A DNA stretch of 36,779 bases from NCBI GenBank assembly GCA_002774285.1, contig PEYT01000027.1, positions 1 through 36,779 on the forward strand. Direction: 5' to 3'. The translations under genes and the position numbers were made by a program. The stretch comes from a candidate division WWE3 bacterium CG08_land_8_20_14_0_20_40_13 (lineage in GTDB: Bacteria; Patescibacteriota; WWE3; 0-14-0-20-40-13). The notes beneath the pieces are model-generated. The model worked only from the letters and a program-made list of their open reading frames with translations. It had not been told where the DNA came from and made no database searches. Numbering within the stretch: the first letter of the stretch is position 1; every line of letters starts with the position of its first letter. This document shows positions 1 to 36,779 of the stretch, piece by piece.

Positions 1-1
1 A

Positions 2-1132
2 CCCCTTCAAAAATTACAAGTTGCGGGAAGAATTAGAATGGACACGTGGACTGCCGATGGGGATACCGCAGTTTACAAGAATGCTAGTGGCGATATTGGA
101 CTTACATCATCTGATGTACGCTTAAAAAAGAACCTAACCCCAATCACCAATGCACTCGCTATCGTTAAAAGCTTAAATGCCTATACATATAACACCGTAG
201 AGGAATCTGATGATGCCAAGAAGCGCTTAGGGCTTGTGGCGCAAGATTTACTGCCAATCCTTCCCGAAGCAACCTTTAAGTTTAATGTAAAAGGTTCAGA
301 CGAAGAATACTATGGTATTCACTACGAAAAGCTAACCGCAGTTTTGGCGCAAGCAATTAAGGAACAAGAAATAAAAATAGATGAGGTTACAGGAGAGGTA
401 AAAAGTATCACGGATACGCAACAGACCCCTGAAATTTCCGAAACTAGTGAGATTTTAGCCTCCCAGAGTCGTGATATGGCAACCTTCGCATCCCGTTTGG
501 ATTTAGTAGAAAGTCAATTAGGACTTTTAGGGCAGTTAGGTCCGTTGGGGATAGGAACTTCCGCGTCAAACGTGGCTGGCGCTGAACCGAGTGTTGGGGT
601 AGGTTCTTCGGCACCTTCGCTGCCAAAATTAGAAGATATTTTTGCTATAAGCGATAAGGATATCTCGGTAGACCGTGACCTTGTGGTGTATAAAAACTTT
701 AACGCCCTCGGGCTTTCTACCTTCTTGGATGTTGTTATCACTGGAAAAATCACCACCGGTCTTTTGGTTATAGACGGGCTGGGGGAAAAGGGGGCATCTC
801 TTGCCACCATGGCGGGGGATATGGTTTTGCAAAATACCGTGACAATAGACAGCAAAGGGAATGTAATGATTTTAGGCCAAGTTACCACGCAAAAAATAAA
901 TGTTAAAGGCCCGGATGTCGCGGCCGCCTCCGCTGGGAAAGTTGTAATACCTGCCGGCACTACCTCTGTCAAGGTAAGTACCACGGCAGTAACGAATATT
1001 TCCCTTATTTATGCTACACCAAATGCTCCTGTTGTAGTTGGGGCAAAATACAGTGGGGAGAAGGAATTAGAAATTATGTTAAATGCCCCTGCTTTAGAAG
1101 ATACCGAAGTAAACTGGTGGGTGGTTAACTAA
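2..1132 (+). CDS. Phage-tail/surface protein with peptidase S74 (intramolecular chaperone) domain, 5' truncated by window edge
   Basis: SSDVRLKKNLTPITNALAIVKSLNAYTYN motif typical of S74; frame stays open to base 2 (PLQKLQVAGRIRMDTW). Confidence 0.8.
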   Translation, partial: PLQKLQVAGRIRMDTWTADGDTAVYKNASGDIGLTSSDVRLKKNLTPITNALAIVKSLNAYTYNTVEESDDAKKRLGLVAQDLLPILPEATFKFNVKGSDEEYYGIHYEKLTAVLAQAIKEQEIKIDEVTGEVKSITDTQQTPEISETSEILASQSRDMATFASRLDLVESQLGLLGQLGPLGIGTSASNVAGAEPSVGVGSSAPSLPKLEDIFAISDKDISVDRDLVVYKNFNALGLSTFLDVVITGKITTGLLVIDGLGEKGASLATMAGDMVLQNTVTIDSKGNVMILGQVTTQKINVKGPDVAAASAGKVVIPAGTTSVKVSTTAVTNISLIYATPNAPVVVGAKYSGEKELEIMLNAPALEDTEVNWWVVN

Positions 1133-1137
1133 GATTT

Positions 1138-1551
1138 ATGAAATCGTATAAAGACCAAATAAAAGATACTTTCAAACAAACTAAAGAAGTATCTTGTCCT
1201 GCTTTTGGTGGCAACAAAATATATTTTAATGCCAAGGGAATTAACCACCTTTTATATAAGGGCAGTAGGAGCAGGAGGGACAACAAAAGAATAGAAACGA
1301 ATATCCGTTTGTTACCAAGGGCGATAAAGGTTTTACAAGCAATGCCGTATTTTCAGGAAGAGAGCAACTACAAAAAAGAAAATGTAAGTTACAAATTTTG
1401 GGCTTTTGAAGCGGTAATTAATGATAGACGAATTAAAGTAGTTATTAGGCAAGTAGGAAATGGGCAGAAACATTTTTGGAGTGTTATCCCTGCGTGGAGA
1501 AAAGACCGTTTTGGCATTATAAACGCTAGAAAAAAGAATCTGGAGGAATAA
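1138..1551 (+). CDS. Small protein resembling phage BECR-fold (Barnase-EndoU-ColicinE5/D-RelE-like) nucleases
   Basis: 137 aa ORF; layout FNAKGINHLLYKG..RLLPRAIKVL..KVVIRQVGNGQKHFWSVIPAWR. Confidence 0.45.
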   Translation: MKSYKDQIKDTFKQTKEVSCPAFGGNKIYFNAKGINHLLYKGSRSRRDNKRIETNIRLLPRAIKVLQAMPYFQEESNYKKENVSYKFWAFEAVINDRRIKVVIRQVGNGQKHFWSVIPAWRKDRFGIINARKKNLEE

Positions 1552-1552
1552 A

Positions 1553-1604
1553 TGCTGGCCTTCGGCTTTGGATTGGCCGAGATAAACCTTGCGGTTAACC
1601 AGCA
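1553..1604. other. Possible three-way-junction stem structure
   Basis: Outer TGCTGG/CCAGCA enclosing TCGGC..GCCGA and AACC-TTGC-GGTT hairpins. Confidence 0.35.
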
Positions 1605-1653
1605 ATAGGGATTCTTGCACGAATAATTTAATTAATCAAGAGGGAAAATCGAC

Positions 1654-2973
1654 ATGGAAAAACCGATCTACGACACATTTTGTTGTCCCTACTGCCAAAG
1701 CAAAAAATATGTGCGGCGTGGCTTTAGGCAAAAAAAGTATGAAAAAATACAACTTTATCTTTGCTTGGAATGCAAACGAACTTTTACTCCGCAAAAAGAC
1801 CTAGGAAAACATTACCCGCTGGAAACTGTTTTTAACGCGTTAAGTTTGTATAACCTAGGCCACTCCTTGGGAGGAGTTTGTAAAATATTAAATGATAGAG
1901 AGAGCGGAGAAATTAGAAATTTCTCTCTCCAACCTTCAACCGTTTCCGCATGGCTCGAGGAGTTTAAGGATTATTGCAAATACCAAAGAATGCGTGAATT
2001 TGTGATAAAAAAATACGACCCAAAAAATACTGTGGTCACCGCAACATTGGCGCACCGCCAGTTGTATCGCTACAGGTATCATCGCGCCAAGTGCTCTTTA
2101 ATGATCCAAGAGGAATACGCCCACCGAAAATTTGAGCCGCTAAAAGAATTTTTGGAACTTGTCCCCTCGGAATGTCCGCATCAGTATTTTTCAGAAGGGT
2201 TACGGGCTTCGGAAGTTCCCATAACTTTTTCCAAAAAGCAAATGATTGTTCGTAGCAAAACAAATTACGCCAATAAGCTATGCCAATTTGTTTTGCAAAG
2301 TGTCAAAGAACGGACTTCTCGGCACGAGCATGTGCAAAAATTCTTCTTATTTAACGATTCGGTAACCGTTGCCACCGAGGTTCCGGTTTATTTAACCCGT
2401 GAAGATTTGTTGCATATGCAAACCCAACTTGGGTTTCAAATTTATACCAAGAAAATTGACCTAATTAACCTAATTGACCTGATTTCTAAAGAAAACCCAA
2501 ATCCCAATGAACAAAAAGAGATAAAGTTATTGGCTCTAAAATTGGGATTTAAGGAATTGGAAATTGGAGATTATTTAGGTCGGTTAGAAATTAGCGCAAT
2601 TAGAAATTTTGCACACACTCAACTAGATGTTAAGAGTTTTGGTGAGTTACCTAAATTAATAACAGGACATATCGATCTCTTGCAAATTAGAAACGGACAA
2701 ATACATATCCTAGACTACAAACCAAACGCTGTAAAGGAACAGCCGATTGACCAGCTCACAATCTACGCAATGGCCTTGTCACGCCTTACCGGACTGCGTC
2801 TTTTTGATTTTAAGTGTGCGTGGTTTGACGAAAAAGACTATTTTGAATTTTATCCATTGCATGTTTTATATAAACCATCTAAAACAAGAAGAAGGAAAAC
2901 AGTAGCAACTACCGAAGGGAGGTATCGTATCAACCAAGAGGTAAAGAAGGTAGTTAATGTGAAACCAACATGA
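1654..2973 (+). CDS. InsA/IS1-like zinc-ribbon + HTH protein fused to C-terminal PD-(D/E)XK (Cas4/RecB-like) nuclease domain
   Basis: N-term CCPYCQSKKYVRRGF..LCLECKRTF; C-term GHIDLLQIRNGQIHILDYKP..QLTIYAMAL (D..DxK..QxxxY). Confidence 0.7.
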   Translation: MEKPIYDTFCCPYCQSKKYVRRGFRQKKYEKIQLYLCLECKRTFTPQKDLGKHYPLETVFNALSLYNLGHSLGGVCKILNDRESGEIRNFSLQPSTVSAWLEEFKDYCKYQRMREFVIKKYDPKNTVVTATLAHRQLYRYRYHRAKCSLMIQEEYAHRKFEPLKEFLELVPSECPHQYFSEGLRASEVPITFSKKQMIVRSKTNYANKLCQFVLQSVKERTSRHEHVQKFFLFNDSVTVATEVPVYLTREDLLHMQTQLGFQIYTKKIDLINLIDLISKENPNPNEQKEIKLLALKLGFKELEIGDYLGRLEISAIRNFAHTQLDVKSFGELPKLITGHIDLLQIRNGQIHILDYKPNAVKEQPIDQLTIYAMALSRLTGLRLFDFKCAWFDEKDYFEFYPLHVLYKPSKTRRRKTVATTEGRYRINQEVKKVVNVKPT

Positions 2974-3410
2974 TCAAATTTTACCCAAGAAGACCGGTTA
3001 AAAGTTTTCAGGATTTGGAAATTTACCAAAAGCTACTGGCTTGTGGCGTTGCCGTGACACGGATGGCAAAAGATTGCCAGACCACTCCGTTACTGGACGA
3101 GATTATTGTAACGCCACTTATCAAACTTTCCTTGGAATTGCCAAGTCTTATTGCCAAAGCGCACTCTTTACGATTTGCGGAATTTGCCATCGCGCAAAAA
3201 ACTTTGGAAGATACGATGCTAAATTGCAATCTGGTGGTTGTGAAGCTGGAGTTATATAGGGATCTTGTTTGTCCCAGTGCCGAAGTTGCACCTGTCTTTG
3301 ACAACCAGTCCCATTCCGAAATTGAGGAAACAATAAAAAGTTACCTCACAGTGCGCTACAAAATACTCCACTTACAAAAAAGCTGGCAAAAGTTTAAAGA
3401 AGGGGATTAG
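2970..3410 (+). CDS. Four-helix-bundle-like protein
   Basis: ATGA overlap with upstream nuclease ORF; helical 146 aa with FQDLEIYQKLLACGVAVTRMA. Confidence 0.5.
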   Translation: MIKFYPRRPVKSFQDLEIYQKLLACGVAVTRMAKDCQTTPLLDEIIVTPLIKLSLELPSLIAKAHSLRFAEFAIAQKTLEDTMLNCNLVVVKLELYRDLVCPSAEVAPVFDNQSHSEIEETIKSYLTVRYKILHLQKSWQKFKEGD

Positions 3411-3424
3411 TAGTTTTAGGAAAG

Positions 3425-3478
3425 AATTGGTTAAATTTGTCAAATTAGTTCAATTAGACAAATTTGACTAATAATTAA
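3425..3478. repeat. 9-bp-period degenerate repeat
   Basis: AATTGGTTA AATTTGTCA AATTAGTTC AATTAGACA AATTTGACT. Confidence 0.85.
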
Positions 3479-3482
3479 AACC

Positions 3483-4031
3483 ATGAGTTACGAAAACCTA
3501 TTAGTTTACAGGTTAGCCGTTACAATATATGACGCCAATGAGCAGTTTTATAAGAAATTCCTAAAAGAGTATGCTCATAAAAGGTTGGTGGAACAAATGA
3601 CCCATGCGGCAAGGTCGGGTAAACAAAACATTGTAGAAGGGGTCTTGGAAAAAAGCATGGAAAGTGGGCTAAAATTAGTTGGTGTTGGACGCGCTAGCTT
3701 TGGCGAGCTTTTGGAAGACTACAAGGACTTTATTAGAAGCCACAAATATAATCTTTGGGACAAGAACGATCCCCGGGTTGTAAAAATTCGTACCTTTAAG
3801 GAAGATACTGCTAATGTTACCAATTTAGCTAATATTGCCAGTTGGACTAATTTGGATTTAGAAAAACCGGAAGAATACGCAAACATAATGGTTTGCCTGC
3901 TTTTTAAGGAAAATTATTTATTAGATAGGTTTTACAAGTCCTTGGAGGAGCAGTTTATTAAGGAAGGGGGATTTCGCGAAAACCTATTTAAGAAACGCTT
4001 AGATTACAAAAAAACAAATTTGTCTAATTAG
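3483..4031 (+). CDS. Four helix bundle protein (23S rRNA IVS/Avd-like superfamily)
   Basis: SYENLLVYRLAVTIYDANEQF..QMTHAARSGKQNIVEG..GELLEDYKDFIR. Confidence 0.75.
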   Translation: MSYENLLVYRLAVTIYDANEQFYKKFLKEYAHKRLVEQMTHAARSGKQNIVEGVLEKSMESGLKLVGVGRASFGELLEDYKDFIRSHKYNLWDKNDPRVVKIRTFKEDTANVTNLANIASWTNLDLEKPEEYANIMVCLLFKENYLLDRFYKSLEEQFIKEGGFRENLFKKRLDYKKTNLSN

Positions 4032-4065
4032 TCCAATTGGACTAATTGGTCTAATTTGATAATAT
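4017..4065. repeat. 9-bp-period degenerate repeat
   Basis: AATTTGTCT AATTAGTCC AATTGGACT AATTGGTCT AATTTGATA. Confidence 0.85.
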
Positions 4066-4088
4066 GGTGTCAGGAAGATATAAGTTTT

Positions 4089-5339
4089 ATGTTGCAAACA
4101 AATCTTTTTACTAAAACTCGCAGGGAAGCGCCAAAAGACGAGACAAGCGTTAATGCCCAACTTCTGATTCGTGGCGGTTTTATCCACAAAGAAATGGCTG
4201 GTGTTTATAGCTTTTTGCCTTTGGGCTTTATTGTTCTTAATAAAATAATCAACATTATCCGCGAGGAAATAAACGCCATCGGAGGGCAGGAAATTTTAAT
4301 GTCGGGTCTTCAAGATCCGGCAATTTGGAAAGCTTCCGGTAGGTGGGACCAAAAAGTGGTGGACTCCTGGTTTAAGACAACCCTTGCCAATGGGGGAGAG
4401 TTGGGTTTGTCGTTTACCCACGAAGAACCCATTGCCAGAATAATGACAAATCATATCAATTCATACAAAGACCTACCTAAATATGTGTACCAATTTCAGA
4501 CAAAGTTTCGCAACGAAAAAAGATCCCAAGGGGGGTTACTTCGCACTCGGGAATTTATTATGAAAGATTTATATTCCTTTTCCGCAACCCAAGGAGAGCT
4601 TGACGAATTCTACGAAAAAGCGCGGCAAGCCTACGTAAATATCTTTAACCGGATTGGGATAGGGGATAAAACTTATTATACATTGGCAAGCGGTGGGGTG
4701 TTTTCCAGATATTCCCACGAGTTTCAGACGGTGTGCGAGGTAGGGGAGGATGAGATTTATATAAAAGAAGGAGCTCTCGAAGCGGTAAATAAGGAAATTA
4801 TGAATGATTCGGGTTTTGATTCGGGTGAAACCCTAAAGGGTTTCACCCGCATTTCGGAAAAATCCGTCGAAGTTGGAAATATCTTTAAGCTGGGCACAAA
4901 ATACTCCGAGGCGTTGGGATTAAAATATCATGACAATATCGGCAAAGAGCACCATGTCATTATGGGAAGCTATGGCATTGCGCCATCCCGTTCTATGGGG
5001 ACGGTTGTAGAATTACACCACGATGATCAGGGAATAATTTGGCCTGCTAGCATTGCCCCCTTTAAATACCATATTCTTTGCGATAACAACTCGGACGAAG
5101 CAGTTAAGCAGTCAAACGATCTGTATGCTAAGTTAGTAGCAGATGGCTCAGAATCTCTGCTAGACGATCGGCCAGAGACTTTAGCGGTAAAGATTAAGGA
5201 TGCTGATCTTATCGGCTGTCCCGTTCGGATAATAGTTTCTAAAAAATCATTGGAGGCGGGAGGGGTGGAGGTTAAAGGCCGTAAAGATTCTAATATCAAG
5301 GTGATTGCCAGTGAAAATCTTTTTAATTTAAAATTTTAA
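4089..5339 (+). CDS. proS: Prolyl-tRNA synthetase (short form)
   Basis: Class II aaRS motifs; FTHEEPIARIMTNHINSYKDLPKYVYQFQTKFRNEKR; start 4089 preferred over 4056. Confidence 0.93.
   Translation: MLQTNLFTKTRREAPKDETSVNAQLLIRGGFIHKEMAGVYSFLPLGFIVLNKIINIIREEINAIGGQEILMSGLQDPAIWKASGRWDQKVVDSWFKTTLANGGELGLSFTHEEPIARIMTNHINSYKDLPKYVYQFQTKFRNEKRSQGGLLRTREFIMKDLYSFSATQGELDEFYEKARQAYVNIFNRIGIGDKTYYTLASGGVFSRYSHEFQTVCEVGEDEIYIKEGALEAVNKEIMNDSGFDSGETLKGFTRISEKSVEVGNIFKLGTKYSEALGLKYHDNIGKEHHVIMGSYGIAPSRSMGTVVELHHDDQGIIWPASIAPFKYHILCDNNSDEAVKQSNDLYAKLVADGSESLLDDRPETLAVKIKDADLIGCPVRIIVSKKSLEAGGVEVKGRKDSNIKVIASENLFNLKF
4822..4849. repeat. Palindrome inside proS
   Basis: CGGGTGAAACCC-taaa-GGGTTTCACCCG. 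Confidence 0.92.
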
Positions 5340-5358
5340 ATTAAAAATTTTCTGCGTC

Positions 5359-5994
5359 TTACGCAGAGGTTCTCCCCTCCATTGCCCTTTTAAGAGTTGT
5401 TTCGTCAGCGTATTCCAAATCTCCGCCTGTTGGAAGGCCTCGTCCGATGCGGGAGATCCTGATTAGGGTACTACCACATTTTTCCAATTTGTTTTTAATG
5501 TACATCGCAGTAGCCTCGCCCTCTAGGTCGGGGTTGGTTGCAAGTATGATTTCTAATTTATCTAATTCATAGGGGGTAGTACCCGATAGGGTACTACCCC
5601 ATTTTTTAATACGGGAAAGTAGATCTTCTATAAAAAGCTCTTCGGGGCCAATGCCCGCAATAGGATTTATAGCGCCGTGAAGCACATGGTACAGTCCGTT
5701 GTAGCCCGATTTTTCCAAAGCCAGAACATCCAAAGGAGACTCCACCACACAAATTTTTTCTTTGTCTCTTTTAGGATCGGCGCAAACCTCGCAGATTTCA
5801 TCCTCGCCAACATTTTTACAAATTTTACAAATTTTGGTTTGTTTTAAGGCAGACACCGAGTCAGCAAAGGTGTCAAGTCGCTCCTGCGGTACTCTTAACA
5901 AATGAAAAGTTAAACGCTCTGCCGTTTTGGGTCCGATGCCGGGGAGCGATTCAAAGGAATCTTTAAGAGATTGTAATGGTTTTGGTAAATGCAT
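5359..5994 (-). CDS. recR: Recombination protein RecR
   Basis: LPGIGPKTAERLTFHLL, CxxC zinc finger, ILATNPDLEGEATAMYI, GGDLEYADETTL. Confidence 0.93.
   Translation of the reverse strand: MHLPKPLQSLKDSFESLPGIGPKTAERLTFHLLRVPQERLDTFADSVSALKQTKICKICKNVGEDEICEVCADPKRDKEKICVVESPLDVLALEKSGYNGLYHVLHGAINPIAGIGPEELFIEDLLSRIKKWGSTLSGTTPYELDKLEIILATNPDLEGEATAMYIKNKLEKCGSTLIRISRIGRGLPTGGDLEYADETTLKRAMEGRTSA
5573..5600. repeat. Palindrome inside recR
   Basis: GGGGTAGTACCC-gata-GGGTACTACCCC. Confidence 0.92.
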
Positions 5995-6002
5995 AGAAAA
6001 CA

Positions 6003-6047
6003 AATTAGTCTAATTGGACTAATTAGTTAAATTGGTCTAATTTGATA
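6003..6047. repeat. 9-bp-period degenerate repeat
   Basis: AATTAGTCT AATTGGACT AATTAGTTA AATTGGTCT AATTTGATA. Confidence 0.85.
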
Positions 6048-6063
6048 ATAGGGAGTTTAGGAC

Positions 6064-7572
6064 TTATAGGGGAGCCTTGCCGTCCAAAACTTCCCAAGCC
6101 TCCTTGATTTTATCAGGGGGAACCACTCCTTTAATCGGTTCTATATTCTTATCGCTTAAATCCTCCTTGGACGCAGGTTTTTGCTTGCTTAATGTTACCT
6201 TGATTGCTACTGCCCGGCCCAATATTTTTTCTAGGGCTGTTTCTACAATCTTTTTATTTGTTGGTGAATTTAGCCGTTCCCTGTGGAAAGAGTAAAAAGC
6301 TTCAATTACAAGTGATTCGTTGTCGTCGTCAAAGCCCAATATTTTACACGAGCGAAGTAACGCCTCAACCGAGTGGTTTAGGGGGCGGACGGCCTCGTAT
6401 AACTTTTCTATGGAAAAGGCGGGGGGATTAGGAGGAGAAGAGGGGGCAGATAAGATTGATTCGGGTTCCACCCTAAAGGGTGGAACCCGATTTAATTCTT
6501 CGGTCAAATCTACCACTGCCACCTCCAGCGGCAAAAAGGGAATAGTGGCAAACCTAATTTGTCGTCTTGCTTCTCCAAAAGATTTAATAAGTCCGGAAAT
6601 TTGTGGAAGCGTTATTACCTTTATTGGATCTATCAAAAGAGCATCGTTGCCAGCGCCAACCTTGGCAAAAAGCAGGCTTTGTAGATACTCCAAAAAGCTG
6701 TCGGTCCAGCTTTCGGCACCAATACCGGTTTCAAAAGTTTTTTCCAGATACTCAAGAGCTACTTTGGTATTGGGTTTAATGGCAATATCATAAACAAATT
6801 TTGCCAATTCGTCTGTATCGGAAAGGGCAATTAATTCGTCCACCGTGATTTGTCCAAAGACCACCTGTTCCAGCATGGTTTCGGCGTCGCGGAAACCTCC
6901 TAAAGCGGCCTTGGCGATTTTTTTTAGGCTTTCGTCAGATAGCTCCGGAACTGGTGTTTTTTCTTTTTGTTCTGCGTCTAAAATTCTTTTTAACTTTTTT
7001 ACAATGTCCAAAACGGTGGCGCGTTTAAGCTCAAATTGTTGACAACGGCTTCTTATAGTCTCCGGAACTTTTTTAAATTCGGTGGTACAAAGGACAAAAA
7101 CGGCGTGCGGTGGCGGCTCCTCCAAAGTTTTTAAAAGCGCGTTAAAAGCCTCGTTTGTCAGCATGTGAACCTCGTCAATTATATAAACCTTAAAACGGCC
7201 GGCGGCGGGGGAAAGCGCAATTTTGTCGCGGAGTGACCGGACATCGTCAATGCCGCGGTTACTGGCGGCGTCAATTTCGATAAGATCTATATACGAGCCG
7301 TTGTCTATTGCAATGCAGTGATCGCAGGTGCCACAGGGTTCAGAATTGGTCAAATTAGGCGTATTTGTTAAATTAGACAAATTTGATTTTTGACAATTGA
7401 GGGCCTTGGCGATAAGGCGGGCCATGGTTGTTTTGCCAACTCCGCGGGGACCGTATAAAAAAAAGGCGTGTGCGAAGTTTTTGGAAAAAATTGAGTTTTG
7501 GATAGCGCGCGAAAGGGTCTCGCTTCCTAAAAACTCGCCAAATTTGCGCGGACGGTACTTGGTGTAAAACAT
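6064..7572 (-). CDS. dnaX: DNA polymerase III subunit gamma/tau
   Basis: GPRGVGKTTMARLIAKALNC, CxxC zinc motif, IDEVHMLTNEAFNALLKTLEEPP. Confidence 0.95.
   Translation of the reverse strand: MFYTKYRPRKFGEFLGSETLSRAIQNSIFSKNFAHAFFLYGPRGVGKTTMARLIAKALNCQKSNLSNLTNTPNLTNSEPCGTCDHCIAIDNGSYIDLIEIDAASNRGIDDVRSLRDKIALSPAAGRFKVYIIDEVHMLTNEAFNALLKTLEEPPPHAVFVLCTTEFKKVPETIRSRCQQFELKRATVLDIVKKLKRILDAEQKEKTPVPELSDESLKKIAKAALGGFRDAETMLEQVVFGQITVDELIALSDTDELAKFVYDIAIKPNTKVALEYLEKTFETGIGAESWTDSFLEYLQSLLFAKVGAGNDALLIDPIKVITLPQISGLIKSFGEARRQIRFATIPFLPLEVAVVDLTEELNRVPPFRVEPESILSAPSSPPNPPAFSIEKLYEAVRPLNHSVEALLRSCKILGFDDDNESLVIEAFYSFHRERLNSPTNKKIVETALEKILGRAVAIKVTLSKQKPASKEDLSDKNIEPIKGVVPPDKIKEAWEVLDGKAPL
6462..6489. 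repeat. Palindrome inside dnaX
   Basis: CGGGTTCCACCC-taaa-GGGTGGAACCCG. Confidence 0.92.
7344..7388. repeat. 9-bp-period repeat in frame inside dnaX
   Basis: AATTGGTCA AATTAGGCG TATTTGTTA AATTAGACA AATTTGATT. Confidence 0.8.
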
Positions 7573-7789
7573 CGTAGGAATATTATTAGCATGCGTGGGG
7601 GTATTAGCAAGAAACAAATTATACCTTAAGATCCAAAAATTTCTAATTAATCTAATTATTCTGATTGTTCTAAAGAAACCACAAATCCCAATTTGGTGCT
7701 TGGGATATTGGACATCATTTAGATTAATTAGGTTAATTGTAATAATTTTGAAATTGCTATCTTTGATAATTTAGTATAGATTAATTGTC

Positions 7790-8170
7790 ATGGAACCTTG
7801 TCTATTTTGTAAAATAGTGGCAGGTGAAGAACCTGCTGAAAAGGTGGCGGAAACCGCCAATTTTATTGTTATTAAAAACAAATATCCTAAGGCTCCGGTC
7901 CACCTTTTGGTGATTGATAAAATGCATCATGAAAAAAGCAAGACAATCTCGGGAAAATACAACACGACAATCTCGGGAAAATTCGCATCTTGTAGTCGGG
8001 CATCATATTGGGATGATATAATCGCGACTAGCTATTTTGCTATCCAAAAATTTGGGTTGGATAAAACTGGGTACAAATTGGTAGTCAACGGGGCAGGGTA
8101 CAATCATTTTGAACATGAACATCTGCACATTATGGGTGGTACAAAGAAGGAGCCGGGAGGAGAAACATAG
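7790..8170 (+). CDS. HIT family (histidine triad) protein
   Basis: CLFCKIVAGE..HEHLHIMGG triad. Confidence 0.9.
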   Translation: MEPCLFCKIVAGEEPAEKVAETANFIVIKNKYPKAPVHLLVIDKMHHEKSKTISGKYNTTISGKFASCSRASYWDDIIATSYFAIQKFGLDKTGYKLVVNGAGYNHFEHEHLHIMGGTKKEPGGET

Positions 8171-8351
8171 GAAATTATTGATTGATCTAATTAACCTAAT
8201 TATTCTAAATAAGTATCAATTTCCAAATTCCAAATTGAGAGTTGGGATTTGTTTAGGGTAATTAGAAATTAAAATTCTATTAATTCATTAAAGTTTCGAA
8301 TCCGATATAGAACTAGGCAGTTTATATGTCGAAAGGGGGTATTTTTGAATC

Positions 8352-8546
8352 ATGGTAAAAGTAAATATTGATGCTACCGAAACAATCGAACAGGCGCTTA
8401 GGCGTTTTAATCGTCTAATTCTGGAAGAAGGTATTCTTGACGAAGTAAAAGAGCGGCAGTTTTATATTAAGCCGTCTATAACCCGTCGCCTTAAAGATAA
8501 AGAAAGATTAGCGAAAATTAAAAGAGATAAGAGATACAATAGATAA
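8352..8546 (+). CDS. rpsU: 30S ribosomal protein bS21
   Basis: 64 aa; EQALRRFNR..EVKERQFYIKPSITRRLK. Confidence 0.85.
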   Translation: MVKVNIDATETIEQALRRFNRLILEEGILDEVKERQFYIKPSITRRLKDKERLAKIKRDKRYNR

Positions 8547-8547
8547 T

Positions 8548-8994
8548 ATGGTAAATCGTATCAAATCAGATCTGTTGTTGGCTCAAAAGACGCAAGACGC
8601 GGTTAAATTGCGGACATTGCGGATGCTTTTGGCTGATATTAAAAACAAAGAAATCGAGTTTCGTCCTCTTAATCGGACTTTAACCGACGCTGATGTAATT
8701 TCTCTTGTTCAAAAAGGCATAAAGTCCCGCGCCGAAGCGGTTGAAATGTTCAAAAAAGGTAGTAGGGACGACCTTGTAAAAAAGGAAGAAGATGAAATTG
8801 CGGTCCTTAAAACTTATCTGCCCGAAATGATGGGGGAGGATGAGGTCAAAAGTATCGTAAATAAGGTGATTGCAGAAACAGGCGCCACGACCGTTGCTCA
8901 AATGGGGATTGTGATGGCGGAGCTCAAGGTCAAACTAGCAGGCAAAGCAGATATGTCGGTAGTAGGGAAGATGGTGCGCGAAGCGTTAAGATAA
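8548..8994 (+). CDS. yqeY: GatB/YqeY domain protein
   Basis: LRTLRMLLADIKNKEIE..YLPEMMGEDEVKSIV..MGIVMAELK..GKADMSVVGKMVREAL. Confidence 0.9.
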   Translation: MVNRIKSDLLLAQKTQDAVKLRTLRMLLADIKNKEIEFRPLNRTLTDADVISLVQKGIKSRAEAVEMFKKGSRDDLVKKEEDEIAVLKTYLPEMMGEDEVKSIVNKVIAETGATTVAQMGIVMAELKVKLAGKADMSVVGKMVREALR

Positions 8995-9009
8995 TTTTTA
9001 TTTGAAATC

Positions 9010-9273
9010 GTGCTTCAAAAAAACTCTTTTATCCAAATGTCTCTCGTAGGCGCAAAGCAAATACAAGCTTTAAATAAAAGGTATCTAAAACACGACTATC
9101 CAACAGATGTTTTATCGTTTAATATGGATCAAAAGTTACCTGATGGGAGATATTATCTTGGCGATGTTGTTATTAATTTGGAAATGGCTGTTACAGAGCG
9201 GGAAATTGCGCATCTTGCCGAACATGGGATCAGGCACCTTTTGGGAGTGCATCATAAGGAGGACCACCATTAA
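9010..9273 (+). CDS. ybeY: Endoribonuclease YbeY
   Basis: LNKRYLKHDYPTDVLSF..LGDVVIN..HGIRHLLGVHHKEDH zinc motif. Confidence 0.85.
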   Translation: MLQKNSFIQMSLVGAKQIQALNKRYLKHDYPTDVLSFNMDQKLPDGRYYLGDVVINLEMAVTEREIAHLAEHGIRHLLGVHHKEDHH

Positions 9274-9366
9274 TTTGTAATTCTTAATTTAAAATTTTTA
9301 ATCAATTTTTAATATCTAATTTGAAAATCTAAAATTTGATATTGAATAAAAATTAAAAACTAAAAA

Positions 9367-9948
9367 TTGAAAATTTTATTGATCGGCCTTGGAAACCCCG
9401 GTTCCAAATACAGAAATACGCTTCATAACGCGGGTCATCTCTTGGTGGATTGGTTAAAAAAGGGGTCTCACGAGACCCCATTCCCGATTAAGACTTCTTC
9501 TTTCATGAACGAGTCGGGGAAGGATGTTTTAAAGATTCTTAAGAAATGGGGCAGTGCCCCGAAAGGCCCGCCGGCGCAGGCAGGGGCCCTGCCACAATTC
9601 ATGATCGCCCATGATGATATAGACATTCCCCTTGGTAAATTTAAAGTAACATTTGGCAACACTTCTGGTGGCCACAAGGGAGTCCAATCTGTAATTGATT
9701 CTTTAGGAACAAAGAATTTTTGGCGGATTAGGATTGGGGTACAGCTTCTCTCGTATGATCCAAAAGTAGATAAAGCGGAAGATTGGGTGTTGGGAGAGTT
9801 TACGGAGGAACAGTTGGGGGTGTTGAGGGAAGTGTTTCCAGACATTAAGAAATTTCTAATTAACCTAATTAACCTAAACAATTCCCAATTAGTAAGTCTC
9901 AATTTTTCTAAATCCGGGAAATTGGAACTTGGTGCTTATTTAGAATAA
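9367..9948 (+). CDS. pth: Peptidyl-tRNA hydrolase (internally shortened)
   Basis: IGLGNPGSKYRNTLHNAGH; FMNESGKDV; AHDDIDIPLGKFKV..GGHKGVQSVIDSLG; TTG start. Confidence 0.9.
   Translation: MKILLIGLGNPGSKYRNTLHNAGHLLVDWLKKGSHETPFPIKTSSFMNESGKDVLKILKKWGSAPKGPPAQAGALPQFMIAHDDIDIPLGKFKVTFGNTSGGHKGVQSVIDSLGTKNFWRIRIGVQLLSYDPKVDKAEDWVLGEFTEEQLGVLREVFPDIKKFLINLINLNNSQLVSLNFSKSGKLELGAYLE
9462..9479. repeat. Short palindrome inside pth
   Basis: GGGGTCTC-ac-GAGACCCC. Confidence 0.8.
9547..9596. repeat. Composite degenerate palindrome inside pth
   Basis: TGGGGCAGTGCCCC..CCGGCGCAGGCA..GGGGCCCTGCCACA. Confidence 0.75.
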
Positions 9949-9997
9949 TTAAAATAATTAGAAATTTATGGACTTCTATTTTGCTATAATACATCCT

Positions 9998-11443
9998 ATG
10001 TCCAACACTCTTTTCTTTTACAACTCTCTCTCCCGCAAAAAAGAAACCTTTATTCCCATTGATCCTAAAGAGATCCGTGTTTACACCTGCGGTCCTACCG
10101 TTTATAACTTTGCCCATATCGGGAATCTGCGGACTTATATTTTTAACGATTTGCTCCAAAGAACGCTTATTTTTTTGGGATACAATGTAAAACGGGTAAT
10201 GAATATAACCGATGTGGGGCATCTTTCCGGCGATGGGGATATGGGAATGGACAAGGTAGAAAAAGCCGCTAGTGAAAAAGGAATGAATGCGTGGCAGTTA
10301 TCCGACTATTATCTTGAAGCATTTAAGAAAGATATGGAACGGCTTAATATGTTATCGCCAACTATTTGGGAAAAGGCCACCGCAACTATTAAAGAGCAAA
10401 TCAACCTAATTAGCCAAATAGAACAAAAAGGATTTACTTATAAAACAAGCGATGGGATCTACTTTGACACAAGCAAGTTTCCAGAATATGGCGCGATGTC
10501 GTCACTCACAAATGACGGGATAAAAGAGGCGGCGCGGGTGGATTTTAATGCCGAACGGAAAAATCCCCGCGACTTTGCTTTGTGGAAATTTAACACAACG
10601 GGTAAAAAACGGGCTATGGAATGGGACTCACCTTGGGGGATAGGGTTTCCGGGTTGGCACACTGAGTGTTCGGCGATTTCTCTAAAACATCTTGGAAATC
10701 CTTTTGATATTCATACTGGAGCAATTGACCACAAAGAAACTCATCACCCGAATGAAATTGCTCAAACTGAGGTGGCAACAGGGAAAAAGATGGCAAATTT
10801 TTGGTTGCACGCGGGATTTCTAAATGCGGAGAGCGATCAGAAAATGGCAAAATCCAAGGGGAATTTTTTAACGCTTCAAAGTGTTATAGACCGTGGTATT
10901 AACCCCTTGGCTTACCGCCTATACACATACGGAATGCATTGGCGGCAGACCGCGGCTTTTTCTTGGGAGGCCTTGGGTGGTGCCACACGAGCCTTTGGTA
11001 GGTTGCAGGTTTTTGTCCAAGAGAATTTGCCAAATTCGACCAATTTGCCAAATTACGATGATCGGGGCAGTGCCCCCGCAGGGGCACTGCCCCAATTCAA
11101 GGAAAGATTTTTGCAAGCGTTATCCGACGATCTAAACATGCCGCAAGCTATGGCCGTTGTTTGGGATTTAGTAAACACATCTAAAAAAGGTAACTTTCAA
11201 GCAGAGGCTGTTAAACTGCTTTTAGACTTTGATCGTGTTCTTGCATTAGGATTTAGTCAAATTATACCAATTGGACAAATTCCCGAGAACATTAGCAAAT
11301 TAATTGCCGAAAGAGAGCAGGCAAGGGCTAGTAAAAACTACGCCCTTGCCGACAAACTTCGCGACCAAATCCAAAAACTTGGCCACACCGTCGTTGACAA
11401 ACAGCCCATAGTTTGGTACAATAGACAGGCATTGCTGGTTTAG
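9998..11443 (+). CDS. cysS: Cysteinyl-tRNA synthetase
   Basis: YTCGPTVYNFAHIGNLRTYIFNDLL..GWHTECSAIS..KMAKSKGNF. Confidence 0.95.
   Translation: MSNTLFFYNSLSRKKETFIPIDPKEIRVYTCGPTVYNFAHIGNLRTYIFNDLLQRTLIFLGYNVKRVMNITDVGHLSGDGDMGMDKVEKAASEKGMNAWQLSDYYLEAFKKDMERLNMLSPTIWEKATATIKEQINLISQIEQKGFTYKTSDGIYFDTSKFPEYGAMSSLTNDGIKEAARVDFNAERKNPRDFALWKFNTTGKKRAMEWDSPWGIGFPGWHTECSAISLKHLGNPFDIHTGAIDHKETHHPNEIAQTEVATGKKMANFWLHAGFLNAESDQKMAKSKGNFLTLQSVIDRGINPLAYRLYTYGMHWRQTAAFSWEALGGATRAFGRLQVFVQENLPNSTNLPNYDDRGSAPAGALPQFKERFLQALSDDLNMPQAMAVVWDLVNTSKKGNFQAEAVKLLLDFDRVLALGFSQIIPIGQIPENISKLIAEREQARASKNYALADKLRDQIQKLGHTVVDKQPIVWYNRQALLV
11064..11093. repeat. Palindrome inside cysS
   Basis: GGGGCAGTGCCCC-cgca-GGGGCACTGCCCC. 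Confidence 0.92.
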
Positions 11444-11537
11444 CGTTGCGTTTTGATACGGCTTGGAGAGAAGGGCAGGTCTCTTCAAGCTATATCTTTG
11501 CGCAACTCCCGTTCCTAAAAACTAGCAAGTATACTCA

Positions 11538-11566
11538 TTGACAGATAATATACAATTATGTATATT
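11538..11566 (+). promoter_or_regulatory. Sigma70-type promoter with overlapping 8-bp inverted-repeat operator
   Basis: TTGACA-17 nt-TATATT; AATATACA-atta-TGTATATT inverted repeat at 11547-11566. Confidence 0.7.
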
Positions 11567-11574
11567 TGTTGTGT

Positions 11575-12114
11575 ATGACATTTGAAAGTCTCCAAAGAGC
11601 AATTAAGTTACCTGTATTTACGACCTCCGATGTCGGATTGGCCTTTCCTCTGGAATCTTCCCAGTCCGTAAACATCTCTCTTTATAGGCTTGCCAAGTCG
11701 CAAAAAATAGAGAATATCAAAAGGGGGGTATATAAGTTTATTGGCGCAAAGGTTGATGAGTTTTCCTTGGCCCGTATTTTGTACACGCCTTCCTATGTAA
11801 GCATGGGGAGCGTTTTAAATTCGTGCGGAGTTATTCCCGATGTTCCTCTTTCCGTAACCTCCGTAACAACTACCACATCAAAGAAGATTTCAACTCATGT
11901 AGGAGTATTTTTTTACTCAAAGCTCCCCCGAAAACTCTATTTTGGTTTTGAGAACGGGGTTGCCCTTCCCGAGAAAGCCCTTTTGGATTATCTTTACATT
12001 CGAAGGATACGAAACTTGGAAAATTATAGAATAGACATATCTCATCTTGATAAAACAAAAATAAAGGAATTTGCTAAATATTATCCGGCATGGTTGCAAA
12101 AAGTATTAAAATGA
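11575..12114 (+). CDS. AbiEi-type antitoxin/transcriptional regulator
   Basis: N-term winged-helix layout; SLARILYTPSYVSMGSVLNSCGVIPDVP; 4-bp overlap with AbiEii-like gene. Confidence 0.8.
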   Translation: MTFESLQRAIKLPVFTTSDVGLAFPLESSQSVNISLYRLAKSQKIENIKRGVYKFIGAKVDEFSLARILYTPSYVSMGSVLNSCGVIPDVPLSVTSVTTTTSKKISTHVGVFFYSKLPRKLYFGFENGVALPEKALLDYLYIRRIRNLENYRIDISHLDKTKIKEFAKYYPAWLQKVLK

Positions 12115-12908
12115 ACAACATGATTTTCAATTGGGACAATATCCAAAAATCGGCGGTATCTTTAGGAATGCCAATTGATAAAAGAAGAGCGTTAGTCAGG
12201 GAATACCTACAGGCAAAATTTATTTACGAACTGTATGGTCAAAATTATGCCAGAAAGCTATCATTTATCGGTGGAACGGCGTTGCGAATATTAAGGAATA
12301 TTCCAAGGTTTTCAGAAGATCTAGACTTCGATAATTTGGGTATTTCTGATAATAAAATTGAGGATCTGGTGGGGGAAGTCCGCAAGGTTTTTGTAAGGGA
12401 GAATATAGAGTGCGAGCTTTCTGTTAAGAAAAACGAGGAAAAGTCTTATTTTGAGATTAAGTTTCCAAACCTTCTTGCTCCCCTTGAAATAAGCCATAAT
12501 CCCAAGGAAAATCTTATGATAAAAGTGGATAGCTCAAAAGGTTGGAAAAAGCAAAATTTGGAAACACAACCACTTTTGAGATTTGGTTATGCAAGGAACA
12601 TTTTGACGAACTCTTTGGATAACTTACTGGTACAAAAGCTTTCGGCGTATGTTTTTAGGGAGGAAACGCAACCAAGAGATATTTATGATATTGTGTGGCT
12701 TTACGCCACGGGGGCAAGATTTGACAAAGATTTCGCCGAAAGTAACGGGTTTGCGGACTTGCTGGAATTGGCGGTAGACAAATACAAGACCGAAGGATTA
12801 AAAACTACTTTTTCCCACAAGCTTGCTCCATTTCTTATCAATCCCGGCGATGTCTCTTCACTAAATACCTTTGGAGAGGTTTTGAAGAGATTGTGGATGT
12901 TGGTATAG
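12111..12908 (+). CDS. AbiEii/AbiGii-type nucleotidyltransferase toxin
   Basis: FIGGTALRILRNIPRFSEDLDFD motif; LQPRDIYDIVWL-like region (TQPRDIYDIVWL). Confidence 0.88.
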   Translation: MNNMIFNWDNIQKSAVSLGMPIDKRRALVREYLQAKFIYELYGQNYARKLSFIGGTALRILRNIPRFSEDLDFDNLGISDNKIEDLVGEVRKVFVRENIECELSVKKNEEKSYFEIKFPNLLAPLEISHNPKENLMIKVDSSKGWKKQNLETQPLLRFGYARNILTNSLDNLLVQKLSAYVFREETQPRDIYDIVWLYATGARFDKDFAESNGFADLLELAVDKYKTEGLKTTFSHKLAPFLINPGDVSSLNTFGEVLKRLWMLV

Positions 12909-13194
12909 ATACCCTTATTGCTTCCACTTTGTTAAATCGCGTTTGACCAAGTCAAACTTGGCTTATCGCGCGACGGAAGTGGAAGAATTTGCTACCCCAC
13001 CCCAAAAAATCACTTTTTTACTTATCATGATAAAATTCCCTTGTGAACAAAATACCCAAAAAATTTTGAGGGTTGGATGAAAAAAGTAGACGGAGAAGAA
13101 TTTCCCCTCTCTTCCTTTGGGGAGAGGTCGTGGCTAGCGCCAATTTGCATGAGCGCACTTTTTATTTGTTGTATTTGTCAAGCCCGATAGAATT

Positions 13195-13370
13195 ATGTCA
13201 ACAAATCTTTCAATTGGAATTGTCAATCCCATATCCCATATTTAAACTTTAACTTTCGCTTTTCCATCCCAGAACCTAGAAAAGAAAGAATTATCGTAGA
13301 AAGAGATGCTAAAGGGCGTATTGTTCATTCCCAAGCCCCTGCGATAGTTTCCCGATTTGAGGAGGATTAG
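13195..13370 (+). pseudogene. Frame-broken small ORF
   Basis: MSTNLSIGIVNPISHI* then, in another frame, FNFRFSIPEPRKERIIVERDAKGRIVHSQAPAIVSRFEED*. Confidence 0.4.
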
Positions 13371-13373
13371 CTT

Positions 13374-13961
13374 ATGGTAAATAAAAGTAAAGAGCTTGAT
13401 CGAGCCAACAGGCATTATTTAACAGCCTTGCAAGCATTAAGAACTATTAAAGAACAACCTCTTAAAATTACTCTTAAAGCTAACACTGCTATTATTGGAC
13501 AAAACCAGATAGTACAAGCAAACAACCATGAAAATAATAGAGTCCCACGGGCAAGCCCGTGTGACTATATAACGCTTTTCGCCACAGGCGAAAAGAAATT
13601 TAGGAAGGATTATCAGCAAAATCTTGTTATAAGCCCAAATGATTTAGGAGTTTTCCAGCTTGCCGATTACTCGCAAAAGGTAAACATCAACGACCTCACA
13701 AGGCAGGCAAAAAAGGAACTCAAAACCCACCTTTTAAGGTCTAGCATTGAACTTTTAGGCTATAACCTCGCCCTTACAACATCTAAGACGAGGTTTAATG
13801 GAGAAAGAACTTGGTTTGTTTGCCCTTTATGTGGCAAGAGAGTAGGGGTTATCTACAAGCAACAGGGGAATAATAAAGTCGGCTGTTTTAAATGCTTAAA
13901 CTTAAAATACAGAAAACAGAGATACAAAGGTATGATAGAAGCTACAACAAAAACCCCATAA
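13374..13961 (+). CDS. Zinc-ribbon protein of unknown function
   Basis: TWFVCPLCGKRVGVIY..VGCFKCLNLKYRKQRYKG; SD GAGGAG upstream. Confidence 0.7.
   Translation: MVNKSKELDRANRHYLTALQALRTIKEQPLKITLKANTAIIGQNQIVQANNHENNRVPRASPCDYITLFATGEKKFRKDYQQNLVISPNDLGVFQLADYSQKVNINDLTRQAKKELKTHLLRSSIELLGYNLALTTSKTRFNGERTWFVCPLCGKRVGVIYKQQGNNKVGCFKCLNLKYRKQRYKGMIEATTKTP
13542..13595. repeat. Two palindromes inside the zinc-ribbon ORF
   Basis: CACGGGC-aa-GCCCGTG and CTTTTCGCC-aca-GGCGAAAAG. Confidence 0.8.
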
Positions 13962-13967
13962 TAGGTA

Positions 13968-13996
13968 TTGAAAACTATAGGTAAAAATGGTATAAC
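13968..13996 (+). promoter_or_regulatory. Sigma70-type promoter
   Basis: TTGAAA-17 nt-TATAAC, followed by SD AAGGAGG and ATG 14031. Confidence 0.6.
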
Positions 13997-14030
13997 AGTC
14001 TTGTCTCATCAACCAAGGAGGAGGACAATC

Positions 14031-14477
14031 ATGTCTGGCGAAATTCAGGTAAGCGGGGTGACTTGTTTTCCAGAGTGGCAGTGGGGAGAGGCGGTTCTCT
14101 ACTACCTCAATGGCGTGTGGGGAAACAAGTTGGATGTCATGTACCGTCCCAAGATCTGCTTTGGTGGAGTCTTTCTCCGCTTGAATCAGGCAGATTCGTC
14201 CTACTTTGCGTATGGCGTACCCGACAACGACGATGGGTATGATGCACGAGAGGTAGGTCCTGATCCCAAGATTTTGAGTATCGCGAGCGGAAAGCAAACT
14301 GATGTCGAGGTTGGGCTGATCCGCTTCGTGAAAGACAACACGATCAAAGTGCTTTCCCTCGGCCTGCCAGCGATTCAAGGCTTCGTCATCCTTTGGAAAA
14401 AGCCTAAGCGTGGTCAGTACGGCATAGCTTGTGTTCATGTTCCGAAGGATTGGGGCTCGCAAGGCTTCGTCTGGTAG
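14031..14477 (+). CDS. Hypothetical protein, GC-richer than surroundings
   Basis: Strong SD (AAGGAGGAGG); 148 aa from ATG 14031. Confidence 0.65.
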   Translation: MSGEIQVSGVTCFPEWQWGEAVLYYLNGVWGNKLDVMYRPKICFGGVFLRLNQADSSYFAYGVPDNDDGYDAREVGPDPKILSIASGKQTDVEVGLIRFVKDNTIKVLSLGLPAIQGFVILWKKPKRGQYGIACVHVPKDWGSQGFVW

Positions 14478-14483
14478 AGGAAA

Positions 14484-14536
14484 GTGGTGAAGATGGAGAT
14501 TCGAAGGGATCAAACCCAACGAGCCGTCTTCGCCAC
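14484..14536 (+). other. Structured 3' element (13-bp stem with two G-U wobbles plus inner hairpin)
   Basis: GTGGTGAAGATGG / CCGTCTTCGCCAC enclosing GGGATCAAACCC; starts 7 nt after a stop codon. Confidence 0.45.
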
Positions 14537-14714
14537 CTCTCACAAGCTAATTAGAAGTAATTGGTTTATGAGGGAACCTTAATGTTGTTAGTCGGTATCT
14601 AAAAGTACAATTACAATGTATTTCTAGCTACCGATTAGCCCTTTCGCCAACTGGCGAATTGCAAACAGAGAGCTACACGGGGTGTAGCAAGCAAGATCGG
14701 AAAGGAGCATTTCC

Positions 14715-15182
14715 ATGGGATGGCTAACGAACAATCAGATGAACGAGGTAGGACTTTGGGAGGAGTTGGTACGCAAGATCCGCGAGCTCCAGAAGGAATG
14801 TGGGGGGTCCGATCTGTTCGTGGAGTTCTGGGGCGAAAACGGGATTGCTGTGACAATTCCAACCCAGCTCTTTGATAGGGAGGAAGGTTTTACGATTTAC
14901 CTTAATCCCCAGTCCGCACCGTTGCGGGTCACCTACGGGGTCGGAAACGGACCTCATGATCCCAAATCGTTCGGTCAAACCCGAGACTTCCTTCGTCATG
15001 TCATCTCCGAAGTCGAGCAGGCTATTTGCTGGCAAAGGGTCGACAATGACAAACAGTCGGCATTCCGTGATGAGCAGGAGACTGGGGAAGACGAGGACGA
15101 GGAGTTGTGCTTCGTAGATCCTCTCGATGTTCACGAGGTCTGGTTCACCGAATCCCCTTGTGGACATCACGGTTACGAGTAA
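14715..15182 (+). CDS. Hypothetical acidic protein, GC-richer
   Basis: SD AAAGGAG upstream; 155 aa ORF. Confidence 0.6.
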   Translation: MGWLTNNQMNEVGLWEELVRKIRELQKECGGSDLFVEFWGENGIAVTIPTQLFDREEGFTIYLNPQSAPLRVTYGVGNGPHDPKSFGQTRDFLRHVISEVEQAICWQRVDNDKQSAFRDEQETGEDEDEELCFVDPLDVHEVWFTESPCGHHGYE

Positions 15183-15297
15183 GGATCGGTAAGACAGCAA
15201 ATCCAGCTTTTGGCTATACGCTAAAAGTATCTAGTACGAGAGTATTAGAGCATGGATTTCCTTGAGGAAATTATACAAGTAGTTTATTCAAGACAAG

Positions 15298-15328
15298 AAA
15301 CAACCTTTAACGAGGTTGTTTTTTGTTT
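15298..15328 (+). terminator. Rho-independent terminator/attenuator
   Basis: AAACAACCT-ttaacg-AGGTTGTTT followed by T-rich tract. Confidence 0.7.
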
Positions 15329-15362
15329 CTCATGAAACTTATCTTCTGCTACAACATATCTA

Positions 15363-15943
15363 TGATCCGAAAGGCAATGATTAACGATATTGAAAATATT
15401 TGGAAACTACATGAAGACTTCAGACTTGATGTTTCAATGGTAAATGACAATGATTATCTTGCAAAATCACAAGGTAACGGTTTTATAGTTTCGGATAGCA
15501 CAAAAGAAGAGATCAAAAAGCGGATTGAAGGTTCGCTTTTATTTAATGTTTGGGAAGAAGATGGGAAAATTGTTGGTTTAATTGATGTAAATAAAGAAAT
15601 TTACTTTCCAGAAGAGGCAGATAATATTATTTGGTTGGATAAAGACCTAAAGAGTGAATATTTCCACGGCAACGAGGGCATTACGCTTCACTATGTTGCT
15701 GTTGACGAAAATTATCGGGGGAAGGGAATCGCTACAAGTCTATACAAAAACTCTTTAGAAACTCTAAAAGGGAAAGGATATAAACACTTATTTTCAATCG
15801 TTACAATCGCTCCTGTTACAAATTGTCCTTCCATAATCTGGCATACAAAGATGGATTTTAAGAGGGCTTGTGTTACAATGCCAATAGATCTTTTTGGTTT
15901 AAAAGATTACATGAGTTTATTGTTTTATAGACCAATTTTATAA
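15363..15943 (+). CDS. GNAT family N-acetyltransferase
   Basis: MIRKAMINDIENIWKLHEDF; VAVDENYRGKGIATSLYKNSLE. Confidence 0.88.
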
Positions 15944-15973
15944 AAACAGTTATTTTCCTTGGCTTATTTTTAT

Positions 15974-16960
15974 ATGCAAAAAATATATCCCAAAAAATTA
16001 ATGGTTGGGGATGAGGTACGAGTCATTGCACCAGTTCGGTCCATGGCAATTATTTCCAAAGAGAGCCAAGAAATTGCTAACAAAAGGTTTGCTGATTTGG
16101 GATTAAAGCTTAGCTTTGGTAAGCATGTAAATGAACTGGATGATTTTACCTCAACAACAATAGAATCTAGGATAGGTGATTTTCATGAAGCATTTAAAGA
16201 TTCAAATGTAAAGGCAGTTTTAACGGTAATTGGTGGTTTTAACAGCAACCAGCTTCTTAGATATATCGATTGGGAACTGATTAAAAATAACCCAAAGATA
16301 TTTTGTGGGTATTCAGATGTGACTGCTTTAAATAACGCTATTTTTGCTAAAACAGGGCTTATTACCTATTCAGGTCCTCATTATTCTTCTTTTGGTCAAG
16401 AATTGTATTTTGACTATACCTTAGATTACTTTAAGAAATGTTTATTTTCTGAAGATCAATTTGAAATAAAGGCAAGTGACAATTGGAGTGATGATTCTTG
16501 GTACAAAAATCAAAAAGATAGACAACTTATTCAAAATTCTGGTTGGTTGGTGATTAATGAAGGAAAAGCAGAGGGTACATTATTGGGAGCTAATTTATGT
16601 ACTTTTAATCTACTTCAAGGATCGGAGTATCTACCAGATTTGTCCAATTCAATATTATTTTTAGAGGATGATGATGAATCCCAGCCACACGATTTTGATC
16701 GAGATTTACAGTCAGTCCTGCATTTATTTGGTTTTCCCAAAGTAAAGGGATTGGTAATTGGGAGGTTTCAGAAAGCCAGTAATATGAGTGTTGATAAACT
16801 AATCAAGATCGTTAAAACAAAACAAGAGCTTAACAGTATTCCAATAATAGCTAATGTAGATTTTGGGCATACTGATCCTAAGATAACCTTTCCAGTTGGT
16901 GGCATGGTTAAAATTGGAGTAAATTCGAGTAATTCAAAAATCACAATAGTTAATCACTAA
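15974..16960 (+). CDS. S66 family peptidase (LD-carboxypeptidase/MccF-like)
   Basis: GDEVRVIAPVRSMAI; VLTVIGGFNSNQLL; FCGYSDVTALNNAI; EGTLLGANL; GHTDPKITFPVG. Confidence 0.88.
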   Translation: MQKIYPKKLMVGDEVRVIAPVRSMAIISKESQEIANKRFADLGLKLSFGKHVNELDDFTSTTIESRIGDFHEAFKDSNVKAVLTVIGGFNSNQLLRYIDWELIKNNPKIFCGYSDVTALNNAIFAKTGLITYSGPHYSSFGQELYFDYTLDYFKKCLFSEDQFEIKASDNWSDDSWYKNQKDRQLIQNSGWLVINEGKAEGTLLGANLCTFNLLQGSEYLPDLSNSILFLEDDDESQPHDFDRDLQSVLHLFGFPKVKGLVIGRFQKASNMSVDKLIKIVKTKQELNSIPIIANVDFGHTDPKITFPVGGMVKIGVNSSNSKITIVNH

Positions 16961-16967
16961 ATCGTTT

Positions 16968-17675
16968 ATGAATAACACAAATAACAATAAGAAAGTTGGA
17001 ATTATTGGGGGAGTTGGTCCCCAAGCAACCCAGTTTATTTATGGAAAAATAATTGAATTTTCTCAATCTAAGTACGGAGCGAAAAATAACAACGATTATC
17101 CACGAATACTAATAGAAAGTGTTCCAGTACCTGACTTCATTTCAGATACTAGCCAAATAGGGGTTGCTAAGGAGATGTTGATTAAGTCTGTCCAGTCATT
17201 AACCAACGCTGGTGCAACAAGGTTATGTATTGGAAGCAATACGGTGCATATTCTGTTGGATGATCTAAAGAAGAATACAAAAGTCGAGTTTCTTTCAATG
17301 ATTGAGCTTGTAGCACAAAGGTGTGTAAAACATAGTTTCTCTAAGGTTGGTTTGCTTGGTACACCGGTACTAATAAAGTCTGGTTTATACGATAAAGTAC
17401 TATCAAATAATGGGATTGAATTAGTCTTGCCGACAGAAAACGAAATTGAGATAGCGGATAGTATTATCCGTGACGTTTTGGCAGGAAAGGGGTTCTCTGA
17501 TAAGAAGACCGAATATATCAATGCATTAAATGAATTATTCAGTAGAAGTGCGCAGGCAATAATTCTTGGGTGTACCGAATTACCATTAGCAATTAATTAT
17601 GAGGCTTTGGGTAATAGAACCATTAGCTCCGATGAGGTTTTAGCGGAGGGAATTGTAGACTACTATTATAGCTAA
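16968..17675 (+). CDS. Aspartate/glutamate racemase family protein
   Basis: IIGGVGPQATQFIY; GSNTVHIL; LGCTELPL. Confidence 0.85.
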   Translation: MNNTNNNKKVGIIGGVGPQATQFIYGKIIEFSQSKYGAKNNNDYPRILIESVPVPDFISDTSQIGVAKEMLIKSVQSLTNAGATRLCIGSNTVHILLDDLKKNTKVEFLSMIELVAQRCVKHSFSKVGLLGTPVLIKSGLYDKVLSNNGIELVLPTENEIEIADSIIRDVLAGKGFSDKKTEYINALNELFSRSAQAIILGCTELPLAINYEALGNRTISSDEVLAEGIVDYYYS

Positions 17676-17777
17676 GACTTAGAAAAAGTCAGTTTACCCC
17701 ACCCCTTAATTTACTATATTTAACAAACTTCAGTTTTTAAATACATGACAACTCCTTAATCCCGACTATTAGCGGAT

Positions 17778-17927
17778 TTATTGGCATATATTTTTCTTTT
17801 CCTTCTCTAACCTTTGGTTTATCTTAATAATGGTTTCAAAGAAGTTGCAGAGGTTGTTGGCGGATTCTTCTGCTTCGGAATCGGAATACTCGAGGCGGCC
17901 TTTATCTTTTTATAGCCAGATTTGCAT
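17778..17927 (-). pseudogene. Small ORF with in-frame stop at codon 6
   Basis: MQIWL*KDKGRLEYSDSEAEESANNLCNFFETIIKINQRLEKEKKNICQ*. Confidence 0.35.
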
Positions 17928-17928
17928 C

Positions 17929-17960
17929 TTGACCGGATAGGAGAAATTGTGTAGTATAAC
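17929..17960 (+). promoter_or_regulatory. Putative promoter
   Basis: TTGACC-17 nt-TAGTAT (or -20 nt-TATAAC). Confidence 0.45.
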
Positions 17961-17970
17961 CGCATAAACG

Positions 17971-18005
17971 CCTCAGCCAGTGCCAAAAGCCCGCTGAGGT
18001 TTTTG
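17971..18005 (+). terminator. Rho-independent terminator/attenuator
   Basis: CCTCAGC..GCTGAGG followed by TTTTT. Confidence 0.65.
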
Positions 18006-18020
18006 TGTTATTATTGATTT

Positions 18021-18605
18021 ATGAAACCCTGTGTATTGTTTATTGACGGCGAAAATTTTCTCCACAAACTAGAGGAAGTACTGAAGATCCAAAATACTAG
18101 CGAAGGAAGGGAAGGTTTGGCCCTTGTGGACTTAACTAAACTCCTAAAAGACCCACTTAAGGGTTTAAATGTTATACGGAAGATATTCTACGCTTCAAAA
18201 GTTAGGTATAACAAAGAAACAAGCAAAAAATCTATTGAACTTATTTCTTTTCAAAGGAAACTAAGAAACAATCTAGTAAAGCACGGCTTCGAATTCATAA
18301 TTGCTGGAAATGTTCGGGCGCAAAAAATAGATGGCCAGATTATTTTTAGAGAAAAGGGTGTAGATGTCAAGATTGCTGTTGATCTAGTTGCTCTTGCTTG
18401 TGATAGGAAACTTGCTACTGCAATAATATGTAGCTCGGATTCGGATTTACAACCGGCGGTTTCCGAATTAAAGGGTAGGAAAGTTAAAACTATTTACCTA
18501 GGATTTGAAGCAAGTCCTAACAAAGGTTTAAGTTATACCACAGATAGAACAATTCTCATCAGGAATCACGAAGTCTTGGAAGCAGTTAATCTTACCAATG
18601 TTTAA
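18021..18605 (+). CDS. NYN domain (LabA/DUF88-like) putative RNase
   Basis: VLFIDGENF..GVDVKIAVDLVALA..SSDSDLQPAV. Confidence 0.88.
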   Translation: MKPCVLFIDGENFLHKLEEVLKIQNTSEGREGLALVDLTKLLKDPLKGLNVIRKIFYASKVRYNKETSKKSIELISFQRKLRNNLVKHGFEFIIAGNVRAQKIDGQIIFREKGVDVKIAVDLVALACDRKLATAIICSSDSDLQPAVSELKGRKVKTIYLGFEASPNKGLSYTTDRTILIRNHEVLEAVNLTNV

Positions 18606-18614
18606 ATATGAGAT

Positions 18615-19685
18615 ATGGCCTTAAGCGTAGGGATCGTGGGATTGCCGAATGTGGGGAAATCTACCCTCTTTAACGCAATCCTTAAAAGGCAGGTGGCTTA
18701 TGTTGCCAATTACCCATTTGCCACGATAGAGCCGAATGTTGGTGTCGTCGAGGTCCCTGATTTTCGCGTGGACAAACTTTCCGAACTTTCCAAATCCGAG
18801 AAAAAAGTGTACTCAACTATTACATTTATAGATATTGCGGGTTTGGTCAAAGGCGCCTCGACCGGCGCAGGACTCGGGAACAAATTTTTATCCCACATCC
18901 GTGAGGTGGACTTGATTATGCTCCTTTTACGAGATTTTGAAGATTCCGAAATTATCAGGGAGGGTTCAACCAATCCCGAAAGCGATGCGGAGGTTTTGTT
19001 GACCGAATTGAAGTTAAAGGATTTAGATACTTTATCAAAATCAGAAAAAGGGGGCAGTGCCCCGCAGGGGCACTGCCCCGATGTTTTGAAAAAAGCGACT
19101 GAGATTCTAGATAATGGTCAATTGTTATCGGAAGCCTTGTGGACAAAGGAAGAACTAGAAATTTTAAGTCAGTTCTCTCCACTTACGATAAAGCCAATAC
19201 TTAAGGTGCATAATGTTTCCGAAAAGAATTTAAATTGGGCCACTGCCCCTGCCTGCACAGGCAGACCCGTGGGGCAGTGCCCCGATCCTATGAAAGTATC
19301 TGCGAAAATTGAGTTTGAATTGGCCTCATTGTCAGAAGAGGATCAAGGGCAGTACCTTATAGACTTAGGACTTGTAGAATCTCCTCTTAACGCGGTTATC
19401 AAAAGGGCGTATGAAATGCTTAATCTTCGCACCTTTTTAACGACTGGTGTAAAAGAAAGTCGCGCGTGGAAGTTTGTTGAGGGCTGGGACGCGCAAAAGT
19501 GCGCGGGAGTAATTCACTCGGATTTTGAAAGGCTTTTTATTGCTGGGGATGTTATTCCTTATGAAAAATTTATCGAGGCAGGTTCCTTGGTCACTGCAAA
19601 AGACAAAGGGTGGGTACGGCTTGAAGGAAAAGAATACATTATGAAAGACGGGGATGTGGTGGAATTTAGAGTAGGGCGGGGATAA
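18615..19685 (+). CDS. ychF: Redox-regulated ATPase YchF
   Basis: GIVGLPNVGKSTLFNA; ATIEPNVGVVEVPD; TTGVKESRAW..GVIHSDFE. Confidence 0.95.
   Translation: MALSVGIVGLPNVGKSTLFNAILKRQVAYVANYPFATIEPNVGVVEVPDFRVDKLSELSKSEKKVYSTITFIDIAGLVKGASTGAGLGNKFLSHIREVDLIMLLLRDFEDSEIIREGSTNPESDAEVLLTELKLKDLDTLSKSEKGGSAPQGHCPDVLKKATEILDNGQLLSEALWTKEELEILSQFSPLTIKPILKVHNVSEKNLNWATAPACTGRPVGQCPDPMKVSAKIEFELASLSEEDQGQYLIDLGLVESPLNAVIKRAYEMLNLRTFLTTGVKESRAWKFVEGWDAQKCAGVIHSDFERLFIAGDVIPYEKFIEAGSLVTAKDKGWVRLEGKEYIMKDGDVVEFRVGRG
19051..19079. repeat. Palindrome inside ychF (copy 1)
   Basis: GGGGCAGTGCCCC-gca-GGGGCACTGCCCC. Confidence 0.92.
19237..19283. repeat. Composite nested palindrome inside ychF (copy 2)
   Basis: GGGCCACTGCCCC + TGCCTGcaCAGGCA + GGGGCAGTGCCCC. 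Confidence 0.85.
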
Positions 19686-19696
19686 AAAACTTAAGG

Positions 19697-19743
19697 CCAG
19701 AAAACGGACGAATTAAACAGCAATTCGTTTTTCCGTTTTCTGG
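19697..19743. other. Long hairpin downstream of ychF
   Basis: CCAGAAAACGGA/TCCGTTTTCTGG perfect 12-bp arms with inner CGAATT/AATTCG. Confidence 0.6.
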
Positions 19744-19845
19744 ATTTGGGGGATATTAGATCTTGGGTGATTATACCACCAATTATTAGCGGTTTTTAAA
19801 CCATAGTGTTGCGTCGCCCAATCACTTTTGTTATTATCCACTCGT

Positions 19846-20121
19846 ATGAAAAATTACGAATTGATGTACATAGTTAATACTACGGCCACGGCTGTGGACG
19901 AAGGCGCTAAAGTTGTGGGTTTTATTACGGCGCTTGGCGGAAAAGTGATAAAAGAAGAATTTATTGGAAAGAAAAAATTGGCTTACAAAATTGGCAAAGC
20001 TGTAGAAGGTGTCTATTCTGTAGTAAACTTTTCTTTGGACAAGGATAAAATTATTGAATTTAGAAAAAAGATTGCGCTAAACGAAAATATTATTAGAAGT
20101 TTAATTACTGTTTATGTCTAG
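19846..20121 (+). CDS. rpsF: 30S ribosomal protein bS6
   Basis: MKNYELMYIVNTTA..KKLAYKIGKAVEGVYSVVNF; followed by ssb and rpsR. Confidence 0.92.
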   Translation: MKNYELMYIVNTTATAVDEGAKVVGFITALGGKVIKEEFIGKKKLAYKIGKAVEGVYSVVNFSLDKDKIIEFRKKIALNENIIRSLITVYV

Positions 20122-20584
20122 ATCAATAAATCAGGCGACAATTTTAGGAAATTTAACCCGTGATCCCGAAATGAGATACACCCCGTCCGGAGCCGCGGTG
20201 ACAAGTTTTGGCGTTGCTACAAACAGAAGTTGGAAAACTCAGGACGGATCCGTTAGGGAAGAAACCGAGTTTCATAATATAGTTGCGTGGAATAAGTTGG
20301 CGGAACTGTGCAGTCAGCTTTTGCAAAAAGGAACCAGAGTGTATGTACAGGGACGGTTGCAAACCCGTTCATGGGATGATACAAGCGGAGCGAAGCATTA
20401 CAAAACGGAAGTTATCGCGGACGACATGGTAGTTTTAGACAGAATGAGACCGCTTCCGGGCGGCGCCGTTTCGGAGGAAGTAGTTCACGATAGAGTTCCG
20501 GAAGCTCCCGAATCTCCAAAAGAAGAAAAACCCCAAGTAGAGGAATTAAAGGAGGATGTGGCGGGGGAGGAGATTCCTTTTTAA
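20114..20584 (+). CDS. ssb: Single-stranded DNA-binding protein
   Basis: NQATILGNLTRDPEMRYTPSGAAVTSFGVATNRSW; acidic tail EEIPF. Confidence 0.95.
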   Translation: MSRSINQATILGNLTRDPEMRYTPSGAAVTSFGVATNRSWKTQDGSVREETEFHNIVAWNKLAELCSQLLQKGTRVYVQGRLQTRSWDDTSGAKHYKTEVIADDMVVLDRMRPLPGGAVSEEVVHDRVPEAPESPKEEKPQVEELKEDVAGEEIPF

Positions 20585-20587
20585 GTA

Positions 20588-20833
20588 ATGAAGAAAAAAC
20601 AAAAGCCAATAATTAAAAAAAGGTTCATAAATATTGGCCCGTTGCCGAGAGCTTTGGAGGTTAGCTATAAAAATCCCGATATACTGCGGAAATTTTTGTC
20701 GGACCGTCATAAAATTCACCCCCGAAAACTTACTCGAGTACCATCTAGTCTGCAACGCCTTGTTACCCGTGAGGTAAAAAAGGCTAGGATTATGGTACTT
20801 TTACCGTTTACGGAACGCCACGAAAATCACTAA
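20588..20833 (+). CDS. rpsR: 30S ribosomal protein bS18
   Basis: SDRHKIHPRKLTRVPSSLQRLVTREVKKARIMVLLPFTERH. Confidence 0.93.
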   Translation: MKKKQKPIIKKRFINIGPLPRALEVSYKNPDILRKFLSDRHKIHPRKLTRVPSSLQRLVTREVKKARIMVLLPFTERHENH

Positions 20834-20928
20834 CTACATTTTTTGTTTAAAGGTCTTTCTGTTTATCCACTAAGTGTGCTAAAGCACAGACACTAGCTTG
20901 TTGCTTTAGGCCCCATTAAAATATAAAC

Positions 20929-21957
20929 TTGCAAGGTATGATCCTCGTCTGCCATGTAAGCTACCACTGGGCGCGCAATTTTTTAATTAATTTTGAAAGC
21001 GGCGATTTTAAAACCTCTGTTCTTTCCTTGACCAATCAAATTTTTTGCTCAAAATTTCCTAAAGAAGCGGTGGTTAATGCCGCCCTGTCTTCGTTTAATC
21101 TTTCGTCCAGTAACACAAAAACCTATTTGGTTTCTTCCAATCCAAAGTTTGCGGGAGACGCTTCTTTTTTGGAGGTTCTTAATGGCTTTACCAAGGTGGG
21201 TAATTATTTATGGATTGGCGATAAGGAAATTTATTATCCGGGGGGAGTTATTCCAGTTACAGTCTCTGCGGCAGATTTTTTTAAGGAATTTTATTTGGAG
21301 CAAAACCCCCAAGTTGCAGAAAATTTGTGGCAAAACCGGCAAATATTTGGTCCCCGGATTCCTACAAATGATTACGAAATGTCAATAGAATCCGCTGGGA
21401 CTTCGGCAAAAGTCAAATTTGCGGTTTCCCGTCTCTACGATGCCGTTCTTAAAGACACGGCCAGAATTATTATTTCAGGATCCCCCCCACTTTTTTTTGA
21501 TAACCCTGTTAAAATTCTTTGGCCTCTTATTAGAAGTATTAATAACGCAGGAGTGTGGGAAGTGGCAATCGATTCCCGCGACGCGTTTTCTGCGTTAGCC
21601 TTCGCCAATTTTTTTGACAGCGGGTTATTTGATAACTTTTTAAACAACGAGGTTATCCAAAATACCGCTACGATAATGGTTATTCCCGGCGCCAAAAAAA
21701 TCTCGGTGTCGTTTTCTGCCGAATCTGTTCAGGAATTTGACTTATCAAGCGGTGAGCCATTATTTTTGCCTTTGGCCGAAGGGTCCGAGGTGCAAGTTAT
21801 GGTCGTGGCCAAAAAAAGTGTATCGCAAACCGTTGTGGGAGCGGAACATGGCGTACTGATTGATCCAAGGATGCGGCCAGTTTCGGAGCCGGCTTCCAAA
21901 GCGCAGGCTTTAAAAGAATCCGAAAAGGCGGCAAAGGTGTTTGGAAGTAAGATTTAA
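20929..21957 (+). CDS. Conserved hypothetical protein (MutL/actin-like C-terminal motif suspected)
   Basis: Long ORF; TVVGAEHGVLIDPRMRPV resembles the GGELGLxIDxRGRP motif. Confidence 0.6.
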   Translation: MQGMILVCHVSYHWARNFLINFESGDFKTSVLSLTNQIFCSKFPKEAVVNAALSSFNLSSSNTKTYLVSSNPKFAGDASFLEVLNGFTKVGNYLWIGDKEIYYPGGVIPVTVSAADFFKEFYLEQNPQVAENLWQNRQIFGPRIPTNDYEMSIESAGTSAKVKFAVSRLYDAVLKDTARIIISGSPPLFFDNPVKILWPLIRSINNAGVWEVAIDSRDAFSALAFANFFDSGLFDNFLNNEVIQNTATIMVIPGAKKISVSFSAESVQEFDLSSGEPLFLPLAEGSEVQVMVVAKKSVSQTVVGAEHGVLIDPRMRPVSEPASKAQALKESEKAAKVFGSKI

Positions 21958-21958
21958 T

Positions 21959-22951
21959 ATGAAAATAGTATTTTTACCCAAGTACAAAATATCAGGAGAG
22001 GTTTTGATTGAAAGATCGTTGCCTTGCGAGGGGACCATCTTTGCCAAAAAAGGGAGCGTTGTGCAGGCTTTTGATAAAGTGGGGGAGGGGAGAATGTTTT
22101 TAGAAGAAAGCGTTTTTAAATACGAAGGGGAACTTGTAAAAAAGCGGGGGGATTTTGTAAGTCAGGGCGAGGTGGTGTCCAAGGGGAAAAAGTCTTTGGG
22201 AGGGCAACTTGTCACAAAATCGCCTGCTACGGGGTATTTTGTAAAGGTGGATACGCGACTTTTGGAAATTACTGTTAGAAAACCCAGTCGGACTTTTGAG
22301 CTTATTGCCGGAGTGCCGGGTTTTGTAACGGCGGTTGTGGCGGGGCATGGTGTTTTAATTACAACACGCGCGGTAGTTGCCTTGGGGATTTTTGGTTATG
22401 GGAGCGAAGTTGGCGGGGAAATTGTGGTTTTAGGAGATGAGGACGATGCGGTGCGGCAGGATGATCTTGGCGACAATTTGGCCGGAAAAATTGTTGTTTG
22501 CGGGCATTTAACTAGGGAGTCCTATTCCAAGGGCGCGGCAATTGGAGTTTTGGGGTTTGTGTGTGGCGGAGCTAATTTTGCTATAACCAAATCCTTTAAA
22601 GCGGAAGGTCCCGCGGTTTTAATTATGGAAGGCTTTGGCGACACCGGTTTTAGTCCTCTGCTTTTTTCTTATTTAAAAGGTATCGCGACAAGGTTTGTTA
22701 TTTTGCGCGCTTGCGAAAACGAGCTTATTGTACCGGAAGCGGATCCGCAAAATTGGTGTACTATTACAAACCCTTATTTTGTGGATATTAAGATTGGTCA
22801 GACAGCGCAAATTTTCTCCTACCATAATTTTGGAAGTTTTGGTAAAGTAGAATCCTTTGACGAAAAAAAAGGAACGGTCAAGTTGTCCCTTATGGGTAAG
22901 AAAGAGATGGTTGAGGCGGGGAGAGAAAATGTGGGAGTAGTAATAAGTTAA
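21959..22951 (+). CDS. Conserved hypothetical protein, possible lipoyl-like N-terminal region
   Basis: Long ORF directly after 20929-21957; ATG 21959. Confidence 0.6.
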   Translation: MKIVFLPKYKISGEVLIERSLPCEGTIFAKKGSVVQAFDKVGEGRMFLEESVFKYEGELVKKRGDFVSQGEVVSKGKKSLGGQLVTKSPATGYFVKVDTRLLEITVRKPSRTFELIAGVPGFVTAVVAGHGVLITTRAVVALGIFGYGSEVGGEIVVLGDEDDAVRQDDLGDNLAGKIVVCGHLTRESYSKGAAIGVLGFVCGGANFAITKSFKAEGPAVLIMEGFGDTGFSPLLFSYLKGIATRFVILRACENELIVPEADPQNWCTITNPYFVDIKIGQTAQIFSYHNFGSFGKVESFDEKKGTVKLSLMGKKEMVEAGRENVGVVIS

Positions 22952-22962
22952 TTTTAAACGCT

Positions 22963-24201
22963 TTGCCTTATAAACTTTTTCGCAACATAGGTATCGTCTT
23001 CCTTTTAATTACCGCTTCGCTGTCCGGAGGTTATTATTTTGGCCGTCTTGGGTTTGAGGCGGAGCTTGCCCGATATAAAGCGATTCCTGTAACCGTAACG
23101 CAAAGAAAGCTAGAAGCGGTAGTAGGGTCCAAAAATGTTAGCTTTGACGAGCTATGGAAAGTTTTGGATATTCTTAATTCCAAGTATTTTCTCCGTCCTC
23201 TAGACGGTAAAAAGATGCTTTACGGAGCTATCCAAGGCATGACTGAATCTCTTGGCGACCCATATACATCTTTTTTGTCTCCTAAAGAAAATTCAGATTT
23301 TGCAAGCTCGCTAAACGGCGAATATGAAGGGATTGGATGCGAGCTGGGAAAAGACGATCAGGGGATTATTATCGTGGTCTCGCCACTTGATGGGTCTCCT
23401 GCGCAATATGCCGGTCTTAAACCAAAAGACAAAATAATTAAAATTAATGGGGAAAGCGCTCTGGATTTTTCTTTGTCCGAGGCCGTGTCTAAGATCCGCG
23501 GGCCCGGGGGAACAACGGTTACATTAAATATTTTACGGGGCGATCCGGAAGCTCGCGACAATAAGCCGTTTGATGTTACTTTAAACCGGGAAAAAATCAC
23601 AATAAGAGCTGTTTCTTGGAAAGATATGGGAGAGGGTGTTGCGTATCTTAAAGTTTCCTCGTTTGGGGATAATACCAACAAAGAATGGGATACCTCTGTT
23701 GTGGAAATATTAAGACAAATGCCAAACCTTAAATCGGTTATAGTGGATGTTAGGAATAATCCCGGAGGTTATTTAAGCGGAGCGGTTTATTTGGGTTCGG
23801 AATTTATCCAAAATGGTTCCGTTGTTTATCAGGAGGACGCAAATGGAAATTTACAATCGCTTGATGTGGATCGGAAGGGCCTTTTAACTCGTTATCCCGT
23901 GGTGGTTTTAATAAACGGGGGATCGGCGTCGGCTTCCGAGATTTTGGCTGGCGCTTTGCGGGATAGAAAAGGAGCAAAAATTGTGGGCGAAAAATCTTTT
24001 GGCAAGGGGACAATTCAGGATTCCGAGGATTTTGACGACGGATCAAGTATTCATGTGACAATTGCCAAATGGTTAACGCCAAATAAAACTTGGGTTAATA
24101 AGGTGGGACTAACGCCCGACTATGAGGTAACTAATGACGAGAAGGATTCTTTAAAAGATGTGCAGTTGGACAAGGCTATCGAAATCGCGAAGGCGATTTA
24201 A
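22963..24201 (+). CDS. S41 family C-terminal processing peptidase with PDZ domain
   Basis: PDZ region plus [48 protein letters not shown]. Confidence 0.93.
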
Positions 24202-25139
24202 TTTCCCGTGCTTTTCGACAGCTTTTCTTTAAGATCATTTAGTAACTTGCTTATATCCCCATCCATCACCACTTTCAAATTGTGCCAGCTGGTGTTTATT
24301 CTATGATCCGTTATGCGGTTTTGTGGAAAATTGTAAGTACGGATTTTTTCGGTCCTATCTCCCGTTCCCACCTGTCCTGCGCGTAGGTCGTTAACGGATT
24401 TTGAATGTTGCTCTTGCATCATCTGGAAAAGTTTTGCCCTAAGCATATCCATGGCTTTCTCGCGATTTTTAAGTTGAAAGCGTTCCTCCTGACACGAAAC
24501 AACAACTCCCGTGGGTTTGTGTTTTATCCTAACCGCGGTTTCTACTTTGTTAACATTTTGCCCGCCATGACCGCCGGAATGGAAGGTGTCAAATTCCAAA
24601 TCTATATCTTTTATTTCCACCTCTTTTTGAGAAACCGCGGGAAGAACCGCGACAGTTATTGTGGAAGTGTGGATTCGGCCCCCGCTTTCAGTCTGGGGAA
24701 CCCGTTGTACACGGTGAACTCCCGATTCAAACTGGAGTTTATTAAAGCAATCGGAGCCTGTTATTTTGGCGCTGATTTGTTTTAAGTTTCCAATACCACC
24801 TTCGTTGCGTTCGATTACGGACACTTTCCAGTTTTGGGTTTGGGCGTACCTTTCATACATTCGGAAAAGCTCGGAGGCAAAAAGGCCTGCTTCGTCGCCG
24901 CCCGCGCCCGCCCGGATTTCTAGAATGCAAGAGGATTGGGAAGATAAGAGGGATCCGGAATAGGGGTAGTGTCCCTTGGCTTCGCTCGGGGCACCGCCCC
25001 ATTTCAGAATTTCTTTTTCTTCCTCCAGTTTTCTTATCTCTTCTTTTGCAAGTTCGGCAAGAGACAAGTCGAACAAAAGTTTTTTTGCCTCCTCAATTTT
25101 TGTGTCTATTCTTTTTTGTTCTTCTTCCAAATAGTCCAT
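24198..25139 (-). CDS. prfA: Peptide chain release factor 1
   Basis: [25 protein letters not shown] (GGQ) and [14 protein letters not shown] (PxT of RF1). Confidence 0.92.
24963..25000. repeat. Degenerate palindrome inside prfA
   Basis: GGGGTAGTGTCCC..GGGGCACCGCCCC. Confidence 0.65.
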
Positions 25140-25179
25140 GGGGAGAATTATAGCATTTAAATTGTGATATACTTTTGAT

Positions 25180-25749
25180 ATGCCCCAAGTTAAGCGTGTA
25201 GTATCTGTAAAATCTCACAGACACACAAATCTTTTTCTTATCTTTTTCTCCATCCTTATTTCGTTTATAGTCTTAAGAACTCCGGTCTTTAAAGACGCTC
25301 TTTTACAGCTTGGCAACTTTGGCTATCTTGGTTCTTTTATTGCAGGGATACTTTTTGTATCCACATTTACGATAGCTCCAGCCAGCGTCGTTTTAGGCGA
25401 GCTGTCCTTAACATTGTCCCCGTATCTAATCGCGGTTATCGGTGGTTTTGGCGCTATGATAAGTAATCTTCTTATGATTAACGCCGAAGACGATTTAATA
25501 GAAGATTTAAAACCAATTTATTACAAAATGGGGGGGCGAAAGGTATCGCACATTTTGCACTCCAACCATTTTAAATGGACCTTGCCGTTTTTTGTGGCGC
25601 TTATTATCGCCTCGCCGTTTCCTGACGAAATTGGAGTTTCTTTAATGGGTCTTTCGGGTTTAAAAAAAGGAAGGTTTGCGATGATTTCTTTTTTCCTAAA
25701 TGCTGTTGGAATATTTATTCTAGTATTTATGGTGAACCTATTAAAGTAG
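25180..25749 (+). CDS. Multi-TM membrane protein of unknown function
   Basis: Several hydrophobic segments; basic N-terminus. Confidence 0.65.
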
Positions 25750-25794
25750 AAAAAATCAACCGGAGGTTTTTGGTTTGTACATATACCTCCGGTT
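25750..25794 (-). terminator. Rho-independent terminator
   Basis: AACCGGAGGT/ACCTCCGGTT 10-bp stem with T-run on the minus strand. Confidence 0.65.
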
Positions 25795-26142
25795 TGTTGC
25801 CTATGGGCGGAAGATGTGGATACCACCATGACCATATTTACCGATGCAAATTCCGGTGCGTCGGATACATAGGTACAGCGGGTAAACCAGCTCCCGTCAG
25901 GGTCTTGATGACATTCGTTAAGGTAAGCGGTGTGTTCTGTTTCCGAGGCATCCCTCAAGCATAGCAGATAAAAGGTTGACGAGCATGGTCGAACTATACA
26001 GGCCAGTGTCCATATGTTTTCTCCTTTCCGAATTGCCCGAATATCCCGTCTGGACACTATTTTATTTTGCTACCAGAAACTCTTCTTGATCCCATCCTTA
26101 ATATATCCTGACGATTTTCTGATTTTGATATAAAATACCGGT

Positions 26143-26982
26143 ATGGAACCCGAAAGTAAGATGCTCGCAAATTATCGCGAGAAGGAAGTAAAATATGTTG
26201 TATCGCTTGTAAAAGGACTTAATTTTGTCTGTGTGTTTTGTCGTTCGGGTTTTGGGTTGTCGCGGTTTTTGCGGTTCCTTGTTTTTTATCCCTCTAATCC
26301 TTCCGTTCCTTCTCTTTTGTATGAAAACCTTTTGGAATGAGACAATGGCGCCGATTTTCTGATGCACTTAAATACTGTAGTGGCAAAGGAGGATAAGCAA
26401 CTTTGCTTTGTTATAGACGAAGTGCTTTTGGACCGCAATTTTTTTTGCGCGCCTTACGGCTTTTAGGGCAAGACGCAAGGGAAGGGTTTGTTTTGTTCTT
26501 GGTATTTACGGCGGACATGCGGACTTGGCAGAGGCTTCATATGTAAAAAATTTGGTGGGGGAGAATGTATTAGAGCTTGATGCTTTAACAATTGAGGATT
26601 TTACCTGGTCGGTAAAAGATCTAGCAAAACAGTTGAATTGGAATGAGACCCCTTTTGAGGAGTGGGTTTTAAAGATGTACCGAGAAACCGGCTGGAATAT
26701 TGCTAAAGCGAGGGATATTCTACAGCACGACGTCAAGGAAATGTTGCTGGAACAACAAAATATCAGGTACTACCCGATTCGGGTAGTACCTGATATTTGG
26801 TGACTAGAGATGATATTGCCAAAGCACTTTCTCCAAAAAGCTTGCGAGATGGGGTATCCAACGAGACAATAGATCAACTGATATTTAAGGTAAGGAAGAA
26901 ACTGAGGGAAAACAACATTCCTAAAGAAATTAAAACCATTGCCGACCGTGGGTACACAATGTTGGTATGGCCCTTTTTCTAA
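26143..26982 (+). pseudogene. Decayed P-loop ATPase/winged-helix regulator gene
   Basis: Pieces in several frames: GFGLSRFLRF, LCFVIDEVLL, NLVGENVLELDALT.., then VSNETIDQLIFKVRKKLRENNIPKEIKTIADRGYTM. Confidence 0.6.
26758..26798. repeat. REP-like near-perfect palindrome (20-bp arms, 1-nt centre)
   Basis: AAATATCAGGTACTACCCGA-T-TCGGGTAGTACCTGATATTT. Confidence 0.9.
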
Positions 26983-27599
26983 TATCTTCTTATAACTCCT
27001 TTAACCACCCCCTGAATCTTTATTTTATCCTCATCAACAAGTATTGGAAGCATCTCGGAGTTGGCGGGAACCAGCTTAATCATTTTTCCTTCTCTATAAT
27101 ACCTTTTTAAGGTGGCAAGATCGTTTTCCAAAAGCGCAACGACCACATCGCCCTCGTCCGCGTAATTTTGTTGTTCACATATAACATAGTCGCCGTCCAA
27201 TATTCCCATATCCTTCATACTAAGGCCTTTTACCAAAAGAGCGAAGTTGCGCTTTTTTTCCGAAATCAAGGAAGGGGCAACGGTAACTGTGGAGCTTGGA
27301 TCTTCAATCGCTTCAATTGGAAGTCCGGCGGCAATCATGCCAACTAAGGGAATTTCGATTCCGTCTAGGGCCGCGACGATTTTTTGTTCCAAAAGATCAA
27401 TTCCGCGGACCGCCCCTTGAAACTTTTTAATAACACCCTTTTTTTCTAAGGCTTGCAAATGCTCGTGGACTGTGGCGAGAGACGAAAGCCCCATGGCTTT
27501 GCCGATTTCGGCGAGAGTGGGGGAGAAGCCGTTTTTTTGGATGTACTGTTTTATAAAATCTAAAATCTGGCGCTGACGGTTGTAGATTGTGACAGGCAT
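26979..27599 (-). CDS. lexA: LexA repressor
   Basis: RQRQILDFIKQYIQKNGFSPTLAEIGKAMGLSS; AAGLP cleavage site; GLSM..LATLKRY. Confidence 0.92.
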   Translation of the reverse strand: MPVTIYNRQRQILDFIKQYIQKNGFSPTLAEIGKAMGLSSLATVHEHLQALEKKGVIKKFQGAVRGIDLLEQKIVAALDGIEIPLVGMIAAGLPIEAIEDPSSTVTVAPSLISEKKRNFALLVKGLSMKDMGILDGDYVICEQQNYADEGDVVVALLENDLATLKRYYREGKMIKLVPANSEMLPILVDEDKIKIQGVVKGVIRRY

Positions 27600-27634
27600 A
27601 CCTTATGAATTCAGAGTTTAGAGTTAAGAATTGA

Positions 27635-27652
27635 CCTGCCTGCGCAGGCAGG
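27635..27652. repeat. Perfect 18-bp palindrome upstream of lexA
   Basis: CCTGCCTGCGCAGGCAGG. Confidence 0.8.
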
Positions 27653-27780
27653 GAGTTTAATTCAGAACTCAGAATTTAGAACGAAGAACAAAATACTTAT
27701 AATACTGAAATCAGTGTAACCGAACTAAAGACGAAATGGCAAGAAGGAAATTAGTGAGTGTTATGTAAATACATGACTGA

Positions 27781-28092
27781 CTATCTACCGGCGTCTTTAA
27801 GGAGATCTTTGAGAGATTTAACATTTGTGGCAACCTGTCTTTTTTCCACTTTTTCCGCCACCTTTACCTTTTTAATTTCTTGAGCCTTGCGCGCCACTTC
27901 CACTTTTCTTTGGAATCTTTCTACACGGCCCTCAGTGTCAACAAATTTTTCTTTTCCAGTGTAAAAAGGGTGGCAGGCGCCGCAAACTTCCACTTTTATC
28001 TCGGGAATAATCGAGCCTGTAACAAATGTATTACCGCAGGCGCAAATTACCTTGCAGTCGGAATAATATTTAGGATGGATGTTTTGTTTCAC
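27781..28092 (-). CDS. rpmE: 50S ribosomal protein bL31
   Basis: MKQNIHPKYYSDCKVICACGNTFVTGS..VCGACHPFYTGKEKFVDTEGRVERF. Confidence 0.93.
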   Translation of the reverse strand: MKQNIHPKYYSDCKVICACGNTFVTGSIIPEIKVEVCGACHPFYTGKEKFVDTEGRVERFQRKVEVARKAQEIKKVKVAEKVEKRQVATNVKSLKDLLKDAGR

Positions 28093-29020
28093 GAAGGGGA
28101 GTATAGCACATCATTATGCCTCCCGCAATTACCATTCCGCCAATTAAAAACACGCCCGACGGTTTTTCTCCTAGGATTAGAAATCCCGCGGGAATGGCAA
28201 CAAGAATTTGCGAGTAAGTAAAAACCGTCACCTCTGACGCTTCTATTTTAGAAAGAGCGTATTCGTAAAGAAAGTATGCGGCGATGCCGGAAAGAAGAAT
28301 CATGTAGGCAAGGGAAAAAATCAGTGATAAATCTAATATCCCTAATCTTCCAAACACCCCTAATTGGGAAATCGGCAGACTTGCAATTTCTATCATGGAA
28401 AGAGGGAACAGTGTTACTGTTGCAGTAAAGAAGGCGACACAGGTTTTGGTAAACGGATCAATTTTGGTTTTTAAAAAATTCTTTTTGGTCAGAATTGTGT
28501 AAAAGGTGTTGCAAATAAGATACACAAGCATTAAAAGGTTTCCCGCAATTCTTGTGGCAAAGCCGTTATGCAAGGAAAATCCCGACTCTGCCCATGGTTG
28601 AATAACGATAATTAAAGTTCCAATTAAAGCAAGAAGGGCGCCTATTTTTTCACGGCGGGTAACGGTTTCGCGCAAAAAAATAACTGCAGAAAGCATTATA
28701 AAAATGGGGTTAACAGAGCCGATAATTGCCGCGTCCAGCGAGGAGGTTTTGGAAATTGCCCAGAAAAACATAGCTAAAGAAAAGGTTTGGCCAAAAAGGC
28801 CAATTGTAAAAAGCGCTGGAATTTGCGAAAGCTTAAGGGGATATTTTATAAGGTGGTGCAAAAAGAAGGGCAGAACGATAATCGATTGCAAAAGTAATCT
28901 GACAAATAAAAATGTCATGGGGGGGATTCGGGCAAGCCCCAGTTTTATTATGGCTGGCGCTGGTCCCCAGATTAAAGTTGTAAGAATTAAGGCGACAATC
29001 GCCTTTGTCCTTTTGGGCAT
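28070..29020 (-). CDS. EamA/DMT family transporter
   Basis: About 10 hydrophobic segments, EamA repeats. Confidence 0.85.
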   Translation of the reverse strand: MPKRTKAIVALILTTLIWGPAPAIIKLGLARIPPMTFLFVRLLLQSIIVLPFFLHHLIKYPLKLSQIPALFTIGLFGQTFSLAMFFWAISKTSSLDAAIIGSVNPIFIMLSAVIFLRETVTRREKIGALLALIGTLIIVIQPWAESGFSLHNGFATRIAGNLLMLVYLICNTFYTILTKKNFLKTKIDPFTKTCVAFFTATVTLFPLSMIEIASLPISQLGVFGRLGILDLSLIFSLAYMILLSGIAAYFLYEYALSKIEASEVTVFTYSQILVAIPAGFLILGEKPSGVFLIGGMVIAGGIMMCYTPLRETKHPS

Positions 29021-29043
29021 TATCTACATCGTAGCACATAAGG

Positions 29044-29073
29044 TTGATTTTTAAAGGGAATTTGTGGTAATCT
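29044..29073 (+). promoter_or_regulatory. Putative promoter
   Basis: TTGATT-18 nt-TAATCT. Confidence 0.4.
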
Positions 29074-29096
29074 TTCCAAGTTTAAAGGAGAGAAAG

Positions 29097-29143
29097 AACC
29101 GCCCAAGCCGATATGAAGAATGTCGTTTTTGGCGGTTTTTTTG
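29097..29143 (+). terminator. Rho-independent terminator/attenuator
   Basis: AACCGCC..GGCGGTT followed by a T-run. Confidence 0.65.
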
Positions 29144-29190
29144 CTTTATCGTTGCAGTTCCACTTTCAATTCCGTTAAGGAGATTGAACA

Positions 29191-29466
29191 ATGGCTAATC
29201 GTGGTACCCGTCGAATATTCAGCCGTTCCTCCAGTTGGTTTGGCCATTTCACTTCTGCTGTCGCTGTCGGCACACCTTCAAAGGAGGGCGTGGTGGGCGC
29301 TGATACTGTCGTTTGCTACCACTCGCATTGTACTACTGTGGCATTCGTTCGGGGAAAGTGTTCGGAGAGAGTCCGTTATTGTCCCGACTGCAACAGCTAC
29401 AAATTCCAGGGAGGGTGGCGTACCGTCGAGTGGATGAATATTTGTTTTCGACGGCGAGTGCCCTAA
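29191..29466 (+). CDS. Hypothetical zinc-binding small protein, possibly frame-broken
   Basis: SD AAGGAG before ATG; RYCPDCNSYKF. Confidence 0.4.
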   Translation: MANRGTRRIFSRSSSWFGHFTSAVAVGTPSKEGVVGADTVVCYHSHCTTVAFVRGKCSERVRYCPDCNSYKFQGGWRTVEWMNICFRRRVP

Positions 29467-29513
29467 GTGGGGAAAGTACCGCTCCAACGGCCCCGGGAAA
29501 AAAGGAGGGTGCG

Positions 29514-29797
29514 ATGGCGAAAAAGAAGGTATATTCCGCAATCGTCATAGCACAGCTTCCCAGGAATGGGAAGGCGGTAGCCCTTGGCGAATTGCGGAAA
29601 AAAACGGGTTTGGATAAAAAGAGCTTTTCTTTGCCTCTTTGCAGGACCTGATTGACGATGGTCTTGCACGACTGGCGTACGAGGACCATTTTGTCCAACG
29701 CGTTGCTCCGTCTGATGGCGAAGTTGAGCCTGAGGGTTTCTCGCAAGAAGCACGACGAGCGATTAACCCTGGTGGTCAGATGGACCTCTTTAAGTAG
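29514..29797 (+). pseudogene. Small winged-helix-like ORF requiring a frameshift
   Basis: SD GGAGG; MAKKKVYSAIVIAQLPRNGKAVALGELRKKTGLDKKSF continues in another frame as ASLQDLIDDGLARLAYEDHFVQRV..GGQMDLFK*. Confidence 0.5.
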
Positions 29798-29804
29798 CGA
29801 AAAT

Positions 29805-29846
29805 GGGCGCGGAGATCGAGAAATGGGTTCTAATCCCACCGCGCCC
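29805..29846 (+). other. tRNA acceptor/T-arm-like minihelix
   Basis: GGGCGCGG/CCGCGCCC outer stem with TGGGTTCTAATCCCA T-arm-like hairpin. Confidence 0.5.
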
Positions 29847-29859
29847 TTGAAATTTTTTG

Positions 29860-29913
29860 CCTCCGGCGACTTTGTTGTGGAAGTTTTCACGGCTGGTTTC
29901 CGGAGGTTTTTTT
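29860..29913 (+). terminator. Rho-independent terminator with long loop
   Basis: CCTCCGG..CCGGAGG followed by seven T. Confidence 0.65.
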
Positions 29914-29942
29914 GATTGTTCGGTTAGCGAGTTTTTGGGGAT

Positions 29943-29973
29943 TGGGGCAGTGCCCCTGCGGGGCACTGCCCCA
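29943..29973. repeat. Intergenic palindrome
   Basis: TGGGGCAGTGCCCC-tgc-GGGGCACTGCCCCA. Confidence 0.92.
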
Positions 29974-29979
29974 TTACGA

Positions 29980-30020
29980 ATTGGTCTAGTTTGGCCAATT
30001 AGTTTAATTAGTTAAATTTG
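29980..30020. repeat. 9-bp-period degenerate repeat
   Basis: AATTGGTCT AGTTTGGCC AATTAGTTT AATTAGTTA AATTTGATT. Confidence 0.8.
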
Positions 30021-31291
30021 ATTAGAGGAAACACTTCTTTTAAGGAAATTGTTTTCTGCGACCTTTTACCCAAATCCTTTATCGTAACCGTATTATTTGC
30101 AACTTCATCTGGACCTATTATTACCGCGTAAGGAATTTGTTTTTCCGAGGCGTATTTTAATTGTTTTGCAATATCGGCTTTTTGGTTTAGGTAGATTTCC
30201 GAGGGGATGTCGCTTTTCCTAAGGTACGAGAGAGCCTTTAAAGCGTAGGGAAATAAGGGGGATGGGGAAGATTGGGGAGATATAAATGGCGAAGCCAAGA
30301 TAACTAACGCTCTTGTTGTTGTATTTGGCAGTGCGTTTGCAAAAAGCCCTAGTTCTAAAATAACATCGCAGATGCGTTCAAAGCCAAAAGAAAGTCCTGT
30401 AGCCGGCGTGTCTTGTCCGCCAAAAGATTTAATTAAATTATCGTACCTTCCGCCGCCCAGCACCGAACCAATTTTGGGTTCAGCAACAACACCTTCCACG
30501 ACCATTCCGGTATAGTAGTCCGCCCCTCGGGAAAGAGTAGGGGAAAAAACAAGTTTTTCTTTGGGAATTCCTAAAAGAATTGCGTAATCCATGATTGCTT
30601 TTAGGTTTTCTGTTGGAGAAGAATTGGTTAGATTAGCAAAAATTTGTTTAATTAATCCAATTTGGAGGCCATTTTTTGAGAGATCTTCTAAAACAGCATC
30701 TTGCCCAATTTTGTCTAGCTTGTCCAAAGATCTCGCGACCTGCATTTGTTTTTCGCAGTCGGTTACATCAAGATCGGAAAGCAAATTATACAAAACCTCG
30801 CGCGAGCCGATTTTAAAAGAGAAACCACCATCAAGACCTAGTTTTTTAACAATCTCCCAAGCGCAGGATAACACCTCGGCATCGGCAAGGGGGCCCTTTT
30901 CTCCAAAAATGTCAATGTCGCACTGCATAAACTCGCGGTAGCGGCCCTTTTGTGGTTTTTCGGCGCGGTAGCACCTTTGCATCTGGCTTCTTCTAAAGGG
31001 ATATCTTATCTTTCCGGAATTTTCTGCCAAATATCTTGCTGTGGGGACCGTTAAATCATAAATTAGTCCAATATCCCGTTCGCCAAGGTCTTTAAAAATG
31101 TAAGTTTCCTTATCTGTGTCGGTCGAATATTTTGCAAGAAGCGTTTTAGCGTATTCTAACGAGGGGGTTTCTAAAGGTTCAAAACCAAATATCTCAAATG
31201 TTGTACGGAAAATTTGGGAAACAAAATTTCGCACCCGCATTTGTGATGGGCCAAAATCCCGAAAGCCTTTTAGAGTTTGCGCTTTTTCCAT
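30008..31291 (-). CDS. hisS: Histidyl-tRNA synthetase
   Basis: KGFRDFGPSQMRVRNFV; DLTVPTARYLAEN; GGGRYDNLIKSFGGQDTPATGLSFGFERI. Confidence 0.95.
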   Translation of the reverse strand: MEKAQTLKGFRDFGPSQMRVRNFVSQIFRTTFEIFGFEPLETPSLEYAKTLLAKYSTDTDKETYIFKDLGERDIGLIYDLTVPTARYLAENSGKIRYPFRRSQMQRCYRAEKPQKGRYREFMQCDIDIFGEKGPLADAEVLSCAWEIVKKLGLDGGFSFKIGSREVLYNLLSDLDVTDCEKQMQVARSLDKLDKIGQDAVLEDLSKNGLQIGLIKQIFANLTNSSPTENLKAIMDYAILLGIPKEKLVFSPTLSRGADYYTGMVVEGVVAEPKIGSVLGGGRYDNLIKSFGGQDTPATGLSFGFERICDVILELGLFANALPNTTTRALVILASPFISPQSSPSPLFPYALKALSYLRKSDIPSEIYLNQKADIAKQLKYASEKQIPYAVIIGPDEVANNTVTIKDLGKRSQKTISLKEVFPLIKFN

Positions 31292-31635
31292 AAAAAAATT
31301 ATATCATCAAAAAGGGGGAATTGAGGAGATAGGGGAGATAAGGAAAATCTTTGAATTTCCAACAAATGTTAGAAACTTAAAGAAGAAGCGGTCAAGCAAA
31401 TCATATAGATTTGTTTGGCCTTATCTTGCCTTGCTTTCTCGCCCCATAAGTACTCCCACCCACAGCCGTTATTACACGACTTTTCCACTTCCGTGGGGGA
31501 AATTCTCATCTTATGGGATCCAAGTTCTCATTTAGGCACAATGCCGCGCGCCTGAAGTTTTTGCTATCGCTATGTCATCCCGACACTGCTTTAGAAAAAC
31601 AACACCCTAGCACGCGGTTTTTGATGGGGATTCCT

Positions 31636-31919
31636 TTATCCCCCGTGGCCAGTCAGCGTGGCCCCAAGGGACGATAGGAAAAGGAAGATCCCCGTGGCGA
31701 GTGCCACATGTGTTACTGCATCACTCGCGTACGGAAGTCTTTCCCATATTGCTATGGGGGCCCGTACGCAAGCTACCACAGTAGCTATGAGCACCAAGCA
31801 GTAGCTATGAGCACCAAGCCATCGCTTGTGGCAACGGCGATTGTCCCCATTAACGAGCCAAGGATCCCCAGCGCAACGGAGATCCCCGCGCCTCGGACTC
31901 TTTTTTCGGTGCCGTCCAC
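31636..31919 (-). pseudogene. Small membrane protein gene disrupted by a 20-bp tandem duplication
   Basis: GTG start with SD AAAGGAG; frame breaks at 31780-31819; removing one copy restores an open ORF ending LGATLTGHGG*. Confidence 0.6.
31780..31819. repeat. Exact 2 x 20 bp tandem repeat
   Basis: AGTAGCTATGAGCACCAAGC twice. Confidence 0.95.
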
Positions 31920-32055
31920 TTTTTCTCCTTTCCCCCGACTGTCTCCTGTCAGTGGAAAAACAGGAATGGGAATATGTGGTAGATATTATTCCGTCATTAT
32001 ACCATAAAAAACCTATAGTTTTACAAGTGGGGGATGGGGTGCCGAAGATGTGCAA

Positions 32056-32088
32056 ATCGGGTACTACCCGATTCGGGTAGTACCCGAT
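32056..32088. repeat. REP-like palindrome upstream of RAYT gene
   Basis: ATCGGGTACTACCCGA-T-TCGGGTAGTACCCGAT. Confidence 0.92.
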
Positions 32089-32141
32089 ATTTTCTTTTTA
32101 AGATATTGACGGATAGTTTGTATGTTCTTATTATTGAACCA

Positions 32142-32798
32142 ATGCCCTCGAGAAATATCTATAAGGTTTTTGCTGAAGGTGCTTATTACCATGTATATAA
32201 TCGCGGCGTTGAAAAGAGAGTAATATTTTCTGACGAGCATGATTACAAGGTTTTTATCCACAATCTTCGTCGCTACCTAGAGCCCGGATTTAAAGTTGTT
32301 AGAGAAGATCCCAAAACCAAAAAACCCATTCTTGCTACTCCGAATTCTTCTTTTGATAAAATATCACTTTTGGCTTTTTGCTTAATGCCAAATCATTATC
32401 ATTTAATTGTTAAGTTAAAGAAAAAGGAGGGGCTTACTGATTTGATGAAAAAGGTTTGCACAAACTATACAGGCTATTTTAATTCCAAATACGACCGTGT
32501 TGGCAAGCTTTATCAGGGAATTTACAAAGCCGTCCCGATAAAGAGCAGAGAACAATTTATTCAAGTTACAAGATATATTCATCTAAATCCTTTGGGGATC
32601 GTTAAATTTAGCAAACTGCAAGACTACCCATTTTCTAGCTTTTACTACATTTCCAGAAATGCTAAAAAGTCTTGGCTTAATTGGGAAGAAGTTTTGGGAG
32701 ATATGTCTTTGGAAAAGTATAGGAACTTTATGGAATCTTTTGCTGAATCTGATGACGACAACAAATACGATAGTATTAATGATTTGTTGTTAGAGTAA
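32142..32798 (+). mobile_element. REP-associated tyrosine transposase (RAYT, Y1/IS200-like)
   Basis: EGAYYHVYNRGVEKRVIF; FCLMPNHYHLIVK (HUH); GYFNSKYDRVGKLYQGIYKA; YIHLNPL. Confidence 0.92.
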
Positions 32799-32806
32799 CA
32801 AAAAAG

Positions 32807-32835
32807 CGGGTACTACCCGAATCGGGTAGTACCCG
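32807..32835. repeat. REP-like palindrome downstream of RAYT gene
   Basis: CGGGTACTACCCGA-A-TCGGGTAGTACCCG. Confidence 0.92.
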
Positions 32836-32854
32836 ATATAGGGTTAGCGTAGGA

Positions 32855-34093
32855 TTAGTTACGGGAGCGGAGGGGGGTTTTGCGATTTGTAGTTAAAATT
32901 TTTACCTCATCGCCGTTTTGCAGAGTGTAGGTAAGTTTTTTAATTTTTCCATTAACTATGGCTTTGTCTGCCCTGTCTCCAAGATCTGTGTGAACTTTGT
33001 AGGCAAAATCAATTGGGGTAGCTCCTTGCTTTAGTTCCACAATGTCCTTCTTTGGGGTAAAGATAAAAATGGAATTAAATCCTTTTTCCCACTTAATGTC
33101 TGAAACTGCGATATTTAACCCTTTGGCTTTATATCCCAAATGCGAAGCGGATCCGTAGGTATTGTAATGGTCCATTTCTTTGGTTCTAATTTGTACTTCA
33201 CAGGTTGTGCCGTGGGGGAGATTTATTACGGTGTGAATGGATTGATACCCGTTTGGTTTAGGGCAAGCAATGTAGTCATCAAATTCGTCCATTGCAGGTA
33301 CCCAATTTTTATGGACAATGTCAAGCGCTCTGTAACAATCTTTTTTTGTATTGGTAATAACACGCATTCCCGAAAGATCATGTATTCCGGAGGCGTTATA
33401 ATTAGGTATCTTAAGTAACTTAAGGTACTTAAGAATTTTAAGATGAGTAGAGTAGAGAGATTTTTGGCGGAAGGAAACGGTGGTTCTTAGGCTGTGATTT
33501 TGCAAAAGTTTCTCCAGACTTTCTTTTGCGATTAAGAGGTCCTTTTCCATAAACGATTTTCTTTGGTTTATCTCCCAGCTTAAAAGCTTATACTTTTCCG
33601 GATCGGTTATTCGGAAGCCTATATCCTGCATTTGCGAAGCCATAGCTCGTAGACTGGCCGATTCGGCAAGCGGGGCGTCAATTTCCAAAGCCTGCTTTGC
33701 CAAGACAATCCGTTGCTCAAAAGGTAACTTGTCAGAATGTTTTAGATTGTCCAAGCGGCATGCCATTTTTATAACAAAAACGCGGAAGTCAACCGATAAA
33801 GAAGTCATAATTCTGCGGATGCGGACAATGTTTTCCGGTGAGTTTGCCGTAAGGTTAATTTTTTGAATTTTGGAAAGGGTGTATACAAGACCAGCAATTT
33901 CGGGTGAGAAAAAGCTTTGTATTTCGGAGATTTTCCCAGTCCCTTCTGTGACAGATTCGTGCAAAAGAGCGGAGGCGCGGGTGGTTATATCACTTACCCC
34001 GTTTTTAACTAAAATTTTTTCCACTCTTATAGAGTGAGTGGGGTCTTTTTGATTTTCCTTGGAGTAATCCGCGGCATCTTTTAGAAGAACCAT
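32855..34093 (-). CDS. RelA/SpoT homologue (HD-like, synthetase, TGS)
   Basis: RQKSLYSTHLKI; FDDYIACPKPNGYQSIHTVI; EVQIRTKEMDHYNTYGSASHLGYK; TGS TPIDFAYKVHTDLGDRADKAIVNGK. Confidence 0.88.
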   Translation of the reverse strand: MVLLKDAADYSKENQKDPTHSIRVEKILVKNGVSDITTRASALLHESVTEGTGKISEIQSFFSPEIAGLVYTLSKIQKINLTANSPENIVRIRRIMTSLSVDFRVFVIKMACRLDNLKHSDKLPFEQRIVLAKQALEIDAPLAESASLRAMASQMQDIGFRITDPEKYKLLSWEINQRKSFMEKDLLIAKESLEKLLQNHSLRTTVSFRQKSLYSTHLKILKYLKLLKIPNYNASGIHDLSGMRVITNTKKDCYRALDIVHKNWVPAMDEFDDYIACPKPNGYQSIHTVINLPHGTTCEVQIRTKEMDHYNTYGSASHLGYKAKGLNIAVSDIKWEKGFNSIFIFTPKKDIVELKQGATPIDFAYKVHTDLGDRADKAIVNGKIKKLTYTLQNGDEVKILTTNRKTPLRSRN

Positions 34094-34124
34094 ATTGTAT
34101 GAGATTGCTTTTCCCTCAATGACA

Positions 34125-34679
34125 TCAAGACTTAAGGATTATAACTTCGGTTTCTTCGGGAAGGTCACCCGGGGATTTAAGGGAAAGCTTATCTAGATCA
34201 TCAGTTTTGACTCTTCCCATAGCTTTGGTAAAGTCGTCAATAGTTTCAAAGTTCATTGGGATTACAATCTTTGGTTCGATCTGCGAAACAATCTCGGTAG
34301 CCGTCTCGGTATCCATGGTAGATTTTCCGCCAACCGACAGCATTAAAATATCCGCTGTGGAAAGTTCGGAGGCCAAATCGTCATCCAGAAGTTTTTTAGT
34401 AGCCCCAAGATGTACGATGTTAAATCCGTCAATGTTAATTAGGAAAGCCAAATTGTCCTTTTGGGTATTGTAGCCGTAAATATGGACTCCCTTAACTTCA
34501 TATTCGCCGGAGGAATCGATAAGAAAGGGGGATTGGGGAGAATTAGGGAGATTAGGGAAATTGGGGGCTTGAGTTGATACGAGAATGTCAGAATCGGGGA
34601 CAACCGTGTCACTTATTGCAACAACGGCGCTGGATCCTTTTATTTTAAAACTATTTCCGCCAAGATAAGTAATAGTCAC
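34125..34679 (-). CDS. MBL-fold (UlaG-like) protein lacking HxHxDH
   Basis: MTITYLGGNSFKIKG..FLIDSSGEYEVKGVHIYGY. Confidence 0.7.
   Translation of the reverse strand: MTITYLGGNSFKIKGSSAVVAISDTVVPDSDILVSTQAPNFPNLPNSPQSPFLIDSSGEYEVKGVHIYGYNTQKDNLAFLINIDGFNIVHLGATKKLLDDDLASELSTADILMLSVGGKSTMDTETATEIVSQIEPKIVIPMNFETIDDFTKAMGRVKTDDLDKLSLKSPGDLPEETEVIILKS
34525..34567. repeat. 9-bp-period repeat in frame inside the MBL-like gene
   Basis: GAATTAGGG AGATTAGGG AAATTGGGG. Confidence 0.75.
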
Positions 34680-34689
34680 GGGTCAAATT

Positions 34690-36063
34690 ATGCCAGTAAA
34701 ATACCCGGTTATCAAGAAGGGAGATTTGTGGTACATTGCAGAAAATTTCGATATGCCAATAAGACTCCCACCCCAAAATTTAGAAGCAGAGGCAAGCGTT
34801 ATTGGCGCTATTCTTATTGATCCCGAAGCAATCGTAAAAATTGCCGATATCCTGCGGCCCGAGCATTTTTACGAAAACAAACACTCTCTTATATACACGG
34901 CCATTTTGGAGCTATACGAAAAAAGAAAGCCTATTGATCTTGTTACTGTTCCAGAGCGCCTAAAGCGAAAAGATCTTTTAACCTCCGCTGGAGGGGTGGG
35001 GTATTTAACGGATCTTGTTAACCAAACTCCAACATCCGCCAATATCGAAGCGTATGCCAGTCTTATTAAAGACTCTTATACCAGAAGATCCTTGGTGTCA
35101 TCGGCGGGAATTATTGGGGAGCTGGGATTTTCCTCCGCCGAAAATGTAAACGAACTTTTGGACAAGGCGGAAATGCAGATATTTTCCATTTCTCAAGATT
35201 ATCTAAAACAGGATTTTGTGCCGATCCGCAGTACTTTGGAAACTTCTTTTGAACGCATTGAGGAGTTGCATAAAACCAAGGGGATGTTGCGCGGAGTTCC
35301 AACCGGTCTTAAAGGATTGGATAGAATGTTAAACGGGCTTCAGGAATCAAACTTGGTTATTCTTGCCGCCCGACCGTCTGTTGGAAAATCGTCACTGGCC
35401 TTAAACATTGCGCAGTTTGCGGCAGTTAAACACGGCGATCCAGTGGGTATTTTTTCACTCGAAATGAGTCGGGAGCAACTGGTGGACCGCATGCTTTCCG
35501 AACAAAGCGGGGTGGACAACTGGAAAATCTCTACAGGTAACTTATCGGACGACGACTTTAAGGAAGTGGGCGATGCTATGGGAATGCTAGCTGAGGCGCC
35601 GATTTTTATTGACGACACTCCGGGAATTTCCGTAATGGAAATGCGGACAAAAGCGCGACGGCTTCACATGGATAGAAAGGTCAAACTTTTGGTCGTGGAT
35701 TATTTGCAATTAGTCAGAGGAAGAAATTTGGAAAATAGGGTACAGGAAGTATCCGAAATATCGCAGGCCTTAAAAAATTTAGCTCGCGAGCTTAAAGTGC
35801 CGGTTTTGGCCTGCGCCCAGCTTTCCCGCGCCGTGGAGCAGCGCGGTGGCAAGGTCCCTCAATTATCTGACCTCCGCGAGTCGGGATCAATTGAGCAAGA
35901 TAGCGATGTTGTAATGTTTCTGTATCGGCCGGACGAGGAGGATCGTAGTAATGTCAAACTTCTTATTGCCAAGCACCGTAACGGGCCAACGGGAGAATTA
36001 GATTTGTTTTTTAAGGGCGAGGTTACGAAGTTTTACGAGGTGGAGAAGGCAAAAAATGCTTAA
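34690..36063 (+). CDS. dnaB: Replicative DNA helicase DnaB
   Basis: PPQNLEAEASVIGAIL; AARPSVGKSSLALNIA; VVDYLQLV; SDLRESGSIEQDSDVVMFLYR. Confidence 0.95.
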   Translation: MPVKYPVIKKGDLWYIAENFDMPIRLPPQNLEAEASVIGAILIDPEAIVKIADILRPEHFYENKHSLIYTAILELYEKRKPIDLVTVPERLKRKDLLTSAGGVGYLTDLVNQTPTSANIEAYASLIKDSYTRRSLVSSAGIIGELGFSSAENVNELLDKAEMQIFSISQDYLKQDFVPIRSTLETSFERIEELHKTKGMLRGVPTGLKGLDRMLNGLQESNLVILAARPSVGKSSLALNIAQFAAVKHGDPVGIFSLEMSREQLVDRMLSEQSGVDNWKISTGNLSDDDFKEVGDAMGMLAEAPIFIDDTPGISVMEMRTKARRLHMDRKVKLLVVDYLQLVRGRNLENRVQEVSEISQALKNLARELKVPVLACAQLSRAVEQRGGKVPQLSDLRESGSIEQDSDVVMFLYRPDEEDRSNVKLLIAKHRNGPTGELDLFFKGEVTKFYEVEKAKNA

Positions 36064-36097
36064 TGGCTTGCCACGCAATTTTGTCCTACTACGCCCG

Positions 36098-36127
36098 TGT
36101 CCTCCTTCGCTAAGGCTACGGAGGACA
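36098..36127. repeat. Palindrome between dnaB and tRNA-Leu
   Basis: TGTCCTCC..GGAGGACA. Confidence 0.7.
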
Positions 36128-36166
36128 TAAGAATCTCTAAGTCGCTTCGCGACTAAGACATTCTAA

Positions 36167-36255
36167 TGGTGCCGAAAGAGGGACTTGAACCCTCACGAGG
36201 TTTTATCCTCACGGGTTTTTGAGACCCGCGCGTCTGCCAGTTCCGCCACTTCGGC
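36167..36255 (-). tRNA. tRNA-Leu (anticodon CAA), CCA encoded
   Basis: GCCGAAGTGGCGGAACTGGCAGACGCGCGGGTCTCAAAAACCCG..GGTTCAAGTCCCTCTTTCGGCACCA. Confidence 0.93.
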
Positions 36256-36411
36256 CTAGTCCAATTATAACTTATAAGGAAGTGTAGGGGAAATAGGGGA
36301 AAATAAGGGAAATATTGATTTTATCCTCCTACGCTCGCCAAAGGCGAGCTTCGAAGGATTGATGGTTGCTAAATTCGCTACGCTTATTAAGCAACCAGTC
36401 AAAAATTAAAC

Positions 36412-36477
36412 CGCCGGGAGATGTGTTTTGGATTGTGCTGTAAAAGCCACTTTCCTAACACACCGCTCGGCGGTTCT
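36412..36477 (-). terminator. Long-loop terminator-like hairpin downstream of the minus-strand ORF
   Basis: AACCGCCG..CGGCGGTT arms with inner GTGTT/AACAC; T-rich on minus strand. Confidence 0.45.
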
Positions 36478-36484
36478 TTGGGGA

Positions 36485-36779
36485 TTACGGGGCTTTAGGA
36501 GACCACTCCCAAGTCTTCCCGCTTCCACCAACGACGGCGATTTTGTCTGCCGTGGGCAGATACCAAATGTACAAAATTCCTCCGATATTATCTTTCAAAA
36601 GCTGGCGAAGGGATTCCGTACTTTCTTTAGGAAGTCCTGCTGGGAGTACTAGCCCGTAGGTTACTTCCTTTCCATCCAACATTCCTCGAAGACCGAGAAC
36701 ACTCCTCATACTTTCGTATTCGTAAGTGTCTAGGACGGAGGGTTTGGTTTCGCGTACAACTGTGGATGGGGGCTGGTTT
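36485..36779 (-). CDS. Hypothetical protein, 5' part outside window
   Basis: Frame stays open to window end (PPSTVVRETKPSVLDTYEYESMRSVLG..KTWEWSPKAP*). Confidence 0.55.
   Translation of the reverse strand, partial: NQPPSTVVRETKPSVLDTYEYESMRSVLGLRGMLDGKEVTYGLVLPAGLPKESTESLRQLLKDNIGGILYIWYLPTADKIAVVGGSGKTWEWSPKAP

Follow-up and report, generated by a model that had tools for sequence, protein, structure and literature searches.

A zinc-ribbon nuclease and a four-helix-bundle partner encoded between split-intein halves in giant Peptidase_S74 genes of Patescibacteria: a possible homing module

What is a DNA-binding nuclease doing beside small four-helix-bundle proteins in the genome of a candidate division WWE3 bacterium, and how many of the neighboring genes belong with it? 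The window analyzed here is the whole of a 36,779-nucleotide stretch (contig PEYT01000027.1). A first-pass annotation, made from the sequence alone, had described positions 1138-4031 as a module of four genes: a BECR-like ORF, a fusion of a zinc ribbon and HTH with a PD-(D/E)XK nuclease, and two four-helix-bundle proteins. The four ORFs are present as described, and so is the ATGA overlap between the second and the third (2970-2973). All the genes are on the plus strand, in the order S74 end, LPD3, NUC, FHB1 and FHB2, and an aminoacyl-tRNA synthetase gene comes after FHB2. The features of this region are as follows:

2-1132, plus strand: 3' part of a giant Peptidase_S74 (endosialidase-chaperone) surface-protein gene (PF13884, 2.3e-13)
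1138-1551, plus strand: optional cargo ORF, LPD3-like, possible BECR-type nuclease or toxin (PF18798 at the gathering cut-off)
1654-2973, plus strand: NUC, zinc ribbon, HTH and RecB/Cas4-type PD-(D/E)XK nuclease, 439 aa (profiles, alignment, AlphaFold2)
1684-1788, plus strand: zinc ribbon of NUC, IS1/InsA-type, residues 11-45 with C11, C14, C37 and C40 (NF050000, 1.8e-6)
2452-2646, plus strand: hypervariable linker of NUC, residues ~267-331 (alignments, repeats, pattern scan)
2674-2766, plus strand: catalytic signature of NUC, D341, D354-Y-K356 and Q367-L-T-I-Y371 (alignment of 42 homologues)
2970-3410, plus strand: FHB1, four-helix bundle and the obligate partner of NUC (AlphaFold2 fold, co-occurrence)
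3483-4031, plus strand: FHB2, PF05635-like four-helix bundle with a TIGR04258 suffix, optional cargo (TIGR04258, 1.7e-15; TIGR02436, 1.5e-4)

The S74 ORF immediately 5' of 1138-1551 does not figure in the first-pass annotation. It keeps its natural C-terminus (..VNWWVVN), while its 5' side is cut by the contig start, and it gives the sole PF13884 match in the genome of the window. Regarding the ORF 1138-1551, the label 'BECR-like' holds in part: in Pfam it matches LPD3 (PF18798), exactly at the cut-off. The search for RNA families gave a tRNA as its sole match.

The gene at 1654-2973 (NUC) combines two parts. At the N-terminus, the IS1/IS1595 zinc domain NF050000 covers residues 11-45 with a score above the cut-off, and the IS1 transposase model NF033558 covers residues 11-80 (2e-5; 24.6 vs 100 bits, below the cut-off). 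HTH-like helices lie next to the ribbon, whose cysteines are at least 90% conserved among 42 homologues. NUC is thus similar at this end to the InsA zinc ribbon and HTH of IS1/IS1595 transposases, but the likeness stops there: only the N-terminal ~70 residues match the IS1 model, a transposase catalytic domain was not found in NUC, and a PD-(D/E)XK domain stands in its place. The latter matches PDDEXK_1 (PF12705) at residues 307-380 (4.7e-6, 27.2 bits against a gathering score of 22 bits), as do 41 of the 42 homologues. Since D341, D354 and K356 are invariant in this set, which includes one chloroflexotal sequence, and Q367 and Y371 reach 90% conservation or more, the nuclease core appears to be intact. 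The InsA-like ribbon, the HTH-like segment and the C-terminal D..DYK..QLTIY signature of Cas4/RecB type had all been read from the letters beforehand, with a PD-(D/E)XK profile match named as the test, and all of them were confirmed.

The AlphaFold2 model of NUC (pLDDT 85) has AddAB, Cas4, RecB and MGME1 nucleases as its top PDB fold matches, all of them weak (E > 0.001), and when the NUC and FHB1 profiles were run against PDB sequences, no real relative came up. NUC shares with the RecB/AddB/Cas4/MGME1 group (PF12705) the G-x-x-D, DYK and QxxxY signature, together with the fold matches to AddAB, Cas4 and MGME1, but differs from it by the transposase-like zinc ribbon and HTH at its N-terminus and by having neither a helicase nor a Cas partner. 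A hypervariable linker, which is absent from the first-pass annotation, here includes an in-frame copy of a local repeat with a 9-nt period (repeats D3, D6, D13 and I17). One could argue that NUC, with its zinc ribbon and HTH, its operon-like place beside S74 and a chromosomal site that is conserved in some lineages, serves to regulate the S74 operon by binding DNA and no longer acts as a nuclease. The conservation of the catalytic D, DxK and QxxxY residues, extending as it does to the chloroflexotal homologue, makes this highly improbable.

FHB1 was modeled as a four-helix bundle (pLDDT 90.5), in agreement with the fold read from its sequence. Its best PDB fold match is 2gsc (Xcc0516), with a TMt of 0.83, and the S23-family structure 2rld appears lower among the top matches, with weak E-values (at least 6e-3). 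Nine of 39 FHB1 members give sub-threshold matches to PF05635 (best E 1.3e-5), while the FHB1 of the window gives none. The members match the model of the 23S rRNA intervening-sequence protein (IVP) and not that of Avd, and the family is mainly basic, with a median pI of 9.4. FHB1 therefore resembles the 23S rRNA intervening-sequence or S23 family (PF05635; 2rld, 2gsc) in its S23-type four-helix fold; the namesake family is also encoded within an intervening sequence, as FHB1 is inside the split inteins described below. It differs from that family by an extended basic N-terminal motif (PKRPVKSFQDLEVYQ), by the missing PF05635 match of the window copy and by its tie to NUC. The second four-helix-bundle gene that had been placed 3' of FHB1 is indeed there, as the PF05635-like FHB2.

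We found 46 NUC loci, nearly all of them in Patescibacteria, in one scan of ~85,000 species genomes. NUC and FHB1 occur together in ~40 of these loci, with FHB1 3' of NUC in almost all cases, and often overlapping it. Among 57 related genomes, a strong FHB1 was found in exactly the eight that have NUC (8/8 vs 0/49, p 6e-10). The two genes form an obligate pair, in most cases with an overlap, and the recurrence of the nuclease fusion with a four-helix-bundle gene across genomes, which had been set as a test, is thereby established. The other two genes do not recur in this way: FHB2 was found in only four other loci and homologues of 1138-1551 in only two (L028, where it lies between an intein N-half and NUC, and L059). 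We therefore rejected the four-gene module in favor of two genes plus cargo, with NUC and FHB1 as the sole constant part. NYN, PemK/MazF, AbiEii-type and DUF4143 genes near NUC are variable passengers, like FHB2 and LPD3.

A phage or plasmid origin was also rejected: tblastn with NUC gave no match among 50,697 phage and 72,556 plasmid records, IMG/VR contained no full NUC relative and PHROG no family. At some NUC loci of WWE3 the rplJ/rplL neighborhood is conserved, which fits a long vertical residence. In the NUC tree, intein-associated members are found in several deep branches, and the sequence of L019, a locus from a genome of the window's class, pairs with one from Vogelbacteria with a support of 100/98. 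This grouping suggests some horizontal movement, with the caution that is usual for MAG binning.

The helix bundles had been compared with Avd, and they could in principle be Avd-like parts of a diversity-generating retroelement (DGR) acting on the S74 gene. FHB1 shares the S23/Avd-like class of four-helix folds and lies in a surface-protein context, and locus L019 contains a 154-nt repeat pair in which 8/8 mismatches have an A on one side. However, the A of this pair is in different copies at different positions, mainly as G/A transitions, and FHB1 fits the IVP model instead of the Avd one. The first-pass annotation had reported no reverse transcriptase in this DNA, and we found none in the whole genome of the window. 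Reverse transcriptases are present in 1/8 NUC-positive and 14/49 NUC-negative relatives, so they are not enriched with NUC, and no adenine-specific TR/VR pair was detected within the window's first 9 kb. Because of the missing reverse transcriptase, the lack of enrichment and the lack of a TR/VR signature, we rejected the DGR reading, which we regard as scarcely credible, and the link to Avd falls with it. A known defense system was rejected too: PADLOC reported no system and nothing for the other proteins, and the defense role once proposed finds no backing beyond a weak match of NUC to a Cas4-like nuclease (4e-5).

The setting of the gene pair lies beyond what the sequence behind the first-pass annotation could show, and appears in the relatives. 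Using local family-specific HMMs, we detected both halves of an intein flanking NUC-FHB1 in eight loci (L018, L019, L020, L021, L025, L026, L044 and L058), and one half before the contig ends in five more (L024, L028, L041, L046 and L051). The genes that host these split inteins are giant Peptidase_S74 surface-protein genes, and large S74 ORFs border NUC in many loci. In the eight loci with two halves, the upstream S74 ORF closes with the N-half and the downstream ORF opens with the C-half, with NUC between them in 8/8. PF14890 (Intein_splicing) matches the ends of upstream S74 ORFs at profile positions 10-74 or 18-71 (L019, 1.3e-5; L058, 2e-6; below the curated cut-off) and the starts of downstream ORFs at 76-155 or 112-155 (L026, 5.4e-10; L051, 2.2e-12; L019, 9.7e-10; above it), so that the matches on the two sides are complementary in profile position. 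Locus L019 illustrates the arrangement: the ORF 5' of NUC closes with an intein N-terminus (CVTGDTLLPIRRRR..TTAKHPYL) and the ORF 3' of FHB1 opens with an intein C-terminus (..VWDIEVEGTHNFVGNGIIAHN|T). The splicing residues are invariant in the aligned halves, namely C1, T84 and H87 (TxxH, block B), followed by H77-N78|T79 (the HN|T junction), and several C-halves carry an extra insert ahead of the HN end (L018, L021, L029 and L046).

The genes are tightly packed at these sites. The spacing between the intein-N ORF and NUC is 8-16 nt in L020, L021, L025 and L026, and FHB1 overlaps the C-half ORF in L019, L025 and L026. In L044, S74, the intein N-half and NUC form a single ORF, followed by FHB1 and then by the C-half ORF. 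Most loci share the insertion point ..GTTxPxxKLHVxGx|C..HN|T(Y/F). Continuous inteins of the same family, with the same motif, are found in other giant ORFs of NUC-positive genomes in which NUC lies outside the split form, with four in one ORF in L082, two in L083 and one in L084. These inteins carry nested domains between their N and C blocks, NYN in L082 (7.8e-19) and L083 (1.7e-20), and the NUC-free L104 has a nested NYN as well (2.4e-19). The interval between the N and C blocks of an intein is the usual seat of homing-endonuclease domains, and NUC-FHB1 occupies the place where the continuous inteins of this family hold their nested domains.

NUC and this intein family also co-occur at the level of genomes, in 6/8 NUC-positive vs 0/49 NUC-negative relatives (p 8e-7) and in 6/13 vs 3/367 across 380 genomes of the phylum (p 3e-8), although both p-values overstate independence because the genomes are related. 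Three genomes (G321, G357 and G210) have continuous inteins without NUC, and about two thirds of the NUC loci show no intein nearby, with many contigs ending close by. Empty sites were sought with the strict motif LHVxGxT[YF], which gave two chance-like matches only. When the motif was relaxed, an intein was present in 16 of 173 GTT-repeat units, and a few of the uninterrupted ones resemble empty sites (L088, ..LTIAGDTYLDG..); neither search yielded a near-identical pair of alleles with and without the intein.

Since NUC and FHB1 are always together, and in 13 loci lie within a split intein or next to its remaining half, they look like a new kind of module for the spread of inteins and not like a DGR or a defense system. 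Specifically, we propose, at about even chances, that they are the free-standing mobilization (homing) module of split inteins in giant Peptidase_S74 genes of Patescibacteria. The zinc ribbon and HTH of NUC, perhaps helped by FHB1, would recognize the repeated extein-coding motif (..GTTxPxxKLHVxG|T..), and the RecB/Cas4-type core would cut or process the copy that is free of intein. Repair off the intein-bearing copy would then install the intein together with NUC, FHB1 and the cargo, and protein trans-splicing would rejoin the two halves, so that the giant surface protein could still be made. What the loci show is the nesting, the fusion in L044 and the co-occurrence; cutting, homing and trans-splicing are what we infer. 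The earlier idea that a nuclease able to bind DNA works with a helix-bundle scaffold, possibly as a mobile-element system, comes close to this explanation, except for the Avd-type scaffold, given that FHB1 fits the IVP model. It should be mentioned, as a point against homing, that the nearest structures to NUC (RecB/AddAB/Cas4/MGME1, with weak E-values) are not classical site-specific homing enzymes. The NUC loci that show no intein, the window among them, the three genomes with continuous inteins but no NUC, the lack of a near-identical allele pair and the conserved rplJ/rplL neighborhood also weigh against it.

The S74 genes themselves could instead be the substrate. NUC-FHB1 might reside in giant surface-protein loci as a recombination or gene-conversion module that cuts S74 genes and reshuffles their repeats, the intein being one of its safe places. 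S74 genes flank NUC without an intein too, in the window and in nine other loci (L023, L030, L034, L037, L039, L043, L050, L055 and L056), and in L019 and L055, duplicated or fragmentary copies of the S74 3' end are found 3' of the cargo or of NUC-FHB1. In L021, the S74-type ORFs on either side of NUC-FHB1 have stretches of 561-717 nt in common, with 90-93% identity. Yet NUC is tied more closely to the intein family (6/8 vs 0/49) than to S74 genes in general (6/8 vs 19/49, p 0.12), and this reading would still have to account for the precise nesting between the two intein halves and for the fusion in L044. We consider this reading unlikely, though by no means negligible.

Alternatively, NUC-FHB1 could be itself a passenger, a toxin-antitoxin- or defense-like pair that took up residence in the nested-domain site because the intein tolerates insertions at that point, with the intein spreading by other means or not at all. 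The same spot in the intein also houses NYN, AbiEii-type, LPD3, DUF4143 and PF05635 genes, the continuous inteins of the family hold nested NYN domains, PemK/MazF genes lie beside NUC at intein-free loci, and the PADLOC match of NUC to a Cas4-like nuclease, albeit weak, would be in line with such a role. Against it, NUC and FHB1 are constant while the other genes differ by locus, FHB1 is obligate (8/8), and NUC, which has the look of a targeted DNA enzyme, forms a fusion with the intein N-half in L044. With these points in mind, we judge a passenger pair to be unlikely.

How does the window fit into the homing proposal? Neither the window nor the rest of its 92%-complete genome (G000), in which the S74 gene is cut by the contig start, yielded an N- or C-half of an intein. 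L022, L023 and L055 have gene orders similar to that of the window, and L055 has an S74 C-terminal fragment 3' of FHB1. Because no intein half was found and S74 adjoins directly upstream, the window locus would be either a relocated or derived copy of NUC-FHB1, or else a copy with its intein in that part of the S74 gene which is missing from the assembly.

In order to contextualize these loci, we compared them with known intervening elements. The 'fractured genes' described by Dassa and colleagues are reportedly split by inteins whose two halves enclose a free-standing gene for a homing endonuclease; they are said to be housekeeping genes from phages and GOS data, with a Vsr-like EDxHD nuclease. 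They are the nearest to the NUC loci in their working, with an intein N-half, a stop, a nuclease gene and an intein C-half, and with a nuclease of the broad PD-(D/E)XK class. This arrangement is found in the relatives of the window and not at the window locus. The NUC loci are unlike them in their giant Patescibacteria surface proteins, in the zinc ribbon/HTH-RecB/Cas4-type nuclease, in the obligate four-helix-bundle partner and in the variable cargo. The work on 'fractured genes' (Dassa et al. 2009, Nucleic Acids Res 37:2560, doi 10.1093/nar/gkp095) is referred to here as cited in PMC3229294 and PMC7090010. LAGLIDADG homing endonucleases have been described in rRNA introns of CPR bacteria (PMC11270868). 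Those elements are likewise selfish intervening elements with nucleases in Patescibacteria, but consist of RNA introns and LAGLIDADG enzymes, whereas the NUC loci combine inteins with a PD-(D/E)XK nuclease. In the openly licensed papers searched, we found no report of inteins in surface proteins of Patescibacteria.

In a broader sense, and more tentatively than for the module itself, we suggest that Patescibacteria may harbor a class of mobile split inteins, not reported before, for giant host-interaction surface proteins, mobilized by a two-protein machine (NUC and FHB1) that is encoded between the halves and may carry cargo, with the surface protein made only after trans-splicing. If true, a new nuclease architecture and a dedicated partner protein would join the few known routes of intein spread, and the S23/IVP helix-bundle fold, widespread and long without a function, would gain a concrete, testable setting within intervening sequences and adjoining a nuclease. 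The new natural split inteins would be useful tools for protein ligation. Finally, protein trans-splicing would be how an episymbiotic radiation of bacteria assembles its giant proteins, which are probably in contact with hosts.

At L019, a locus with a giant Peptidase_S74 (S74) surface-protein gene, there are two DUF4143-type ATPase genes, each of them followed by a repeat of the S74 3' end, a pattern like that of an integration scar or a gene-capture duplication. In L058, similarly, a 60-nt piece of the intein N-half recurs exactly. In L021, the giant ORFs flanking the nuclease gene NUC and its four-helix-bundle partner FHB1 have common blocks of 561-717 nt with 90-93% identity, hinting at recent conversion or duplication.

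L019 11437-11590, 12951-13104 and 14507-14561: the repeated S74 3' end
L021 4833-6375 and 11196-12672: blocks common to the giant ORFs

Regarding the integrity of the surface-protein genes, that of L106 (genome G210) is broken, with intein pieces at the ORF breaks and no NUC nearby. L089 (G012 C7) contains an S74 ORF of ~8,840 residues without interruption, adjoining rplJ/rplL. L025, L026 and L056 have their S74 loci in the same neighbourhood (rplJ also in L019), and L089 is a possible intein-free counterpart.

L106 2-5510: surface-protein gene split into three successive ORFs

Among the continuous (unsplit) inteins, one ORF harbors four in tandem, each at a repeat of one common motif. The first contains an NYN domain; of the domains carried by the other three, that of the fourth is possibly DUF3800-like, as judged by eye.

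L082 475-7335: ORF of 2287 residues with four continuous inteins

The NYN (PIN-like) domain also lies inside the inteins of L083, L084 and L104, in the usual homing endonuclease position; no paper joining inteins and NYN was found among the openly licensed ones searched. Besides, the large terminase of Acinetobacter phage ME3 gave a weak match to the intein N-half (KU935715.1 9632-9805; 38%, 8e-4), and this segment is probably an unannotated intein.

In the alignment of all NUC homologues, residues 267-331, a loop immediately N-terminal to the GHID motif, are hypervariable between flanks with 50-70% identity, and in many genomes this loop seems to contain insertions specific to the lineage. 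A pattern scan of the window detected 22 matches to an AT-rich, CTAATTNGNCTAATT-like repeat of 9-nt period (0.13 expected), almost all within the first 10 kb.

2452-2612, 3423-3476, 4006-4068, 5997-6056, 7342-7386, 7637-7694 and 8172-8229: repeat copies

The repeat lies in intergenic DNA and also in frame within two ORFs, encoding IDLINLIDLI in NUC and NLSNLTNTPNLTN in a DnaX-like ORF. It is reminiscent of palindromic elements of the in-frame kind, for example those in Rickettsia.

Follow-up and report, generated by a model that had tools for sequence, protein, structure and literature searches.

The palindromes carried by proS, dnaX and recR of this candidate division WWE3 bacterium belong to a genome-wide family of short hairpin doublets whose abundance far exceeds chance. 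These doublets are probably REPIN-like non-autonomous mobile elements spread by RAYT-type Y1 (HuH) transposases. In the window, i.e. the whole 36,779-nt stretch of DNA that we analysed, sequence checks identified the proS palindrome as CGGGTGAAACCCTAAAGGGTTTCACCCG (4822-4849), the recR palindrome as GGGGTAGTACCCGATAGGGTACTACCCC (5573-5600) and the dnaX palindrome as CGGGTTCCACCCTAAAGGGTGGAACCCG (6462-6489), all three exactly as spelt in the sequence-only reading of this DNA. The proS copy is a GGGT-TTC/GAA doublet translated in frame as SGETLKGFTR, in a loop that varies in sequence and length among relatives. The other two, both in minus-strand genes, are a GGGT-ACT/AGT doublet coding for WGSTLSGTTP in recR and a GGGT-TCC/GGA doublet coding for RVPPFRVEP in dnaX. 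The claim that essential genes harbour such copies was thus borne out, all three being in frame.

The window also contains GGGGC-ACT-GCCCC pairs and single halves absent from that initial list. GGGGC-ACT/AGT doublets are found in frame in cysS (11064-11093, peptide RGSAPAGALP, in a divergent region ahead of the DALR domain) and in ychF (19051-19079, peptide GGSAPQGHCP), and in the intergenic region downstream of hisS (29943-29973). A second, decayed pair of the GGGGC type with a 21-nt spacer is present in ychF (19234-19286), and a single GGGGC-AGT-GCCCC half at 9548-9560. An intergenic ACT doublet at 26755-26801 harbours two substitutions that mirror each other in the long hairpin (AGGT ... 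ACCT). Lastly, two ACT doublets form the left end (32056-32088, core 32058-32086) and the right end (32807-32835) of a RAYT transposon.

Another repeat family of the window is AT-rich and made of AATTNGNC-like units forming palindromes such as CAAATTTGTCTAATTAGTCCAATTGGACTAATTGGTCTAATTTG. Its copies are found at 3426-3472, 4015-4058, 6001-6044, 7345-7386 and 29980-30021, and similar ones are present on other contigs of the same genome and on contig C18 of its sister genome.

We searched the window's own genome (G000; 633,810 bases, or 634 kb, in 32 contigs) for pairs of GGGT-NNN-ACCC units with the pattern GGGTNNNACCC-N1-6-GGGTNNNACCC. There were 25 matches, all 25 with complementary triplets, and none for the reversed pattern used as a genome-wide control. 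When any 4-bp stem was allowed, we collected 38 same-stem pairs with complementary triplets, compared with 0-1 per Markov shuffle (n=5). Among GGG-stem pairs, 36/39 are complementary, against a mean of 7.1 and a maximum of 17 when the second triplet was permuted. In the sister genome (G001), which belongs to the same family but to a different genus, the corresponding figures are 31/37 against a mean of 5.5 and a maximum of 14. As the family and the order of G000 include one further genome, comparisons drew on class and phylum samples. The genome-wide regular-expression search with triplet-complement test and shuffles that had been proposed as a check confirms the palindrome family.

The triplets are a small number of discrete classes rather than freely covarying. 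On GGGT stems of G000, these are ACT/AGT (11 doublets), TCC/GGA (9) and TTC/GAA (5). GGGC-ACT (7) and a few GGGA-TCC and GGGA-TAC doublets represent the other stems. The classes of G001 are ACT, TTA (on a GGGA stem), GAG and GAC, with a few singletons. Most copies are perfect across all 22 stem and loop positions. The 4-5-nt flanks are class-specific in both genomes and often unlike at the two ends; in the TCC class, for example, GATTC may be found on one side and AAATC on the other. The flanks are mostly GATTC or AAATC in the TCC and TTC classes, GATTA in TTA and A-rich in ACT. Because class differences extend to these bases, the loop is not the sole candidate label. No GTAG or GTGG tetranucleotide was found 0-2 nt from the hairpin in the doublets of the two genomes (0/76), and the class-specific flanks could substitute for it as a tag or guide.

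The framework was said to be constant and the triplets to change with full compensation. A constant framework with changing, complementary triplets indeed describes G000 (25/25), but full compensation breaks down in relatives. Of the 86 GGGT doublets of G000, G001 and a third genome, G011, 73 are complementary by hand count, 10 are direct, i.e. with identical triplets, and 3 have a one-base uncompensated mismatch, with no case of unrelated triplets. The direct and uncompensated doublets of the relatives identify the single triloop hairpin as the repeated unit, and the complementarity of the triplets results mostly from inverted copying, the second half being an inverted copy of the first. Each half is a triloop hairpin by itself, as had been noted. 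On paper, a doublet may fold into a single long hairpin or into a pair of small ones, as had been proposed, but the former is by far the more stable, with a predicted free energy of about -14 to -17 kcal/mol compared with -3.8 kcal/mol per small DNA hairpin. In three decayed copies (window 26765-26791, C13:70348 and C25:28831), mirrored substitutions keep the long hairpin paired but disrupt a base pair in the small hairpins, which suggests to some extent that the long hairpin does form in DNA. A regulated switch between the long and twin hairpins is not supported by any of our results.

Three Y1 transposases are encoded in G000, in the window, on contig 25 and on contig C11. The window protein (32142-32798, plus strand, 218 aa) matches Pfam PF01797 and scores 50.3 bits with NCBIfam NF047646, under the curated cut-off of 80. 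Its HuH pair (H85/H87) and tyrosine Y145 are invariant in an alignment of 30 sequences. A longer ORF starting at 32034 crosses the left doublet and probably represents an over-extended start. The AlphaFold model of the protein has a mean pLDDT of 92.4. Although a sequence search against the PDB gave no match, the best PDB match of the model in a fold search was 4er8, a RAYT-REP hairpin complex (E 2.9e-7, TM 0.53/0.68). The ISDra2 transposase came next, and that of IS608 lower.

The window RAYT gene has an ACT doublet on each side, in line with the ACT/AGT flanks announced for it, and the contig-25 gene has a TCC doublet on each side. The 29-nt end cores, CGGGTACTACCCGAATCGGGTAGTACCCG and CGGGTTCCACCCGAATCGGGTGGAACCCG, respectively, differ in their triplets only, and the two proteins are 44% identical. 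The flanks of the third gene (L128) share another structure, CTTCCACTTCCGAAGTGGAAG and ACTTCGGAAGTGGAAG; no GGG-kind triloop was found in them, and this gene is not bracketed by the dispersed palindromes. RAYT genes of G001 have GAC or TTA elements on both sides. Those of G011 have CAG and TAA loops in their flanks, and of the 37 doublets that a later search recovered from that genome, 35 belong to these classes (hand count). Some classes are orphans: for TTC, GGGC-ACT, GGGA-TCC and GGGA-TAC in G000, and for ACT and GAG in G001, no matching RAYT was found in the assembly (92-97% complete).

We extended these analyses to 135 testable RAYT loci from the class and phylum samples, looking for a triloop hairpin with a 4-bp stem common to both flanks. 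Such a hairpin was found at 63 loci, compared with a mean of 0.4 and a maximum of 2 when flanks were swapped between genes; the flanks of the other 72 share none. In a tree of 63 RAYTs, a clade of 36 that includes the window gene has mostly GGG[TAC] or AGG[TA] stems. Its 35 labelled members represent 13 loop types and at least 22 loop changes, a descriptive count made without a shuffle control. Dispersed copies of the exact pattern are few or absent in most other RAYT genomes, and of 10 genomes searched for dispersed AGGT-type doublets, only 2 had any. RAYTs that share a genome have distinct hairpins in every case examined. The number of such cases does not suffice to propose that co-resident RAYTs actively avoid each other's hairpins. 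A second RAYT clade has the opposite stem polarity, with ACCC-NNN-GGGT, ACAC-NNN-GTGT or ACCT-NNN-AGGT hairpins (loci L200, L217, L220, L234, L237, L244, L254, L261 and others).

According to a crude gene call, 24 of the 39 GGG-stem doublets of G000 are in ORFs, about 13 of them in genes supported by homology, and about a third of the copies are in frame within conserved genes. The genes hit are topA and a gene for a PMT-like membrane protein (two doublets each), mnmA, an aldolase-like gene, argS, proS, recR, dnaX, cysS and ychF; one further doublet is located at the end of a Nudix gene. As the crude ORF set covers 94% of the genome, genic doublets are rarer than the coding fraction predicts, as expected if selection removes most insertions.

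Several of these copies are in-frame insertions absent from orthologues. The recR copy is a clean insertion of 11-12 residues relative to solved RecR proteins and to relatives. At the first topA site, G001 has a 12-residue gap where G000 carries the doublet, and the doublet of the aldolase-like gene is also a clean insertion. Conversely, a tRNA-ligase-like gene of G001 carries a doublet and its G000 homologue is empty. We rejected proS as a proof of insertion, since the region is about equally long in element-free relatives. The second topA site is an insertion relative to Escherichia coli TopA. It harbours a GGGC-ACT doublet in G000 (L003, 13763-13789) and a GGGT-ACT doublet at the same spot in G001 (C18:692-718), with matched base-pair changes in both halves, which could reflect a target common to the two genera or the replacement of one element by another. 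One site in the PMT-like gene and one in mnmA look common to both genera and partly decayed in G001. Apart from the doublets, topA (L003, contig C3, about 12729-12794) has another in-frame insert, VPAFAKASADRQIPNS, missing from E. coli TopA. As peptides with weak similarity to it (PAFAKATAGKQ, AFAKASAGK) occur elsewhere in G000 and G001, this insert may be a separate coding repeat.

Explanations other than transposition have to be considered. That the doublets are chance palindromes or an artefact of codon usage has virtually no probability left, given the 38 pairs as opposed to 0-1 in the shuffles and the absence of the reversed pattern as opposed to 25 forward matches. Alternatively, they might be RNA structures, alternating between long and twin hairpins and maintained by compensatory mutation, that act on the mRNAs of essential genes. 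The predicted hairpins are strong, and the mirrored substitutions of the three decayed copies would fit as well. Nevertheless, the loops fall into a few discrete classes common to transposase ends, relatives retain direct doublets and uncompensated loops, the copies are located in intergenic regions as well as in unrelated genes and share no position, and an Rfam search matched only a tRNA. We consider a role as RNA structures to be very improbable.

Somewhat less improbable, though still unlikely, is that the doublets represent immobile fossils, or else DNA sites bound by a host protein, with a purely historical link to RAYTs. The orphan classes could be accounted for in this manner, and so could the PMT-like and mnmA sites that appear to be shared between the genera. 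However, the perfect conservation of most copies over 22 positions suggests that they are recent or maintained, and the occupancy of sites differs between the two genera.

Transposition by RAYTs is thus our preferred explanation. The REP unit would be a GC-rich stem of 4-6 bp closed by a 3-nt loop, with doublets usually inverted. By homology, and by analogy with the work on REP_Sm of Stenotrophomonas maltophilia (PMC8266576), each RAYT monomer would bind a single-stranded triloop hairpin, with the stem as the shared framework; the triloop, perhaps along with a few adjacent bases, would label the class. The enzyme would then cut the doublet and join it elsewhere. Within essential genes, copies would survive when they add a multiple of three nucleotides and land in tolerant protein loops. 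The site differences between genera would fit mobilization of the doublets by RAYTs, and we infer the transposed length, predicted at about 36 nt in genes, the cut sites and the present activity of the elements. The REP_Sm data provide a direct precedent for the proposed mechanism: reversing the 3-nt loop severely affects cleavage and compromises binding, and changing the first loop base abolishes cleavage (PMC8266576). More tentatively, and with the balance slightly against it, RAYTs sharing a stem might diversify by triloop changes, so that co-resident RAYTs would not move each other's elements, amounting to a three-base loop code.

Published systems already include REP doublets (REPINs), RAYT genes with their own REPs on the flanks, genomes holding several classes, and REPs located within genes (PMC3116915, PMC2817692, PMC3733652, PMC6006769). 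Like REPIN/RAYT systems (Bertels and Rainey 2011, PMC3116915; Nunvar 2010, PMC2817692), our elements are inverted doublets of a short palindrome with several classes per genome, RAYTs flanked by their own class, and singlets and decayed copies. In contrast with them, they have no GTAG/GTGG tag and a core of only 26-31 nt, a genome has about 39 doublets instead of hundreds, many are intragenic rather than mainly extragenic, and the cores of two resident classes differ in the triloop only. The perfect stem and small loop are reminiscent of the Group 3 TnpA_REP/REP systems of S. maltophilia and Marinomonas (Corneloup 2021, PMC8266576), whose loop bases are needed for in vitro activity (a 3-nt loop in REP_Sm), but in those REPs the stem is longer (8 bp in REP_Sm) and a GTAG motif is present. 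In-frame palindromes in protein genes, often genes for replication, repair or tRNA function, are also known from intragenic REPs and from the palindromic elements of Rickettsia (Di Nocera 2013, PMC3733652, and works cited therein). Unlike these, the coding palindromes described here are tied by class to resident RAYTs and add a peptide of about 12 residues. Judged by description rather than by sequence, the RAYT loci also resemble Y1 genes with atypical flanks (subclass 2.6, Quentin 2018, PMC6006769; TIR-flanked TIRYT genes, Di Nocera 2013, PMC3733652), whose flanking repeats are devoid of GTAG and can have further genomic copies. The words Parcubacteria, Patescibacteria and 'candidate phyl' do not occur in the text of Quentin 2018 (PMC6006769), and a literature search for RAYT with Parcubacteria, in which subscription journals were hardly covered, returned no paper. 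What is new is a branch in Patescibacteria devoid of the GTAG tag, together with a naturally occurring set of RAYT-triloop pairs. The very short units and the frequent in-frame copies are further differences from published REPs.

The recognition by RAYTs of their own REPs as opposed to others is known for few enzymes. With two co-resident RAYTs whose end cores differ in the triplets only, and dozens of RAYT-loop pairs within a single phylum, loop specificity becomes directly testable. Should the loop code prove true, it could be read from the more than 60 RAYT-loop pairs of Patescibacteria, which would serve as a natural library. In a very small genome, these elements add short Gly/Pro/Ser-rich peptides to essential proteins, a case of selfish DNA writing protein.
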